64,000 nt of DNA from Rhodobacteraceae bacterium REDSEA-S34_B6 (GTDB taxonomy: Bacteria; Pseudomonadota; Alphaproteobacteria; Rhodobacterales; Rhodobacteraceae). The stretch is taken from the NCBI GenBank assembly GCA_001627925.1, contig LUQC01000022.1:550-64549 (forward strand), given 5' to 3'. Positions 1 through 64,000 of the stretch are shown one piece after another. Numbering within the stretch: the first letter of the stretch is position 1; each line of letters starts with the position of its first letter. The notes beneath the pieces are model-generated. The model made no database searches. It saw nothing but the letters and a program-made list of their open reading frames with translations, and was not told where the DNA came from. Position numbers and translations under genes: made by a program.

Positions 1-422
1 GATTTGCGAGGAATAATACCAGGGGCTTTAACATCCGCTACTCTGCGCTCTACCCCCTTGATTGGACCCTTTCCATCAAGAGGATTACCTAGACCATCCA
101 CCACGCGCCCCAGAAGGGCATCTCCTGCAGGAACATCCACGATCGAATTAGTACGCTTTACTACATCCCCTTCTTTAATGTCCCGGTCAGACCCGAAAAT
201 AACGACACCTACGTTATCACTCTCTAAATTTAGAGCCATACCACGAATTCCTCCTGGAAATTCAACCATTTCACCAGCCTGGACGTTATCTAGGCCGTGA
301 ACCCTTGCAATACCGTCGCCCACTGACAAAACACGGCCAATTTCTGCAACTTCAGTCTCTTGACCGAAATTCTTTATTTGATCTTTTAAAATGGCAGATA
401 TTTCTGCAGCTTGGATACCCAT
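1..422 (-). CDS. atpA: ATP synthase F1 subunit alpha, N-terminal part (runs off the left edge)
   Basis: Only the first 140 residues are in the window; the gene continues past base 1. The translation begins [20 protein letters not shown] and continues with [20 protein letters not shown] and the GNPLDGKGP segment. These are the N-terminal beta-barrel crown and the start of the nucleotide-binding domain of F1 alpha. The Walker A loop lies beyond the edge. The start ATG (422-420) overlaps the atpH stop by one base (TAATG), so the two genes are probably translationally coupled. Alpha is a non-catalytic nucleotide-binding subunit of the alpha3beta3 head of the proton-driven ATP synthase on the cytoplasmic side of the membrane. 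Identity is very secure. Confidence 0.97.
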
Positions 423-982
423 TACCCGACCTCTTTCATAACAGTTTGAAGGGAATTCAGTTTAGATCGAATTGAAGTGTCTATCATCTTCGATCCAACC
501 TTAATTACAATGCCTCCAATGATTGCTTCATCAACAGATGCATTAATTTTAATCTCTTTACCTACCCGATCCTTAATAGCTTTTGCTATTTTTTCAGATT
601 GTGCCTTGGTTAAACTTTTTGCGCTTACTACATCAGCAGTGATTTCACCTTTATGCTCAGCGATTAAAGTTTTGAGCTGGCGTAGAAATGAATCCATCAC
701 AAATAGACGTCTTTTCGATGCCATGAGAGCCAAAGTGTTAGTAAGATTTACCAACAACTTCATTTTATTTCCAACAGCTACAATGGCACCCTTTTGCTCA
801 TCCCTAGTATACATGGGCGAGCTGATAAGATCCCTTAATTCTTGGCTGTCGTTTAGTGCGTCAGCTAAATCTTCAACGTCAGTTTCTAACTTCGCCACTT
901 CATTAGATTCCAAAACCAAATCGAAAATAGCTTTTGCATAGCGCGAAGCCACACCCATAGAAATTGAAGCTGTTCCAGACAC
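422..982 (-). CDS. atpH: ATP synthase F1 subunit delta
   Basis: A 186-residue protein of the usual size for F1 delta (OSCP family), the stalk protein joining the F1 head to the membrane b subunits. The family pattern is visible: an N-terminal helical domain ([14 protein letters not shown] near residue 12) and the C-terminal conserved segment [21 protein letters not shown] (about residues 148-168). It is the first gene of an atpHA... operon read leftwards; the 241 bases upstream probably carry the operon promoter. The opposite-strand reading frame across this gene is a shadow. Confidence 0.97.
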
Positions 983-1045
983 GTTTTTCCTTTCGGCTTA
1001 GTTATGCGCCAGTCCCATTCACGTTAACGCTGTTCCTTTCACTCG

Positions 1046-1088
1046 TTTCAGTACTAACTGAAATCGATGCGGTATTAGCAGAGCTAAT
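1046..1088 (-). promoter_or_regulatory. Two inverted repeats in the leader upstream of atpH
   Basis: The 241-base gap between atpH and the methyltransferase holds two perfect inverted repeats: TTTCAGT-ACTA-ACTGAAA at 1046-1063 and ATTAGC-AGA-GCTAAT at 1074-1088. A weaker TAGC/GCTA pair lies at 1095-1107. They would sit in the 5' leader of the atp transcript or at its promoter. Whether they act as RNA hairpins, protein sites, or a terminator for the methyltransferase gene (which ends at 1224 and points this way) cannot be decided from sequence; neither repeat is followed by a clear T-run in the minus direction. Confidence 0.35.
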
Positions 1089-1223
1089 CAGTTCTAGCAA
1101 CATGCTAAAATGGATTTAATTGTACTAAATTTCAATAATTTGCTATGATAACGTTTTTACACTGATGTTTAGATGGAATCTTGAGATGATCTTCATATAT
1201 GATTCTTGAAATAAAGCAGCAGG

Positions 1224-1961
1224 TTAGCCCACTGGTTTAGGCTCAGCCAATCCTCCTAAAAGCCCAATAGCCTTTTCCTTTGCTGACTTTTTAATTTTGT
1301 GGACGGGCGGATACCTAGTGCTTGCTTCAATTATGATTATTCCACCAGCCAAAATGGGAAGATATTTTCCAGATCCCTCAAAAAATTGGCCGATTCTTTG
1401 CAAACTATTTCTATGAGATGGAAGCTGATACAAAGCCATCGTATGTCTTTCGGGTATGAATGACTGTGATCTCAGTTGCGCCTCTAGTTGCCCAATCGAG
1501 TAAGGTCGCCCATATCCAAACGGTGTCTTATCACTTCGACACCAAAGTCCTGCACGGTTGGGAACAATGAATAATGCTTTGCCACCGGGGCCCAGCACTC
1601 GTAAAGCTTCATCAAGCATCATTGATGGATATTCTGAAGTCTCTAGCCCATGCATAATTATCAATCGATCAGCAAACCCAGTATCAATCGGCCATTGATG
1701 TTCATGGGTTAAAACTGACTGGTTTGGATGCCCTAACGGCCAATGTAGAGCACCCTGCGGTCCAGGCATGAGCGATATAATTCTTCTGGATTGATCGTAA
1801 AAATGCCGCAGAATAGGGTTTGCAAAGCCGTATCCCATCATTTTATACCCAGACTGATCAGGCCACATCTTTAAAACTTGCTTACTAATTTCTTTTTGAG
1901 CAGCTCTGCCTAATGCTGATCGGTAATAAAAGTTTTTTAAGTCCTGAACATCAAGGTGCAT
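1224..1961 (-). CDS. SAM-dependent methyltransferase, class I (type 11-like)
   Basis: A 245-residue protein. The clearest part is DEALRVLGPGGKALFIVPN (about residues 118-136), the post-motif strand and turn typical of methyltransferase type 11 domains, followed by a variable C-terminus. The glycine-rich SAM motif is atypical: KMMGYGFANPIL near residue 40 is its likely counterpart. The protein is probably cytoplasmic, with no signal peptide or membrane segment. It diverges from gloB with about 60 bases between them. The substrate cannot be named. The first ATG gives the family-typical N-terminus MHLDVQDLKNFY, so I kept it. Confidence 0.75.
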   Translation of the reverse strand: MHLDVQDLKNFYYRSALGRAAQKEISKQVLKMWPDQSGYKMMGYGFANPILRHFYDQSRRIISLMPGPQGALHWPLGHPNQSVLTHEHQWPIDTGFADRLIIMHGLETSEYPSMMLDEALRVLGPGGKALFIVPNRAGLWCRSDKTPFGYGRPYSIGQLEAQLRSQSFIPERHTMALYQLPSHRNSLQRIGQFFEGSGKYLPILAGGIIIIEASTRYPPVHKIKKSAKEKAIGLLGGLAEPKPVG

Positions 1962-2022
1962 TGCATAAAGCTCTCATTTGGGACAGCATAAGTGTACGTT
2001 AAACATTTTTTGGTGACACGTC

Positions 2023-2790
2023 ATGTCTTTTGAACTTTTAACAATACATTGTTTGTCCGATAATTACGCATTTTTGGCCCATGATCCTGACACAAAGGCT
2101 ACTTTGCTAGTCGATGCGCCAGAACCCGATCCTATCTTGACAAAACTTCGAGAAAAAAAATGGGACTTAACTCACGTGCTAATAACGCACCATCATTGGG
2201 ATCATGTGGACGGTTTATCTAAATTACTTGAATATTATTCGCCGCAAATAATAGGGTCTTCATCAGACATCAATCGCTTACCACCTCTTCACTTATCAGT
2301 TGCAGAAAATGAAAAAATAAAAATTGGAAATAAGGTTGGTAAAGTATTTGAGGTCTCAGGACACACAATTGGACATATCGCAGTCTATTTTGAAGAAAGC
2401 AACTTACTGTTTACCGGTGATAGTTTAATGGCTCTAGGGTGTGGTAGATTATTTGAGGGAACCGCTGGCCAAATGTGGCAGTCACTTCAAAAGCTTTCAA
2501 ACCTACCAGATGAAACAGTTGTATGTTCCGGTCATGAATACACGGAAACAAATGCTAATTTCGCCTTAACCATTGATCCTGATAACCAAGATTTAATACG
2601 TAGATGTAAAGAGATCAAGAAGCTTAGATCAGACGGCGTACCTACCGTTCCAAGCAATTTGGGTGAAGAGCGAAATACCAATCCATTCCTGCGTCCATGG
2701 AGCAAAAACATTAGAGTTAATCTGGATATGATTGATGCCACAGATGATGAAGTATTCGCAAAAATTAGAGCACTCAAAGATGCTTATTAG
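2023..2790 (+). CDS. gloB: Hydroxyacylglutathione hydrolase (glyoxalase II)
   Basis: A 255-residue metallo-beta-lactamase-fold enzyme. The dinuclear-metal motif THHHWDHVDG is near residue 55, followed by the conserved His in SGHTIGHIAVYF, the Asp in LFTGDSLMALGCGRLFEG, and the GHEYTETNANFA segment that lies in the glutathione-binding C-terminal part. It hydrolyses S-D-lactoylglutathione to D-lactate and glutathione, the second step of methylglyoxal detoxification in the cytoplasm. Length and motif order are normal for GloB. It diverges from the methyltransferase gene. Confidence 0.95.
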   Translation: MSFELLTIHCLSDNYAFLAHDPDTKATLLVDAPEPDPILTKLREKKWDLTHVLITHHHWDHVDGLSKLLEYYSPQIIGSSSDINRLPPLHLSVAENEKIKIGNKVGKVFEVSGHTIGHIAVYFEESNLLFTGDSLMALGCGRLFEGTAGQMWQSLQKLSNLPDETVVCSGHEYTETNANFALTIDPDNQDLIRRCKEIKKLRSDGVPTVPSNLGEERNTNPFLRPWSKNIRVNLDMIDATDDEVFAKIRALKDAY

Positions 2791-2920
2791 CTAAAATCTT
2801 TAGATTTTAACCGGAAAAATAAAAATTTTGGCACATAAATGGCATTATTGACTTGAATAGTGCGAATTCTCACCCACACTATATAGTAACTGAAAAATAA
2901 ACGCGAAAAAGGATTTTAAC

Positions 2921-5248
2921 GTGCCTTCTTTTACAACGACGTTGGAGCAATCCATACACGCAGCATTAGCATTAGCTAATTCTAAGTCGCACGAATTCGC
3001 CACTTTGGAACATTTACTTTTAACCCTTATTGACGAACCGGACGCTCAACGCGTGCTGAAAGCGTGCGATGTTGATCTGGAAATTCTCCGCGAAGCACTA
3101 GGCGACTTTATAGACGAAGAATTGTCATCAATGGAAAAAGAAGACGAAAAGCTGGAAGCAACTCCAACAGCTGCCTTTCAAAGGGTGATTCAACGTGCTG
3201 CGATACATGTGCAATCGTCTGGTAGAAGCGAAGTAACGGGTGCTAATGTTTTGGTAGCGATCTTTGCTGAGAGAGAGTCCAACGCCGCATACTTTTTACA
3301 AGAACAAGAAATGACACGATATGATGCAGTAAATTTTATAGCGCACGGAGTGGCCAAAAATCCTGCTTTTGGAGAACAAAGATCAGTGCAAGGTTCTGAT
3401 GAAAACGGAGATGACTTTGCCACGTCAGGAGCCGAGCCTGAAGCAGAAAAAAAAGAAAGTGCTCTGTCGAAATATTGCGTCGATTTAAATGCAAAGGCAA
3501 TAGAGGGCGATATTGATCCTCTCATAGGTAGAGACTTTGAAATAGAGCGCTGCGTTCAGGTCCTTTGTCGTCGACGGAAGAATAATCCACTACTTGTGGG
3601 GGATCCAGGAGTCGGGAAGACGGCGATTGCAGAAGGGCTAGCAAGAAAGATAATTTCAAAAGACACCCCAGACGTTTTGAGGGAAACTACTATATTTTCG
3701 CTGGATATGGGGGCATTGCTTGCCGGTACTCGTTACAGGGGCGACTTTGAGGAAAGATTGAAAGCAGTCATAACAGAGCTGGAAGACCATCCTGATGCGG
3801 TGCTTTTTATTGATGAGATTCATACAGTGATAGGAGCTGGAGCCACTTCTGGAGGCGCAATGGATGCTTCTAACTTGCTTAAACCCGCATTGCAAGGTGG
3901 CAAGCTTCGGACTATGGGTTCTACCACCTACAAAGAGTTTAGGCAGCATTTTGAGAAAGATAGAGCTCTTAGTAGGCGCTTTCAAAAGATTGATGTCAAC
4001 GAGCCGTCAGTTCATGACACAATAAAAATACTAAGAGGGATAAAAAGTTATTTCGAGGATCACCACAACTTGAAGTATACGGCAGACGCAATAAAAACAG
4101 CGGTCGAGTTATCCGACCGCTACATTACAGACAGAAAGTTACCAGACAAAGCAATTGACGTAATAGATGAAGCAGGGGCGGCGCAGCATCTTCAGAACAG
4201 CAAACGACGCAAAACTATTGGTGTCAAAGAGATCGAAGAAGTTGTGGCAAAAATTGCAAGAATTCCACCCAAGAATGTTTCCAAAGACGATACCATTGTT
4301 TTGAAGGACCTAGAGAAAAACCTAAACCGAGTGGTATTCGGTCAGCACGAAGCCATAGAGGCATTATCAAGTGCAATCAAACTAGCCAGAGCTGGCTTGA
4401 GAGAACCAGACAAACCTATTGGCAATTACCTGTTCGCAGGTCCAACTGGAGTTGGCAAAACAGAAGTTGCAAAGCAACTAGCCGATACTTTAGGCGTAGA
4501 ATTGCACAGGTTTGATATGTCTGAGTATATGGAAAAACATGCTGTCAGTAGACTAATAGGTGCACCACCAGGCTATGTAGGGTTTGATCAAGGTGGGCTG
4601 TTAACTGACACGGTTGACCAACATCCCCACTGTGTATTGCTTCTAGATGAAATAGAAAAAGCGCACCCAGACGTTTTCAATATCCTTTTGCAAGTTATGG
4701 ACCATGGCACACTAACCGATCATAATGGCAGATCTGTCGATTTTAGAAATGTCATTCTTATAATGACATCAAATGCTGGGGCTACTGAGCAAGCCAAAGC
4801 AGCAATTGGATTTGGACGTGACAGAAGAGAAGGAGAGGATACAGCTGCAATAGAGCGTACCTTTACACCAGAATTCAGAAATCGTTTAGATGCCACGATT
4901 AGTTTTGGCCCACTTCCAAAGAAAGTCATCCTTCAGGTTGTCGAAAAGTTTGTACTTCAATTAGAAGTGCAGCTAATGGATCGAAACGTTTCAATAGAGT
5001 TGTCGAAAGCAGCTGCAGAGTGGTTGGCCAATAAAGGCTATGATGACAAGATGGGGGCTCGACCGCTGGCTCGTGTGATACAGGAGCATATTAAAAAGCC
5101 TCTTGCAGAAGAACTTCTTTTTGGAAAATTGTCTAAAGGTGGCCTTGTTAAGGTCGGTATTAAGAATGATAAAATAGACCTTGAACTTAAACCCCCTCAA
5201 AAGGCCCGTATTACAAAGTCAAAGCCTAGGTTACTGCCTGCAAATTAA
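2921..5248 (+). CDS. clpA: ATP-dependent Clp protease, ATPase subunit ClpA
   Basis: A 775-residue AAA+ unfoldase with a GTG start. Order: Clp N-domain repeats (residues 1-145), an acidic linker (about 150-175), D1 with Walker A GDPGVGKTAIAEG (about 226), D2 with Walker A GPTGVGKTEVAKQ (about 507), and the ClpP-docking loop IGFG (about 628). The absence of a long middle coiled coil separates it from ClpB. It unfolds substrates and feeds them to ClpP in the cytoplasm. The gene for the adaptor ClpS, often adjacent, is not here: only 130 bases separate clpA from gloB. Convergent with the next gene, 23 bases apart. Confidence 0.96.
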   Translation: MPSFTTTLEQSIHAALALANSKSHEFATLEHLLLTLIDEPDAQRVLKACDVDLEILREALGDFIDEELSSMEKEDEKLEATPTAAFQRVIQRAAIHVQSSGRSEVTGANVLVAIFAERESNAAYFLQEQEMTRYDAVNFIAHGVAKNPAFGEQRSVQGSDENGDDFATSGAEPEAEKKESALSKYCVDLNAKAIEGDIDPLIGRDFEIERCVQVLCRRRKNNPLLVGDPGVGKTAIAEGLARKIISKDTPDVLRETTIFSLDMGALLAGTRYRGDFEERLKAVITELEDHPDAVLFIDEIHTVIGAGATSGGAMDASNLLKPALQGGKLRTMGSTTYKEFRQHFEKDRALSRRFQKIDVNEPSVHDTIKILRGIKSYFEDHHNLKYTADAIKTAVELSDRYITDRKLPDKAIDVIDEAGAAQHLQNSKRRKTIGVKEIEEVVAKIARIPPKNVSKDDTIVLKDLEKNLNRVVFGQHEAIEALSSAIKLARAGLREPDKPIGNYLFAGPTGVGKTEVAKQLADTLGVELHRFDMSEYMEKHAVSRLIGAPPGYVGFDQGGLLTDTVDQHPHCVLLLDEIEKAHPDVFNILLQVMDHGTLTDHNGRSVDFRNVILIMTSNAGATEQAKAAIGFGRDRREGEDTAAIERTFTPEFRNRLDATISFGPLPKKVILQVVEKFVLQLEVQLMDRNVSIELSKAAAEWLANKGYDDKMGARPLARVIQEHIKKPLAEELLFGKLSKGGLVKVGIKNDKIDLELKPPQKARITKSKPRLLPAN

Positions 5249-5271
5249 TTTTAGTTACTTCTACTTACAAA

Positions 5272-7548
5272 TTATTTTTCAGTAAGCTTGATCTCAATTC
5301 TACGGTTTTGAGCCCTTTCCTCTGGCGAAGATCCAGATGTGACCGGTTGAAATTCCCCAAAACCAGTTGCGGCCAATCGATCTTTTGGGAAACCCAGATC
5401 AGAAATCATAAAACGTACTACCGATAGAGCCCTTGCTTGGCTTAGCTCCCAATTATCTTTGAATTCCGCACCTGAAACCATGGAGGTATTATCCGTATGA
5501 CCATCAACTCTTATTATCCAATTTAAATTCTTTGGGAGTTCTTTTACTACTTGATTTAAAATCACGGCTACTTTTTGGATTTCTAATCGACCAAGTATAG
5601 ATAAATCGGCTTTTCCAACGTCAAATAAAACCTCAGATGAGAAAACAAATCTATCTCCTACAATTTTTATGCCTTCTTTCCCTTCGACTAATTCTCTTAT
5701 TCTCCCAAAGAAATCAGACTTATATCGTTCCAGTTGAGTTGCCTGAGATTGGAGGCGCTCACGCTCTGCTTGCAATCTATTAAACTCGGCAACTTCCAGC
5801 TTTATTCGCTTATCTTCTTCGACTTGGGCTTTTATTTCCGCACGTTCCAAATCTGTTTTGGAGGCAATTAACTGTGAATTAAGGATCGTAATTTCGTTTA
5901 ATTTAGCTTCAATCTCTAGTCTCAAACTTTGTTCCAGTTGCCTTTTCTTTCTTTCCTCAGACGCAACGCGGGCTAGTGCAGCGTTAAGCCTGTTGCCCAA
6001 GTTTTGGAGTTGAATTTCGTCTTCCCTATCTTTTTCTTCAGATAGGGTTAGGATTGATTGTAAAGAACTCAGCTGACGACGAAGCTCTAATACTTGCTGG
6101 TTCAAAAGTGCCGTCTCTCGTTGGCTTTTTAAAAGGCTATCAGAACTTTCAGATAATTGTTCAGACCGTTCTCGCAACTGCTGTTGGGCCTTTTGCAACA
6201 AAATTTCTTTTTTCTTTAACTTTGAGGTGCTTTCTGCATTTAATTTTTCAGAAACAAGCTTAGCTGCGAGGACATTTTTAAGATTTTCTAGTGCCTCTTT
6301 CTGAGACTGAAGGGCGGCCCATCGAGCCGCTAGCGCATCTGCTAATTTTGAACGAAGATCCGTAATGTCTTGTGCGCTATCGTCCTCAAAGGTTTGACGA
6401 CTCAGTTTTTCTTGCTCCAACGCCATTAATGCATTAGCCAAATCACTCTCAGCAATTGTTAATTTCTCACTGTAATCTTTAAATTGTGCTGTTTTCTCGT
6501 TAATATTTTGACTTAAATTTGACAACTCCAACTCTAATCTCTGCTGCCTTGCTAACGATGCAGCAAGTGCAATTTTGGTCTCATCTAACTCAGCATCACT
6601 ACTCTGAATATCTTCTTTGAGAGATTTAAGCTCCGTTTCGCTATTTCCAATTGTTAGATTAGCAGCCTCTAAAGCGATGATAGTTTGCCTGAGATTGTCT
6701 TCTATTTCTAATTTAGCTGCATCTGCAGCTGCCAACAGCGTAAGGGTGTCCTCTGCACGTTTTCTTTCTTCCTCCAAAATCAAAGTCATTGCTGTAAGCT
6801 CGGCATCGGCTTCTTCTAGCCTCTTCCTAAGTTCAGCGGCAGCGGCAGCTTCAATTAGTTTGGCAGCTTCTTCATCATCAAGTGCTATTCTTAAATCCTG
6901 AATTTCACTAGCTTGCAATTCTATAGTTTTGTTTGCGTCACTTTTTTCGGTCTCTAATGACCTAATAAGAGCCTCTAGTGCTTCTCTCTCCGCGGCTTTC
7001 AATCTCGCTTCCTGCTCTGCCAAGTCTATTTCATCACGTGCTTGAGACAAGGCCAAAGCAAGTGCTTCTTGCTGATCCAACAAAGATTTGCGTTCAGTTT
7101 CCAATTGATCAATCTGGGTTCTAGACGCAGCTTGTGCTGCTAATAAATTTGCTACCTGGACCTCAAACTGAGTGATTTGAGTTAGCGCATCATCTAAAGC
7201 TGCTTTACTTTCATTGTTTTGAAGCCTCAGGCTTTCTATTAACAGGCTTTTCTGCTCGTTTTCTGCGTTTCTGTCATTTAGTGTACTTGTTAAAATTCCC
7301 AAGTCACTTTCAAGTTTGACTACTTTAGATTTTTCAAGGCCTAAGGCCTCCGAAATAGCAACAATTTCTGCAGCAAGAGCATCAAGTTCGCTTTCTTGAC
7401 CAGTGATAGTTTCTCTTAGAACGAATTGGATGACCATGAAAATGGTTAATACAAACATCAATACGAGCAATAAACCGGTCATTGCATCCACAAAACCAGG
7501 CCAAATGGATGCCTGAAATCGTTGACCTGTGCGTCTCGATAGAGCCAT
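5272..7548 (-). CDS. MotB/OmpA-like stator protein with a very long periplasmic coiled coil
   Basis: A 758-residue protein in three parts. First, a short cytoplasmic N-terminus and one membrane helix (about 18-45) beginning PGFVDAMTGLLLVL; Asp21 sits where MotB/TolR/ExbD proteins carry the ion-binding Asp. Second, about 570 residues of Ala/Glu/Leu/Lys/Gln-rich heptad sequence (about 45-615) predicted as continuous coiled coil. Third, an OmpA/MotB peptidoglycan-binding domain (about 637-758) with VLFDVGKADLS, RVDGHTDN and the terminal NRRIEIKL signature. It starts 2 bases after the MotA/ExbB-like gene, so the two form a unit. MotB is usually near 300 residues; here the extra length is all coiled coil. 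No flagellar genes are nearby. Function unknown; an envelope-spanning ion-driven machine is an inference. Confidence 0.85.
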   Translation of the reverse strand: MALSRRTGQRFQASIWPGFVDAMTGLLLVLMFVLTIFMVIQFVLRETITGQESELDALAAEIVAISEALGLEKSKVVKLESDLGILTSTLNDRNAENEQKSLLIESLRLQNNESKAALDDALTQITQFEVQVANLLAAQAASRTQIDQLETERKSLLDQQEALALALSQARDEIDLAEQEARLKAAEREALEALIRSLETEKSDANKTIELQASEIQDLRIALDDEEAAKLIEAAAAAELRKRLEEADAELTAMTLILEEERKRAEDTLTLLAAADAAKLEIEDNLRQTIIALEAANLTIGNSETELKSLKEDIQSSDAELDETKIALAASLARQQRLELELSNLSQNINEKTAQFKDYSEKLTIAESDLANALMALEQEKLSRQTFEDDSAQDITDLRSKLADALAARWAALQSQKEALENLKNVLAAKLVSEKLNAESTSKLKKKEILLQKAQQQLRERSEQLSESSDSLLKSQRETALLNQQVLELRRQLSSLQSILTLSEEKDREDEIQLQNLGNRLNAALARVASEERKKRQLEQSLRLEIEAKLNEITILNSQLIASKTDLERAEIKAQVEEDKRIKLEVAEFNRLQAERERLQSQATQLERYKSDFFGRIRELVEGKEGIKIVGDRFVFSSEVLFDVGKADLSILGRLEIQKVAVILNQVVKELPKNLNWIIRVDGHTDNTSMVSGAEFKDNWELSQARALSVVRFMISDLGFPKDRLAATGFGEFQPVTSGSSPEERAQNRRIEIKLTEK

Positions 7549-7550
7549 GT

Positions 7551-8723
7551 TTATGTTTTCCGATCAGAACTCTTAGCACTAGTTGATTGCAAACTATCTG
7601 CTAAATTAGCTATTTCTTCTCTGATAGCTTTGATAGCTTCCTGCCTTCCAACGGCTATTTCCTCTGATATGTGAAGCATTTGAACATCGATTGATCTTAG
7701 TCTCATCCTACTTTCAGCATCAATCCCACCCTCAACCGACACTTTTGACTTAAGAAAATCTAATAATTGTTTCTGTGATTTAGTAAAATTATCGATCAAA
7801 TTCTCCAAATTAGACTTATTCTCGTCCATAACTTTAACAAATTTATCTTGAAGAATCGCAAACTCGCGATCGGTTGGTGCCATAGTGGATTGATCTTTAT
7901 TTAAGAAACGCTCCATCAATTCGATTTGATCCCCTAAACGCTCGAAGATACCTAGGAGAATCGTGTTGTCTGTTGAAGAATTGCCTTCGTCTACTGTCAC
8001 ATTGAAACTAGTAATTGTTGAAAGCCATTCTTCAAGTTCACGATAAAATCTATTCTGCGCTTGACCTGCAAACAGTTCTAACAATCCAACTACTAAAGAT
8101 CCTGCAAGCCCCAATAAAGAAGAAGCAAAAGCAACCCCCATTCCGCTTAACTGTCCCTCAAGGCCACTCATCAATCTAGTAAAAACCTCAAAGCCTGTCT
8201 CACCCTCTTGAGGAGCTAGCGATCTTATTGTTTCTACAAGTGCTGGCACCGTTGTTGCCAAACCGTAGAATGTTCCCAATAGTCCTAGAAAAATCAACAA
8301 ATTGACAATATAGCGAGTTATTTCTCGAGCCTCTTCGACTCGAGTAGAGACAGACTCAAGAATTGACTGCGATGAAGAAGCCGAGATTTGGATGCTTGCT
8401 CCACGCGACCTTAACAAGGTTGCCAATGGAGCCAATAGCTGAGGTGCATTTGAAGAACCCTTATCGGGCTTATTTACAAACTCCTCTATCCAACGAACAG
8501 ACTTAATTAACTGAACAACCTGAACAAAGCAGCTTATTACTCCAACAAAAAAGACAAAAAGGATAAACCCGTTCAACCACAAATTAGCTGTAAATACCGC
8601 CAATACTCTCGGGGCCGCTACAACTGTTCCTGCACTGGTAAGCGCCAGAACGCTGAGCATCAGCAAAACTTGACGTATTGGCTGAGAAAAATGTAGTTCG
8701 ACCTCTTGCTCTGATTTTACCAT
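7551..8723 (-). CDS. MotA/TolQ/ExbB-family proton-channel protein
   Basis: A 390-residue membrane protein. Four hydrophobic segments are visible near residues 18-40, 50-75, 140-162 and 192-222. The third contains LIFLGLLGTFYGLATTVPAL and the fourth GMGVAFASSLLGLAGSLVVG, the two conserved pore helices of MotA/TolQ/ExbB proteins. A cytoplasmic region of about 150 residues follows the last helix and ends with a charged helical tail. It lies directly before the giant MotB/OmpA-like gene (2-base gap), so the two probably form one stator-like complex in the inner membrane. It is not flagellar MotA by context. Family assignment is secure; the process it powers is unknown. Confidence 0.85.
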   Translation of the reverse strand: MVKSEQEVELHFSQPIRQVLLMLSVLALTSAGTVVAAPRVLAVFTANLWLNGFILFVFFVGVISCFVQVVQLIKSVRWIEEFVNKPDKGSSNAPQLLAPLATLLRSRGASIQISASSSQSILESVSTRVEEAREITRYIVNLLIFLGLLGTFYGLATTVPALVETIRSLAPQEGETGFEVFTRLMSGLEGQLSGMGVAFASSLLGLAGSLVVGLLELFAGQAQNRFYRELEEWLSTITSFNVTVDEGNSSTDNTILLGIFERLGDQIELMERFLNKDQSTMAPTDREFAILQDKFVKVMDENKSNLENLIDNFTKSQKQLLDFLKSKVSVEGGIDAESRMRLRSIDVQMLHISEEIAVGRQEAIKAIREEIANLADSLQSTSAKSSDRKT

Positions 8724-8785
8724 AAAATAAGGCCTGTATTAATTTTTCTTTAATTCTAACGCTCTGTGAACAAAAGTGAAAGCTA

Positions 8786-9310
8786 TTAGCTCTTAATTTT
8801 CTTAACCTGTTGCACCAAATAGCGCAGATCAACGGAAGAAACCCCTAACTCCGTGAGTTTTTTTTCAGTACTAAACAGATATTCATCATTACGACCGCGC
8901 CCTCCTTCTGCCTCCGCGATAATCTTTGCTTGCTCATCAAGCGTTAATTGACAGTACTGATCATGATCTTTCTTTATGACGAAAGTAATTGCTGTTACCA
9001 ATTGTTTAGAAGTAGCTAACTCGACTTGAACTTCGGTTTCTTCATATGCCGATGACACTAGTTCTCTCTCTCGAAGATATAATAAAACTTGGGTATAGTT
9101 ATCTGGGGATACCCTAAACACTACCCCCTTACAGCTGCGACCATTACATTTTTCCAAAGCCAAAACCAAACCAGGCCTTTTGACAGTTCCTCTATGATGA
9201 ATTGACCACATGGAAAAACTTCGCTTGTAATTTTTTATTTCTGCAAGCTCACTTGTTTGAAATTCAAAACCTGGATTCCAAATTAAAGATCCATAGCCAA
9301 AAACATACAT
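8786..9310 (-). CDS. Gamma-glutamylcyclotransferase, ChaC type
   Basis: A 174-residue protein beginning MYVFGYGSLIWNPGFEF, the signature P-loop-like motif of the ChaC/GGCT fold. The family Glu that acts as acid/base is probably in the LRERELVSSAYEE stretch (about residues 79-91). Characterised ChaC enzymes split glutathione into 5-oxoproline and Cys-Gly in the cytoplasm. It diverges from the DUF2125 gene and lies about 60 bases before the MotA-like gene in the same direction, so it may share transcription with the motor pair. Family call firm; glutathione as substrate inferred. Confidence 0.88.
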   Translation of the reverse strand: MYVFGYGSLIWNPGFEFQTSELAEIKNYKRSFSMWSIHHRGTVKRPGLVLALEKCNGRSCKGVVFRVSPDNYTQVLLYLRERELVSSAYEETEVQVELATSKQLVTAITFVIKKDHDQYCQLTLDEQAKIIAEAEGGRGRNDEYLFSTEKKLTELGVSSVDLRYLVQQVKKIKS

Positions 9311-9380
9311 TAGCCACCCCTAGTATTTGGTGATAAGTCGCTTTAAAACAGAACTTCTTCCGCTATACTAGGAGAGAATT

Positions 9381-10112
9381 TTGGCACGCATATTAATACC
9401 AATGCTACTGATCACTATAAGTTGGAGTGGTTATTGGTTTTGGGGTGCCAACGATAACCTAGAAAATATTTATACAAGTTTAGAAAACCCTAAGAGCGGC
9501 TCAATAAACATAAAATATGGATCAACTAGCCAGGTTGGTTTTCCAAATAGATACGACGTAACCGTGAATAATCTTTCAATTGAAAACCCCAATGGCAAAC
9601 AAATTGCAACATTTCCATTTATTCAAGTTATACGGCTGGTTTATAATAAAACGCACCAAATAATTATTTTCCCAAATGAATTATCTATTTATAATTTTAA
9701 TATTAAATGGGAAAATGCAAAAGCCTCTATAGTAAAGGATACTTTTGAAGACAGATTGATAATTGAAGCCAAAAATCTCATGATTAATGACGAAAAAGAA
9801 TTTCGCTTCCAGGCAAAAAAACTCCAAATATCGCTTTTTTATGAGAAATCTTTCAATGCAAAACCTGAGATTATTGTTGATTTTTCAGGAATAGAAACTG
9901 AACGGCAAAGCATCGAGTTCAAACTTCAACTAAAGACTAATTTAAATTTTATTGATACTCCCACGCTGGACGTAGTCAATTTTTTAAATTCAATAAGTCA
10001 ACCTAAAACTTGGATCGAGCTAAGTGACGAAGATTACGAAATCGATGAAAGTTTTTCCATCGGAAATCAAGAGTTCCGTTTTTCAAGTCCTGCTTATCAA
10101 TTATTCAAATAA
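9381..10112 (+). CDS. DUF2125-family protein (short form)
   Basis: A 243-residue protein with a TTG start. AGGAGAG (9370-9376) lies 4 bases upstream and fixes this start. An N-terminal hydrophobic helix (LIPMLLITISWSGYWFWG) would anchor or export it. The core has the family traits I recognise from Rhodobacteraceae DUF2125 proteins: VGFPNRYDVTVNNLSI followed by FPFIQVIRLVYNKTHQIIIFPNE. Relatives I recall are nearer 330 residues, so this copy appears to lack part of the C-terminal half, though it ends cleanly before a terminator. Function unknown; probably periplasmic and membrane-anchored. Confidence 0.7.
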   Translation: MARILIPMLLITISWSGYWFWGANDNLENIYTSLENPKSGSINIKYGSTSQVGFPNRYDVTVNNLSIENPNGKQIATFPFIQVIRLVYNKTHQIIIFPNELSIYNFNIKWENAKASIVKDTFEDRLIIEAKNLMINDEKEFRFQAKKLQISLFYEKSFNAKPEIIVDFSGIETERQSIEFKLQLKTNLNFIDTPTLDVVNFLNSISQPKTWIELSDEDYEIDESFSIGNQEFRFSSPAYQLFK

Positions 10113-10162
10113 AAGTCTGATGCTACACTGATATAACAAAGCATTAAGGAATTGGCTTAATT

Positions 10163-10205
10163 ACTCCGAAATCATTGAAAAAATTTTTGGAGTTTTTTTT
10201 ATTTT
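10163..10205 (+). terminator. Rho-independent terminator after the DUF2125 gene
   Basis: ACTCCGAAA (10163-10171) pairs with TTTTGGAGT (10185-10193), a 9-bp stem with one G-U wobble. It is followed by a run of eight T, one A and five more T. It lies 50 bases after the DUF2125 stop and before the ABC operon, which separates the two transcription units. Confidence 0.8.
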
Positions 10206-10246
10206 TGGGGATATAGTAAAGACATGGGAGAAAAAGGGAGACTAAA

Positions 10247-11734
10247 ATGAAGTATCATTTTAAATTATTGCTATCCGCTGGGGTTCTAGCAACATCATTA
10301 GGTATTCAAGGCGCACATGCAGCTAAAACTAGCATGACAATTGCGTTGCAGCTCGAACCCCCTCATTTGGATCCAACGAGTGCCGCAGCTGGTGCCATAG
10401 ACAGTGTGCTTTACTCAAATGTATTCGAGGGTTTAACTCGATTTGCTTCGGATGGAGCAGTGATTCCTGGGTTAGCGAAATCATGGGAAATATCTGAGGA
10501 CGGGACAGAATATATATTTCACTTAAATTCTGCTGTGACTTTCCACGATGGTTCAACAATGGATGCAAACGATGTTAAGTTTTCGTTAGATAGAGCAAGA
10601 GCAGAAGATAGCACAAACGCTCAGAAGGCCTTATTTTCTGGTATCAAAAATGTTGAAGTTTTGGCAAGCGATAAAGTCAAGGTAACTTTAGCTTCTCCGA
10701 ATGGTAGTTTTCTATTTAATATGGCTTGGGGGGATGCAGTTATTGTTGCCCCCGAAACGATAGACGACATAAAAACTAATCCAGTAGGAACAGGCGCATT
10801 TAAATTCTCTAACTGGGTTCAAGGCGATAAAATTGAGCTACTAAGGAACGAGGAATATTGGGGCAAGCCTGCTCACCTAGAGACTGCAACCTTCAAATTT
10901 ATTTCAGATCCAAGTGCTGCTTTCTCTGCAATGATGGCACAAGATATTGACGCATTTGCGGGATTTCCAGCTCCTGAAAATTTAGCACAATTCGAATCAG
11001 ACAGCCGCTTTCAGGTCTTGGTTGGAAATACCGAGGGTGAAACTATTTTGTCTACAAATAACAAAATGCCACCTTTGGACAATGTAAAAGTCAGAAAAGC
11101 TATCGCACACGCAATAGACAGGCAGGCAATTATAGATGGTGCAATGTTTGGTTATGGCACCCCAATTGGCACGCACTTCGCGCCACACCATCCAGACTAT
11201 GTGGACCTAAAGGCAAACTCAAACTATGATCCTGAACTTGCAAAAAAACTTTTATCTGAAGCCGGATTTAGCGAGGGTTTCACAACAACTTTGAAACTAC
11301 CACCCCCATCTTATGCGAGGCGCGGCGGTGAAATAATTGCGTCGCAATTAAGAGCCGTAGGAATCGAGACAGAAATTTCAAATTTAGAATGGGCTCAATG
11401 GTTAGAAGAAGTCTTTAGAGGCAAAGACTATGGTTTGACAATTGTAAGCCATACAGAACCAATGGATATAGGGATATACGCCCGGCCCGAATACTATTTT
11501 CAGTATGATAGCTCTGAATTTCAAGCGGTTATAAAGGCGCTCAATGCTGAAAGTAACCCACAAAAGCGAAGTGACCTTTTAAGGAAAGCCCAACGAATTA
11601 TTTCAGACGATTATGTAAATGGGTATCTTTTCGAGTTGGCTTTTCCAACAGTAGCAAATGCCAAAATTATGGGCCTTTGGGAAAACGCTCCAACCCAAGC
11701 AACTGATCTTACAGACGTTAAATGGGCTGACTAA
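10247..11734 (+). CDS. ABC transporter substrate-binding protein, family 5 (peptide/opine type)
   Basis: A 495-residue periplasmic binding protein. It has a signal peptide (Lys-containing n-region, then LLLSAGVLATSLGIQGAHA, cleavage after Ala about 25). The family-5 pattern follows: LEPPHLDPTSAA, YSNVFEGLTRFASDGAVIPGLAKSWE, FHLNSAVTFHDGSTMDANDVKFS. It is first in an operon with two permeases and a fused ATPase. A strong GGGAG ribosome site precedes the ATG. The ligand cannot be read from sequence; the family binds di- and oligopeptides, opines, nickel and amide-type compounds. The downstream P1 peptidase suggests an amide or short peptide. Confidence 0.92.
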   Translation: MKYHFKLLLSAGVLATSLGIQGAHAAKTSMTIALQLEPPHLDPTSAAAGAIDSVLYSNVFEGLTRFASDGAVIPGLAKSWEISEDGTEYIFHLNSAVTFHDGSTMDANDVKFSLDRARAEDSTNAQKALFSGIKNVEVLASDKVKVTLASPNGSFLFNMAWGDAVIVAPETIDDIKTNPVGTGAFKFSNWVQGDKIELLRNEEYWGKPAHLETATFKFISDPSAAFSAMMAQDIDAFAGFPAPENLAQFESDSRFQVLVGNTEGETILSTNNKMPPLDNVKVRKAIAHAIDRQAIIDGAMFGYGTPIGTHFAPHHPDYVDLKANSNYDPELAKKLLSEAGFSEGFTTTLKLPPPSYARRGGEIIASQLRAVGIETEISNLEWAQWLEEVFRGKDYGLTIVSHTEPMDIGIYARPEYYFQYDSSEFQAVIKALNAESNPQKRSDLLRKAQRIISDDYVNGYLFELAFPTVANAKIMGLWENAPTQATDLTDVKWAD

Positions 11735-11746
11735 TTGTTCAACTGC

Positions 11747-11774
11747 TATGTCCCCCATTATTTTGGGGGACATA
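11747..11774 (+). promoter_or_regulatory. Intercistronic hairpin between binding protein and permease genes
   Basis: TATGTCCCCCA (11747-11757) pairs perfectly with TGGGGGACATA (11764-11774), an 11-bp stem with a 6-base loop and only a weak T/A-rich tail. It lies between the binding-protein stop and the first permease. In many ABC operons such a structure stabilises the upstream mRNA or partly terminates transcription, so that binding protein exceeds permease. That role is inferred; the stem itself is seen directly. Confidence 0.75.
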
Positions 11775-11791
11775 ATTAAACTGGCAAATTT

Positions 11792-12742
11792 ATGATTAAA
11801 TATTTTTTCAGACGCCTATTTACGTTTGTATTGAGTCTTGCCTTAGCATCCATTGTTATTTTTTCCCTGGTAGAAATTGCGCCCGGTGATCCGGCGAGCT
11901 TTATGCTTGGTATTAATGCGCAACCAGATACAATTGCAGCGCTTCGATCTGAACTGGGGTTGGATCAACCCAAAATAAATAGATATTTTGATTGGATAGG
12001 TGGAATGCTCACAGGAGATTTTGGTATCTCATACACATATAGAACAAACGTGACAGAAATGGTTGGAGACCGTTTATGGGTTTCACTTCCTTTGGCACTT
12101 TATGCGCTTTTTTTATCCACGGTAATTGCTATACCCACCGGAATATATGCCGCTGCAAAAAGAGGAAAAACTGGCGATTTTGCTGTTATAAGTGCAACTC
12201 AACTTGGAATTGCAATTCCAAACTTCTGGTTTGCAATAATTTTAGTTGGAATATTCGCAATTAAACTGCAATGGTTTTCTGCAGGAGGGTTCTCAGGTTG
12301 GAAGGATGGTCTCTTTAACGGAATTACCTCGCTTACCCTTCCCGCAATTGCTCTTGCGCTGCCTCAAGCTGCCATTTTGTCTCGTGTCATGCGAAGTGCT
12401 CTAATTGAAACGCTTGGAGAAGATTACATTCGCACTGCTCGCGCTAAAGGCCTAAGTTCAGCGCAAACGATCTGGACACATGCACTTCGCAATGCTTTAA
12501 TTCCAGTCCTTACAATAATTGGGCTTCAATTCTCTTTTCTACTGGCAGGCGCAATAATTATTGAACAAGTATTTTATCTTCCAGGTTTGGGACGTCTCGT
12601 ATTTCAAGCAATAACCCAAAGAGACTTAATCGTTGTAGAAAGTGTTGTTATGCTTCTTGTTTTTGCAGTGATACTGGTCAATTTTATCGTGGATATCACT
12701 TACATGTTAGTCGACCCAAGGTTACGACAGGACAGTATATGA
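11792..12742 (+). CDS. ABC transporter permease, DppB-like
   Basis: A 316-residue inner-membrane permease. An N-terminal helix (FVLSLALASIVIFSLVEIAPGDP) is followed by the DppB-specific segment LRSELGLDQPKINRYFDWIGGMLTGDFG. The membrane core contains the EAA loop ETLGEDYIRTARAKGLSSAQTI (about 208-229), which couples to the ATPase. It forms the channel with the DppC-like partner. Its stop overlaps the next start by 4 bases (ATGA), implying coupled translation. Confidence 0.94.
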   Translation: MIKYFFRRLFTFVLSLALASIVIFSLVEIAPGDPASFMLGINAQPDTIAALRSELGLDQPKINRYFDWIGGMLTGDFGISYTYRTNVTEMVGDRLWVSLPLALYALFLSTVIAIPTGIYAAAKRGKTGDFAVISATQLGIAIPNFWFAIILVGIFAIKLQWFSAGGFSGWKDGLFNGITSLTLPAIALALPQAAILSRVMRSALIETLGEDYIRTARAKGLSSAQTIWTHALRNALIPVLTIIGLQFSFLLAGAIIIEQVFYLPGLGRLVFQAITQRDLIVVESVVMLLVFAVILVNFIVDITYMLVDPRLRQDSI

Positions 12743-13566
12743 TACGACCGAGCACAAGCTTACAATTTGGTATTTTATTGTGCTTAATACCAATGATTAT
12801 GGCTACTATTTCTTTTTTTTGGCAGCCATTCGATGTCCCCGAACTAAATATATCAAACCGATTACAGCCTGTAAGTTTAACCCACCCATTTGGTACAGAT
12901 CACTTTGGTCGGGATATGCTGTCAATGATAATGGTGGGAGCCCAAACATCAATTGCTGTAGCTTTTGTCGCGGTTGGGATTGGGGTACTCTTTGGTGTCC
13001 CACTAGGACTATTCGCCGCAAACTGGAGGGGCGGTTTCATAGACGATGGCATAATGCGATTTAACGATTTGGTATTTGCATTTCCAAGTTTAGTAATCGC
13101 CATTCTCATTACTGCGATTGCTGGGCCAAGTGCATTCAATGCCATAGTTGCTATAGGAATTTTCAATATCCCAGTTTTTGCCCGTATTTCTAGGGGGGCT
13201 GCCTTATCTCTATGGCAACGTGAATTTATTTTATCTGCACAGGTTGCAGGAAAAACTGGTTTGCGAATTTCGACCGAACACGTCCTGCCCAATTTGATGC
13301 ATATATTGATAGTACAAGCAACTATTCAATTTTCACTCGGTATTCTAGCAGAGGCTGGACTAAGTTACATAGGCTTGGGAGCACAACCTCCCACACCGAG
13401 TTGGGGCAGAATGCTGGCAGATGCACAAACAATGGTTTCTTTGGCGCCAAGACTAGCAATTGTACCAGGAGTAGCGATTATTATAACAGTTTTAGGTTTA
13501 AATCTTTTAGGAGATGGACTGCGTGACGCGCTTGATCCTAAGCTTAGAGGAAGCATGAAGAAATGA
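12739..13566 (+). CDS. ABC transporter permease, DppC-like
   Basis: A 275-residue permease: an N-terminal membrane helix, then the DppC-family signature HPFGTDHFGRDMLSMIMVGAQ (about 52-72). The membrane core follows, with the EAA-type loop near residues 150-175 and the C-terminal AGLSYIGLGAQPPTPSWGRML segment typical of DppC/OppC. Overlaps the upstream permease and the downstream ATPase gene by 4 bases each, so all three are probably made in step. Confidence 0.94.
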   Translation: MIRPSTSLQFGILLCLIPMIMATISFFWQPFDVPELNISNRLQPVSLTHPFGTDHFGRDMLSMIMVGAQTSIAVAFVAVGIGVLFGVPLGLFAANWRGGFIDDGIMRFNDLVFAFPSLVIAILITAIAGPSAFNAIVAIGIFNIPVFARISRGAALSLWQREFILSAQVAGKTGLRISTEHVLPNLMHILIVQATIQFSLGILAEAGLSYIGLGAQPPTPSWGRMLADAQTMVSLAPRLAIVPGVAIIITVLGLNLLGDGLRDALDPKLRGSMKK

Positions 13567-15146
13567 CGCTTCTTTCGGTAAGAAATCTTTCTGTTGCAAT
13601 TCACGAGAAACCGATCGTCAAAGATATTTCCTTTAATCTTGGTACTGGTGAAATTCTAGCTCTAACTGGTGAGAGTGGGTCTGGTAAATCAATTTCTGCA
13701 TTGGCCCTAATGGGTCTCTTACCCCTCGGCTCAAAAAAAGGGGGTATAATTAATTTTGACGGAAATGACCTTAATAAAATATCAGAAAACAAGTTTTGTA
13801 AGCTCAGGGGAAAAAAAATAAGTATGGTTTTTCAAGAACCAATGACAGCTCTAAATCCTTTGAAAAATATTGGAAGGCAAATCTCTGAAACATTAGTTCA
13901 ACATAAAGCCTGTGCTCCAAACGAATTGAAGAATCGAGTTCGAAATATAATGGACCGGGTTGGATTAAGCGGTATAGACCCGTCACGTTTCCCTCATCAA
14001 CTATCGGGGGGCCAACGTCAGCGTGTAGTCATTGCTATGGCTGTTTGTTTGGAACCAAGCATTTTAATTGCAGATGAGCCGACAACTGCTTTAGATGTCA
14101 CAACACAGGCAAAAATCCTAGAACTTCTGAAAAAGTTTGCTAAACAAGATGGTATTAGCATTATTCTAATCACACATGATTTGGCGATAGTTGCAAATAT
14201 CGCTAATTACTTAATTCTTATGAAACAGGGTATTCTAGTAGATCAGGGAGAACCAAAAAGGGTTTTTAGAGACCTTGCACACCCATATACAAAAAAATTA
14301 TTTTCAGCCTCCAGCCAAAAATTGATTTTAAAAGAAAATGAGATTTCCGAAGGAAAGCTACTAGAAGTAAATTCAGTATCGGTTAACTATAAATCTCACA
14401 ATAGGGGACTTTTTTCAAAAGGTACATCTATCGAGGCGGTGAGCGATGTCTCATTCGATATCAAAAGAGGTGAGCGCCTAGGGTTAGTTGGGGAATCTGG
14501 CAGCGGAAAATCTACCCTAACAAGAACCATTCTGGGTTTGCAATCAACCAGCTCCGGCTACATAAAATTTGAAGGGAAAAAAATTTCTAAAGACAACAGA
14601 AGTTTTAAAAAAAATATACAGGTAGTTTTTCAGGACCCATACGGTTCTTTCAATCCTAGGCACAAAGTCGAACGTTTAATTGCAGAACCCTTTTTTGCAT
14701 TAGGTAAAGAAGCTCCTCATGAAACCGAGCAAAAAAGTATCGTTAAAGAAATGCTCGAAGAAGTTAGATTACCGTTAAACAGTACCGAAAAGTATATTCA
14801 TGAATTCTCAGGGGGTCAGAGACAGCGCATAGCGATAGCCAGGGCACTTGTGATTAAACCGAAACTTATAATTTTTGATGAAGCTGTATCGGCGCTTGAT
14901 TTATCAATTCGAAACCAAATTCTTAAACTTATTTCAGATTTAACGGAACGTCATGGGCTATCATATTTGTTTATCAGTCATGACCTTACAGTAATCGAAA
15001 ATATCACTGAGAAATGTTTAGTTATGAAAAATGGGAAAATTGTCGAACAAGGACAAACTAAGCAAATTTTAAACGATCCAAGAAATGAGTATACTCATTC
15101 ACTTATTGATGCTGCACCAAAGTTTCCTGAATTTGGGCATGCTTAA
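13563..15146 (+). CDS. ABC transporter ATP-binding protein, fused DppD-DppF type
   Basis: A 527-residue protein with two complete nucleotide-binding domains. NBD1: Walker A GESGSGKS (about 36), signature LSGGQRQRV (about 152), Walker B ILIADEPTTALD. NBD2 (from about 265): GESGSGKST (about 312), signature FSGGQRQRIAIA (about 417), Walker B LIIFDEAVSALD. It powers import through the two permeases upstream. DppD and DppF are separate proteins in many systems; the fused layout is common in alphaproteobacterial family-5 importers. All catalytic motifs are intact in both halves. Confidence 0.94.
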   Translation: MTLLSVRNLSVAIHEKPIVKDISFNLGTGEILALTGESGSGKSISALALMGLLPLGSKKGGIINFDGNDLNKISENKFCKLRGKKISMVFQEPMTALNPLKNIGRQISETLVQHKACAPNELKNRVRNIMDRVGLSGIDPSRFPHQLSGGQRQRVVIAMAVCLEPSILIADEPTTALDVTTQAKILELLKKFAKQDGISIILITHDLAIVANIANYLILMKQGILVDQGEPKRVFRDLAHPYTKKLFSASSQKLILKENEISEGKLLEVNSVSVNYKSHNRGLFSKGTSIEAVSDVSFDIKRGERLGLVGESGSGKSTLTRTILGLQSTSSGYIKFEGKKISKDNRSFKKNIQVVFQDPYGSFNPRHKVERLIAEPFFALGKEAPHETEQKSIVKEMLEEVRLPLNSTEKYIHEFSGGQRQRIAIARALVIKPKLIIFDEAVSALDLSIRNQILKLISDLTERHGLSYLFISHDLTVIENITEKCLVMKNGKIVEQGQTKQILNDPRNEYTHSLIDAAPKFPEFGHA

Positions 15147-15161
15147 TTAAAGGAATATATC

Positions 15162-16598
15162 ATGACAGTAGATTTTCCGAATAAGCACTTTTTAATAAAT
15201 GGTGAGTGGGTCTGCTCAAATACAGAAATAGACCTTATCGATCCATCAACAGGGGATGTTATTGCCCAAGTTTCTGAGGCAAATAATGAGCATGTGAATG
15301 ATGCGGTTGGCGTAGCAAAAGACACCCTTGAGAATACATGGAAAAATATAACTGCTCGAGAAAGGAGTACTCTTTTAAGTACACTCGGGCGCTTAATAGA
15401 AGAAAACTATGACGTACTCGCCAGCCTAGAGGCCACAGATGTTGGTAAGCCGCTCCGGCAAGCACAAGCAGACGTAAAGGCTCTAGCTCGATATATGGAA
15501 TTTTATGCAGGTGCGGCGGATAAACTGCATGGTGATACAATCCCATACCTAAAAGATTATACAGTTTATACTTTACGAGAACCTCATGGCGTATGCGCGC
15601 ATATAATCCCCTGGAACTACCCAATGCAAATAATTGGCAGATCTGTAGGAGCAGCACTTGCAACTGGAAACACCTGTATCCTTAAACCGGCTGAAGAAGC
15701 CTGCTTAACTGCATTAGCATTTGGCGCATTAACAAAAAAAGCTGGCTTCCCCGATGGGGTTTTAAATATTGTAACAGGTTCAGGAAAGACGGGGGCAAGC
15801 CTAAGCCAACACAGCGATATTGATCATATTAGCTTCACTGGATCTGTATCAACTGGCATCAAAATTCAACAATCCGCTGCACAAAATGTTATCCCTGTTA
15901 CTCTAGAACTTGGAGGAAAATCTCCGCAAATTGTCTTTGCTGATGCAGACCTAGATGCAGCATTACCTTTTTTAGTTAATGCAGGAGTACAAAACGCTGG
16001 GCAAACCTGCTCAGCTTCAAGCCGCATCCTAGTCCAAAAGGAAGTTTATCCAAAAGTTGTATCAATGATGGCCAAGCAGTATGAGATGCTTTTGGTTGGA
16101 TCTGCCATGGATGATTTAGACGTTGGACCTCTAATATCGAAAAAACAACATGAAATCGTTTCAAACTACATTCAACAAGGTAAAGATTTAGAGTTAGTAG
16201 CAACAGGCAAATACAAAGAAGAAATAAATAATGGTGGGTTTTATTGCTTACCTCATCTTTTTGTAGACGTTCCCGCCGACCACAGTTTGGCGCAAAATGA
16301 AATATTTGGACCAGTTCAAATTATTATGTCTTTCGACGACGAAGACCACGCGGTCGAGATTGCAAATGGGACTGGTTTTGGACTGGTTGCGTCAGTCTGG
16401 ACACAAGATGGATCAAAACAAATGCGAATGGCTAAACGTCTAAAATCTGGTCAAGTTTTCATAAACAACTATGGAGCAGGTGGTGGAGTTGAACTTCCAT
16501 TCGGAGGGCGCGGCTTATCTGGCCATGGACGTGAAAAGGGTTTTGAGGCAATGTTTGGTTTTACAACAATCAAAACGGTAGCTCATTACCATGGTTAG
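15162..16598 (+). CDS. NAD(P)-dependent aldehyde dehydrogenase (betaine-aldehyde-dehydrogenase-like)
   Basis: A 478-residue ALDH-superfamily enzyme with Asn152 in IIPWNYPMQ, the cofactor-binding ILKPAEEACLTA, catalytic Glu249 in VTLELGGKSP, and nucleophile Cys283 in NAGQTCSASSR. It oxidises an aldehyde to the carboxylic acid in the cytoplasm. It lies 15 bases after the transporter ATPase and 9 bases before the SDR, so it belongs to the same operon. That points to oxidation of an aldehyde formed from the imported compound. The exact substrate is unknown; betaine aldehyde or an amino-aldehyde is possible. Confidence 0.9.
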   Translation: MTVDFPNKHFLINGEWVCSNTEIDLIDPSTGDVIAQVSEANNEHVNDAVGVAKDTLENTWKNITARERSTLLSTLGRLIEENYDVLASLEATDVGKPLRQAQADVKALARYMEFYAGAADKLHGDTIPYLKDYTVYTLREPHGVCAHIIPWNYPMQIIGRSVGAALATGNTCILKPAEEACLTALAFGALTKKAGFPDGVLNIVTGSGKTGASLSQHSDIDHISFTGSVSTGIKIQQSAAQNVIPVTLELGGKSPQIVFADADLDAALPFLVNAGVQNAGQTCSASSRILVQKEVYPKVVSMMAKQYEMLLVGSAMDDLDVGPLISKKQHEIVSNYIQQGKDLELVATGKYKEEINNGGFYCLPHLFVDVPADHSLAQNEIFGPVQIIMSFDDEDHAVEIANGTGFGLVASVWTQDGSKQMRMAKRLKSGQVFINNYGAGGGVELPFGGRGLSGHGREKGFEAMFGFTTIKTVAHYHG

Positions 16599-16607
16599 GA
16601 AGTCTTT

Positions 16608-17354
16608 ATGAGATTAAACGGCAAAAGAGCAATAGTTACTGGGGCTGCTTCTGGATTTGGTGCTGGCATCGCTAAAAAATTTATTGAAGAGGGCGCTGAG
16701 GTAATTATTGCGGATCTGAATGAGAAAATGGCACGAAAAGTTGCTTTAGATCTTGGTGAACGCGCTTATCCATTTTTGGTTGACGTTTCAAAAAGTAAAT
16801 CCGTAGCAAAGTTGAAAGATTTTTCATTATCGCACTTTGGCATACCCGACATTATCGTAAACAATGCAGGAATAACACATACCCCTGACGCCTTGGAAAA
16901 TATTTCAGAAGATGACTTTGATAAAGTATTTTTTGTCAATTGTAAGTCGGTTTACCTAATGGCTCATCTATTTGTACCAGAAATGAAAAAACAAAAATCT
17001 GGGGTTTTTCTAAATGTTGCATCCACTGCAGGCGTTTCCCCTCGACCAAATTTAAATTGGTATAATGCATCTAAAGGATGGATGAACACTGCAACGAAAA
17101 CTATGGCTATTGAACTCGCCCTCCACGGTATAAGAGTCAATGCAATCAACCCAGTAGCGGGCGAAACCCCGCTATTAGCCACCTTCATGGGCGAAGATAC
17201 CCCAATGATACGATCTAAATTTCTATCAACCATACCCCTTGGAAGATTTTCAACTCCAGAAGACATGGGAAATGCCGCGTGTTTCCTTTGCTCTGATGAA
17301 GCATCAATGATAACTGGCGTATGCCTTGAGGTTGATGGAGGACGCTGTATATGA
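16608..17354 (+). CDS. Short-chain dehydrogenase/reductase (SDR)
   Basis: A 248-residue classical SDR with cofactor motif TGAASGFGAGIAKKF (about 12-26), structural NNAGITH (about 85), Ser/Tyr/Lys active site in VASTAGVSPRPNLNWYNASKG (about 138-158), and a C-terminal GVCLEVDGGRCI. Asp at the end of the second strand (IIADLNEK) suggests NAD preference. Its place between the ALDH and the P1 peptidase suggests it supplies an aldehyde or ketone by oxidising an alcohol. The stop overlaps the next start by 4 bases. Confidence 0.9.
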   Translation: MRLNGKRAIVTGAASGFGAGIAKKFIEEGAEVIIADLNEKMARKVALDLGERAYPFLVDVSKSKSVAKLKDFSLSHFGIPDIIVNNAGITHTPDALENISEDDFDKVFFVNCKSVYLMAHLFVPEMKKQKSGVFLNVASTAGVSPRPNLNWYNASKGWMNTATKTMAIELALHGIRVNAINPVAGETPLLATFMGEDTPMIRSKFLSTIPLGRFSTPEDMGNAACFLCSDEASMITGVCLEVDGGRCI

Positions 17355-18364
17355 CCTTGAAGCCAGGCTCTAAAAATTTAATTACTGACGTGCCAGGATT
17401 AAATGTTGGAAATGCAGAGGATCACATCCTGAAATCAGGCGTAAGCGTTTTGACAAGTTCAAATCCAATGACAGCTTCATATTGTGTTATGGGTGGTGCA
17501 CCCGGTACCCGAGAAACTGATTTGCTAGAGCCGGACAAAACAGTACATGGAATTGATGCTATTGTTCTTTCCGGAGGGTCTGCCTTTGGTTTGGACGCTA
17601 CAAATGGTGTGGTAGAATATTTACGTGAACAAGGTAAAGGCTTTGCAATGGGCCCTTTCAATGTACCAATTGTTCCTACAGCAATTATTTTTGATTTAAG
17701 AAACGGCGGAGATAAAACTTGGCATAAAAATCCATATCCAGCACTGGGGAGACAAGCAATTGAAAATGCGTCAGAAAACTTTCAGTTAGGAAGCCATGGG
17801 GCGGGCTTTGGTGCAACAACCGGACAAGTAAAAGGTGGACTAGGATCAGCCTCTTCTATACTGAGTAATGGAGTAATAGTTGGCGCGTTAGTCATCGTTA
17901 ACGCAATGGGAAATGTTATTGACCCAGTTTCTGGCAAGTTTTGGGCCGCGCCTTTCGAACTTGAAAATGAGTTCGGCGGGTATGGGGCTCCTGGGGATGC
18001 TATTTACGGCTCTGCACTCAAATATAGCAAGATTAATTCAATAAAAGAGGGAGCTAATTCAACAATAGGCATCGTTGCCACCAATGCAACAATTACAAAG
18101 TCTGAAGCAAAGCGTGTTGCGTCGTGTGCGCATGATGGCCTTTCTAGAGCCATTGTCCCATCCCACTTACCGTACGATGGCGACTTGATCTTTTCTGTTA
18201 GTACCGGAGAGCTAAATATAATATTTTCAAACGAAGAGTTTGCAGAGCTATGCCATTTATCAAGTGTCACAATGTCTCGTGCTATTGCGAGAGCTGTTTA
18301 TCATGCTTCTTCAAATGAAAACGATACTATGAAGTGTTTTCAGGATAAGTATGAAACGATCTAA
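17351..18364 (+). CDS. P1-family peptidase/amidohydrolase (DmpA/NylC fold)
   Basis: A 337-residue N-terminal-nucleophile hydrolase precursor. Recognisable blocks: ITDVPGLNVGNAED at the start, VLSGGSAFGLDATNGVVEYL (about 72-91), GAGFGATTGQVKGGLGSAS (about 150-168), and EGANSTIGIVATNATITK (233-250). In characterised members self-cleavage before a Ser/Thr in the last block yields two chains and exposes the nucleophile; here that is likely at Asn236-Ser237 or Ser237-Thr238. Relatives act as beta-aminopeptidases, D-esterases or nylon-oligomer amidases. Last gene of the ABC/ALDH/SDR operon; its end overlaps the convergent uvrC by 4 bases. It probably cleaves an amide in the imported substrate. Confidence 0.88.
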   Translation: MTLKPGSKNLITDVPGLNVGNAEDHILKSGVSVLTSSNPMTASYCVMGGAPGTRETDLLEPDKTVHGIDAIVLSGGSAFGLDATNGVVEYLREQGKGFAMGPFNVPIVPTAIIFDLRNGGDKTWHKNPYPALGRQAIENASENFQLGSHGAGFGATTGQVKGGLGSASSILSNGVIVGALVIVNAMGNVIDPVSGKFWAAPFELENEFGGYGAPGDAIYGSALKYSKINSIKEGANSTIGIVATNATITKSEAKRVASCAHDGLSRAIVPSHLPYDGDLIFSVSTGELNIIFSNEEFAELCHLSSVTMSRAIARAVYHASSNENDTMKCFQDKYETI

Positions 18365-20220
18365 GTATCATTGAAGTGATTATAGATACGCTCCGCCAGA
18401 CCAGATGATATACCATCGACTGACTTTAGATCAGATAAGTGCGCACTCTTAATGCGCTTAGATGAACCAAAGTGATCAAGAAGAGCTCTTTTGCGGGAGG
18501 CACCAACGCCTGGTATATCGTCTAATGGATTAGCAGAAATCGTTTTTGACCTTTTTGATCTATGGGTCCCAATAACAAAATTATGAGCTTCGTCTCGCAT
18601 CCTTTGTATAAAATATAGAACTGGATCACTTTTTCCTAATGCAAAAGCAGGCCGATTGAGCATATAAAATTCTTCTTTTCCATGGTTGCGATCTACACCT
18701 TTGGCGACACCTACCATAGCCACATCCTCAATACCAAGGTCCGCCAAAACTTTCCCAACTGCACTGACTTGCCCTGCTCCACCGTCAATAATTATTAAGT
18801 CTGGCCACATACCAAGGCCTCTATCAGGATCCTCTTTACTTAATCGTCTTATCCGTCTTTCGAGGACCTCTCGCATCATTCCAAAATCATCACCAGGAAC
18901 AAGGTTTTCATTTTTGAAATTAAACTTTCGATATTGGTTTTTCATAAACCCATCCGGGCCAACAACAACCATTGCGCCGACCGCATGCGCACCCTGTATA
19001 TGCGAATTATCAAAGACTTCTATCCGTCTTGGCGTTGAACTTAACCCAAAAACTTTTGCTAAATCTTTAAGAAGTTTAGTTTGGGTAGCCGTTTCGGCCA
19101 TTTTTCTATTTAAGCTACCAACCGCATTACGAAGGGCACCACTAACTAGCTCCAACCTTTCCCCCCTTTGAGGAACAGATACCTCAACTTTACGACTTAA
19201 TCTCTCCGATAGTAAATCTGTAATTAAATCGGAGTTTTCTGGCTCGTGAGATAGAATTAGTAATCTTGCAGGTTCCTTGGAATTATAAAACTGACCAATA
19301 AAACCTTCCATAATTTCCGCAGTAGACATATCATCAGATATCTTTGGATAAAAATCACTATTACCCCAATTTTGATGTGCTCTTATAAAAAATACTTGGA
19401 CACACGCATGACCCTTATCTACATGCAGGGCAATAACATCAGCCTCTTTTACAGAGCGAGGATTAATCCCTTGTCTGGTTTGCACCTGGGTTAAAGCGCC
19501 TATTCGGTCTCTAATAGAAGCTGCCTTTTCAAACTCCATTTGATCTGATGCTCGCTTCATTTCTTTTGCCAGATTTTCCTGAATATTGGTTGTTTTACCA
19601 GAAAGAAAATTTTGAGCATCTTTAACGCTTTTGAAATATTCCTGTTCAGAGATACGCCCCACGCAAGGCGCCGAACAGCGTTTAATCTGATACTGAAGGC
19701 AGGGTCTTGTACGATTACTAAAAATACTGTCTGAACAATTCCTTAGCATGAACACCTTTTGCAACTGGTTTAAAGTTCGATTTACCGCACTTGCACTAGC
19801 GAAAGGTCCAAAATAAGATCCTTTTTCTTTTTTATTGCCCCGATGCTTTTTTAATTGTGGGAAGCTATGCTCCTTGGATACCAAAATATTTGGAAACGAC
19901 TTGTCATCTCGCAACAAAACATTGTAGCGCGGCTTTAATTGCTTGATAAGGTTTTGCTCTAAAAGCAGTGCCTCCGTTTCGGTACTGGTTGTCAAAAACA
20001 TCATAGACGCAGTTTCTGAAATCATGCGTGCGATTCTAGATGAGTGACTCGGTGAAGGTCGTGAGTAACTTGAAACTCGGTTTCGTAGATTACGGGCTTT
20101 TCCAACATACAGTACTCTATTTTGTTCATCAAGCATTCGATAAACCCCTGGCGAGTTATCCAGAGCGGTTAAGTACGAGTGTATCAACTCATAACCTGAA
20201 TTTTTATTTGAAGGCTTCAT
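18361..20220 (-). CDS. uvrC: Excinuclease ABC subunit C
   Basis: A 619-residue nuclease of nucleotide excision repair. It makes both incisions around a lesion loaded by UvrAB. Visible parts: GIY-YIG domain at the N-terminus (SPGVYRMLDEQNRVLYVGKA), a Cys-rich stretch (RNCSDSIFSNRTRPCLQYQIKRCSAPC is the region, about residues 160-186), the UVR motif (about 208-243), the RNase-H-like endonuclease region with FDNSHIQGAHAVGAMVV, and C-terminal helix-hairpin-helix repeats (DDIPGVGASRKRALLDHFG). Length is normal. No alphaproteobacterial SOS box was obvious upstream. Confidence 0.96.
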   Translation of the reverse strand: MKPSNKNSGYELIHSYLTALDNSPGVYRMLDEQNRVLYVGKARNLRNRVSSYSRPSPSHSSRIARMISETASMMFLTTSTETEALLLEQNLIKQLKPRYNVLLRDDKSFPNILVSKEHSFPQLKKHRGNKKEKGSYFGPFASASAVNRTLNQLQKVFMLRNCSDSIFSNRTRPCLQYQIKRCSAPCVGRISEQEYFKSVKDAQNFLSGKTTNIQENLAKEMKRASDQMEFEKAASIRDRIGALTQVQTRQGINPRSVKEADVIALHVDKGHACVQVFFIRAHQNWGNSDFYPKISDDMSTAEIMEGFIGQFYNSKEPARLLILSHEPENSDLITDLLSERLSRKVEVSVPQRGERLELVSGALRNAVGSLNRKMAETATQTKLLKDLAKVFGLSSTPRRIEVFDNSHIQGAHAVGAMVVVGPDGFMKNQYRKFNFKNENLVPGDDFGMMREVLERRIRRLSKEDPDRGLGMWPDLIIIDGGAGQVSAVGKVLADLGIEDVAMVGVAKGVDRNHGKEEFYMLNRPAFALGKSDPVLYFIQRMRDEAHNFVIGTHRSKRSKTISANPLDDIPGVGASRKRALLDHFGSSKRIKSAHLSDLKSVDGISSGLAERIYNHFNDT

Positions 20221-20377
20221 TTTTTAAGAGTCGTTTAAGGATGAAATTGATTCTCTAATGGCTGCAATGATAGCGGGAAATATTCAAGAGGAAATGTTTC
20301 CACGTCTCCTGTGGATAAACCTGAAGATAACTTTTTGAAAATAGGAATTTTTTGTTGTATTTTCGGCATTTCGCTGA

Positions 20378-20398
20378 TTTGCCTAAAATTTAGGCAAA
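20378..20398. promoter_or_regulatory. Perfect 21-base palindrome in the uvrC upstream gap
   Basis: The 312-base gap 20221-20532 has no gene that I can support. It contains TTTGCCTAAA-A-TTTAGGCAAA, ten-base arms around one centre base, about 158 bases upstream of uvrC. It also contains a perfect DnaA-box match (TTATCCACA on the minus strand, 20310-20318). The palindrome looks like a dimeric repressor site or a stable hairpin. On the minus strand it is not followed by a T-run, so it is not an obvious terminator for the SDR gene that ends at 20533. Confidence 0.5.
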
Positions 20399-20532
20399 AT
20401 ATTAACCTATTGTTTTTATTAGTTTTATTTTTTATCTTTTAAGCAAACGACTGTAATTATTACATTTTTAAAACTATACCATCTATTTTAACGGCCGCAG
20501 TGCAAAACTATCACCCAAAATCAAGTTGTAAT

Positions 20533-21309
20533 CTACTCAACTCCTTGAATATCAGGTGTTTTCCAGCCTAGATGCTGTCCGCCATCCACACACAGCAGCT
20601 GCCCCGTTACGCTTTTAGCATCAATAAAGTAACCAACAGCTGAAGTTATGTCTTCGGCGTTAGCTCCTCGCTCTAAAATCGTATTTTTTCTTTGCCCATC
20701 AAAATGATATTCCTTTTGACGTACTCCAATCAAAGTAGGCCCCGGACCAATGGCGTTTACCCTAATACCCGGAGCAAGAGCTCTTGCAGCAGTTTGCGTC
20801 ATTGCCCATAAACCCATCTTTGCAATAGTATAGCTTGCAAAATCTGGTGTAAGCTTTTTAACTCTCTGATCGATCATATTCAGAACTAAACCTTGGGAGA
20901 TTGGCTCATTTTTTTCATCTAAGATTGGTGCCAGAGATTGCTTTGCAAAGTCCTGTGTTAATACGAACGGCGCTCTCAAATTACTCTCAATATGACGATC
21001 CCAAGTTTTGCGGGTTGCATCTTCAAAACTATCATACTCAAATATAGAAGCATTATTTACCAATAAAGTAATTTGCCCGCCGATCGCTTCAGACGCTCGA
21101 TTTACTAATTCCTTAACCTCGTCCTCAATCAGCAAATCACATTTAAGACACTCAGATATACGGCCAAGACTATTTATCTCTTTAGTGACATCAAGCGCCT
21201 CACTTTCTGAATTATTATAATGTACAGCCACATCGTATCCGCGACTTGCCAGGTATGTTGATATCTCACGGCCTAGCCGTTTAGCCCCACCGGTTACTAG
21301 TGCACGCAT
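20533..21309 (-). CDS. SDR-family reductase, pteridine-reductase (FolM/PTR1)-like
   Basis: A 258-residue SDR. Its cofactor motif TGGAKRLGREIS (about 6-17) has the Lys-Arg pair characteristic of pteridine reductases in place of the usual SG. HYNNSESEA follows at the NADPH-selecting loop, and the active-site Tyr and Lys lie in FASYTIAKMG. The tail GPGPTLIGVRQ then GQLLCVDGGQHLGW also fits that branch. It may reduce dihydropterin or dihydrofolate in the cytoplasm. Same direction as, and 15 bases after, the antiporter gene, so it is probably last in the sppA operon. Confidence 0.78.
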   Translation of the reverse strand: MRALVTGGAKRLGREISTYLASRGYDVAVHYNNSESEALDVTKEINSLGRISECLKCDLLIEDEVKELVNRASEAIGGQITLLVNNASIFEYDSFEDATRKTWDRHIESNLRAPFVLTQDFAKQSLAPILDEKNEPISQGLVLNMIDQRVKKLTPDFASYTIAKMGLWAMTQTAARALAPGIRVNAIGPGPTLIGVRQKEYHFDGQRKNTILERGANAEDITSAVGYFIDAKSVTGQLLCVDGGQHLGWKTPDIQGVE

Positions 21310-21324
21310 TGCTAAATTTCACTT

Positions 21325-22260
21325 TCATTGAATCGTTAAATACAGATAGCTCGCATACGCGAGCGTCAAGAAGGCGCCCCAAAGCCTGTTAATGCTAAGC
21401 CCCATGAAAACAAATGGAAACAAAACAATACCTGCCCCTAACATTATCCAAAAATCAAATTCGTAAAACGAGGAGGATATCGGAATATCTCCAAACATTG
21501 TGGTTATTCCCACTATGGCGAGTATATTAAATATATTTGATCCTATCACGTTGCCCAGTGCTACATCAGCCTGTCTTCGAACAGCAGCCATCAATGTCGT
21601 TGCAAGTTCAGGCAGAGAAGTGCCAACTGCTACGAGTGTCAACCCAACTACCTCATCAGATATACCATAAGATGTGGCTATCAATGAGGCATTTTTTACT
21701 AATATGTCAGCACCAATTGGCAAACCTATTAATCCTAAAGACAAGAAAAGCATTATTTTCCACCGTGCGAGGTTTGGATCCACATTTTCCACCTCTAAAT
21801 AGGATACTTCTGCCTTTCCCTGTAAGCTGTCTCGAACAGCTATAGATAGAAACAAGGTCAATAGAATTAGGAAGATAATTCCTTCAGAAACTGAAAAACT
21901 ACCTAGGAATGCTAACGAGAGAAAAACAAGCGTCGCAAGCATCATAAACACATAGTTTTTTACCGTCTTACACTCACTTGTATTAATTCCAGCAATTAGA
22001 GCAGGTATACCCAAGACAAGAAGAACATTTGCGATATTTGAGCCAACTACATTTCCCAAAGCAATTCCCGGTGAATTGTCTAAGGTAGCTCTAATTGCTA
22101 CCAATAATTCAGGAGCCGATGTGCCTAATGCAACTACCGTTAAAGAGACGATAAACGCTGGAATTTTAATCCTTAAGCTAAAATTTACCGCCCCACGGAC
22201 GAGAATATCACCAGCAATTAAGAGGATGATCAAACCGATAAGTGCTTGAACCCAAACCAT
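21325..22260 (-). CDS. Calcium/sodium antiporter (CaCA family, YrbG-like)
   Basis: A 311-residue membrane protein with about ten helices and the two inverted alpha-repeats that bind the ions: GTSAPELLVAIRATL...GNVVGSNIANVL (about 47-82) and GTSLPELATTLMAA...GNVIGSNIFNIL (about 213-246). Members exchange Na+ (or H+) for Ca2+ across the inner membrane. Its ATG follows the small CxxC protein gene by 2 bases. Family call is secure; ion specificity is not. Confidence 0.93.
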   Translation of the reverse strand: MVWVQALIGLIILLIAGDILVRGAVNFSLRIKIPAFIVSLTVVALGTSAPELLVAIRATLDNSPGIALGNVVGSNIANVLLVLGIPALIAGINTSECKTVKNYVFMMLATLVFLSLAFLGSFSVSEGIIFLILLTLFLSIAVRDSLQGKAEVSYLEVENVDPNLARWKIMLFLSLGLIGLPIGADILVKNASLIATSYGISDEVVGLTLVAVGTSLPELATTLMAAVRRQADVALGNVIGSNIFNILAIVGITTMFGDIPISSSFYEFDFWIMLGAGIVLFPFVFMGLSINRLWGAFLTLAYASYLYLTIQ

Positions 22261-22262
22261 AA

Positions 22263-22427
22263 CTATCCAGATTTTTTAGAACATTGACAATCTTTGCCGA
22301 TTTTAAATTTACCGCACTTATCACATCGTTTAGAATTTAACAGTTTTACTTTTGGCACTCTCAATTTTCCAAACATGGCCATCACGCCCATCACGATTAA
22401 AAAAAGAACTACAATTTTTAAGATCAT
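22263..22427 (-). CDS. 54-residue membrane-anchored protein with a Cys-rich (zinc-ribbon-like) tail
   Basis: A short frame between sppA and the antiporter gene, 3 and 2 bases from its neighbours, which argues strongly for a real gene. The N-terminal half is a hydrophobic helix (MILKIVVLFLIVMGVMAMFG). The rest is basic and ends with CDKCGKFKIGKDCQC, four cysteines in CxxC-x8-CxC spacing, suggestive of a metal site. It resembles a small protein I recall beside such genes in other Rhodobacteraceae. Function unknown. The ATG at 22427 is preceded by only a weak ribosome site inside the end of sppA, so coupled translation is likely. Confidence 0.75.
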   Translation of the reverse strand: MILKIVVLFLIVMGVMAMFGKLRVPKVKLLNSKRCDKCGKFKIGKDCQCSKKSG

Positions 22428-22430
22428 ATT

Positions 22431-23243
22431 TTAAAGCCCATACTTAGCAAATTCTGCCCTTTCCTCCACTAGGCTGATGGCATCATTTGCAATGCTAACT
22501 CCAAATCTCTGAGATAGAGATTTTTTCTGACTATATTCCTTAAAACGAGTTTTTTCGCCAAATCTCTCTTTCAAAACCGGAACAACGTGCCCTATACCAT
22601 CTATTAAACCAAGTTCTTTTGCTCTAGCGGCCAACCAAATCTCTCCTGTAAACAGGTCATGATCGGTCGATAATTTTCCATCTCTAGCACCCTTCACGTG
22701 AGATATAAAAACTTCATGTAACTGCGAAAGAATATCCTTTAATCTTTTGACATCTTCAGCTTTTTCTTTCTTAAAGGGATCAAGCATCGACTTAGATTTA
22801 CCTGCGGTATATACTCTCCTCTCGATTCCATATCTTGAAAGCAACTCTTGCAACCCAAATCCTGAGGAAATTACACCAATAGAACCAATAATAGAGGCAT
22901 GGTCAGCGTAAATTTCATCAGCGGCTGATGCTATCCAATACCCACCAGATGCGGCAACATCCTCCACAAATGCAATAGTAGGCACCTCTGTTTCTTCCGA
23001 TAGTCTTTTAATCCTGTCTCCGACAAGAGAAGACTGGACTGGCGATCCACCGGGTGAATTAATAATGAAAGCAACGGTGCTGGGATTTCCTTTTCGGAAT
23101 GCCTTCTCAAGTGTGGGTGCAAGCACACTATCAGAAATACCCCCACGTGCTCCTGACGAAATTAGACCGTTGAGCCGAACTACCGAAACCGTCTTTCGCC
23201 TGTTCAATTTGTTTAGGAAAGGTATACGTAACATGAATATCAT
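22431..23243 (-). CDS. sppA: S49-family serine peptidase (SppA/SohB type)
   Basis: A 270-residue peptidase with a Ser/Lys dyad. The likely nucleophile is Ser99 in DVAASGGYWIAS and the likely base Lys151 in GKSKSMLDPF, 52 residues later as in short SppA enzymes. INSPGGSPVQSS (about 61-72) is the conserved oxyanion-side block. The N-terminus (MIFMLRIPFLNKLNRR) has no convincing membrane helix, so it may be peripheral or cytoplasmic rather than anchored like E. coli SppA. Family members degrade cleaved signal peptides. First gene of a likely four-gene minus-strand operon. Met4 is an alternative start. Confidence 0.9.
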   Translation of the reverse strand: MIFMLRIPFLNKLNRRKTVSVVRLNGLISSGARGGISDSVLAPTLEKAFRKGNPSTVAFIINSPGGSPVQSSLVGDRIKRLSEETEVPTIAFVEDVAASGGYWIASAADEIYADHASIIGSIGVISSGFGLQELLSRYGIERRVYTAGKSKSMLDPFKKEKAEDVKRLKDILSQLHEVFISHVKGARDGKLSTDHDLFTGEIWLAARAKELGLIDGIGHVVPVLKERFGEKTRFKEYSQKKSLSQRFGVSIANDAISLVEERAEFAKYGL

Positions 23244-23327
23244 TTAGGCACGGTGCTCGTTTACTTCAATATACAGATTACTTAAACCTGCTACTAGCGA
23301 CATTTATTCAACATGGGTTAAGTTGCA

Positions 23328-24089
23328 TTATGGCCTTAGTCTCCAACCAGTTTTGAAAATTAAAAAAATTATAAAGATACAGAAAACAGTAAATATTATT
23401 ATAGCAAAAAGACTTGCTGTTATGGAAACGTCAGAATTATTGTAAAAAGCCCACCTGAATCCTGAAATCAAATAAACAACTGGATTAAAGAGGCTTACAA
23501 CTTGCCAGAATTTTGGAAGCATCGATATCGAATAAAATGACCCACCTAAGAAAACTAAGGGGGTGATTATTAACAAGGGTACTAATTGCAGCTGTTCAAA
23601 ATTGTTTGCCCAAATCCCTAGGATGAAGCCAAGTAACGAAAAAGAGATGCAAGTCACCAACAATAAAAAAATCATAATAAAAGGGTGAATGATTTCTATA
23701 TCGACAAAGAATAGTGATGTTGCCAATATTACTAAACCAATAAACAAAGCTTTGGATGCCGCAGCACCGACATATCCAATAACAATTTCCAAGAAATTTA
23801 CAGGAGCTGACAGAACCTCATAAATGGTTCCAATAAACTTTGGGAAATAAATACCAAATGATGCATTTGAAACCGCCTGCGTCATTACGCTGAACATTAT
23901 CAATCCAGGCACTATGAATGCACCGTAACTAACACCATCAACAGCATCTATCCGGCCACCAATTGCCGCCCCAAAAACGACAAAATACAAACAAGTTGAT
24001 ATAACTGGAGAGACAAAACTCTGTAATAATGTTCTAAAAAATCTAGACATTTCAAAAATATATATTGCTCTTATAGATCGAAAATTCAT
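23328..24089 (-). CDS. ABC-2-type transporter permease
   Basis: A 253-residue integral membrane protein with about six helices and the ABC-2 pattern: FIVPGLIMFSVMTQAVSNASFG (about 57-78), a long middle membrane pair, and PLLIITPLVFLGGSFYSISMLP (about 172-193). It overlaps the ATPase gene by 4 bases, giving an exporter of the YadG/YadH type. Substrate unknown; such pairs export polysaccharides, lipids or drugs. Confidence 0.92.
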   Translation of the reverse strand: MNFRSIRAIYIFEMSRFFRTLLQSFVSPVISTCLYFVVFGAAIGGRIDAVDGVSYGAFIVPGLIMFSVMTQAVSNASFGIYFPKFIGTIYEVLSAPVNFLEIVIGYVGAAASKALFIGLVILATSLFFVDIEIIHPFIMIFLLLVTCISFSLLGFILGIWANNFEQLQLVPLLIITPLVFLGGSFYSISMLPKFWQVVSLFNPVVYLISGFRWAFYNNSDVSITASLFAIIIFTVFCIFIIFLIFKTGWRLRP

Positions 24090-25015
24090 TTTGACGGCTC
24101 CTCGATTAGTGAAATGAATATTTCTTCTAATGAGGACTGTGATGTTTTCAAATCACTTATTTGCAAATTTGAAATCGAAATCTCATTTAGTAATTTCGTA
24201 ATTTCATTACTAGAAGCTTTAGCATCATATAGATAATTTATGGTCAAACCATCGTCTGAAAGGTATAGATCAAAATTTTGCAATTTAGCAGGAATGACCG
24301 CAATTGGAGATTGTAATGAGATCTCTACTTTTTTCCGGCCCATTCGCTTCATTAAAGCTTTTTTCTCTTCCAATAAAATTAACTTGCCCTTTGAGATTAC
24401 TCCAACTCGATCAGCGATTGCTTCTGCTTCCTCGATGTAATGCGTGGTCAATATTATTGTAACACCTTGAGACTTTAAATCAGACACAAGTTTCCACATG
24501 TCTCTTCTTAACTCTACATCTACACCTGCAGATGGTTCGTCGAGGAATAATACTCTTGGCTCGTGCGCCAAAGCTTTGGCAATCAGCACGCGTCTTTTCA
24601 TTCCTCCTGACAACTGCAAAATTTTAGAATCTTTTTTGTCCCACAACGATAACTGGCGGAGAACTATTTCTATTTGATCATCATTAGGGCTCTTTCCAAA
24701 TAAGCCTCTTGAAAATCGCACTGTATTGATAACTTTCTCAAACGGCTCCAATGCAATTTCTTGGGGCACCAAACCAATTAGAGATCGTGCCAACCGATAA
24801 TTCGATCTCGTGTCAAATCCCCCAACTGTTACTTGACCCGCCGTTGGCACAACCAGTCCACAAACTGCAGAAATAAGAGTAGTCTTTCCCGCTCCGTTCG
24901 GCCCAAGGAGGGCAAGAATTTCGCCCTCTTTAACATCAAAAGAGACGTTTTCAAGCGCTACTTGTCCATCATTATATCTTTTCGAAAGTCCAGTAATGGA
25001 CAGCATATCTGTCAT
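24086..25015 (-). CDS. ABC transporter ATP-binding protein (export type)
   Basis: A 309-residue ATPase: Walker A GPNGAGKTTL (about 43), signature LSGGMKRRV (about 141), Walker B VLFLDEPSAGVD (about 162), H-loop TTHYIEEAE. The C-terminal 90 residues form an accessory region. I chose the ATG at 25015 (MTDMLSITGLSKRY), which gives the family-normal N-terminus; a TTG at 25045 directly after hemE is possible but adds ten unmatched residues. Pairs with the permease it overlaps. Same direction as hemE and 30 bases downstream of it, so co-transcription is likely without a functional link. Confidence 0.9.
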   Translation of the reverse strand: MTDMLSITGLSKRYNDGQVALENVSFDVKEGEILALLGPNGAGKTTLISAVCGLVVPTAGQVTVGGFDTRSNYRLARSLIGLVPQEIALEPFEKVINTVRFSRGLFGKSPNDDQIEIVLRQLSLWDKKDSKILQLSGGMKRRVLIAKALAHEPRVLFLDEPSAGVDVELRRDMWKLVSDLKSQGVTIILTTHYIEEAEAIADRVGVISKGKLILLEEKKALMKRMGRKKVEISLQSPIAVIPAKLQNFDLYLSDDGLTINYLYDAKASSNEITKLLNEISISNLQISDLKTSQSSLEEIFISLIEEPSK

Positions 25016-25045
25016 GTTAAAATATTCTTTTGATGGAAGTATCAA

Positions 25046-26089
25046 TCAGGAACGTTTAAAGTTTCTAATTGTTTCTATCATTAGGGCAACGTAATCTGGG
25101 TTAGCTTCAGGGGTAATACCATGACCCAAGTTAAATATATGAGGACCTTGTGACAAATCTGAAACTATTGTTTCAATTTCATCAATCATATTCTGACCAC
25201 CTGAGACCATATGAGAAGAATTTAAATTTCCCTGTATACAACCATCCTTTTGTAAATATTTAGCAGCCCATGCTGAACTTATACTATCGTCAATAGCGAG
25301 ACAGTCTGCACCTGTGGATTTTAAAAAGCCTTTGTAATAATCGCCCGCCTGTCTCGGGAAAGCTATTATTGGCACCTTGGGATATTTGGCTTTTAATTCC
25401 ATTACTATCTTTTTTGTCGGCTCAAGAGCATATTTATAAAAATCATCTCCTTTCAAAGAACCCGCCCAGCTATCAAATATTTTTACCACCTCAACGCCCG
25501 CATCAATTTGTGCAGACAAGTATTTAATGGTTGCTTTTGTCAAAATCTCAATCAAATTTTCAAAAGCTAATATATTATTATCTTTTAAATCATGCGCTGG
25601 CTTTTGATCCGGCGTACCTCTTCCGGCAATCATATAAGTGGCGACCGTCCATGGAGCTCCTGCAAAACCAATAAGTGTTGTCTCTTCGGGCAATTCTTTT
25701 GATAAAATCCGTACAGTCTCATAGACTGGACGCAATGTATCGTGAATTTCATCAACAGGCTTAAGCAATTTCAAATCATCGGTAGAGTTAATTGTTGATA
25801 GCCTTGGACCCTCGCCCGTTACGAACCACAAATCTGCCCCCAGAGCTTGAGGAAGAAGCAGGATATCAGCGAATAAAATTGCCGCATCAAATCCATATCT
25901 TCTGATCGGTTGCAAGGTTACTTCAGCAGCAAGATCACTATTGTAACATAGTGATAAAAAGTCACCCGCTTGAGCTCTAGTCTCTCTGTACTCTGGCAAG
26001 TAACGACCAGCCTGACGCATCATCCAAATAGGCGGTGTATCTAGCACTTCGCCAGCAAGAGCTTTTAAAATTTTTTTCTTAATGGTCAT
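25046..26089 (-). CDS. hemE: Uroporphyrinogen decarboxylase
   Basis: A 347-residue cytoplasmic enzyme that removes four carboxyl groups from uroporphyrinogen III to give coproporphyrinogen III in haem and bacteriochlorophyll synthesis. The N-terminal signature [18 protein letters not shown], the catalytic-pocket [15 protein letters not shown] (contains the key Asp), [14 protein letters not shown], and the C-terminal [16 protein letters not shown] are all present. Diverges from hemC over 96 bases, so the two pathway genes probably share a control region. Confidence 0.97.
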
Positions 26090-26185
26090 TCTTTTGCCTT
26101 TCTCTGAGTACTTGGTTCACGTTCTTTAAATAAATGTCAAGCATGGTATCTTGCTTTGATGCAAAACACCGCTTAAACCCTATTT

Positions 26186-27124
26186 ATGGAATTGAAATTA
26201 CCAAATCCAAAATCACCATTGCGCATTGGTACTAGGGGCTCACCTCTAGCGTTAGCACAAGCATATGAAACAAGAGAGAGACTTAGCATAGCTTTCGGAT
26301 TGTCACTCGACTCATTTGAAATTGTTGTAATTAAAACAACTGGCGATAAAGTCCTTAATCGCCCCCTAAAAGAGATTGGTGGGAAAGGACTTTTTACCAA
26401 AGAAATTGAGGAAGCACTACTACAAGAGAGTATTGATATTGCAGTGCACTCAATGAAAGATATGCCAGTTCAGCAGCCTGACGGTCTAATTTTGGACACA
26501 TTCTTGCCCAGAGAAGATGTGCGAGATGCATTTGTATCGAGGATCCACAAAAGTTTAGCAGATATTCCACATGGGGCTACAGTGGGCACTTCATCGCTCA
26601 GACGAAAAGCTCAACTTATGTCAAAGCGTCCTGATCTAAAAATAGTAGAATTTCGCGGGAACGTACAAACAAGACTGAAGAAGTTAGACGACGGTGTGGC
26701 TGAGTGTACATTTTTAGCAGTTGCCGGACTAAATCGTCTTAAGATGGAAGATATAATAACTGCACCTATTTCAACAGACGAGATGCTTCCAGCCGTGGCA
26801 CAAGGTGCAATAGGCATTGAGCGTCGTGAAAAGGACATAAAAGTTGCAACAATGCTAGAAGCTATTCACAATTCTACAACAGGATTGCTACTGTCTGCCG
26901 AAAGAGCTTTCTTAGAAGCCTTAGATGGTTCATGTGAGACCCCGATCGCCGGGTTGGCTGAGTTTAAAAATGAGAACCTTAGATTTCGCGGCGAGATTTT
27001 AAAAACTGATGGGTCTGAGGTTTATAGTGATGAGCAAGTAGTTTCTAAAGAGGATGCCACTCTCGTCGGCATTGAAATGGCGCACAAACTCTTAAGTCAG
27101 GCAGGCAATGATTTCTTTTCATGA
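26186..27124 (+). CDS. hemC: Hydroxymethylbilane synthase (porphobilinogen deaminase)
   Basis: A 312-residue enzyme that polymerises four porphobilinogens into hydroxymethylbilane. Visible: RIGTRGSPLALAQA at the N-terminus, VHSMKDMPVQQP with the catalytic Asp (about 88-97), GTSSLRRKAQL and EFRGNVQTRL substrate-binding Arg clusters, and Cys250 in LDGSCETPIAG, the attachment point of the dipyrromethane cofactor. Divergent from hemE; ends 8 bases before the convergent fmt. Confidence 0.97.
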   Translation: MELKLPNPKSPLRIGTRGSPLALAQAYETRERLSIAFGLSLDSFEIVVIKTTGDKVLNRPLKEIGGKGLFTKEIEEALLQESIDIAVHSMKDMPVQQPDGLILDTFLPREDVRDAFVSRIHKSLADIPHGATVGTSSLRRKAQLMSKRPDLKIVEFRGNVQTRLKKLDDGVAECTFLAVAGLNRLKMEDIITAPISTDEMLPAVAQGAIGIERREKDIKVATMLEAIHNSTTGLLLSAERAFLEALDGSCETPIAGLAEFKNENLRFRGEILKTDGSEVYSDEQVVSKEDATLVGIEMAHKLLSQAGNDFFS

Positions 27125-27131
27125 TCGGCTG

Positions 27132-28052
27132 CTAGGTAAAATAACTACCGATTTGTATTGGGAAACCGCGTAAAAAGTCCTCAGTGGTCTGAACCGACTT
27201 CCCTGATCTTTGGAGTAAAGTAATTTCAAGCGCCCCTCCCTCACAAGCAATTACTAATGGCGTCCCAATTACCATACCTGGCTCTGCTTGATTATTTTGG
27301 TTCGAACTATTTATTCTAACATTCAAAAATTTTATTCGCTCTTCGTTGTAGTAGGCCCACGCACCTGGGTATCGCGAAAGGCCTCTGATTTGCTGCTCTA
27401 TTATTTGGAAATCTAATGACCAGTCAATCTTTGCCTCTTTCTTGTCAATTTTTTTGGCATAAGAAACTTTTATAGTTGACTGGGGTTTTGGAATTAACTC
27501 ATCAATCTTTTTTATTGTTTCAATTAGCAACTTTGCCCCTAAATCAGCTAATCTCTCGCTCAAGAAACTAGTTGTATCGTCTGCTTTAATTGGCGTTGAT
27601 TCTTTTGCAACTACTGGCCCCGTATCCAAGCCTGCATCCATTTTCATGATACAAACCCCAGTTTTACTATCCCCAGACATTATTGCGCGGTGAATAGGCG
27701 CCGCCCCTCGCCATTTCGGCAAAATAGATGCATGAATATTCAGGCTACCATACCTAGCAGCCTCAATAATTTCTAAGGGTAAAATCAAACCGTAGGCTAC
27801 TACCACCGTAAGATCAGCATTCAAATCAAAAAATGCTAATTTATCTTTTTGCAATTTGAAATTTTCAGGCGTTCTAACTGTTATCCCATATTTTAATGCC
27901 ATTTCATGCACGGGAGTAAGATTGACTTTCTTACCCCTTCCTGCACGCCTAGGTGGCTGACTGTACACACAAGCAATTTCATGCCCAGCCTCGATTAATT
28001 TTACGAGTGTTGGAATTGAAAAATACGCTGACCCCAAAAATACTATTTTCAT
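27132..28052 (-). CDS. fmt: Methionyl-tRNA formyltransferase
   Basis: A 306-residue enzyme that formylates initiator Met-tRNA using 10-formyl-tetrahydrofolate. It has an N-terminal Rossmann domain with the active-site block LNIHASILPKWRGAAPIHRAIM (about 105-126) and MKMDAGLDTGPV (Asp of the Asn-His-Asp set), and a C-terminal tRNA-binding barrel (about 205-300, RGLSRYPGAWAYYN). Its start overlaps the deformylase-like gene by 4 bases. The def / def-like / fmt order makes an N-terminal formyl-Met cycle operon. Confidence 0.96.
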   Translation of the reverse strand: MKIVFLGSAYFSIPTLVKLIEAGHEIACVYSQPPRRAGRGKKVNLTPVHEMALKYGITVRTPENFKLQKDKLAFFDLNADLTVVVAYGLILPLEIIEAARYGSLNIHASILPKWRGAAPIHRAIMSGDSKTGVCIMKMDAGLDTGPVVAKESTPIKADDTTSFLSERLADLGAKLLIETIKKIDELIPKPQSTIKVSYAKKIDKKEAKIDWSLDFQIIEQQIRGLSRYPGAWAYYNEERIKFLNVRINSSNQNNQAEPGMVIGTPLVIACEGGALEITLLQRSGKSVQTTEDFLRGFPIQIGSYFT

Positions 28053-28543
28053 CGTCTCTTTTTAGCCTTACGAATTAGCATATCTCTCTTCACAGCTGAA
28101 AGCCTATCAAAATACATTACTCCATTTAAATGATCGATCTGATGCTGGACAGAAGTAGCCCAAAGGCCCTCAAAATCATTTCTTACGATCATACCGTCTT
28201 TATCTAAATATTTGACTGTTACTTTTCTTGGTCTTGAAATTTTTGCCGACACGCCTGGAAGATTAGGGCTAGCTTCAATATTCTCATTCATTTCCTTCGA
28301 TACTTGCAAGATTTCTGGGTTTGCCAGAAGAATAAATTGCCCACGGTCCGTCGACACATCCACCACCGCTAGACTAGACATAATACCTAATTGACTAGAT
28401 GCGAGACCAATACATGACATGGCTTCCATAGTATCAATTAAATCTGACCAGATTTTTTCTACATTTTCATCAATTTTTTCTACAGGCTGAACTTTTTGCT
28501 TGAGTCGTCTGTCTGGCCACATCAGCAATTTTCTTATAGCCAT
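28049..28543 (-). CDS. Peptide-deformylase-like protein lacking catalytic Cys and Glu
   Basis: A 164-residue protein with the full deformylase fold: IGLASSQLG aligns with motif 1 (GxGLAAxQ), and STSVQHQIDHLNGVMYFDRLS with motif 3. Yet the residues that define activity are changed. The motif 2 Cys (EGCLS) falls at Ser/Pro in ASPNLPG, and the HExxH catalytic Glu is Gln (HQIDH). The two motif 3 His remain. A deformylase without the Cys ligand and Glu should not hydrolyse formyl-Met, so it may be a structural partner, a regulator or a binder of N-termini. It directly abuts the canonical def gene and overlaps fmt by 4 bases. Confidence 0.88.
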   Translation of the reverse strand: MAIRKLLMWPDRRLKQKVQPVEKIDENVEKIWSDLIDTMEAMSCIGLASSQLGIMSSLAVVDVSTDRGQFILLANPEILQVSKEMNENIEASPNLPGVSAKISRPRKVTVKYLDKDGMIVRNDFEGLWATSVQHQIDHLNGVMYFDRLSAVKRDMLIRKAKKRR

Positions 28544-29077
28544 CTATGTTTCTTTTCGCTCCATTTCACGCTTGAATTTTTGCATTTTCCTCGTAATCAA
28601 CTGTTTCTTTATTGTACCAAGATAATCTATGAAAAGTTTTCCATTTAAATGATCAATCTCATGTTGAACGCAAGTAGACCATAGCCCATCAAATTCTTGT
28701 TCTTGCTCATTTCCATTCTGATCTAGCCATCGAACTTGAACAGAGGTTGGGCGCTTAATTTCAGCAAAATGCTCCGGAATAGATAAGCACCCTTCTTCAT
28801 AAATATTTTCTTCATCAGAGCTAGCAACTATCTCAGGATTTATCATTACAATCGGTTTACCTTTAGCAGCTTCTTCCTTTTCACAATCCATAACGATAAT
28901 TCGAGTTAAAATACCAACCTGAGACGCAGCCAAACCAATTCCTGGTGCATGATACATGGTTTCCAACATATCATCCGACAACTTAATAAGTGAGTCATCA
29001 ATCTCTAAGACTGGTTCACAGATCTTTTTCAACTTAGGATTTGGATGTAGTAAGATAGGTCTGAGCATAGATTTCAT
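28544..29077 (-). CDS. def: Peptide deformylase (canonical)
   Basis: A 177-residue Fe2+/Zn2+ enzyme that removes the formyl group from nascent N-terminal methionine at the ribosome. All three motifs are intact: GIGLAASQVG (about 48), EEGCLSIPEH (Cys metal ligand, about 94) and CVQHEIDHLNG (catalytic Glu and two His ligands, about 136). First gene of a def / def-like / fmt operon with no gap before the paralogue. The ATG at 29077 gives MKSMLRPIL; Met4 (29068) is an equally good start and matches usual deformylase N-termini. Confidence 0.96.
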   Translation of the reverse strand: MKSMLRPILLHPNPKLKKICEPVLEIDDSLIKLSDDMLETMYHAPGIGLAASQVGILTRIIVMDCEKEEAAKGKPIVMINPEIVASSDEENIYEEGCLSIPEHFAEIKRPTSVQVRWLDQNGNEQEQEFDGLWSTCVQHEIDHLNGKLFIDYLGTIKKQLITRKMQKFKREMERKET

Positions 29078-29191
29078 TTAGGTTAAAAAGTAATTACATG
29101 CAACTTCGAAGGGTTTTATTACCTAATGAGGCGCTTGTTTATCACTTTCCATTGCCTTAGTTATGGCACTCTAAAATTATTTGGAAAATTT

Positions 29192-30364
29192 ATGGATTTT
29201 GACGAAGTAATAGATCGAAGAGGAACACACTCTAGTAAGTGGGATACCATGGAGGAACTTTATGGTGTAACTCCGGATAGCGGTCTTTCTATGTGGGTCG
29301 CCGACATGGATTTCCGCGCTCCTAAAATTATTCAAGAAAAACTTCATGGGATAAACTCCCATGGTATCTACGGATACTATGGGGATTACAAAGAATATAA
29401 TAATTCTATTAAATGGTGGATGAAAAATAGGCACAATTGGGAAATTGATACCTCATGGATTTTCACAACACATGGTTTGGTGAATGGTACAGGATTATGC
29501 ATAGATGCATTCACAAAACCTGGAGATGGTATAATCCTTTTTACTCCAGTTTATTATCAATTCTCTAACTTAGTTGAAGCCGCAAGAAGAAAAGTCGTGG
29601 AATGCCCACTAAAATTAATAGACAATCACTACCATTTTGATTTCGTCGAATACGAAAGAAACCTGTCAGGTGATGAAAAGATGGTTATTCTATGCTCTCC
29701 ACACAACCCAGGTGGGCGTGTTTGGACAAAGAATGAGCTGCAGGAAGTTGCTAAGTTTGCGAAGAAACATAATCTAGTATTAGTATCCGACGAAATCCAT
29801 CACGACCTAGTCTATCCGAACAAGAACCATACTGTAATGCCAATTGCAGACCCATCGGTGTGTGATCGTTTAGTAATGATGACGGCAACAACAAAAACAT
29901 TTAATATTGCTGGCGCCCATTCGGGAAATGTAATTATTTCCAACCCAAACTTACGTCAAAAATTTTCGCAACGAATTAAAGCCCTTGGGATCAGCCCCAA
30001 TAGCTTTGGTTTATTTATGGCAACGGCTGCATACTCACCAGAGGGCGCCGAGTGGCTCGACGAACTTCTGCACTATATTGACGGCAATCGCGTTATTTTT
30101 GATAAAGAAGTTAATAAAATTCCAGGCCTTAGCTCGATGCCCTTGGAAGGTACATACTTAGCTTGGGTTGATTTTTCTGGTACCGGTATGGAGGAAGAAG
30201 AATTTATCTATAGGGTTCAAGAAAAAGCTAAAATCGCAGTAAATCATGGAAGCACTTTTGGAACTGGTGGTGAAAAATATTTACGCTTCAATTTAGCCAC
30301 TCCGCGAACGTTAGTTGTTGAAGCAACGAAGCGATTAAAGGACGCTTTTTCCGATCTTCAATGA
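29192..30364 (+). CDS. PLP-dependent cystathionine beta-lyase-type enzyme (PatB/MalY family)
   Basis: A 390-residue fold-type I PLP enzyme. I start at the ATG at 29192 (MDFDEVIDRRGTHSSKWD), the usual PatB/MalY N-terminus; an upstream ATG at 29126 adds 22 unlike residues. Key features: LSMWVADMDFRAP, CSPHNPGGRVW (cofactor/substrate Asn), VSDEIHHDLVY (Asp that binds the pyridine), and Lys235 in TATTKTFNIAG forming the Schiff base. Members cleave the C-S bond of cystathionine or related S-conjugates to pyruvate, ammonia and thiol. The actual substrate is unknown. Convergent with the next small gene. Confidence 0.88.
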   Translation: MDFDEVIDRRGTHSSKWDTMEELYGVTPDSGLSMWVADMDFRAPKIIQEKLHGINSHGIYGYYGDYKEYNNSIKWWMKNRHNWEIDTSWIFTTHGLVNGTGLCIDAFTKPGDGIILFTPVYYQFSNLVEAARRKVVECPLKLIDNHYHFDFVEYERNLSGDEKMVILCSPHNPGGRVWTKNELQEVAKFAKKHNLVLVSDEIHHDLVYPNKNHTVMPIADPSVCDRLVMMTATTKTFNIAGAHSGNVIISNPNLRQKFSQRIKALGISPNSFGLFMATAAYSPEGAEWLDELLHYIDGNRVIFDKEVNKIPGLSSMPLEGTYLAWVDFSGTGMEEEEFIYRVQEKAKIAVNHGSTFGTGGEKYLRFNLATPRTLVVEATKRLKDAFSDLQ

Positions 30365-30365
30365 T

Positions 30366-30710
30366 TTAGTTGAGCAATGCCACTGGTTTATCTTTGGGTA
30401 ATACGAAATCTAAAGCAGGAGTATCTGTAACATCTGTACTTCGTTTAAATTCAAAATGAATTTCACCACTTTCTTCTATTGATGCTATAATTAGACACTG
30501 CGATAAATGACGAGAACCATCGAAAATATCTACCAAACCCCTCAACTGCGGGGCATGCTCAATATCCATAGAAAAACCATTATCCCAAAGCTTTAATACA
30601 GGAACAAGAGCTCCATCAAACTCGACCCTCAGTCTACTTTTTTTCACCTTTTTGTCTTTTTGCGCTCTGGTTAGATCAGCATGTAATTCTTTTGATAGAA
30701 AAGTCGTCAT
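30366..30710 (-). CDS. Conserved hypothetical protein of Rhodobacteraceae type
   Basis: A 114-residue protein without signal peptide or membrane helix. A basic N-terminal stretch (AQKDKKVKKSRLRVEFDG) is followed by a beta-rich body: VPVLKLWDNGFSMDIEHAPQLRGLVDIFDGSRHLSQCLII. The LWDNGFSM and RGLVDIFDG blocks resemble proteins I recall in related genomes but cannot name. A PilZ-like barrel is conceivable from the RLRV...G pattern, but I see no proven c-di-GMP motif. Single gene, convergent with the PatB-like gene. Confidence 0.7.
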   Translation of the reverse strand: MTTFLSKELHADLTRAQKDKKVKKSRLRVEFDGALVPVLKLWDNGFSMDIEHAPQLRGLVDIFDGSRHLSQCLIIASIEESGEIHFEFKRSTDVTDTPALDFVLPKDKPVALLN

Positions 30711-31091
30711 AAATCCTCCTGACCATAAAATTCTGGACTTACATACAGGAAAATCAAGTATTTTATTTTTGCCGGGAATTTTTACCTACAACCAAAAATA
30801 TGCTGAAGTATTAGAATTCGTTTAATATCATGCATTTTTTTATAAAAAACGAATATATTTACGTATACTTTAAGCAACAGTTACTAGATCTTGAGACCGA
30901 TACGTTCGTTTGTTATGCGGTTAATATGACACAATTACAACATAATCGCGATTTATCTAATAGACGGGCAAAACAGCCGCTAAAAGAATGAGATAAGTCA
31001 CAGACAATATTTTTATTTTATTGAATTACAGAATCGCATCGCCATAACAATTTACAGTACAAGTAATGTGACAATTTATTACAAAACTTGA
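30711..31091. other. 381-base AT-rich intergenic region between the hypothetical gene and smc
   Basis: No convincing gene. It should hold the promoter of the minus-strand hypothetical gene and the end of the smc transcript. I see an inverted repeat ATTCGTTT (30816-30823) / AAACGAAT (30847-30854), and a plus-strand frame of 53 codons (30830-30991, ATG start, no ribosome site) that starts inside that repeat. Its composition is not persuasive, so I do not call it a gene. No clear T-run terminator was found. Confidence 0.5.
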
Positions 31092-34000
31092 CTAGGCTAC
31101 AAGCTGTTCAGCCTTTTTTAGATCGACTGAAACAAGCTGACTCACACCCTTTTCCTGCATTGTAACGCCAAAAAGCCGATCCATTCTTGCCATTGTAACC
31201 GCATGGTGAGTAATTATCAAAAAACGCGTGTCGGTCCGTCGACACATTTCATCTAACATATCACAAAACCGTGAAACATTTGCATCATCTAGTGGAGCAT
31301 CTACCTCATCCAAAACACAAATAGGGGCCGGGTTTGCTAAGAAAACAGCAAAAATAAGTGCTAATGCTGTCAAAGTTTGCTCTCCACCAGACAGCAGTGA
31401 TAGAGTTGATAGCTTTTTACCAGGTGGCTGGCACATAATTTCAAGCCCAGCTTCTAAGGGATCATCACTCTCGACCATAACAAGATTGGCTTCTCCTCCA
31501 CCAAATAAATGTTTAAATAAAGTTGAAAAATTTACGTTAACTTGCTCAAATGCAGTAAGAAGTCTTTCACGGCCCTCTCGATTTAAAGACGCTATGCCAT
31601 TTCGGAGTGATCTGATAGCCTCAAGTAGATCTGTTCTTTCTCCTTCTAAATTGTCGTGCTCAGCCTGCACTTCCTTCATATCCTCTTCAGCTCGCAAATT
31701 AACAGCACCAAGAGAGTCACGTTGTCTTTTAAGCCTATTCACCTCGATCTCAATTTTTACTGAATTCGGTAATTTCTCTGGATCTTTGCCTAGCTTTTTC
31801 AGCAACTCATCAGGAGTTGCTTGCAGTTCATCACGAATACGCTCAACTGCATTATCCACGGTTTCTTGCGCCGCCTCACTCATCGCTTCTGCGCGTGCTC
31901 TATGTTCTCGCAAGTTTGATGCTAATCGCTCAGCATCTCGCTCTTCTTCTCGAAAATCGCGTAAAATTTTCTCTGCACCCAAAAGATCACTTGTAGCTTC
32001 ATTTTTATTTCTAATTGCGTCCGATATAGATATTACAATTTCTTCTTGGCGTTTGGATAACCTTTCTGGCTCAGCAAGAGCATTTTGCAACTGTTCTTTG
32101 TTGTCTTTTTGCCTCTGTACCAATTCTAAATTCCGTTTTTCTGCTGTTTCCAAGCGATACTTCCAACCACTTAGCTCTTTTGCGACTTCTTGTATTCTTT
32201 TTATACGCTCTTCACCCTCTCGACGCACCTCATCATGTAAAGCCCTTTTTGACAACATTGCTGCTCGATGCAATTCAACACTATTTTTTGCTTCTTCAAC
32301 CTCTGCTTTTACATCCTCTAAGTTAGGAAGCTCGCTTAATACTTTTTGGGCGTCGACCATTTGTGCTTGTGTGACTTCAAGGTCTTTTTTATGCCTGGCG
32401 AGAGCCATTGATGATGTCTCAAGAAGGTTTATCGCTAGGCTTAGCTCCGCCTCAGCTCGATTTTGGGCCCTTTGAGCATCAGATAGGTCACTATCTGCTT
32501 CCTTCATTCTATCTCTTGCAGCCCTATCGCTATCAGTGTCAGCAGCAAGTCTTTTTGTCAAAGATTCATGTGCTGCTTTTGCAGCCTCCAATTGCACATT
32601 CGCTCTCTCATTGAGTTGCTTTAATTCTTCTAGTCGATTTAATTGCTCCAAACGTAATGACGTTGCCGTCGGCGTATCTTCAGACCAAGCCCTGAAGCCG
32701 TCCCATCGCCACAGGTCACCTTCTGTGGAAACCAGCCTTTGACCAGGTTTCAGCAATCTCTGCAACTTCGGCCCTTCATCTGCATCGACTAGGCCAATTT
32801 GAGAAATCCGTCGATTTAAAACCTCTGGCACGAACACGTGATGGGTCAAAGGGGTTACACCATCAGGTAAATCTTGCTGAATCGTCAGTTCGTCTAGAGA
32901 GACCCACCCAGATGGCCCATCTTCCGGCACTTGCGGTGACCTTAAATCATCAGCTAGTGCTGCACCGAGAGCTTTTTCAAAACCATGTTCAACCTGGAGA
33001 CGATCAATTACCTGACCCCCCTCCATAGTGTCTCGCTCCAGGATTTTTGCTAAAGCAGCAACTTCTGCACTTATTGCGTTAGCCTCGCCTTCTGCCGAAG
33101 ACAAGGCAGCTCTAGCATCTACCTCAAGGGCTTGTGTTTGATTTCTGGTCTCTTCAGCTTTAATTAAGTTTTCATCGGCTTCCTTACTTTGCAACATCGC
33201 ATTATCAAAAGACTTTTCTGCCACTTTAAGATCATCTTTTGTTTTTTCTTGTGCCTTGAGAGCCTCGGCTCTAGATGCTTCGGCGGCAACTGCTTCTGAT
33301 TTGTACCTGTTTGTTAAAAGCTCAATCTCTTGCAAATACCTTTCTGCAGATTGATAACGCGCCATTAACCGAGCCATATCTTCCGTAATTTCAGAAAGCT
33401 GAGCTTCTTTTTCTTGTAAATTATTTGCTGCTTCATGTGCCTCTTCAGCTGCTTTCTTCACCTTCGTATCATGACCTTTTGAAGCTTTCTCTAATTGATC
33501 AGCTTCCCATTCGAGACTTTTTATTGTTTCCACTGCATCACTGTTTAAGGCAGCCTCACGATCCAAATCTAAAACTATTTGACTTAAACGGGTATTTATC
33601 GTTTCTATCCTCGCCTTTGCATCAGCCTCTTTTGCACCTAAAGTATCTCGCTCAACTTCCAACCTTTGAAGTGACGAAGAAGCAATGGCCTCTTTTTCTC
33701 TCAAAGGTGGAATTTTTTCTTCGGCATCAGACCGTAATGAAGAAAGTTCTCTGACGGCTTGCTCACTTTTGGAAGCCTTAATTGTACATTCCTGCAACTC
33801 TTTTTGAGATTTCAGCCTTGCTTCATCGGCCTCTTTCCAGCGACGATATAGCAAAACACCTTCTGCTTCGATTAACTCCTGCATTATCTCACGATATCTC
33901 ACAGCTTGCTTTGCTTGACGTGAAAGTTGATGCAGCTGCGTAGCGAGTTGCTCTAAAACGTCATCAACTCTTACAAGGTTGCTGTCTGCACCTTTAAGCT

Positions 34001-34547
34001 TTAACTCGGCTTCATGGCGACGTTGGTAAAGTCCAGATATTCCTGCTGCTTCCTCAAGTATTCGCCTTCTATTTTGAGGCCTAGCATTAATTAATTCAGC
34101 AATTTGCCCTTGGCGCACTAATGCTGGTGAATGGGCACCCGTCGAGGCATCTGCAAAAAGCATTTGAACATCACGAGCTCTGATGTCCTTGCCTGAAGCT
34201 TTAAATGCGCTCCCTACATCCCTGGTAATCCGTCGAACAATTTCAATAAGATCATTATCATTGAAAGCTTGGGGCGCCAGTCGCTGAGTGTTGTCTAATA
34301 TCAATGATACTTCAGCAAAATTTTTAGCTGTGCGCGTTGCTGCTCCAGCAAAAATCACATCTTCCATGCCGCCGCCACGCATTGCGGTTGGCCTGTTTTC
34401 CCCCATGACCCATCGAATAGCCTCTAAGAGATTAGACTTGCCACAACCATTTGGGCCCACAATACCCGTCAGCCCATCTTGAATTATTAATTCAGTCTGA
34501 TCTACAAAGCTCTTAAATCCAGTCAAACGCAGTTTGGAGAAGTGCAA
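31092..34547 (-). CDS. smc: Chromosome segregation ATPase SMC
   Basis: A 1151-residue SMC protein of normal length. Head: Walker A GPNGCGKSNLLEAIRW (31-46) at the N-terminus; ABC signature LSGGEQTLTAL and Walker B ICVLDEVDAPLDD at the C-terminus. Between them lie two long coiled-coil arms (about 165-500 and 660-990) around a hinge (about 510-640, AALADDLRSPQVPEDGPSGW). With ScpA and ScpB it loads at ParB-parS sites and compacts the chromosome; neither partner gene is nearby. A serine-rich 415-codon frame on the opposite strand is a shadow of the coiled coil. Confidence 0.97.
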   Translation of the reverse strand: MHFSKLRLTGFKSFVDQTELIIQDGLTGIVGPNGCGKSNLLEAIRWVMGENRPTAMRGGGMEDVIFAGAATRTAKNFAEVSLILDNTQRLAPQAFNDNDLIEIVRRITRDVGSAFKASGKDIRARDVQMLFADASTGAHSPALVRQGQIAELINARPQNRRRILEEAAGISGLYQRRHEAELKLKGADSNLVRVDDVLEQLATQLHQLSRQAKQAVRYREIMQELIEAEGVLLYRRWKEADEARLKSQKELQECTIKASKSEQAVRELSSLRSDAEEKIPPLREKEAIASSSLQRLEVERDTLGAKEADAKARIETINTRLSQIVLDLDREAALNSDAVETIKSLEWEADQLEKASKGHDTKVKKAAEEAHEAANNLQEKEAQLSEITEDMARLMARYQSAERYLQEIELLTNRYKSEAVAAEASRAEALKAQEKTKDDLKVAEKSFDNAMLQSKEADENLIKAEETRNQTQALEVDARAALSSAEGEANAISAEVAALAKILERDTMEGGQVIDRLQVEHGFEKALGAALADDLRSPQVPEDGPSGWVSLDELTIQQDLPDGVTPLTHHVFVPEVLNRRISQIGLVDADEGPKLQRLLKPGQRLVSTEGDLWRWDGFRAWSEDTPTATSLRLEQLNRLEELKQLNERANVQLEAAKAAHESLTKRLAADTDSDRAARDRMKEADSDLSDAQRAQNRAEAELSLAINLLETSSMALARHKKDLEVTQAQMVDAQKVLSELPNLEDVKAEVEEAKNSVELHRAAMLSKRALHDEVRREGEERIKRIQEVAKELSGWKYRLETAEKRNLELVQRQKDNKEQLQNALAEPERLSKRQEEIVISISDAIRNKNEATSDLLGAEKILRDFREEERDAERLASNLREHRARAEAMSEAAQETVDNAVERIRDELQATPDELLKKLGKDPEKLPNSVKIEIEVNRLKRQRDSLGAVNLRAEEDMKEVQAEHDNLEGERTDLLEAIRSLRNGIASLNREGRERLLTAFEQVNVNFSTLFKHLFGGGEANLVMVESDDPLEAGLEIMCQPPGKKLSTLSLLSGGEQTLTALALIFAVFLANPAPICVLDEVDAPLDDANVSRFCDMLDEMCRRTDTRFLIITHHAVTMARMDRLFGVTMQEKGVSQLVSVDLKKAEQLVA

Positions 34548-34645
34548 CTATATACCCATGATCTTTGATTCTATTTTTAAATGGATGAAGCTCAATTAAG
34601 TTTAAGTCAATCAATTCTATACCGTATATGGAAGAAAATAAATAA

Positions 34646-34654
34646 TTATCCACA
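34646..34654 (+). other. Single DnaA-box match between smc and the acetyltransferase gene
   Basis: TTATCCACA, an exact match to the high-affinity DnaA box, lies in the divergent gap 34548-34717. One box without a cluster or AT-rich unwinding element is not an origin. It could titrate DnaA, influence the flanking promoters, or be chance, since about one exact match is expected in a window of this size and composition. Confidence 0.3.
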
Positions 34655-34717
34655 ACATATCGTAGATATCATGTAAACTAACAGCATCAGAACAGAAAAT
34701 ACTGTTTGGAAAAAAAT

Positions 34718-35179
34718 ATGAAGTGTCAAATAGACTATGCAGATCCGACCCACCCTCATATAACCCAACTTTTGAGACAAAGTCACAAGTTAATGGATGA
34801 GCTATTTCCAGATGAGACTAATAATTATCTAGAAATAGAGGCTCTTCTGGACAAGGCGGTACATTTTTTTGCTGCACAAGACATAAATGGTAAATATGTA
34901 GGCTGTGGTGCATTTGTTCTATTTAGTGATTATGCAGAAATTAAATCAATGTTCGTAGACCCTAACTATCGTGGTAAAAGGATTGGAGATGCACTTTTAG
35001 TTCATATGCTAGGAACTATGGCTGATAACTCGGTACCTGTAGTTAGATTGGAAACGGGAACTCTACTGAAAAGTGCCCTGAATTTGTATCGTAAGCATGG
35101 TTTTCAGTATTGTGATGCTTTTGCTCACTATACTGAAAACAATTATTCTGTGTTCATGGAAAAAAAATTGATAATTTAA
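34718..35179 (+). CDS. GNAT-family N-acetyltransferase
   Basis: A 153-residue protein with the GNAT core: AEIKSMFVDPNYRGKRIGDALLVHML (about 84-109), in which NYRGKRIG is the acetyl-CoA pyrophosphate loop. VRLETGTLLKSALNLYRKHGF follows (motif B). I use the ATG at 34718, 8-10 bases after a TTTGGA ribosome site, rather than a TTG four codons upstream. The acceptor is unknown. It precedes a GntR-type regulator by 46 bases and may be transcribed with it. Confidence 0.87.
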   Translation: MKCQIDYADPTHPHITQLLRQSHKLMDELFPDETNNYLEIEALLDKAVHFFAAQDINGKYVGCGAFVLFSDYAEIKSMFVDPNYRGKRIGDALLVHMLGTMADNSVPVVRLETGTLLKSALNLYRKHGFQYCDAFAHYTENNYSVFMEKKLII

Positions 35180-35225
35180 TCGAATATTCTTACCCAATTT
35201 TGAAACTTATAAATTGTAGGCCACA

Positions 35226-36008
35226 ATGCCATTTGAAAAAATCCCCAACAATAAATTATCTTTATTCGTCGTTAACCAGATAGAACAGATGATACTAAGA
35301 GGTATACTTCGTCCTGGTACGCGGTTGCCAGCCGAACGAAATTTGGCTGATAGACTTGGTGTTTCACGCCCCTCTCTACGAGACGCAATATCGATATTAA
35401 CAAATAATGGTTTGTTAGAAACTAAAGCTGGATCAGGAGTTTTTGTTGCAAACGTTTTAGGTAATGCTTTTTCCCCTGCTCTTGTGAATTTGTTCAAATC
35501 ACATGATGAAGCGGTATTTGATTACATTTCGTTTCGTCGAGATATAGAGGGCATAGCAGCGGAACGTGCTGCAAAACAAGCTTCAGAGGCAGACCTTGAT
35601 GTTATAAAAAAGATATTTGAGAAAATGGTAACTGCGCATCATAAGCGCGATAATTCCAGACAAGAATCCAGTTTAGATGCTGAGTTCCATCTTTCCATTA
35701 TTGAAGCTAGCCATAATGTTGTAATGCTACATATGATGCGTTCCATGTATGATCTTTTAAAGGAAGGTGTATTCTTCAATCGACAGGCTCTTTTTGTGAA
35801 CAAATCCAACCGCCAAGTACTTCTTGAACAGCATGAAAAAATCCTAGTCAATTTAATTAATAGAGATGCACATGCATCCCGCATTTCAGCTGAGACCCAT
35901 TTGGATTTTATTAGTCAAACTTTACAAGAAAATATGATTGCTGCAAAACACGAAGAATTTGCACAAAAACGTTTAGAAATTGAAATTTTGCAAAAAAATA
36001 GTTCTTAA
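35226..36008 (+). CDS. GntR-family transcriptional regulator, FadR/FCD subfamily
   Basis: A 260-residue regulator. The N-terminal winged helix (residues 8-77) contains LPAERNLADRLGVSRPSLRDAIS and the wing LETKAGSGVFV. The C-terminal FCD ligand domain (about 95-240) carries Asp/His metal-ligand positions in DAEFHLSIIEAS and EQHEKILVNLINRD. FCD regulators usually sense organic acids and act as dimeric repressors in the cytoplasm. Possible targets are the neighbouring acetyltransferase or the nearby gabD unit, but no operator was recognised. Its C-terminus nearly meets the convergent hydrolase gene. Confidence 0.92.
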   Translation: MPFEKIPNNKLSLFVVNQIEQMILRGILRPGTRLPAERNLADRLGVSRPSLRDAISILTNNGLLETKAGSGVFVANVLGNAFSPALVNLFKSHDEAVFDYISFRRDIEGIAAERAAKQASEADLDVIKKIFEKMVTAHHKRDNSRQESSLDAEFHLSIIEASHNVVMLHMMRSMYDLLKEGVFFNRQALFVNKSNRQVLLEQHEKILVNLINRDAHASRISAETHLDFISQTLQENMIAAKHEEFAQKRLEIEILQKNSS

Positions 36009-36013
36009 TAAAG

Positions 36014-36850
36014 TTAAACTTTTTGGAATAAATACTTACACATATCCGATTTTGGATTTAAGAGCTGATCGATTATATCGAAATGATGAGCATCAGGCTG
36101 AATATTTAACCCACATTGCCATTTTTCTGAAAGTATTTCCGCTTGATGTAAGAAAGCTGGGCGCTCCTGTTCACCAACCCAAACTCTTGTGTTTACTGCG
36201 ATCGGTTTATAACAGATAGGGCTTTCAAGAATTGCAGACTCCAGTGAGAGGTTTAAATCTGAATTCAAATCTGTAAAAATTAATGGCTGTAAATCAGCAA
36301 GTGGCGAAATTGGTGTAACACGCTTGAGACGATCAGAAACGTTTTTTGGCAACACCCCTTCACACAACATTCTAGATACAAGATGCCCCCCAGCTGAGTG
36401 GCCTGCGAGCACTATCGGACCCTTGCTCACTTTTTTAGATAGAAAGGTAATACATCGCGCCATGTCTCCAGTAATTTGAGAGATGCTTACCTCTGGACAT
36501 AATCTATAGCTTGGTATTGCCGAAGCAAACCCGTTCTCCATAGCACCTAAAGATAGGTGTGACCAACTCGACTTATCGAAAGCTCTCCAATAACCACCAT
36601 GTATGAAAACAAAAAGGCCAACAGTTCTTATTTTCGGATAAAAAATATCCATTTTTTCTCGTTCGGAAGCCCCATAGCGAATATCTAATTCTACATTGGA
36701 CAAAAGAGTTTTATTGTTTCTAAAATTAGTCGCTTTTGCCTGCCATTTTCCTGGGAAACTTTTTGCATCGGCTATATACTTCGCGTTGGCATAATCGTCG
36801 CTTAAGTCAACTTCTGACAATTTTTTCTTCCTATAATTAAAAAAAGGCAA
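36014..36850 (-). CDS. Alpha/beta hydrolase, kynurenine-formamidase-like
   Basis: A 278-residue alpha/beta-hydrolase with oxyanion motif FIHGGYWRAFDKSSWSHL (about 83-100), nucleophile Ser in LAGHSAGGHLVSRML (about 148-162) and likely catalytic His in DAHHFDIIDQL (about 254-264). The HGGYW(R)-K-S pattern is that of arylformamidase-type enzymes, which hydrolyse N-formylkynurenine or related esters and amides; no kynurenine-pathway gene is nearby, so the substrate is open. Diverges from gabD over 44 bases. Confidence 0.85.
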   Translation of the reverse strand: MPFFNYRKKKLSEVDLSDDYANAKYIADAKSFPGKWQAKATNFRNNKTLLSNVELDIRYGASEREKMDIFYPKIRTVGLFVFIHGGYWRAFDKSSWSHLSLGAMENGFASAIPSYRLCPEVSISQITGDMARCITFLSKKVSKGPIVLAGHSAGGHLVSRMLCEGVLPKNVSDRLKRVTPISPLADLQPLIFTDLNSDLNLSLESAILESPICYKPIAVNTRVWVGEQERPAFLHQAEILSEKWQCGLNIQPDAHHFDIIDQLLNPKSDMCKYLFQKV

Positions 36851-36894
36851 TACCTGTTATACTGCTGAATATTATATCTACTCGGAGAGAGCCA

Positions 36895-38373
36895 ATGTCT
36901 ACTAAAACTACAAACCTTGCAAACTTGTTACATGACCCTTCTCTTCTAGAGACAAGGGGATACTTAGCGGGAGATTGGGTTAGTGGGGATAAAAACCAAA
37001 CCTTCGATGTTATAAATCCAGCAAGAGGAGATACTATCGGAAAGGTAGCAAATCTAAGTCGCAAACAAATCTCAGCAGCGATTGATAGTGCATACGAAAC
37101 ACAAAAAGAGTGGGCCAGTAGAACTGGAAAGGAAAGGGCAAATATCCTGAGACGTTGGTTTGACCTAATGATGGAAAACTCCGAAGATTTAGCTAAAATT
37201 TTAACTGCCGAGCAGGGAAAACCACTGGCTGAAGCAAATGGTGAAATAGCTTATGGTGCCTCGTTCATAGAATTTTTTGCGGAAGAAGCTAAGAGAGTTT
37301 ACGGGGAATTAATCCCAGGGCATCAAAAAGATAAGAGAATTATGGTTCTTAAACAACCAATTGGCGTGGCAGCATCAATTACTCCTTGGAATTTTCCAAA
37401 TGCAATGATTACGCGTAAAGCCGGACCCGCACTAGCTGCTGGATGCGCATTTGTAGCCCGTCCAGCTTCAGAGACTCCTTTTTCAGCTCTTGCACTGGGT
37501 GTCCTTGCTGAAAGGGCAGGATTACCAAAGGGTATTCTTTCAATTTTACCATCCACTGACGCATCTGGGACAGGTAAAGAATTCTGTGAAAATAAAAAGG
37601 TTAGAAAACTCACTTTCACAGGTTCAACAGAGGTGGGGCGTGTTTTATTGGGCCAGGCGGCCAAAAATGTTTTGAAATGTTCCATGGAGTTGGGCGGTAA
37701 TGCCCCATTTATTGTCTTTGACGATGCTGACTTGGATGATGCAGTTCAAGGTGCAATTATGTGTAAGTTCCGCAATAACGGACAAACATGTGTTTGTGCA
37801 AATAGGATTTATGTCCAAACTGGAGTGTATAAAGAGTTTGCAGCAAAGCTACAGAAGGCAGTTTCTAAACTCAAAGTAGGAGATGGTTTTGACCCTGAAA
37901 CTACACTTGGACCATTGATCAGTTTGAATGCAGTTAAGAAAGTAAATTCACATATAGACGACGCAATATCAAAAGGCGCTGAACCTATCTATTCTAATAC
38001 TTACAGTCAGGAAGATGGAAACTTTATTAATCCAACCATTCTCACGGGTGTAACAAAAAATATGAAAGTAGCTACCGAAGAAACATTTGGACCACTTGCT
38101 CCACTTTTTGAGTTTTCAACGGTTGAAGAGGTTATCGAGTTGGCCAATGATACAATATTTGGGCTTGCTTCATATTTCTACGCGAAAGACTTGAGCCGTG
38201 TATATGAGGTAGCTGAAGCGCTGGAATATGGTATTGTTGGAGTAAATACTGGTATAATCTCAACGGAATTAGCCCCTTTCGGTGGCGTCAAACAGTCAGG
38301 GCTAGGTCGAGAAGGAAGTCATTATGGGATAGATGACTTCTTAGAAATGAAATATGTTTGTTTAAGTGTATGA
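36895..38373 (+). CDS. gabD: Succinate-semialdehyde dehydrogenase, NAD(P)-dependent
   Basis: A 492-residue ALDH-superfamily enzyme of the GabD branch, with ITPWNFPNAMITRKAGPALAAG (about 162-183), catalytic Glu265 in SMELGGNAPFIVFDDADLDD and nucleophile Cys299 in NNGQTCVCANR. The adjacent second Cys (Cys301) is typical of GabD and is used for redox control in E. coli. The cofactor-site KPA is RPA here (VARPASETP), a Lys-to-Arg change that I think occurs in relatives. It oxidises succinate semialdehyde from GABA-type breakdown to succinate. No GABA transaminase is adjacent. Confidence 0.88.
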   Translation: MSTKTTNLANLLHDPSLLETRGYLAGDWVSGDKNQTFDVINPARGDTIGKVANLSRKQISAAIDSAYETQKEWASRTGKERANILRRWFDLMMENSEDLAKILTAEQGKPLAEANGEIAYGASFIEFFAEEAKRVYGELIPGHQKDKRIMVLKQPIGVAASITPWNFPNAMITRKAGPALAAGCAFVARPASETPFSALALGVLAERAGLPKGILSILPSTDASGTGKEFCENKKVRKLTFTGSTEVGRVLLGQAAKNVLKCSMELGGNAPFIVFDDADLDDAVQGAIMCKFRNNGQTCVCANRIYVQTGVYKEFAAKLQKAVSKLKVGDGFDPETTLGPLISLNAVKKVNSHIDDAISKGAEPIYSNTYSQEDGNFINPTILTGVTKNMKVATEETFGPLAPLFEFSTVEEVIELANDTIFGLASYFYAKDLSRVYEVAEALEYGIVGVNTGIISTELAPFGGVKQSGLGREGSHYGIDDFLEMKYVCLSV

Positions 38374-38435
38374 TTTTCAGATTACGCGGTAGGTTCTGAA
38401 TACTGTTCTTCAAATTTTAAAATCTTGGTGAAAAA

Positions 38436-39344
38436 TTGAGCAAGTCAAACGCGGCCCAAAATATCAACGGCTGGATCATAATAGATAAACCCACAGGAAT
38501 GACGTCTACCGCGGTTGTAAATAAAATAAAGTGGGCATGCAGCGCGAGAAAAGCTGGGCATGCGGGAACTTTAGATCCAAGCGCTACGGGAATTTTAGCA
38601 ATAGCTTTGGGCGAGGCAACAAAAACAATCCCCTACGTAACCGAACAAGTAAAATCATATACTTTCGAGGTAAAATGGGGTGAGGCAACTGACTCAGATG
38701 ACTCGGACGGGAAAATTATACATAAATCTCAGATGAGGCCATCTGAACAAGACATAACTGCCATACTCCCTCGTTTTCGCGGGGAAATAAAGCAAACACC
38801 ACCCTTCTTCTCAGCTGTTAAAATAAATGGGAGGCGGGCTTATGAACTTGCACGCATCGGAGAAGACTTTGATATAGCCTCACGATCTCTATTTGTTAGT
38901 AGCCTTAAATTAGAAAAATATATCAGTGAGAATAGCGCTATCCTTTCACTAGAGTGTGGCAAAGGCGGCTACGTTCGATCAATCGCCAGAGACCTAGGAC
39001 TAGAACTAGGTTGTTACGGTCATGTGAAGTGGTTAAGAAGAATAGCATCAGGATCCTTCAATCTATCAATGGCACATTCGTTAGATACCATATTGAAATT
39101 GAATAAAACGTCAGCGGTAAATAATTTTATACTTCCAGTGGAGTTGGGCTTAAGTACAATAAAACATGGAACCTGCACTGCAACAGCGGCTGAGAAAATT
39201 AGGAATGGAAACTCAGCACCCATTTTATGCAATGGAGCAAGAACTGGGGACGAAATTTGGGTCAGCTACAGCGAAACCCCAATTGCAATCGGAAAATATG
39301 AAGCGGGAGCATTCCTACCAAAAAAAGTTTTTAATTTAATATGA
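38436..39344 (+). CDS. truB: tRNA pseudouridine(55) synthase
   Basis: A 302-residue enzyme that makes the universal pseudouridine in the T-loop of tRNA. N-terminal GWIIIDKPTGMTSTAVVNKIK, catalytic Asp47 in KAGHAGTLDPSATGILAIALGEATK, and GGYVRSIARDLGLELG (about 172-187) are diagnostic. The start is TTG at 38436, preceded by GGTGA. It heads the usual truB-(x)-rpsO-pnp gene order, here with a DUF1643 gene inserted before rpsO. Confidence 0.95.
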   Translation: MSKSNAAQNINGWIIIDKPTGMTSTAVVNKIKWACSARKAGHAGTLDPSATGILAIALGEATKTIPYVTEQVKSYTFEVKWGEATDSDDSDGKIIHKSQMRPSEQDITAILPRFRGEIKQTPPFFSAVKINGRRAYELARIGEDFDIASRSLFVSSLKLEKYISENSAILSLECGKGGYVRSIARDLGLELGCYGHVKWLRRIASGSFNLSMAHSLDTILKLNKTSAVNNFILPVELGLSTIKHGTCTATAAEKIRNGNSAPILCNGARTGDEIWVSYSETPIAIGKYEAGAFLPKKVFNLI

Positions 39345-39354
39345 AGCAAGCTTG

Positions 39355-39879
39355 ATGATCAAAAAAAAATTTCTGAAGGGTGATGCTATTTCTGAAGCTA
39401 CATATTCGAAATGTGATAAGTACAGGTATTGCCTTTCAAGAGAATGGGACGACACAAAAAAAAGGGTGCATTTTATAATGCTTAATCCGTCTACTGCAAC
39501 GGAGTCTCAGAATGACCCTACTGTGGAAAGATGCGAACGCCGTGCACGGTCACTCGGATATGGCGCATTTTCTGTTACTAATATTTTTGCCTGGCGAGAA
39601 ACAGACCCAAGAAAAATGGAAAAGGTCAGTGATCCAGTAGGGCCTAAGAATGATAGTATAATTCTGAAAACATGCTTAAACTCAGACGTCAATATTGCGG
39701 CATGGGGTACCCATGGAAGTCATCTTAATAGAGGGGAAGTTGTAAAAAAAATATTCCTTGAGGCAAAGTTACAAATATTCAGCTTAGGAATCACAAAGCT
39801 AGGATTTCCTAAGCATCCACTTTACCTTAGTTATCAAGTAAAACCACAGTTATGGCTACACGGTGGTATGGGTGTCTAA
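39355..39879 (+). CDS. DUF1643-family protein
   Basis: A 174-residue protein recognisable as DUF1643 by CLSREWDD, FIMLNPSTATESQNDPTVERCERRARSLGYGAFSVTNIFAWR (about 40-82, quoted here only as a region: LNPSTA, DPTV and NIFAWR are the key blocks), AAWGTHG, and the C-terminal LGFPKHPLYL. No biochemical role is established to my knowledge; no signal peptide or membrane segment. ATG at 39355 chosen over a TTG one codon earlier. It sits between truB and rpsO, 10 bases after truB, so it probably shares their transcript. Confidence 0.9.
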   Translation: MIKKKFLKGDAISEATYSKCDKYRYCLSREWDDTKKRVHFIMLNPSTATESQNDPTVERCERRARSLGYGAFSVTNIFAWRETDPRKMEKVSDPVGPKNDSIILKTCLNSDVNIAAWGTHGSHLNRGEVVKKIFLEAKLQIFSLGITKLGFPKHPLYLSYQVKPQLWLHGGMGV

Positions 39880-40043
39880 GTTTTCAGCTTTATGTTTACC
39901 GATCCTAGCATTTTATCATGGAATTAAAGCACTTCACTTTCTGGAAAGATTAAAATAGAAGCCTCCAGTAAGGTGATTCATAATTAGTAACGGTCTTGCT
40001 GGACGACATCCTGGCTTGTACCATAAAATCAGAGGATAGTGCG

Positions 40044-40313
40044 TTGTCGATTACAGCAGAAGAGAAAGCTAAAGTTTTAAAAGAGTTTGCAACAAAAGAA
40101 GGAGACACTGGCTCTCCTGAAGTCCAAGTCGCAATTCTTACATCGAGAATTAACACATTAACTGAGCATTTTAAAATGCATAAAAAAGATAACCATTCCC
40201 GTAGAGGTTTATTGAAAATGGTAGCTCAGAGACGAAAGCTTCTTGATTTTTTAAAGAATAAAGAAGAACAGCGATACAAAGATCTTATTGGTCGCCTTAG
40301 CATCCGAAGATAA
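40044..40313 (+). CDS. rpsO: 30S ribosomal protein S15
   Basis: S15 binds the central domain of 16S rRNA early in 30S assembly. I start at the TTG at 40044, which gives exactly 89 residues ([12 protein letters not shown]...), the standard S15 length; AGAGGA at 40031-40036 is well placed for it. An upstream ATG-less extension to 39996 would add 16 residues not found in S15. Diagnostic blocks: [42 protein letters not shown] and the terminal GRLSIRR. Followed by pnp, as in most bacteria. Confidence 0.96.
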
Positions 40314-40474
40314 AATCAACTTATTCGAAGAGGCCTCCAGAATATAATTCGAAGGTGGGTTAGAGGACTTCGATTAGTTAGCTTTCGTCGCTTTTAATTC
40401 TTTTAATCGTGATATATACGCGCTTTATGCAAATACCGGGCTTGTGACCGTGGTTTGGTAAGAACAAATTGGTC

Positions 40475-40512
40475 AGGGGGAATACGCCCCCTATTGGAAT
40501 GGCTGTACAGCC
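40475..40512 (+). promoter_or_regulatory. Hairpins in the rpsO-pnp intercistronic leader
   Basis: The 215 bases between rpsO and pnp contain AGGGGG (40475-40480) pairing with CCCCCT (40487-40492), and a perfect palindrome GGCTGTACAGCC (40501-40512), 17 bases before the pnp ATG. An AACTTATTCGAAG / CTTCGATTAGTT near-complement spans 40319-40384. In E. coli, pnp is controlled through a hairpin in this position that RNase III cuts and PNPase then degrades. A similar control here is an inference. Confidence 0.5.
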
Positions 40513-40528
40513 TTATTAGGATACGTAG

Positions 40529-42661
40529 ATGTTTGATGTAACAAAAAAATCAATTGAATGGGGTGAGGAAACCCTCACATTAGAAACTGGAAAAGTAGCT
40601 CGGCAAGCTGATGGCACTGTCATTGCGACACTTGGTGAAACATCGGTAATGGCGAATGTAACATTCGCAAAAGAAATGAAAGAAGGACAGGACTTCTTCC
40701 CTCTAACTGTTCATTACCAGGAAAAATATTACGCTGCTGGTAAAATACCTGGGGGTTTTTTTAAACGAGAGGCACGACCTTCAGAGGCTGAAACATTAAC
40801 AGCAAGATTAATTGACCGCCCAATAAGGCCCCTTTTCGTCGAGGGTTTTAAGCATGAAGTTTTGGTAATGTGCACTGTACTTTCGCACGATTTAGTCAAC
40901 TCACCAGACGTTGTAGCTATGATAGCAGCATCCGCGGCACTTACACTTTCTGGCGTGCCTTTTATGGGGCCTATAGCTGCTGCTCGAGTTGGTTTTGAAG
41001 ATGGTGATTATGTCTTGAACCCAACGGTTGATGATATGCAAGGACTCAGAAATAACCCAGACCAACGCTTGGATTTGGTGGTCGCAGGAACCAAAGATGC
41101 TGTGATGATGGTAGAGTCAGAAGCGTATGAATTATCTGAGGATGAAATGCTCGGCGCTGTGACTTTTGCTCATGAACAAATACAACCTGTAATCGATTTG
41201 ATAATTGAAGTCGCAGAGGACTGTGCAAAAGAACCATTCAATTTTGAAGCTCCAGATTTCACAAAACTGTTAAAAAATGTCAAAAAGATCGGTGAGAAAA
41301 AAATGCGTTCTGCATTTTCAATTACTGACAAACAAGAGCGGCAGGCTTCAGTAACAGAAACGCGCGAATTTATAAAATCAAAATTGTCAGAAGAAGAGTT
41401 AGAAGACCCTAACCTAGGGTCAGCAATAAAGAAACTTGAAGCTGGCATACTAAGAGGCGATGTAGTTAAGGGTGGTAAAAGAATAGACGGTAGATCTACT
41501 ACTGACATCCGCCAAATAGTTTCTGAGACAGGCCTACTACCAAGAACACATGGGTCTGCCTTATTCACACGCGGGGAAACTCAAGCGCTAGTAGTAACTA
41601 CGCTTGGTACAGGCGACGATGAGCAAATTATAGATGCATTGCATGGTAATTTTAGATCAAATTTCTTGCTGCATTATAATTTCCCCCCTTACTCTGTTGG
41701 AGAAGTTGGGAGAGTTGGTGCAACAGGTAGAAGAGAAATTGGTCACGGGAAGTTAGCATGGCGAGCACTACAAGCAGTATTACCAGCAGCAACAGATTTT
41801 CCTTATACCATACGTGTTGTCTCAGAAATTACTGAGTCCAATGGATCATCTTCTATGGCTTCTGTCTGTGGCGGCTCACTAGCAATGATGGATGCTGGGG
41901 TACCATTAAAAAGTCCGGTTGCTGGAGTAGCTATGGGTTTAATTCTCGAAGAAGACGGTTCCTATGCCGTTTTAACCGATATTCTAGGTGATGAAGATCA
42001 CCTTGGAGATATGGACTTCAAAGTAGCAGGTACAGAAAACGGAATTACCTCTCTTCAGATGGACATCAAAGTTGCGGGCATAACACCGGAAATTATGAAG
42101 CAAGCTCTATCTCAAGCTAAAGATGGGCGCATGCATATACTTCAGGAAATGTCCAAAGCAATTTCTGAAGCAGGGGAGTTTAGTGTTCATGCGCCACGAA
42201 TTGAGACTATGAAAGTTGCAACCGATAAAATTCGAGAGGTAATTGGATCGGGTGGTAAAGTTATTCGCGAAATAGTGGAAACATCTGGAGCCAAAGTGGA
42301 TATAAGTGATGACGGAACAATTAAAATTGCTTCTCCAGATGGAGCATCAATTCAAAAAGCATATGATATGATTCATTCTATCGTCGCAGAGCCAGAAGTC
42401 GGCAGCATATACACTGGTACGGTTGTAAAGCTGGTTGATTTTGGGGCATTCGTAAACTTTTTTGGCAAGCGAGATGGTCTAGTACATGTGAGCCAAATTG
42501 AAAATCGCCGGCTTAACCATCCATCTGATGTATTGAAAGAAGGTCAAGAAGTTAAAGTTAAACTAATGGGCTTTGATGATAGGGGTAAGGTGCGGTTATC
42601 AATGAAGGTTGTGGATCAGGATACCGGTGAAGAAGTAGTTGAAGATAAAAAAGAAAGCTAA
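40529..42661 (+). CDS. pnp: Polyribonucleotide nucleotidyltransferase (PNPase)
   Basis: A 710-residue phosphorolytic 3'-5' exoribonuclease of the RNA degradosome. Two RNase PH domains (about 10-230 and 310-545; second core [18 protein letters not shown]), an alpha-helical linker between them, a KH domain ([21 protein letters not shown], about 565-585) and an S1 domain ([19 protein letters not shown], about 628-646). Length is normal; the acidic tail after S1 is short. Phosphate and magnesium sites appear intact. Confidence 0.97.
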
Positions 42662-42673
42662 ACGTTATTATGT

Positions 42674-42703
42674 AGAACGCCATTTTAGAGTGGCGTTCTC
42701 TTA
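42674..42703 (+). terminator. Probable terminator after pnp
   Basis: AGAACGCCA (42674-42682) pairs perfectly with TGGCGTTCT (42691-42699), a 9-bp stem with an 8-base loop, 12 bases after the pnp stop. The T-rich tail is weak (CTTAACTACTATT), so it may act with Rho or protect the mRNA end rather than terminate strongly. Confidence 0.6.
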
Positions 42704-42818
42704 ACTACTATTGAATTCATAAAGATTAAATTTGCTTTGTTAAATCAGCTAGTACCAAGCCCCGGGTATTTCTGTTTTATGTTAAACCAAATATCCCAGC
42801 AACTCTTCTTCAGTACAA

Positions 42819-44030
42819 TCATCCATTCCGAAGCTTTTCATTTTTTGGATCGTAAGGACTATCAGAAGTTACAACAGCATCCCACAAAGCATTCTGAATT
42901 TTAACCTTCAGCTTTGTTCCCTCAATTGCGTAACTTGGCTTTACATAACCCATACCTATTGATTTTTCAAAAACAACTGAATAACCACCAGATGTTAATC
43001 TCCCAACTCTTTCAGTGCCATCTTCAGTGTAAAGCGCTTCTCGACCCCATGGGTCTGCATCCACTGGGCCATCTATAAGGAAGGTAACACACTTTGACCT
43101 TATGCCTATTTTTTCCATTTGCAACTTACCATTGAAGTCTTTTGACATATCCACAAAGCGTGGAAGATCTGCCTCAAGCGGCGTTGCATCCTTCGCTCCG
43201 GCACTCTGCAATAAGTCAAAAAGGTAATTCTGCATTTCGATTGGATGATGTAATTCCCAACCTAATTCACCAGTGTAAGAGACTCGAATTGCATTAATTG
43301 GACACATTTCTAATTCAAGTCTTTTAAAACTAAGCCAAGGAAAGCGGGCATTCGATAAAGCAGTATCTTGGTCTTCGTCCCTAACAAGTTGGGATAAGAA
43401 ATCACGAGATTTAGGCCCTGCTACAGCGAAAACACCCCATTGCGATGTCACATCCTGTATTTCAATATACCCAAATTCGGGAGATTTATCTTGAGCACTC
43501 TTTATTAGGAAATCTGCATCATAGTCAGTCCAGGCACCAGCTGAAACAAGGTAAAACTCATCTTGCTTCAACCTTACTATTGTATATTCAGTTCTCGTTG
43601 TTCCAGCATCAGTCAAAGCATATGTTAAATTAATGCGACCAACTTTTGGCAGTTTGTTACAAGTAAACCAATCCAAAAAACTCGATGCTCCTGGACCTTT
43701 TACAATGTGCTTTGTAAAAGCTGTAGCATCAATTATTCCTACGCCACTCCTTATTGCTTTTGCCTCAGCAAGTGCATATTTCCACCAGCTCCCCCTTCGA
43801 AAGCTTCGTGACTGATGGTCAAAGTTTTCATCAGCACCAACAGGCCCAAAATAATTCGGACGTTCCCAACCATTCACCTGACCGAATTGTGCTCCTAATT
43901 TTTTCTGCCGATCATACGCGGGAGCAGTCCTTAATGGCCTACATGCTTCTCTTTCCTCATCAGGATGGTGCAAAATATAAACATGCTCATAGCATTCTTC
44001 ATTCTTTCTTGCGGCATACTCAGTTGTCAT
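42819..44030 (-). pseudogene. C-terminal (GcvT-like) half of a split FAD/GcvT dehydrogenase gene
   Basis: 403 codons encoding the folate-binding half of a DMGDH/sarcosine-dehydrogenase-type protein (MTTEYAARKNEECYEHVYIL onward; YTGELGWELHHP near residue 265). Two lesions are visible. First, it is in a different frame from the FAD half: in this frame KRYGKW precedes the ATG, the linker that full-length relatives carry just before MTTEYAA, and a TGA (44054-44052) sits just upstream. Second, SAGAK runs straight into DATPLEADLP, so about 28 residues with the conserved GARDxLRxEKxYxxxGxEL segment of GcvT proteins are missing in frame. That segment contacts folate in T-protein structures, so function is doubtful. 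Confidence 0.7.
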
Positions 44031-45202
44031 CCACTTCCCGTAACGCTTAGCTCAATCATCATTTGTGCTAAATAATAACCTGTTCCACCAGCCGCCGTGA
44101 TGCCAAAACTAAAGCCTTCGGCGAGCCAGAGGTTTCGCAGACCAGGCGCCGGACCAACAAGTGGGTTCCCATCGGGTGTGTAGCATATCGGACCGTTAAA
44201 ATCATCCTTTAGGCCTACCTCTTCAGTAGAAGGTATTCTATGGATCATTGATAAATATTCTTGCTCAATGCGATCTAAATCTAGAGGGAATAGATCAGCT
44301 CTAAAACTATCTGGCACCCCATACTCGAATCTAGCAGGTGCATTTTTTTCATATGGTCCAAGTATCCAGCCACCTCGCTCTTCACGTACATACCATTTAG
44401 CGTCTGCATCCCTTAAAACTGGGTGTTCCGAATTACCTAGCTCCCTAAATTTAACTAATTCTTTATCTGGCTCAGTAACGATAAATTGATGCTCAACTGG
44501 TATTGCTGGAATTTTAATTCCTAATGAAGCTGCAGTCCTTTGCGCATGATTGCCTGTTGCAGTCACTACATGCTCAGCAGTAATTGTAATTTTTTCATTG
44601 CTTTGGACTAAGTTACCGCCCTTTTCAACCATTTTACTACAAATTATCTCCCACTCAGACCCCCTCCAATGATAAGAGTCAACCTGTAGTTTGCGCTCTA
44701 TAAATACACCTCTTTGGCGAGCTCCTTTTGCCATGGCCATTGTAACGTCCGCAGGGTTTATATAACCATCTGTTGGATGATAAATAGCCCCAACTAAATC
44801 TTCTGTACGGACTAACGGCCAGCGATCCTTGATTTGGTTTGGCGTCATCCATTCAAATGGCACACCACAAGTTTCAGCTGTGGAAGCATATAACATATAC
44901 TCGTCCATTCTGTGCTGACTTTGAGCCATGCGGAGATTTCCAACCACCGAAAAACCTGCATTCAACCCCGTTTCGGCTTCAAGCGTTTTATAAAATTCGA
45001 CAGAATATTGATGAATATGCGTTGTTGCATAGGACATATTGAATAAAGGAAGGAGCCCTGCTGCATGCCATGTTGAGCCGGATGTCAATTCGTCCCGCTC
45101 TAATAGCATGACATCATTCCAGCCCCCTCTAGCTAGATGATAGGCAATAGATGTTCCGACAGCACCACCACCAACTACAACTGCTTTAACATTGGTTTTC
45201 AT
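44027..45202 (-). pseudogene. N-terminal (FAD, DAO-fold) half of a split FAD/GcvT dehydrogenase gene
   Basis: 391 codons. FAD motif VVVGGGAVGTSIAYHLARGG (about 9-28), the covalent-flavin-type SGSTWHAAG, and the C-terminal GFSFGITAAGGTGYYLAQMMIE match the oxidase half of DMGDH-like proteins (full length about 810 residues, oxidising N-methylated amines such as dimethylglycine). After AQMMIE the frame shifts: LSVTGSG then TGA, while the expected linker continues in another frame. The TGA overlaps the next ATG (ATGA), so the halves could still be made as two coupled chains. Damaged by a frameshifting deletion near 44049-44056. Confidence 0.7.
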
Positions 45203-46531
<1,329 letters not shown>

Positions 46532-46549
46532 AACGAGTAAATTCACCTT

Positions 46550-47476
46550 TTGAGTAATGATAGACAAACGCAGACCGACTACTTTGCACCTCTCCGCAGG
46601 GCAATAACTGTTATTTTGCTTTTAGGTCTCTTCGGGCTTTTTATTTTATGGAGAATAGATAGTCCTCGAGTCGAAAAATTCAGGGCTTTGGTAATCGACA
46701 CATTCGTACCTAGTTTTGAATGGATGTTGCGTCCAATGACATCAGTCGTAAAACTTGCGCAGGATTATCAGAGCTATGAAAAACTTTTAGAACAAAATAA
46801 AGAATTAAGAAGAGAACTACAACAAATGAAAAGCTGGAAAGAGGCAGCTTTGCAATTAGAACAAGAAAATGCGCGTTTACTGGATCTTAATCAGCTAAGA
46901 GTGGACAGCAAACTGACTCATGTTAGTGGTATCGTAATCGCAGACAGCGGATCGCCCTTTCGTCAATCAGTTTTACTAAATATCGGCTCAAGAGATGGTA
47001 TACAAGATGGTTGGGCTGCGATGGATGGTTTAGGTTTGGTCGGTCGAATTTCAGGCGTAGGTTCGTCAACCAGTCGCGTTATTTTGCTGACAGACACTGC
47101 AAGTCAGATACCCGTTATCATTCAGCCTTCTGGACAACGCGCCATACTTATGGGCGACAATTCATTTGCCCCTCCCGTGGAATTTATCGAAAATGTTGAC
47201 CTGGTTCGGCCTGGCGATAGAGTTGTTACATCGGGCAGAGGCGGTGTGCTTCCAGCAGGACTTCTGATTGGAACACTAGCCTTGGACCCTAATAATAGAA
47301 TTAGAACCAGGTTAGCCGCTGACTATGAACGATTAGAGTTCCTGAAAGTACTGCGGGATTATGGTACAGAAGCAATTGATAGCTTTGGGAGTTTGGTAAT
47401 CCGAAAAAAAACAGAAATTGATGTTTCCACCACTACAGAAACTTATGAGAAAGTAAATGAGAGCTCCAGTGAGTAA
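46550..47476 (+). CDS. mreC: Rod-shape-determining protein MreC
   Basis: A 308-residue bitopic protein: a short cytoplasmic N-terminus, one membrane helix (AITVILLLGLFGLFILW, about 18-34), a periplasmic coiled coil (about 65-115, ELRRELQQMKSWKEAALQLE) and the beta-domain pair (about 120-280). It links MreB to PBP2 and RodA. Start is TTG at 46550 (MSNDRQTQTDYFAPLRR), consistent with relatives; no strong ribosome site is visible, so coupling to mreB (18 bases upstream) is likely. Confidence 0.95.
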   Translation: MSNDRQTQTDYFAPLRRAITVILLLGLFGLFILWRIDSPRVEKFRALVIDTFVPSFEWMLRPMTSVVKLAQDYQSYEKLLEQNKELRRELQQMKSWKEAALQLEQENARLLDLNQLRVDSKLTHVSGIVIADSGSPFRQSVLLNIGSRDGIQDGWAAMDGLGLVGRISGVGSSTSRVILLTDTASQIPVIIQPSGQRAILMGDNSFAPPVEFIENVDLVRPGDRVVTSGRGGVLPAGLLIGTLALDPNNRIRTRLAADYERLEFLKVLRDYGTEAIDSFGSLVIRKKTEIDVSTTTETYEKVNESSSE

Positions 47477-47999
47477 CATTCCAAGCGAACGAATATGGAT
47501 TTACCGTATTATTTTCGTAGCAATCGCTATTTTTCTTATTTTGACCAATTTGATGCCACTCCAAACGACACCTCAAAGCTGGCCTTGGCCGAATATTCTA
47601 TTGTTAGTAATATTTTGCTGGTCATTGAGAGAGCCAAATTTTGTGCCAATTCCACTAATTATAGCTATCCTTCTTTTGCAAGACTTTTTGCAGCATCGCC
47701 CACCAGGATTATTTTCTGGAGCAAGCATTATCATACTAATTTGGATAAAGGCTTTTACAGCAAGGTCAGACGACAAATCATTCCTAGCTGAGTGGGTTCG
47801 AGTATCATTGGCGCTTGCTGCTATCTCATTAATCCACCATTTGGTGCTCTTAGTATCATTTGTAAATACAACAGAACTCAGAGTTTCCCTAATCCAAACG
47901 ATATTAAATATATCTACATATCCTATTATTGTGCTGGTTTCTCATTATGTATTTCGTGTAAAAAGACCATATTTTACTAGAAGTGGGCGCGTAATCTAG
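47457..47999 (+). CDS. mreD: Rod-shape-determining protein MreD
   Basis: A 180-residue polytopic protein with about five membrane helices (for example YRIIFVAIAIFLILTNLMP and WPNILLLVIFCWSLREP), matching alphaproteobacterial MreD in size and in the WPWPNILL motif. It overlaps mreC by 20 bases from the ATG at 47457; a GTG at 47469 would cut the overlap to 8. MreD stabilises the elongation complex in the inner membrane. Weakly conserved family, but the context makes the call firm. Confidence 0.93.
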   Translation: MRAPVSNIPSERIWIYRIIFVAIAIFLILTNLMPLQTTPQSWPWPNILLLVIFCWSLREPNFVPIPLIIAILLLQDFLQHRPPGLFSGASIIILIWIKAFTARSDDKSFLAEWVRVSLALAAISLIHHLVLLVSFVNTTELRVSLIQTILNISTYPIIVLVSHYVFRVKRPYFTRSGRVI

Positions 48000-48009
48000 A
48001 GATTTTAAT

Positions 48010-49950
48010 ATGTGGCATAAGTCAAATATAGTTTCATATCGACATTTTCGCACAGGACGGCGAGGCTTATTAATTGGTGGCCTTCAGCTTGGCTTTTGCG
48101 GATTATTGGCCTGGCGGATGCATCATCTTCAAATCGAGAAAGCAGAGAGCTTCAGACTCGTTGCAGATGAAAATAGGATAAACCTCAGACTGGTCCCAAA
48201 CCAAAGAGGCGAAATATATGATAGAAATGGAGTTAAATTAGCAGGAAACGAAGCGAGCTACAGTGTTACTATGGTCGCTGAAGACGCAGGTGATATAGAT
48301 GTAATTTTTGAGCGTTTGTCAAAACTAATAAATTTATCCCCTGAAGATATTGAGCGCTCTAAGGCCGAGCTAGAACGCAGTGCAAAATTTCTACCTGTAA
48401 CAATCACTGATAGACTAGAAAGAGAGGATATTGAAAAAATTCATGCAAACGCCCCAATGTTACCAGGCATTAACCCAGAAATAGCCTTCTCGAGAACTTA
48501 TCCGTTGGGTGAAATTTTTGCACATGTTGTTGGATACGTTGGCCCAGTAAGTAGCCGTGATTTAGAAATACGGGAAGACCCTGATCCGCTCTTAAAAATA
48601 CCCAGGTTCCAGATTGGGAAGGTAGGAGTGGAAAGAGAATTAGAAGCCACTCTTCGCGGTAAAGCAGGAACAAAAAAGGTAGAAGTAAATGCCCTTGGTC
48701 GCGTGATGAGAGAATTAGAACGAAAAGAGGGATCTAAAGGCGCCAACTTAAAACTGACATTGGATACGAATTTGCAAGCATATGTGCGTGCAAGGTTGGG
48801 TACTGAAAGTGCTTCAGCGGTTGTGCTAGATTGTAAAACCGGGGAAATTTTAGCTATTTGTTCATCTCCTACTTATGATCCAAATAAATTTGTTCGTGGG
48901 ATTTCGTTTGATGATTACGGTGCATTAAGAGATGATAACCATAGACCCTTAGCTTCAAAGACAGTACAGGATGCATACCCACCTGGATCTACATTTAAAA
49001 TGGTCACAATTCTTGCAGCACTTGAGGCAGGTATTATAAATCATCGAGAAAAAATTAGATGCAATGGACACATAGAAGTCTCGAACCGAAAATTTCATTG
49101 TTGGAAACGTGATGGCCACGGCAACGTAGACTTAGTAAAATCTCTCAGAGAGAGTTGTGACGTTTACTATTATGAATTAGCCCAAAAGGTGGGAATTGAG
49201 AAAATTGCCGAGGTTGCTCGAATTCTAGGTTTAGGACAATCTTTCGATATCGAAATGTCCGCTGTCACATCAGGTATTGTACCAGATAAAATTTGGAAAC
49301 AAAAAGCACGGTCCCGAGAATGGGTTGTTGGTGATACCGTTAACTCATCAATAGGTCAGGGATATGTGCTGTCATCTCCTTTACAGCTTGCAGTCATGAT
49401 TGCCCGCATCGCAACAGGCAACGAAATTTTACCGAAATTGATCAAGTCAGTAAATGGAGTTGAGAAAGAGAAAATACCGGATCAGATAAATCTAAACGAA
49501 AACAACTTAAATCTTATAAGGAAAGCTCTTTTTGAAGTTACGAACCATAAAAGAGGTACGGCATACCACTCGAGAGTTTTGGATAAGAAAAGTCAAATTA
49601 TAGGAAAATCTGGTACATCCCAGGTAAGAAACATTTCTGCAGTTGAAAGAACACAGGGTGTTTTGGACAACAAAGATCTTCCATGGGGACAACGTGACCA
49701 TGCTTTGTTTGTAAATTATGCCCCATACGATGATCCAAAAATTGCAGTATCAATTGTCGTGGAACATGGCGGAAGTGGGTCGACTGTCGCAGCACCTATT
49801 GCTAGAGACATTACACTTCAAGCCATTTACCAAGGTACTCCTCCAATAACAGCATATCCGGTAGAAGATCGAGCTAGAATTTATGATCAGCAACGCGACT
49901 TGAAAAAATTAATGCCAAAAACGACAAAGTCATCGAAAGTCCAAGCATGA
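48010..49950 (+). CDS. mrdA: Penicillin-binding protein 2 (elongation-specific transpeptidase)
   Basis: A 646-residue class B PBP. One N-terminal membrane helix (about 18-36), a pedestal/dimerisation domain beginning RLVPNQRGEIYDRNGVKLAGN, and a transpeptidase domain with all three motifs: Ser327-x-x-Lys330 in PPGSTFKMV, SCD in RESCDVYYYE, and KSGTSQ in IIGKSGTSQVRN. It cross-links new peptidoglycan strands made by RodA during side-wall growth. The stop overlaps the rodA start by 4 bases. Confidence 0.97.
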   Translation: MWHKSNIVSYRHFRTGRRGLLIGGLQLGFCGLLAWRMHHLQIEKAESFRLVADENRINLRLVPNQRGEIYDRNGVKLAGNEASYSVTMVAEDAGDIDVIFERLSKLINLSPEDIERSKAELERSAKFLPVTITDRLEREDIEKIHANAPMLPGINPEIAFSRTYPLGEIFAHVVGYVGPVSSRDLEIREDPDPLLKIPRFQIGKVGVERELEATLRGKAGTKKVEVNALGRVMRELERKEGSKGANLKLTLDTNLQAYVRARLGTESASAVVLDCKTGEILAICSSPTYDPNKFVRGISFDDYGALRDDNHRPLASKTVQDAYPPGSTFKMVTILAALEAGIINHREKIRCNGHIEVSNRKFHCWKRDGHGNVDLVKSLRESCDVYYYELAQKVGIEKIAEVARILGLGQSFDIEMSAVTSGIVPDKIWKQKARSREWVVGDTVNSSIGQGYVLSSPLQLAVMIARIATGNEILPKLIKSVNGVEKEKIPDQINLNENNLNLIRKALFEVTNHKRGTAYHSRVLDKKSQIIGKSGTSQVRNISAVERTQGVLDNKDLPWGQRDHALFVNYAPYDDPKIAVSIVVEHGGSGSTVAAPIARDITLQAIYQGTPPITAYPVEDRARIYDQQRDLKKLMPKTTKSSKVQA

Positions 49951-51092
49951 GCTACCTTGAATACCGGGTTAAAACAGTACCATCGGGCTGGAAGAAAGTT
50001 ATATTTATTAACTGGGGCTTGATTGCTTTGATAATTGGCGCTGCATGTTCCGGGTTTGCAATGCTTTACTCAGTTGGTGGTAGTTGGGAACCATGGGCAC
50101 TAGCTCATATACAAAGATTTTCAGTCGGCTTGTTCGTGATGTTTATAATCGCCATGACGCCGATTTGGATTTGGCGAAATATCTCTGTTCCAATATATAT
50201 AGTAGCACTTTTGCTACTTTTACTCGTCGAGTTCTTAGGAAATACCGGAATGGGCGCTCAGAGGTGGATAAACTTAGGTTTCATCAACTTGCAACCATCA
50301 GAAGTGGCAAAAGTAGCATTAGTAATGTTAATGGCGGCTTACTATGACTGGCTTCCTACAGATAAAGTGTCGAAACCACTTTGGGTCTTAGTGCCGATAA
50401 TTTTTATATCTGTACCTGTTTTGCTCGTTCTTCAACAACCTGATCTCGGCACTTCAATACTTTTACTTCTCTCGGGTGTAACACTAATGTTTCTTGCAGG
50501 TGTGCACTGGATTTATTTTGGGACAGTCATCGCACTAACAGGTGGCTTTGTTGTAGCACTTTTCAAAAGCCGAGGTACAGACTGGCAATTACTTCAAGAC
50601 TACCAATTTTTAAGAATTGACACATTTTTAGACCCAGACAAAGACCCTTTAGGAGCAGGATATCATATTACCCAATCCAAAATTGCCTTGGGCTCGGGCG
50701 GCTGGACTGGGAGAGGTTTCATGGAGGGAACTCAGTCTCGCTTAAATTTTTTGCCCGAGAAGCATACAGACTTTATATTTACAACTATTGCTGAAGAGTT
50801 CGGTTTCATAGGAACAATTTCGATTTTAGCAATTTATGTAGGAATTATAATTTTTTGTTTGCACTCAGCATTGAGACACAAAGAAAGGTTTGCCTCACTA
50901 TTATCCCTGGGCCTAACAGTAACATTTTTCTTATTCTTTGCAGTCAACATGTCTATGGTCATGGGCTTAGCACCCGTAGTGGGAGTTCCTTTACCTCTAA
51001 TTAGTTATGGAGGATCTGCTATGTTAGTTCTGATGGGTGCATTTGGTTTAATTCAGTCGGCTCATGTCCACAGACCAAGAGGAAACATATGA
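49947..51092 (+). CDS. rodA: Peptidoglycan glycosyltransferase RodA (SEDS family)
   Basis: A 381-residue polytopic protein with about ten helices. Conserved SEDS blocks: GMGAQRWINLGFINLQPSEVAKVALV (about 92-117), LQQPDLGTSILLLLSGVTLMF, GSGGWTGRGFMEGTQSRLNFLPEKHTDFIF (about 250-279; GRG and the catalytic-side loop) and GVPLPLISYGGSAML. It polymerises lipid II together with PBP2. Overlaps both mrdA and the next gene by 4 bases. Confidence 0.97.
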   Translation: MSYLEYRVKTVPSGWKKVIFINWGLIALIIGAACSGFAMLYSVGGSWEPWALAHIQRFSVGLFVMFIIAMTPIWIWRNISVPIYIVALLLLLLVEFLGNTGMGAQRWINLGFINLQPSEVAKVALVMLMAAYYDWLPTDKVSKPLWVLVPIIFISVPVLLVLQQPDLGTSILLLLSGVTLMFLAGVHWIYFGTVIALTGGFVVALFKSRGTDWQLLQDYQFLRIDTFLDPDKDPLGAGYHITQSKIALGSGGWTGRGFMEGTQSRLNFLPEKHTDFIFTTIAEEFGFIGTISILAIYVGIIIFCLHSALRHKERFASLLSLGLTVTFFLFFAVNMSMVMGLAPVVGVPLPLISYGGSAMLVLMGAFGLIQSAHVHRPRGNI

Positions 51093-51928
51093 CGATCAAA
51101 ATTTTATTTTCAGCAAATGAAGAGAATTGGAGACGTTATAAAGCACCACTGCAAGACGCACTTGATGACAAATCTTTAGATTACGAATTAGGAATAACTA
51201 TCACACCAAGTGAAGTGGATTACATAATCTACGCTCCGACTAGCGTACCACTAGCTCGAATGGTCGATTCAGGTTTGACTGATGGAATGGTAGAATGGGT
51301 TACCGGGCACACGTTACGTCACCATCTTGGGATCGATAAACATATTCATGGCCAAGATGGTATATGGCGTTCGTATGTTCCACCATTAGCAAAAGACCGA
51401 ATTATAACAATACTGGGATTGGGCACTCTCGGAACTGCATGCGGAATAGCTCTTGAAAGACTCGGCTTTAATGTTCGTGGATGGTCTAGGAGGGAGAAAA
51501 GAGTAGATGGCATCCTATGCTTTTATGGTGATGATCAAATCGATTCATCATTACTGGATGCCGACATTGTAGTGTTGCTCTTACCGGATACACCACTGAC
51601 ACAAAATATATTAAATCAACATACACTTAATCTTTTAAAAAGGGGTGCTTTTGTACTAAATCCAGGTCGTGGTCCGCTTATTGATGATGATGCTTTACTG
51701 GCGGCATTAGAAACTGGTCAAATTGAGCACGCCACATTAGATGTCTTCAGGATTGAGCCACTTCCTAAAAATCATCAGTATTGGTCGAATAATAAAGTTA
51801 CAGTCATACCTCATAAAGCCTCTGAGACAAGACCAAAAACAGCGTCACAAGTCATCGCTATGAACATAGAAAGAGCAGAAAATGGTCAAGAGCTATTATA
51901 TTTGGTAGATAGAGAGAATGGTTATTAA
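51089..51928 (+). CDS. 2-hydroxyacid dehydrogenase (glyoxylate/hydroxypyruvate reductase GhrA-like)
   Basis: A 279-residue D-2-hydroxyacid dehydrogenase. NAD(P) motif ILGLGTLGTACGIALERLGF (about 106-125), GWSRREKR (Arg favouring NADP), VLNPGRGPLIDDDALLAAL with catalytic Arg, Glu in DVFRIEPLPKNHQYW, and catalytic His in VIPHKASETRP. GhrA-type enzymes reduce glyoxylate or hydroxypyruvate. It overlaps the rodA stop by 4 bases, so it is read with the cell-wall operon although its chemistry is unrelated. Slightly shorter than E. coli GhrA. Confidence 0.9.
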   Translation: MTIKILFSANEENWRRYKAPLQDALDDKSLDYELGITITPSEVDYIIYAPTSVPLARMVDSGLTDGMVEWVTGHTLRHHLGIDKHIHGQDGIWRSYVPPLAKDRIITILGLGTLGTACGIALERLGFNVRGWSRREKRVDGILCFYGDDQIDSSLLDADIVVLLLPDTPLTQNILNQHTLNLLKRGAFVLNPGRGPLIDDDALLAALETGQIEHATLDVFRIEPLPKNHQYWSNNKVTVIPHKASETRPKTASQVIAMNIERAENGQELLYLVDRENGY

Positions 51929-52048
51929 CCAGGGCTAAATATAAACAAACGGTTGCCAAATCAGTATTTATGTTATTGTCTCTATCTTTTAAAAATTCAC
52001 ACGAACTTTATACAAATAATTAAGTCAAGTTTTATACGGTCAATATAA

Positions 52049-52708
52049 ATGGTTCAAATTTTCTTAGTGCGCCATGGGCAGGCTAATTCTGAGGCTAAAG
52101 ATGAAATATCTTACGACAAGCTGAGCTCATTAGGAAAAATGCAAGCCAGATGGCTGGGACAGTACTTTAAGAAAAATGAATTTACTTTTGATGTTTGCTT
52201 CAGTGGGACCCTACTACGTCAGAGAGATACTGCAGATTTATTGGAGCCTCATAATCAAAAAGAAATAATACGTGATCCAAGGTTAAATGAGATCCAATAC
52301 TATACGTTATCCACACTGGTTGAAAAACAATTTGGCAAACAACCACCAAAGTCTGGTCTAGATTTTGAAGAACACTTTCAGTTTATTATGTCAAAATGGA
52401 AAGCCGCTGAAATAGTAAATGCACCCGAGTCTTATGTTGATTTTGTAGAAAGAGTATCCCAAGTTTCTGATGTTCTAAAAGACAGTGGCGACCGTGTACT
52501 AGTAGTTACTTCTGGCGGTATCATCACGAAAGTTCTTCAAAATTGTTTGGGTTTGAGTGATACCGCTATGATAAAGTTCCTGCTAGCTTCAATGAATACG
52601 GGAGTAACAACGCTTAATTACTCGAATGGTCAATTTAATGTAGAGCAAGTAAACGCTCTACCACATTTGGATCATTTTAGTAGGATTAAATCCCGAACAT
52701 TTTTCTAA
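52049..52708 (+). CDS. Histidine-phosphatase-family protein (PGM-like), second His replaced
   Basis: A 219-residue protein opening MVQIFLVRHGQANSEAKDEIS, with the catalytic His of branch-1 histidine phosphatases (RHG). SGTLLRQRDTADLL supplies the phosphate-binding Arg and LNEI the acid Glu. The usual second His (as in VSHGG) is Ser here: VVTSGGIITK. Some family subgroups share this change, so it may be a normal variant with altered or weak activity. Substrate unknown. It is followed at 23 bases by the saccharopine-dehydrogenase-type genes. Confidence 0.85.
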   Translation: MVQIFLVRHGQANSEAKDEISYDKLSSLGKMQARWLGQYFKKNEFTFDVCFSGTLLRQRDTADLLEPHNQKEIIRDPRLNEIQYYTLSTLVEKQFGKQPPKSGLDFEEHFQFIMSKWKAAEIVNAPESYVDFVERVSQVSDVLKDSGDRVLVVTSGGIITKVLQNCLGLSDTAMIKFLLASMNTGVTTLNYSNGQFNVEQVNALPHLDHFSRIKSRTFF

Positions 52709-52731
52709 TATTTTAAGGAATTACAATCTAA

Positions 52732-53787
52732 ATGACGCACATTTTAGTAAGAGCAGAGTGTAGAGAAAACGAAAAAAGAGTTGGTATTACACCACTAGAG
52801 GCTGCGCACTTACTTAAAAAAGGAATTAAAGTTTCAGTAGAGGACAGTAACTCACGAATTATCCCTAGTTCAAAATATCGTGACGTAGGATGCGAGATTA
52901 TCGAAGAAAAAAGTTGGCCAAACGCACCCCTGGAAACAATCATATTTGGTTTAAAGGAGCTACCAGATGAACCGTTTCCGCTTAAACATCGGCATATTAT
53001 GTTTGGTCACGCATTTAAAGACCAACCAATGGCTGAGACTTTGTTAAAAAGATTCAAAGTTGGTGGCGGTACTTTGTACGATATTGAATACTTGGTAAGT
53101 CCTGCAGGCAAGAGGGTAGCTGCATTTGGATATTGGGCTGGATATGCGGGCGCAGCAGTAACAATATCATGCTGGGTTTCTCAAAAGTTAAAAAAAAGTT
53201 CAAAAGTTTTTGCTATCTACAATGATAAAGATAGCTTGGATGAACAAATAAGAAATGAACTAGAAAGTAGCAGACTGCTACCAAAAAGTGCGATTGTTAT
53301 TGGAGCCCTTGGCCGAGTTGGTAGCGGCGTTATAGATCTCTGTGAAAAGATGAATATCAAGACAACAAAGTGGGATATAAAGGAGACCAAAGAAAAAGAG
53401 GCGTTCATTGATATCTTGAACCATGATTTGTTCTTCAACTGTGTTGTTGCAAATAAAGAAACACCAACCTTTATCTCAGAAGAAATAATTCAACAAAATC
53501 AAAACCTCAGCATAATAGGAGACATAGCTTGTGATCCTGGTAGTGAGCATAATCCAATTGCTTTATACGATTCTGTAACAACTTGGTCAGAGCCAGTAAC
53601 TCGCGTGAGTGAAAAACCTATTTTAGATGTGATGGCAATTGATAACCTACCTTCACTTCTCCCTCTAGAAAGCTCTGTAGATTTTGCATCTCAGCTATTG
53701 CCAAGTTTATTGGAGTTAGACAAACTAAATCAGGGCGTTTGGTTAAGAGCACATCAAACTTATTTAGAAAATTTAAAGCGAGTATAA
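52732..53787 (+). CDS. Saccharopine dehydrogenase (lysine-forming type, LYS1-like)
   Basis: A 351-residue protein of the alanine-dehydrogenase/PNT N-terminal family. The N-terminus (LVRAECRENEKRVGITPLEAAHLLKKG) and IIFGLKELPDEPFPLKHRHIMFGHAFKDQ, with the conserved KELP and HAFK lysine/histidine segment, match LYS1-type saccharopine dehydrogenase. The Rossmann part has VIGALGRVGSGVIDLCEKM (about 188-206). With the next gene, 1 base away, it would interconvert lysine plus 2-oxoglutarate and saccharopine. In bacteria that make lysine via diaminopimelate this pathway serves breakdown. Confidence 0.86.
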   Translation: MTHILVRAECRENEKRVGITPLEAAHLLKKGIKVSVEDSNSRIIPSSKYRDVGCEIIEEKSWPNAPLETIIFGLKELPDEPFPLKHRHIMFGHAFKDQPMAETLLKRFKVGGGTLYDIEYLVSPAGKRVAAFGYWAGYAGAAVTISCWVSQKLKKSSKVFAIYNDKDSLDEQIRNELESSRLLPKSAIVIGALGRVGSGVIDLCEKMNIKTTKWDIKETKEKEAFIDILNHDLFFNCVVANKETPTFISEEIIQQNQNLSIIGDIACDPGSEHNPIALYDSVTTWSEPVTRVSEKPILDVMAIDNLPSLLPLESSVDFASQLLPSLLELDKLNQGVWLRAHQTYLENLKRV

Positions 53788-53788
53788 A

Positions 53789-54928
53789 ATGACAGTTCAT
53801 TGGTGTGGAGCAGGCTTATCGGCAATTCCAGGTCTAAGGAGACTAATAAAAAATGAATATGATGTAGTTGTCTGGAACAGAACAGTTGACAAGGCTAATG
53901 CTGCCGTTGGAGACATCACAAACAATATTAGAGTATTTGACAAAACCTCACTTCAAGATTGTTTAGAAGAAAACGATATTGTCGTATCCATGCTGCCAGC
54001 AGATTGGCATGTGCCTTTAGCTTCATTGGCAATTTTAAAAAAGGCTCACTTTGTTAGCTCATCCTATATAGCACCCGAGATGCGGATGCTTGATAGTGAA
54101 TTCAAGAAAATAAATCGAGTTTGTATCAATGAGGTAGGTTTGGATCCTGGAATTGATCACTTAATGGCTCACAAACTGGTTAGTGATTATCGCCAATCCA
54201 AAGAATATAATATCAAAAATGAATTAAGCTTTCTCTCTTATTGTGGAGGTATTCCAAAATTCGAAAATGCGTTTAAATACAAATTTAGTTGGTCGCCATT
54301 AGGGGTATTAAAGGCACTAAAGTCACCATCTAAATCAATTCGTGATTTCAAAGAGTTTAACGTGGACCGCCCATGGAAGGCAATTTCATCGTACCAGGCC
54401 CCATTAGAAAAAGCAGAAACATTTGAAGTATATCCTAACCGAGATAGCCTGCCTTTTATCGAGGATTATAAATTTGAGCCCACTTGGCAAGTAAAAAACT
54501 TTGTGCGCGGAACTCTCCGTTTAAATGGGTGGAGCTCTGCATGGCAAGATATTTTTAATGAGATAGAGGGATTATCAGGAAAAACTGGTGATGATCGCTT
54601 GAAAGAAATTTCGGATCAATTGTGGAACGATAATGCCTACGAAAAAAACGAGCCAGACAGAGTAGTTTTATGTGTTTCACTCAAAGCGGAAATTGAAAAC
54701 TCAGTGAAGTGGCACAAATCATTCGTTATGGATGCTTGGGGAGATGGTGGGGAAAGTGCTATGTCAAGGCTTGTGTCACAGCCAGTATCTCTTGCAGTTG
54801 AAGCAGTCATACAAAAAAAGCTTGAGGCAGGAGTTCAAGCTGCACCAAGCAATATAGATATAGTAGATAATTGGTTATCAATAATCGATGAGCTAGCCCA
54901 ATACCTAAATATTATTCGTCATAATTGA
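53789..54928 (+). CDS. Saccharopine dehydrogenase family protein (LYS9-like, glutamate-forming type)
   Basis: A 379-residue protein with an N-terminal Rossmann fold (VHWCGAGLSAIPGLRRLIKN), NDIVVSMLPADWHVPLASLAILKKAHFVSSSYI (about 64-96; the SSYI turn is diagnostic), NEVGLDPGIDHLMAHKL (about 112-128) and the C-terminal GGESAMSRLVSQPVSLAVE. These are the blocks of the LYS9-type saccharopine reductase. It would split saccharopine to glutamate and 2-aminoadipate semialdehyde. Paired with the LYS1-like gene at a 1-base gap. Confidence 0.86.
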   Translation: MTVHWCGAGLSAIPGLRRLIKNEYDVVVWNRTVDKANAAVGDITNNIRVFDKTSLQDCLEENDIVVSMLPADWHVPLASLAILKKAHFVSSSYIAPEMRMLDSEFKKINRVCINEVGLDPGIDHLMAHKLVSDYRQSKEYNIKNELSFLSYCGGIPKFENAFKYKFSWSPLGVLKALKSPSKSIRDFKEFNVDRPWKAISSYQAPLEKAETFEVYPNRDSLPFIEDYKFEPTWQVKNFVRGTLRLNGWSSAWQDIFNEIEGLSGKTGDDRLKEISDQLWNDNAYEKNEPDRVVLCVSLKAEIENSVKWHKSFVMDAWGDGGESAMSRLVSQPVSLAVEAVIQKKLEAGVQAAPSNIDIVDNWLSIIDELAQYLNIIRHN

Positions 54929-54951
54929 TACAAACAAAATAGATATCCTGT

Positions 54952-55686
54952 CTAACTGAAAATTTTAAAATATAGCCAGTCAGGAAAGTTTTTTATAATT
55001 TTACTTATTATTGAAAAAATACGTGGAAATGATGACTGAAAACGATTAGATCTCATATGCATTACTGAAAATTGTGCAGCTTCCTCTGGTGTCATAACGT
55101 ATATTTTTTTATAGGGGTTTTTATCTGTAAGCCTAGTTTTAATGTATCCAGGGTTTAAAAGCTGAACATCAATATTGCTTTTTGAAAGATCTATTTTCAA
55201 TGTTTCTGCAAGAGACATTAACCCAGCTTTTGAGGCACAATACCCTACTGATCCCGGCAAACCGCGGTAACCAGCAATACTCCCAGTCAATACAATATGA
55301 CCAGACCCTTGTTTCATAAATTTAGGAACCAAGTGAGCCAAACACCTCATTGCTCCAACTAGGTTTACATCGACCATTTCCTCAGCTTTTTCTCGATCCC
55401 ATGAAGAAGCGCTCATGTGCCAGTAAACTCCCGAAACATATATAAAACCATCTATAGTTCCAGGCAGTTTACTGTATGCGCTTCTGACACTGGACTCCTT
55501 TGTAACATCCATAGGTAAAACTAATGAATTGGATCCAAGTTCTTCAGATAATTCAATAAGTCTTTCTTCATTCCTGGCGGAAATAATAACTTTAGCGCCT
55601 ACTTCAGCCAACTGGATTGCTAAAGCTCTCCCCAAGCCCTCGCTTGCACCAACTATCCAATAAGTCTTGTTCTGGAAGTCACGCAT
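54952..55686 (-). CDS. Short-chain dehydrogenase (SDR) of the rpoE-chrR island
   Basis: A 244-residue SDR. I start at ATG 55686 (MRDFQNKTYWIVGASEGLGRAL), just before the cofactor motif; an upstream start at 55731 would add 15 residues inside the transporter gene. NADP site GASEGLG then SARNEER, active site TGSIAGYRGLPGSVGYCASKAGL. It is last in a minus-strand operon (FAD oxidoreductase, DUF1365, transporter, SDR) matching the arrangement beside rpoE-chrR in Rhodobacter sphaeroides. Substrate unknown. Confidence 0.88.
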   Translation of the reverse strand: MRDFQNKTYWIVGASEGLGRALAIQLAEVGAKVIISARNEERLIELSEELGSNSLVLPMDVTKESSVRSAYSKLPGTIDGFIYVSGVYWHMSASSWDREKAEEMVDVNLVGAMRCLAHLVPKFMKQGSGHIVLTGSIAGYRGLPGSVGYCASKAGLMSLAETLKIDLSKSNIDVQLLNPGYIKTRLTDKNPYKKIYVMTPEEAAQFSVMHMRSNRFQSSFPRIFSIISKIIKNFPDWLYFKIFS

Positions 55687-56920
55687 GAGAAATGAACCCC
55701 TCACCGCGAATAAATTTGAAAAGTAATACAATGGATATGCATTTCAGCATACAAGGTAAAACCGCATAACCGAACGTAAGAGCCAACAAAGCATTTTGAG
55801 AATTTGGGCCACTTGAATTAAACCCAACTAATCCGAGTAATGGTAACGCTCCTATTGCTGCAAAGGCTAAAGTTGCTTTTGACACAAAATTCCATAGGCT
55901 AAATCCAAGGTCCGGCTCTATTTTGCTACTTTCTATCTGACGAGCAAATAACACTGGCAATAAAGCTAGATCAGCACCCACAGTGGCGCCACTTAATAAA
56001 CAAATTAAAGAGAATATTAGGATATCTCCCGCCGACAAGAATGAGGCCCCAAAAAATGAAAGAATGGACAAAGCCATTGAAACTCTCAAAATGTTAAAAA
56101 TACCATGAATATCAGCTAATTTGGTCCAGAACGGCGTAGCTATTGCTGCCGCCAAAAAGAATAATATTAGAAATATTCCTGCCCAATCCGGAGCGTTTAA
56201 ACGGCTCTCAACAAAGAAAAGAAAAAGAGTGGAGCTGAGAGCGACAGGACTTGAGTTGACCAGAGCAAGTACCAATAACTTTCTCAGTTGTAAATCTTTG
56301 ACTGCACTAAGCAAGCGTAAGAAAGAATTAGTTTTACTTTCGAATTTATCAGCAGCAGGAAATTGAGGCCAAACGTATACGACGGCTGCCACAGCAATCA
56401 CACAAAAAAATATTGCAAAGTATGCATATCCATCGTCTGCGAAAATAAGAAAGAAGGTAGGCAAAATCGCAGCTACACAAATTCCTAGCGTTGTTCCAAC
56501 TTCACGCCATCTTGCCAAACGTATCTGGTCGTTTGCCCCCAGATTTATTAGACCCTGGGCGTAAGAACGAATATACGCAAAACTAAAACCAGTAAAAACC
56601 ATAAAAAGTGATATAAAAAACCATAATGATGGCGATAATGGACTTTTTATTGCAAACAACATTATCATCCCAACGGACATTGCTGCTACAGCTAATGCTA
56701 TTGGTAGAGCCCCAAAACGTGTAGTTTTGGAAGCGATAATACCCAGTAAAGGGTCTTGAAAAACATCAATAAGCCTTAATATGAACATTATTAAGCCCAT
56801 GGTAAATAAGCTTATTCCGTATACATCGACAAAATACTTAGGCGCATGTATGTATACAGGAAGGCCAGCCATGCCAATTACGAAAGCAAGGCTTGAAAAG
56901 CGATGTGTGGCCTGCATCAT
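55679..56920 (-). CDS. MFS/GPH-type transporter of the rpoE-chrR island
   Basis: A 413-residue protein with twelve predicted helices. The N-terminus (LAFVIGMAGLPVYIHAPKYFVDVYGISL) and the RLIDVFQDPLLGIIASKTTRFG loop (about 47-68) follow the GPH sugar:cation symporter pattern, DxxxDP-like. It overlaps the DUF1365 gene upstream by 4 bases and the SDR downstream by 8. Transported compound unknown; a role in lipid or membrane maintenance under light stress is only inferred from the neighbours. Confidence 0.88.
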   Translation of the reverse strand: MMQATHRFSSLAFVIGMAGLPVYIHAPKYFVDVYGISLFTMGLIMFILRLIDVFQDPLLGIIASKTTRFGALPIALAVAAMSVGMIMLFAIKSPLSPSLWFFISLFMVFTGFSFAYIRSYAQGLINLGANDQIRLARWREVGTTLGICVAAILPTFFLIFADDGYAYFAIFFCVIAVAAVVYVWPQFPAADKFESKTNSFLRLLSAVKDLQLRKLLVLALVNSSPVALSSTLFLFFVESRLNAPDWAGIFLILFFLAAAIATPFWTKLADIHGIFNILRVSMALSILSFFGASFLSAGDILIFSLICLLSGATVGADLALLPVLFARQIESSKIEPDLGFSLWNFVSKATLAFAAIGALPLLGLVGFNSSGPNSQNALLALTFGYAVLPCMLKCISIVLLFKFIRGEGFISHA

Positions 56921-57672
56921 TGACTAATATCAATTTTAGGAGGTTCTGGCCGACTTCGATAGCGTGCTCCCTTCCACCAGAGCTTTAGTGCTTGCCAATG
57001 AATTAACCCTAGTACTCTTCTAGATCCTAGAGGGCGAGAGATTACCGACTTTATTATTCCCAGGTTGGTTAATTTGCGCCTGGTACCAATAAGATTAGTT
57101 TTTATGCCACCATTGCGGTGATTTAGATCTATCCAAATGCCAATTTTATCCTGCCTAATGTCAAAGCGAAATTCGTATTGACCTTCAATCGGCTGAAACG
57201 GCGAAACATGAAAAATCTTCTGAGCGTTTAAACGATCTTTAGGACGAATTTCTGAGTGATCCTTATTGTAAGAAATATACCAATGCCTATCACCAAACGT
57301 ATTTGTAACCTCTGAAATTACGGCTAATAGGCTGCCGTTTTTTTTATAACAAAGCCAAAAACTTACAGGATTGAATACGTGGCCTAGAATTCTAGGTTGA
57401 GCCAGCAAAAATATCTTCTCAACGCCTTTAAGGTCATAGCTCGCGAGAACCTCACGAACCCACTCACTACTCCTACCAGCACCTGGTGGACCACCATAAT
57501 CACTGTCTACGATACCAAAAAAATTTCCAGAAGTCCTAGAAAAAAAAGCTGGTCCTCGCGCATTTTCGTCAAGATCAAGAAGTACAAATCCGACTTTATA
57601 TTTGAAAGCGTTTTTTAGATCACCCAATCTTCCATGCCATGTGAAGCCATCTACGTAATCTACGTTGGTCAT
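56917..57672 (-). CDS. DUF1365-family protein
   Basis: A 251-residue DUF1365 protein: DGFTWHGRLGDLKNAFKYKVGFVLLDLDE (about 8-36), LLAQPRILGHVFNPVSFWLCY (about 109-129) and HVSPFQPIEGQYEFRF (about 171-186). A counterpart beside rpoE-chrR in R. sphaeroides (RSP_1090, from memory) is needed for loss of the anti-sigma factor ChrR under singlet oxygen, and the family often neighbours cyclopropane-fatty-acid-type genes. Overlaps the FAD oxidoreductase gene by 4 bases. Confidence 0.92.
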   Translation of the reverse strand: MTNVDYVDGFTWHGRLGDLKNAFKYKVGFVLLDLDENARGPAFFSRTSGNFFGIVDSDYGGPPGAGRSSEWVREVLASYDLKGVEKIFLLAQPRILGHVFNPVSFWLCYKKNGSLLAVISEVTNTFGDRHWYISYNKDHSEIRPKDRLNAQKIFHVSPFQPIEGQYEFRFDIRQDKIGIWIDLNHRNGGIKTNLIGTRRKLTNLGIIKSVISRPLGSRRVLGLIHWQALKLWWKGARYRSRPEPPKIDISQ

Positions 57673-58964
57673 TGCGCTGCAATCTTAACGGATATTCTAT
57701 CTGAAAACTTATCTACAACGTCTAACGCCGAAGCTAACCCATCTTCGTGGAAACCGTTCTTCATCCATGCTCCACAGAACCAAGTATTCCGCTGACCATT
57801 TTTTTCCGCAAGATCTTTCTGAGCTTCCAGTGCAGGTAAATCATAAACAGGATGCCGAAAAGTAACCTCATCATAAATTTTATAAGGATCAATTTTATTT
57901 TTTGAATTTAAGGTCACAAACATTGGATCGGCCTTAGGAATTGGTTGAAGAGAATTCATCCAGTAAGTTAAGCCTATTGGGCCCAATGACCGTTTATTAT
58001 TCTCTGTGTATACCCAACTTGCCCAGCAGTTTTTACTCTTTGGCATGACGCTCTCATCATGATGTAAAACCGCCTGGTTAGACTGGTATTTTATAGCATC
58101 TAGTGCTTTAGATTCACGGTGATCTGCATCTACTAGCATTTTTAGGGTATCATCGCTGTGGGTCGCAAAAACGACGTGATCAAAATATTCGAAGTCACTT
58201 TTCTGACTTGAAATCTGAACCCCCAGCGGGCCGCGTTTGACTTCTTTAATTGACTCACCCAAACGCAGTGAAACATCCCGTTTCACTAGTTCTCGATTGA
58301 GTCGATCCACATATTGGACCGATCCACCCTTTACGGTGAACCATTGGTGTTGCCCGGTACGATTTAAAAGCGCATGATTTTCAAAGAAGCTAATCATCGA
58401 GTGAGCCGGAAAATCAAGTATTTTGTCCTTGGGTGTAGACCATATGGCGCCTGAAAAAGGCAGCAGATAGTAGTCCCTGAACCAGTTACCTGTACCCAAT
58501 TTGTGCAAAAGTTCTCGTATTGTCATTGAATTGTCAGTTGCTAAAGCTGCTGCTTTTTTATTGAACTTCAGTATGTCCATTAACATCTTTAGATAATTAA
58601 AATTTTTGAGGTTTTTTGGCTGAGCAAATAAGGATTGAAAATTGCGTAATCCATATTCAATCTCACCCCCTCTAACTGATGCACCAAAACTCATGTTGCT
58701 TTGACAAATTGGAACATTTAACTCATCGAAAAGAGCCATTAGATGAGGATAATTTATTTTATTGAATACTATAAACCCTGTGTCTACAGGTTGGTCGCCA
58801 CGTTTCCCAGCAAATACAGTTCTAGCATGGCCACCTAACCTGACTTCACTTTCGTATAATGATACTTTACCGAAATGGGACAGCTGATAAGCTGCCCCCA
58901 TACCAGAGATGCCACCCCCTATAATTGCTATTCTCAGTGGGCTAGGCGTTGTAACAAAATTCAT
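57669..58964 (-). CDS. FAD-dependent oxidoreductase (flavin amine oxidase fold)
   Basis: A 431-residue flavoprotein. Dinucleotide motif IAIIGGGISGMGAAYQLSHFG (about 13-33), LYESEVRLGGHARTV (ribose-binding Glu and GG motif), PVDTGFIVFNKINYPHLMALF, and the C-terminal FAD-binding NTWFCGAWMKNGFHEDGLASAL (about 396-417). First gene of the four-gene operon facing rpoE. Its R. sphaeroides counterpart (RSP_1091, from memory) belongs to the sigma-E regulon and has been linked to furan/modified fatty acids. The lipid role is inference here. Confidence 0.9.
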   Translation of the reverse strand: MNFVTTPSPLRIAIIGGGISGMGAAYQLSHFGKVSLYESEVRLGGHARTVFAGKRGDQPVDTGFIVFNKINYPHLMALFDELNVPICQSNMSFGASVRGGEIEYGLRNFQSLFAQPKNLKNFNYLKMLMDILKFNKKAAALATDNSMTIRELLHKLGTGNWFRDYYLLPFSGAIWSTPKDKILDFPAHSMISFFENHALLNRTGQHQWFTVKGGSVQYVDRLNRELVKRDVSLRLGESIKEVKRGPLGVQISSQKSDFEYFDHVVFATHSDDTLKMLVDADHRESKALDAIKYQSNQAVLHHDESVMPKSKNCWASWVYTENNKRSLGPIGLTYWMNSLQPIPKADPMFVTLNSKNKIDPYKIYDEVTFRHPVYDLPALEAQKDLAEKNGQRNTWFCGAWMKNGFHEDGLASALDVVDKFSDRISVKIAAQ

Positions 58965-59011
58965 ATTCTACTCCGGTAATTTATCTTTAACTACGAGTCC
59001 GGATACAATTT

Positions 59012-59060
59012 GGATGAAATAAAATTTTTTGATCCAAATCACAATTTTTAACGAATAACT
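59012..59060. promoter_or_regulatory. Candidate divergent sigma-E promoters between the FAD operon and rpoE
   Basis: On the plus strand TTGATCCAAAT places TGATCC, the -35 element known for R. sphaeroides RpoE, at 59030-59035, with an AT-rich -10 candidate around 59050-59058. On the minus strand the sequence reads TTCATCCAAAT, placing TCATCC at 59017-59012, one base off the same element and facing the FAD operon. This would let RpoE switch on its own gene and the opposite operon together. The -10 elements are not clear, so the plus promoter is moderately and the minus promoter weakly supported. Confidence 0.55.
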
Positions 59061-59064
59061 AATA

Positions 59065-59706
59065 ATGTTAAAATTATTTGACGATATCGAAAATCCTTAC
59101 TCGCCATCTGGTGACAGGAGTGGTAGCATTTCAATGCACTCTACTGGTATGGGACAGCGGATATTGAGCGATAACAAAGGTCATGATTGGGAAGAGCTTC
59201 TGTTAATGGTTAGCAACGACAAAGATAGAGTTGCTTTTAGACAATTGTTTAACCACTTTGCTCCAAGAATAAAGTCATTTTTGATGAAAGCCGGAGCAGA
59301 TCCGACAATGGCGGAAGAATGTAGCCAGGAAGCAATGGCAACCGTTTGGAATAAAGCACATCTTTTTGATCCAGCCAGAGCAAGTGCATCGACCTGGATA
59401 TTTACAATTGCTAGGAATAAAAGGATCGACGCTATAAGAAAAATTCGCAGGCCTGAGCCTGATGAATTAACGTGGCCCGATGAAATCGAGCCGGCGCAAG
59501 AAGATGCTTTAGAACTTAAACAGCAATCCGAAATTTTAGCAGATGCAATTCAAAATTTGCCTGAAAAACAGCGCCAATTGGTTGAAAAAGCTTTTTTCAA
59601 AGAATTATCGCACAGCGAAATAGCATTAGAAACAGGATTGCCACTTGGCACAATTAAATCCAGAATTAGATTAGCCTTAGAGAGATTGCGTCATGCAATG
59701 GGATAA
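59065..59706 (+). CDS. rpoE: ECF sigma factor RpoE (singlet-oxygen response type)
   Basis: A 213-residue group IV sigma factor. Region 2 (about 43-115): FRQLFNHFAPRIKSFLMKAG, then WTIFTIARNKRIDAIRKIRRP-type sequence (STWIFTIARNKRIDAIRK). Region 4 (about 155-210): NLPEKQRQLVEKAFFKELSHSEIALETGLPLGTIKSRIRLALERL, of which LPEKQRQL and GTIKSRIR are the helix-turn-helix ends. ChrR binds it 3 bases downstream in the same operon. R. sphaeroides RpoE has about 180 residues; here the first ATG adds about 30. An ATG at 59134 after AGGAG (59116-59120) may be the real start. Confidence 0.93.
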   Translation: MLKLFDDIENPYSPSGDRSGSISMHSTGMGQRILSDNKGHDWEELLLMVSNDKDRVAFRQLFNHFAPRIKSFLMKAGADPTMAEECSQEAMATVWNKAHLFDPARASASTWIFTIARNKRIDAIRKIRRPEPDELTWPDEIEPAQEDALELKQQSEILADAIQNLPEKQRQLVEKAFFKELSHSEIALETGLPLGTIKSRIRLALERLRHAMG

Positions 59707-59708
59707 AT

Positions 59709-60365
59709 ATGAAAAACGATAGAAAAATTAAACACCATTTAAGCGAAGACTTATTGATGAGATATTCAAACGGGACACTGTGTGAAGCTTTCTCACTTGC
59801 AGTTGCTACCCATATTTCAATGTGTGATGACTGCAGAGCTGCATTAGAAAGTTATGAAGCCGTCGGTGGAGCATTGTTGGATGTATCTGAACCAGAAGAG
59901 ATGAGTGACGATAGCTTTGAAAGCGTAATGGCATTAATTGAAAAAGAGCCAGCTCAAACATCACAGGTAACCGTGCGTCGTGAATCTGACATACCGTCAG
60001 CTCTGAGCGACTATATTGGTGGGTCGTTAAAAGATGTTAAATGGCGACCGATAGGGTTAGGCGTAAAGCAGTCTTTACTGAAAACATCTGGAAATTCGAC
60101 AGCTAGATTGCTTTACATTCCTGCAGGAACTGCAGTACCCCACCACAGTCATAATGGAAATGAACTTACACTTGTGCTTAAAGGAGCTTTTGAAGACGAA
60201 GTCTCGCGGTTTGGTCCAGGGGATGTAGAAATGGCAGATGAAGATCTTGATCACCAACCAATCGCTGTGGAAGGTGAAGACTGTATTTGTTTGGCTGTTA
60301 CAGATGCTCCATTGAAGTTCCAAACACTTGTACACAAATTAGTGCAGCCGTTTCTTAAGATTTAA
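59709..60365 (+). CDS. chrR: Zinc-binding anti-sigma factor ChrR
   Basis: A 218-residue anti-sigma factor with both domains of the R. sphaeroides protein. The N-terminal zinc anti-sigma domain has His10, His35, Cys39 and Cys42 (HHLSEDLL...VATHISMCDDCR). The C-terminal cupin has His146, His148, Glu152 and His182 (VPHHSHNGNELTLVLKGAF...DLDHQPIA), matching the metal ligands known there. It holds RpoE inactive in the cytoplasm until singlet oxygen leads to its loss. All ligands are intact, so it should be functional. Its end overlaps the convergent cysQ-like gene by 27 bases. Confidence 0.95.
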   Translation: MKNDRKIKHHLSEDLLMRYSNGTLCEAFSLAVATHISMCDDCRAALESYEAVGGALLDVSEPEEMSDDSFESVMALIEKEPAQTSQVTVRRESDIPSALSDYIGGSLKDVKWRPIGLGVKQSLLKTSGNSTARLLYIPAGTAVPHHSHNGNELTLVLKGAFEDEVSRFGPGDVEMADEDLDHQPIAVEGEDCICLAVTDAPLKFQTLVHKLVQPFLKI

Positions 60366-61133
60366 GGCAAAGCCTACTTGTTCAACCACTTGTCTGTTAC
60401 CAGCTATTATTCCGCTGGTTTTTTGTCTTTTAGTATTAAAAACGGGCGTTGATAAGCAGCGGTCTACTACAACGCCACCTGACTCATTGATTAAAAGTGA
60501 GCCAGCACATACATCCCATTCCCAAGAATCTCTCAATGTCATCATTGCGTGGTATCTACCCTGGGACACGCTAGCCATTCTATACGCAATCGAGGGGTTA
60601 TGTTCTCGATTAAATTTTGGCTTTAAATTTGGCTTCCAGATTTTATCATCTTCGACGAGTTTAGCAGCAATTAAGTCGAACACACCAGATTTATTTAGCG
60701 CTTTTATATGAAGTCTCTCACCGTTTAACCATGACCCTCCACCAAGATAAGCAGAGAATAAAAGGTCTTGTTTTGGTACATATACAACTGCAGCACTCAC
60801 TCTACCATTTTTTACGACAGAAAAAGAATGTGACCAGTTGTTACCACCTTTGATAAAATCTCTAGTTCCATCAATGGGATCAATTACAAAAGCACAATTT
60901 TTCTCATAATGAGGGATATCGCTGGTACTTTCTTCACATAACCAACCATAATCTGGCCTGGCCGAAGTTAAATATTTAAAAAGCATTCTATCTACTTCAA
61001 TATCTGCCTCTGTAACTGGGCCGGCACCACCCTCTTTTTCCCAAACTTTAAGCTTTCTAAAGTCATAATTTTTGGCAAGTTCACCAGCTTTTCTGGCAGC
61101 AGTGATAAGAAGATTAAGATCAGGATCCCGCAA
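60339..61133 (-). CDS. Inositol-monophosphatase-family phosphatase (CysQ/SuhB type)
   Basis: A 264-residue Mg2+-dependent, lithium-sensitive-type phosphatase. Metal sites: Glu in LCEESTSDIP (about 65-74), FVIDPIDGTRDFIKGGNNW (about 82-100) and the distant WEWDVCAGSLLINESGG (about 210-226). The family contains inositol monophosphatase, 3'-phosphoadenosine-5'-phosphate phosphatase (CysQ) and others; DPIDGTRDFI leans towards CysQ or histidinol-phosphatase-like members, and I cannot choose. Its start overlaps the pmbA stop by 14 bases; same operon. Confidence 0.87.
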   Translation of the reverse strand: MRDPDLNLLITAARKAGELAKNYDFRKLKVWEKEGGAGPVTEADIEVDRMLFKYLTSARPDYGWLCEESTSDIPHYEKNCAFVIDPIDGTRDFIKGGNNWSHSFSVVKNGRVSAAVVYVPKQDLLFSAYLGGGSWLNGERLHIKALNKSGVFDLIAAKLVEDDKIWKPNLKPKFNREHNPSIAYRMASVSQGRYHAMMTLRDSWEWDVCAGSLLINESGGVVVDRCLSTPVFNTKRQKTSGIIAGNRQVVEQVGFALNLKKRLH

Positions 61134-62478
61134 GCGTCATGCTCTCAACTAATATCGAAGGAACAACATACGAAAGATGTTTTTTAGCATCATTTCCCAA
61201 TACAATTCCTTTGAGCATGTCTCTTAAATTTCCTGCAATTGTGATTTCACTTACTGGATAACAAATTTGACCATCCTCTACCCAAAACCCAGATGCGCCC
61301 CGGGAGTAATCACCAGTATTGGCGTTAATTGTCGAGCCAATTAAGGACGTCACAAGCAGACCAGTACCCATCTCCTTCAATAAATTATCATGGGGATCTT
61401 CACTAGAACTGAGCTCAATATTCCAATTTGTTGGTGACGGATTGGAACTAACACCCCTTCCAGCGTTTGCAGTTGGCTTCATGCCTAATTTGCGTGAACT
61501 GGCCAGATCCAATGTCCACTCGTTCAAAATACCGTTACTCACAATCTCACGCTTCTTTGTTGCTAAACCCTCAGAGTCATATAATCTAGAAGCCCCACAC
61601 CTTAATCTATGCGGGTCTTCAACCAATCTACATGTTTTAGGCAACACTTGTTTGCCCAATGAGTCTTTTAGCCAACTTGATCCTCTGGCGATTGCTGCAC
61701 CATTTATAGCACTAAGAAAATGGCTAACCAGACCTGATGAGATACGTTCATCATATAGTACGGGATAGTTACCAGTAGTCGGTCGTCTGGGTTGCAAACG
61801 CTCTACTGCTCGTAATCCAGCAGTTCTACCAATTTCCTCAGGTGACCTTAAATCAGATTGATAAACTCGGGTGTCCGCATCATAATCACGTTCCATATCT
61901 GAGCCTTCACCGGCAATCGCAACGCAGGAAACCGAGTGGCTTGATCTTTCATAGTTAGCAGTAAAACCATTACTGGCAGCCATAAAAACAGAATATTTTC
62001 CATAAGATGCTGAAGCATCTGACACCTTAGAAACTCCACTCACTTGCAGGGCAGAGGCTTCCGCTCTTTCAGCCTCTTCCTGTAATTTAGATGGAGATGG
62101 TTCAGGCGCAGGGTCACAAATCTCCAAGCCAAACAAATCTGTCTCTTTAGTCAATTGATCAACATTTGCCAAACCTGCATATTTGTCCTCGGGAGCATCC
62201 TTTGCCATGGCAATTGCACGTTCAACCATCAGCTGAAGCGTATCCTCAGATATATCTGAGGATGAGACGATTGCTTGCCTTTTCGAGACCAACACACGTA
62301 GACCCACCTCTGTACCTTCGGCTCTATCAGCATTTTCCAAAGCCCCTTGTCGAACATCAACATTTAGAGATTGGCCTTTTGTAGCTATAACATCTGCCTC
62401 ATCTGCCCCCATCAATTTAGCTTGGTCAAGCAATTTCTGAGTAACAAAATCAAGAGTATCATTAGTCATTTTAATCAT
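61120..62478 (-). CDS. pmbA: PmbA/TldE-family protein (modulator of DNA gyrase / TldD partner)
   Basis: A 452-residue protein of the TldD/PmbA family. Visible: ADEADVIATKGQSLNVDVRQGALENADRAEG (about 20-50), YPVLYDERISSGLVSHFLSAINGAAIARGSSWLKDSLG (about 239-276) and the C-terminal GDYSRGASGFWVEDGQICYPVSEITIAGNL (about 385-414). It lacks the HExxxH zinc motif that marks TldD, so it is the PmbA/TldE side, which forms a heterodimer protease with TldD acting on unfolded peptides and microcin or CcdA substrates. No tldD here. Met1 and Met4 are both possible starts. Confidence 0.93.
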   Translation of the reverse strand: MIKMTNDTLDFVTQKLLDQAKLMGADEADVIATKGQSLNVDVRQGALENADRAEGTEVGLRVLVSKRQAIVSSSDISEDTLQLMVERAIAMAKDAPEDKYAGLANVDQLTKETDLFGLEICDPAPEPSPSKLQEEAERAEASALQVSGVSKVSDASASYGKYSVFMAASNGFTANYERSSHSVSCVAIAGEGSDMERDYDADTRVYQSDLRSPEEIGRTAGLRAVERLQPRRPTTGNYPVLYDERISSGLVSHFLSAINGAAIARGSSWLKDSLGKQVLPKTCRLVEDPHRLRCGASRLYDSEGLATKKREIVSNGILNEWTLDLASSRKLGMKPTANAGRGVSSNPSPTNWNIELSSSEDPHDNLLKEMGTGLLVTSLIGSTINANTGDYSRGASGFWVEDGQICYPVSEITIAGNLRDMLKGIVLGNDAKKHLSYVVPSILVESMTLAGS

Positions 62479-62520
62479 ACCGCCATGTAGGGTTGGAGTG
62501 CTTTAATAACAAAGCTAGAG

Positions 62521-64000
62521 TTACCTAAGCCTTTGTCCATTAGCTAATACTTGACCAAGACTATTAAACTCGATTTTTGAGGTTAACTCGTCGTCACCCG
62601 TTGGTATGGCAAACATACTTAGCATCATTCGAGCTCCCATTCCTGTATCAGGGTCAATAAACCCACTGTTTATAAATTTATCAACTAACGCATTGACACC
62701 AGACAAAACAAACTCGGCTGATCCAACTGGCTTAGGGTATCCATCGTAGGTAATGAGATCCTCATTATCTAAAGTTAACTTTCCCTGTCCTCGTAAAGAC
62801 GTGCCCATGATAGAAAGATCTAACTTTTCAAGATGGATTTCCTCAACTTCAAGAGGAATTTGACTTGAGTAATTCTCTTCATAAAAGTCAGTACTCAATT
62901 CTGTTAGATTTTCAAACAAGTTAGCTTTACCAGATAAAAAAATCTTAGCATTTATTGGACCATTTGAAAGTCTATTACTCGGATCGAATAGCCCCCATAA
63001 ATCTTGTGCAATAAGCAAATCAGAAATACCAAGTCTTACACCAAAATTCTGTGGCTTATCTTTATTTATCAGCGGCAAAGTAATTCCATAATTGGCATTT
63101 TTAACAGATATATCTATCGGAATTGGCAATACAGATGCGCTCAACTTAAGAAGTCCGTTTGAGAAATATGCATCAAAAATAAGGCCATCCTCTGTAAGGC
63201 TACTACTAACATTAGACTTCTCCGATGCCAATCTACCCTTTAAACTCCCGTCTGGGCTTGAAAGATCGAACTCAACAGAGCCCTTTCCAACACTGTAAGA
63301 GCCTAAAGCATTGTAACCATTTTCTAATAGAAGTTGTAAATTTGCGGAATTGGATGATACTGAATTATCTTGTCTTGAAACAACTAGTATATCTTCTAGT
63401 TGATAATTTATCAGTCCTGTCGTTTGCTCATCTGGTATATCAAAGTTTAAGAATAATTTTACAAAATCTGCTTTAAATGAACTTTTTGGATTATTTTGCT
63501 TTGTTCCCGCAAACGCTTGAGTTGAATTTAAACCATCTAAAGTTATCCGCGCTTCAAATAGTTCATTGCCTTGATATCCTGATGACAACTCGTATTCGTT
63601 TAATTCAACACCCAAGAGTGAAGAACTTATCTGGAAATCGGGTGCTCCAACTTTTCCACTTATGATCATATTTGTATTGTCGCTGAGAGGGTTGATAACA
63701 AAGGATGAAACCCCATTACCTTCATATACTTTTATCGTTATTTCTTGATCATAATCAGGCCGAATTTCCACCGACCCGTCACTTCTTTCTAAAAGCGCAA
63801 TATCTACTAACTCAATTTCTAACCTTTCAAACTCGTTATTTTCTGAAGCTTTGTTAATTAAAGAAAATTCTTCAATATCAATGCCTTCTGCACTTTGGTT
63901 TATTATAGCAGAAATTTTAAATCCGTTTTCTGATGCGATTTGCTTTATCTCATCCCAAACAATTGTTGCAGTCATTTGTGCATAAGTTTGAGAGTAGGCA
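62521..64000 (-). CDS. DUF2125-like exported protein, C-terminal part (runs off the right edge)
   Basis: At least 493 residues. The frame stays open past the ATG at 63975 to the window edge: AYSQTYAQMTATIVWDEIKQIASENGFK. This reads like a signal-peptide cleavage region (AYSQTYAQ) followed by the xxVWxxxKxxxxxxG start of mature DUF2125 proteins, so the true start is probably beyond base 64000. The body is beta-rich and acidic with no membrane helix, like a periplasmic repeat-type fold; it ends GMGARMMLSMFAIPTGDDELTSKIEFNSLGQVLANGQRLR (last 40 residues, with the FNSLGxVxANGQRL ending typical of the family). Function unknown. 42 bases upstream of pmbA. Confidence 0.75.
   Translation of the reverse strand, partial: AYSQTYAQMTATIVWDEIKQIASENGFKISAIINQSAEGIDIEEFSLINKASENNEFERLEIELVDIALLERSDGSVEIRPDYDQEITIKVYEGNGVSSFVINPLSDNTNMIISGKVGAPDFQISSSLLGVELNEYELSSGYQGNELFEARITLDGLNSTQAFAGTKQNNPKSSFKADFVKLFLNFDIPDEQTTGLINYQLEDILVVSRQDNSVSSNSANLQLLLENGYNALGSYSVGKGSVEFDLSSPDGSLKGRLASEKSNVSSSLTEDGLIFDAYFSNGLLKLSASVLPIPIDISVKNANYGITLPLINKDKPQNFGVRLGISDLLIAQDLWGLFDPSNRLSNGPINAKIFLSGKANLFENLTELSTDFYEENYSSQIPLEVEEIHLEKLDLSIMGTSLRGQGKLTLDNEDLITYDGYPKPVGSAEFVLSGVNALVDKFINSGFIDPDTGMGARMMLSMFAIPTGDDELTSKIEFNSLGQVLANGQRLR

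Follow-up and report, generated by a model that had tools for sequence, protein, structure and literature searches.

A putative wall-anchored, ZorAB-branch ion motor with a long predicted periplasmic coil in Rhodobacteraceae

Introduction

What might a motor-type channel do in the envelope when its wall-binding partner carries a coiled coil of about 570 residues? The question is raised by two adjacent genes in a 64,000-nucleotide stretch of a Rhodobacteraceae genome (contig LUQC01000022.1), referred to here as the window. Our analysis favours, with a probability of about 0.6, a PMF-driven, wall-anchored motor of the ZorAB branch that belongs to the core genome and serves a housekeeping role in the alphaproteobacterial envelope, in neither phage defence nor flagella. 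Such a pair would add to Tol, Ton and the flagellar stators another kind of envelope motor, core in a major bacterial class. The pair is unnamed and its channel has no Pfam family. In the open PMC literature we found neither a functional study of the pair or of PRK09039, the catalogue family of the coil subunit, nor an experimental phenotype for the pair, and the function of this envelope machine seems to have been described by no one.

The gene pair and its genomic context

Both open reading frames lie where the earlier note had placed them, with a gap of 2 bases between them (Table 1). Inspection of open reading frames in the window gave chaC, clpA and a metallo-hydrolase gene as neighbours of the pair; no ZorC/D/E-type effector gene is found beside it there, in line with the claim that no effector follows. 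The neighbour survey that the earlier note had proposed showed that chaC is kept upstream on the pair's strand at 78 of 80 Rhodobacteraceae loci. By sequence it is a conserved neighbour, and its membership in the machine finds no support.

Table 1. Features of the gene pair and its upstream neighbour, with positions in the window
Feature	Position	Strand	Residues	Remarks
chaC-type gamma-glutamylcyclotransferase gene	8786..9310	minus		upstream of the pair, same strand; PF04752, E=1e-43
Channel (A) subunit gene	7551..8723	minus	390 aa	
Channel, hydrophobic segments			about 16-44, 52-70, 137-163, 192-222	third with GLLGTFYGL, fourth with GMGVAFASSLLGL
Channel, cytoplasmic helical tail				conserved motif DAESRMRLRSIDVQM...EE...GRQ
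Coil (B) subunit gene	5272..7548	minus	758 aa	one membrane helix (N-in), then a coiled coil in the periplasm and an OmpA/MotB domain at the C terminus
Conserved membrane segment of the B subunit	7414..7503	minus	16-45	WPGFVDAMTGLLLVL, invariant Asp21
First coil block	6385..7413	minus	46-388	49 heptads in one unbroken register, a length of about 51 nm when straight
Conserved patches in the first coil block			about 121-140, 161-200, 221-280	from the conservation profile
Second coil block	5704..6384	minus	389-615	register shifted by stutters at 389 and 541 and by a skip at 581
C-terminal region	5275..5703	minus	616-758	OmpA/MotB peptidoglycan-binding domain, Pfam match 642-749

The pair was present in single copy in 244 of 246 Rhodobacteraceae genomes, while the channel was found in 114 of 173 sampled Alphaproteobacteria, accompanied by the coil gene, with few exceptions, wherever the sequence allowed. 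It is thus a core gene pair of the Rhodobacteraceae and not a mobile one, and its chromosomal context is housekeeping, with efp and suhB forming the context outside the family. At 26 of 59 loci of other Alphaproteobacteria a proline-rich protein with an OmpA-like domain is encoded before the channel. Since it has no close Rhodobacteraceae homologue, none scoring above generic OmpA level, the idea that the machine needs it in the window's genome was rejected. That genome also carries separate TolQR and ExbBD, and a search of it for MotA found none.

The channel subunit

The two pore-helix motifs reported earlier, GLLGTFYGL and GMGVAFASSLLGL, are both present in the channel, and about 170 residues follow its last membrane helix. 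The best structural matches of its AlphaFold2 model (like that of the coil subunit, a single chain) were TolQ, ExbB, ZorA and MotA. Foldseek matched it to TolQ/ExbB with a probability of up to 1.00 (best E 5e-3, TM at most 0.6 by target length), and VIA gave Z 12.0 over 192 residues against TolQ. Pfam MotA_ExbB (PF01618) scored 12.7 bits with the channel and 17.1 bits with a homologue (L142), both below the gathering score of 22.9; the assignment therefore rests on profile, fold and tree evidence. When the channel alignment was used as a profile against the PDB, the only matches were unrelated coiled coils, which aligned with the channel tail. Membership in the ion-motor superfamily, as proposed earlier, is borne out by these fold matches and by the conserved Asp in the partner's single membrane helix. 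From sequence and model we assign the channel to the MotA/TolQ/ZorA type and the coil subunit to the MotB/ZorB type.

The coil subunit

The coil subunit has one hydrophobic helix, at about residues 22-44, with Asp21 at its start and R5, R6 and R10 preceding it. The earlier note had made its reading depend on the conservation of Asp21, which proved invariant in 80/80 and in 163/163 homologues. The single-helix topology puts the predicted coil in the periplasm, where it had been located before.

That the middle region is a coiled coil was likewise upheld. About 570 residues show heptad periodicity and are free of proline, the proline-free stretch as a whole running from residue 17 to 672. The periodicity of hydrophobic residues is strongest at 3.5 residues (z=7.4 relative to shuffled sequences, 0 of 300 of which reached this height). 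A hendecad coil was rejected, as the period of 3.667 scored no better than shuffles (z=0.5). The heptad register was taken from a 7-state model that had been trained without supervision on 158 homologues and had learned L/I/V at position a, L/A at d and charged residues at e and g, the pattern expected of a parallel dimer. Stutters, skips and stammers, which coiled coils classically tolerate, make up nearly all of its register shifts. The relatives show gaps over most or all of residues 541-600. In the AlphaFold2 model, of modest overall confidence (mean pLDDT 69), predicted long helices span 17-243, 258-388, 397-507 and 510-621, and an OmpA fold follows; the breaks at 244-257, 389-396 and 508-509 are of low confidence, so that hairpins may occur. 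The periplasm is 20-30 nm wide, and the window's coil would measure about 85 nm if straight. An upright stance is thus ruled out, and the coil must run along the wall or be bent or folded back, perhaps near the register shift at residue 389.

The C-terminal domain (OmpA PF00691, E=5e-17) carries DGHTD (Asp686) and NWELSQARA (Arg706), the MotB-type Asp and Arg; both residues are invariant in the A3 alignment and have equivalents in about 160 of 163 homologues. Its nearest solved structures by sequence in the PDB are MotB-type domains, and it is predicted to bind peptidoglycan through this diaminopimelate-binding Asp and Arg. The coil subunit matches the NCBIfam equivalog NF006542 (PRK09039) with 659.5 bits (cut-off 388), and NCBI names it 'peptidoglycan-binding protein'; the models of this group (NF006542-NF006546) give no function, channel partner or coil description. 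The coil subunit is an exception to a recent survey's statement that no OmpA-type domain occurs in non-flagellar B subunits (PMC12505986).

Relationship to known ion motors

By sequence and tree, the closest relatives of the pair are Zorya ZorAB. In the phylogeny that the earlier note had proposed, the channel family and ZorA3 fall together, separate from TolQ/ExbB and MotA (99/98), a placement favoured by the gathering of the ZorA3 sequences with the family's own profile and one in which the ZorA3 branch is long. The three MotA rows form a separate clade (100/99). Outside the class, profile matches extend to ZorA3-ZorB3 pairs, of which those tested scored 815-1574 bits with PADLOC ZorA3 models, while the ZorA3 model PDLC00648 gave 0 matches in Alphaproteobacteria and likewise 0 in the control genomes. 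The likeness to type III Zorya (PADLOC) lies in the GLLGT-type pore helix of the channel and, in the B subunit, in the OmpA/MotB domain and a W-x-x-F-x-D segment, the WPGFVDAMTGLLLVL segment having been compared with that of ZorB3 by eye. The contrast with Zorya drawn earlier also holds: the nearest ZorA3 are 675-1258 aa and ZorB3 mostly about 215 aa, against 390 and 758 aa here, and ZorA3 has a long cytoplasmic tail, whereas the long helical part of our pair is predicted to be periplasmic and on the B subunit. Furthermore, the pair differs in lacking effector genes and in its core-genome distribution. Given that its nearest relatives are phage-defence motors, it may reveal roles of ZorAB-type motors before or beside defence.

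With MotA/MotB the pair shares the Asp in the B-subunit helix and the MotB-type domain (NWELS..RA, DGHTD; best PDB sequence matches MotB), but it lies away from flagellar genes and a very long coil replaces the short plug and linker. A flagellar stator was rejected: the genome search found no MotA, and the channel falls outside the MotA clade. The channel fold (VIA Z 11-12 over about 190 residues) and the GLLGT pore motif also recall TolQ/TolR and ExbB/ExbD, from which the pair differs in a B partner with an OmpA-type domain and a long coil. Type IX secretion uses GldL/GldM, a 5:2 motor whose B subunit forms an extended shaft of 18 nm in the periplasm (PMC9389320). Compared by description, the GldM shaft consists of folded domains, while that of our pair is a coiled coil with a wall-binding end.

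Coil length and heptad phase

Coil length, taken as the number of residues separating Asp21 from the wall domain, spans 142 to 1340: 142-754 outside the Rhodobacteraceae and 362-1340 inside. It varies nine-fold across species and, within the family, by a factor of more than three. On this ground a ruler of fixed length for the periplasm was rejected, and measuring of that kind is disfavoured. Among 80 other Alphaproteobacteria, with 46 distinct lengths, 59 fall into one class modulo 7, 13 and 7 are one stutter or stammer off and 1 is elsewhere (p=3e-20 on distinct lengths). Sister pairs outside the Rhodobacteraceae differ by whole heptads in 17/31 cases, by a shift of 3 or 4 residues in 13/31 and otherwise in 1/31. 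A chance modular pattern was rejected, since moduli 5, 6, 8, 9, 10, 11 and 13 were flat, as was a comparable distance within the channel. Symmetric hairpin insertions, in steps of 14, found no support; classes 5 and 12 modulo 14 hold 23 and 36 of these coils.

It thus looks from the sequences as if heptad phase, and not length, is conserved outside the Rhodobacteraceae. That length there changes almost always by whole coil turns suggests a coil working as an unbroken rod. Inside the family the coils drift among phase classes and are weakly quantised (p=5e-4 on distinct lengths), with a non-significant 6 of 32 sister pairs differing by whole heptads; we therefore do not claim strict phase coupling for the window's own family. 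The length range and the quantisation outside the Rhodobacteraceae are new here, and the latter offers a handle on the transmission of torque or angular phase by coiled coils across the periplasm.

Proposed machine and alternative explanations

In the machine we propose, channel subunits, probably five, would form a ring around the membrane helices of two coil subunits, and ions would pass by Asp21, by analogy with ZorB and MotB. Outside the membrane the two coil subunits would pair in parallel as a two-stranded coiled coil, which may transmit motion or tension to the peptidoglycan-bound OmpA/MotB domain or be held by it. Anti-phage defence would fit ZorA3/ZorB3 as nearest relatives. However, defence systems are usually patchy in distribution, while this pair is single-copy in almost every family genome with conserved housekeeping synteny, and it has neither a ZorC/D/E-type effector in the window nor a long cytoplasmic A-subunit tail, which makes defence very improbable. 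A second Tol-like system, working with Tol-Pal or the upstream OmpA-like protein and joining outer membrane, wall and inner membrane in growth or division, is a doubtful but better candidate. It would account for the OmpA-like gene at the 26 loci mentioned above, and Tol components are essential in R. sphaeroides and relatives (PMC9275681). Against it, no TolA, TolB or Pal gene lies close to the pair, the channel stands apart from TolQ in the tree, and the upstream gene lacks a specific counterpart in the family. We also consider unlikely a passive or gated tether, with the pair serving as a tension sensor or regulated ion channel whose pore is gated by wall strain passed on through a non-rotating coil. 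The co-occurrence of pore, long coil and wall-binding domain would suit it, the conserved motif of the channel's cytoplasmic tail could relay a signal, and phase conservation would also fit signalling by rotation or piston movement, as in sensor-kinase linkers, whose length shows heptad dependence (PMC6798134). Yet neither a cytoplasmic signalling domain nor a conserved regulator gene was seen adjoining the pair. Moreover, the characterised relatives TolQR, ExbBD, MotAB and GldLM are PMF-driven motors.

Within the preferred reading of a housekeeping motor, a more specific and rather unlikely version is a rotary one that twists or turns a phase-locked periplasmic coil, a driveshaft of species-specific length whose motor and wall ends keep a fixed angular register and which tolerates length changes by whole heptads. 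The quantisation may instead mean simply that any coiled coil best tolerates in-register insertions, and would then be uninformative on the link between motor and wall. To this we give a little less than an even chance, since phase classes drift in Rhodobacteraceae coils and the shifts are nearly all of the tolerated kinds. On the other hand, 59/80 coils outside the family keep the same net phase from Asp21 to the wall domain despite the 46 lengths, which, judged within one coil family, is seemingly stricter than local stability needs.

Architecture of the gene pair

Our analysis revealed that the observation of a channel gene followed at once by a partner with a long heptad region, made in an earlier note, was sound and even understated. 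The partner, or coil subunit, comprises a single membrane helix (as judged from hydropathy and charge) beginning with the invariant Asp21, a heptad coil at residues 46-615 and a C-terminal OmpA/MotB wall-binding domain with MotB-type Asp686 and Arg706. In its cytoplasmic tail, the channel bears a motif, DAESRMRLRSIDVQM...EE...GRQ, that is highly conserved in Rhodobacteraceae; other families have a counterpart, itself partly conserved. The motif is a possible docking site for some cytoplasmic partner.

Features of the pair, its neighbors and related loci
Feature	Position	Strand	Remarks
Channel gene	8723-7551	minus	390 residues
Coil-subunit gene	7548-5272	minus	758 residues; 2 bases past channel gene
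chaC	upstream of pair	minus, as pair	
clpA	after pair		convergent to pair
Channel-tail motif	within 7551-8723	minus	channel residues about 335-361
Conserved coil patch	6709-6888	minus	coil residues about 221-280
Pseudoprimorskyibacter homologue	L097:6249-10757		1502-residue coil subunit
Upstream OmpA-like gene	L155:3924-4862; L182:4083-4970		also at 24 similar loci

Distribution and gene neighborhood

The first 71 residues of the coil subunit find a match in 244 of 246 Rhodobacteraceae genomes, in single copy per genome, and the channel is present in 114 of 173 sampled Alphaproteobacteria, with a few orthologues beyond this class. The coil gene adjoins the channel in nearly all loci fetched. 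In the neighbor survey suggested earlier, run on 80 named Rhodobacteraceae loci, the coil gene was seen in 79 (the fetched sequence of the remaining locus being too short for judging), chaC upstream on the same strand in 78, and clpA inside the fetched flank in 64. Outside Rhodobacteraceae a common order is thiE-efp-suhB-OmpA-like gene-channel-coil, the first three names being assigned from reading the sequences, with no family search behind them. Such distribution and synteny represent core-genome behavior.

Relationship to ZorAB, TolQ/ExbB and MotA

The channel scores below the Pfam MotA_ExbB cut-off. The best structural matches of its model were TolQ, ExbB, ZorA and MotA, ahead of all others; helical bundles can reach its VIA Z of 12 by chance, but the top rows belong nearly all to the MotA/TolQ/ExbB/ZorA superfamily. 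In a pore-region tree the channel family grouped with ZorA3, the A subunit of Zorya type III, separately from TolQ/ExbB and MotA (99/98). Since the ZorA3 rows were matches of the family's own profile and their branch is long, this sisterhood is likely rather than proven.

Weaker profile matches outside Alphaproteobacteria include A subunits 675-1258 residues long, next to B subunits that for the most part have about 215 residues, and the A/B pairs tested among them are ZorA3 and ZorB3 by PADLOC. ZorB3 shares a W-x-x-F-x-D membrane segment with the coil-subunit family, and the Zorya literature lists a ZorB D24N mutant (PMC11890865). As the earlier note had proposed, the long helical part lies on opposite subunits, because A is long and B short in ZorA3/ZorB3, whereas the reverse holds here; from topology, the two parts would lie on opposite sides of the membrane. 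The pair is a new architectural variant within the ZorAB branch. A 2025 survey of non-flagellar relatives states that OmpA-type domains are missing from their B subunits, some of which have very large periplasmic domains (PMC12505986); the coil-subunit family is an exception to the former statement.

Register and length of the coil

In the coil, hydrophobic periodicity is strongest at 3.5 residues (z=7.4). A 7-state cyclic heptad model, trained label-free on 158 homologous coils, found two hydrophobic positions spaced three and four residues, with Leu/Ile/Val and similar residues making up 61% of position a, mainly Leu and Ala at d, and charged residues at e and g. It assigns one register to residues 46-388 (49 heptads), followed by stutters at 389 and 541 and a skip at 581; across the family, 284 of 298 register shifts are stutters, skips or stammers. 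The AlphaFold2 model shows long helices with low-confidence breaks, one at 389-396. The most conserved coil patch (ELTAMTLxLExxRKxAExTLTLLAAA, 57-77% identity) falls on another such break and could act as a hinge or a binding site. With a rise of 0.1485 nm per residue, the coil measures ~85 nm, which exceeds the span of the periplasm, and thus it cannot stand straight there.

Coil length was taken from the invariant Asp to the conserved FFG motif preceding the wall domain. Among 80 Alphaproteobacteria-like loci outside Rhodobacteraceae it ranges over 142-754 residues (46 distinct values), yet 59 share one length class modulo 7, 13 and 7 lie four or three residues on, and 1 elsewhere (chi-square on distinct lengths, p=3e-20; flat at other moduli). 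Among 31 independent sister pairs, restricted to those differing in length, 17 differences are multiples of seven, 13 are three- or four-residue shifts and 1 is other. A comparable distance within the channel gave no heptad pattern. Rhodobacteraceae coils are longer (362-1340 residues) and follow the rule more weakly (p=5e-4 on distinct lengths), with no significance in sister pairs; the window's own coil measures 594 residues (class 6), as gauged on its 98%-identical relative. Phase conservation, measured in this one coil family, is therefore strong in Alphaproteobacteria and relaxed in Rhodobacteraceae. The rule may stem simply from coil stability. However, sensor-kinase linkers show a documented heptad dependence reflecting signal passage via continuous coiled coils (PMC6798134), and by this precedent phase coupling is plausible here. 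The rule outside Rhodobacteraceae is testable. In the Pseudoprimorskyibacter homologue about 1340 residues separate Asp and wall domain, which as a straight coil would extend to nearly 200 nm.

Possible function

TolQR and ExbBD are encoded separately in the genome of the window, and a MotA was not found there, so the pair is distinct from all three. A role in phage defence is disfavored because the pair is universal and its synteny is that of housekeeping genes. No functional study of the pair was found in the literature searched. We favor an envelope-maintenance motor, over a wall-tension sensor or a Tol-like partner. In such a motor, channel and coil subunits would form a five-to-two ring with ions flowing past Asp21, and the coil subunits, presumably a parallel dimer, would pass motion or tension on to the wall.

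The third gene, ahead of the channel in many non-Rhodobacteraceae Alphaproteobacteria, encodes a proline-rich, secreted-looking product with an OmpA domain that retains the Arg motif and has AYA in place of MotB's GHTD. No close homologue was found in Rhodobacteraceae, and the gene seems absent from this family, the one with the longest coils. One genome (G028) keeps a homologue, with the channel not detected, and could reveal whether the OmpA-like protein functions alone.
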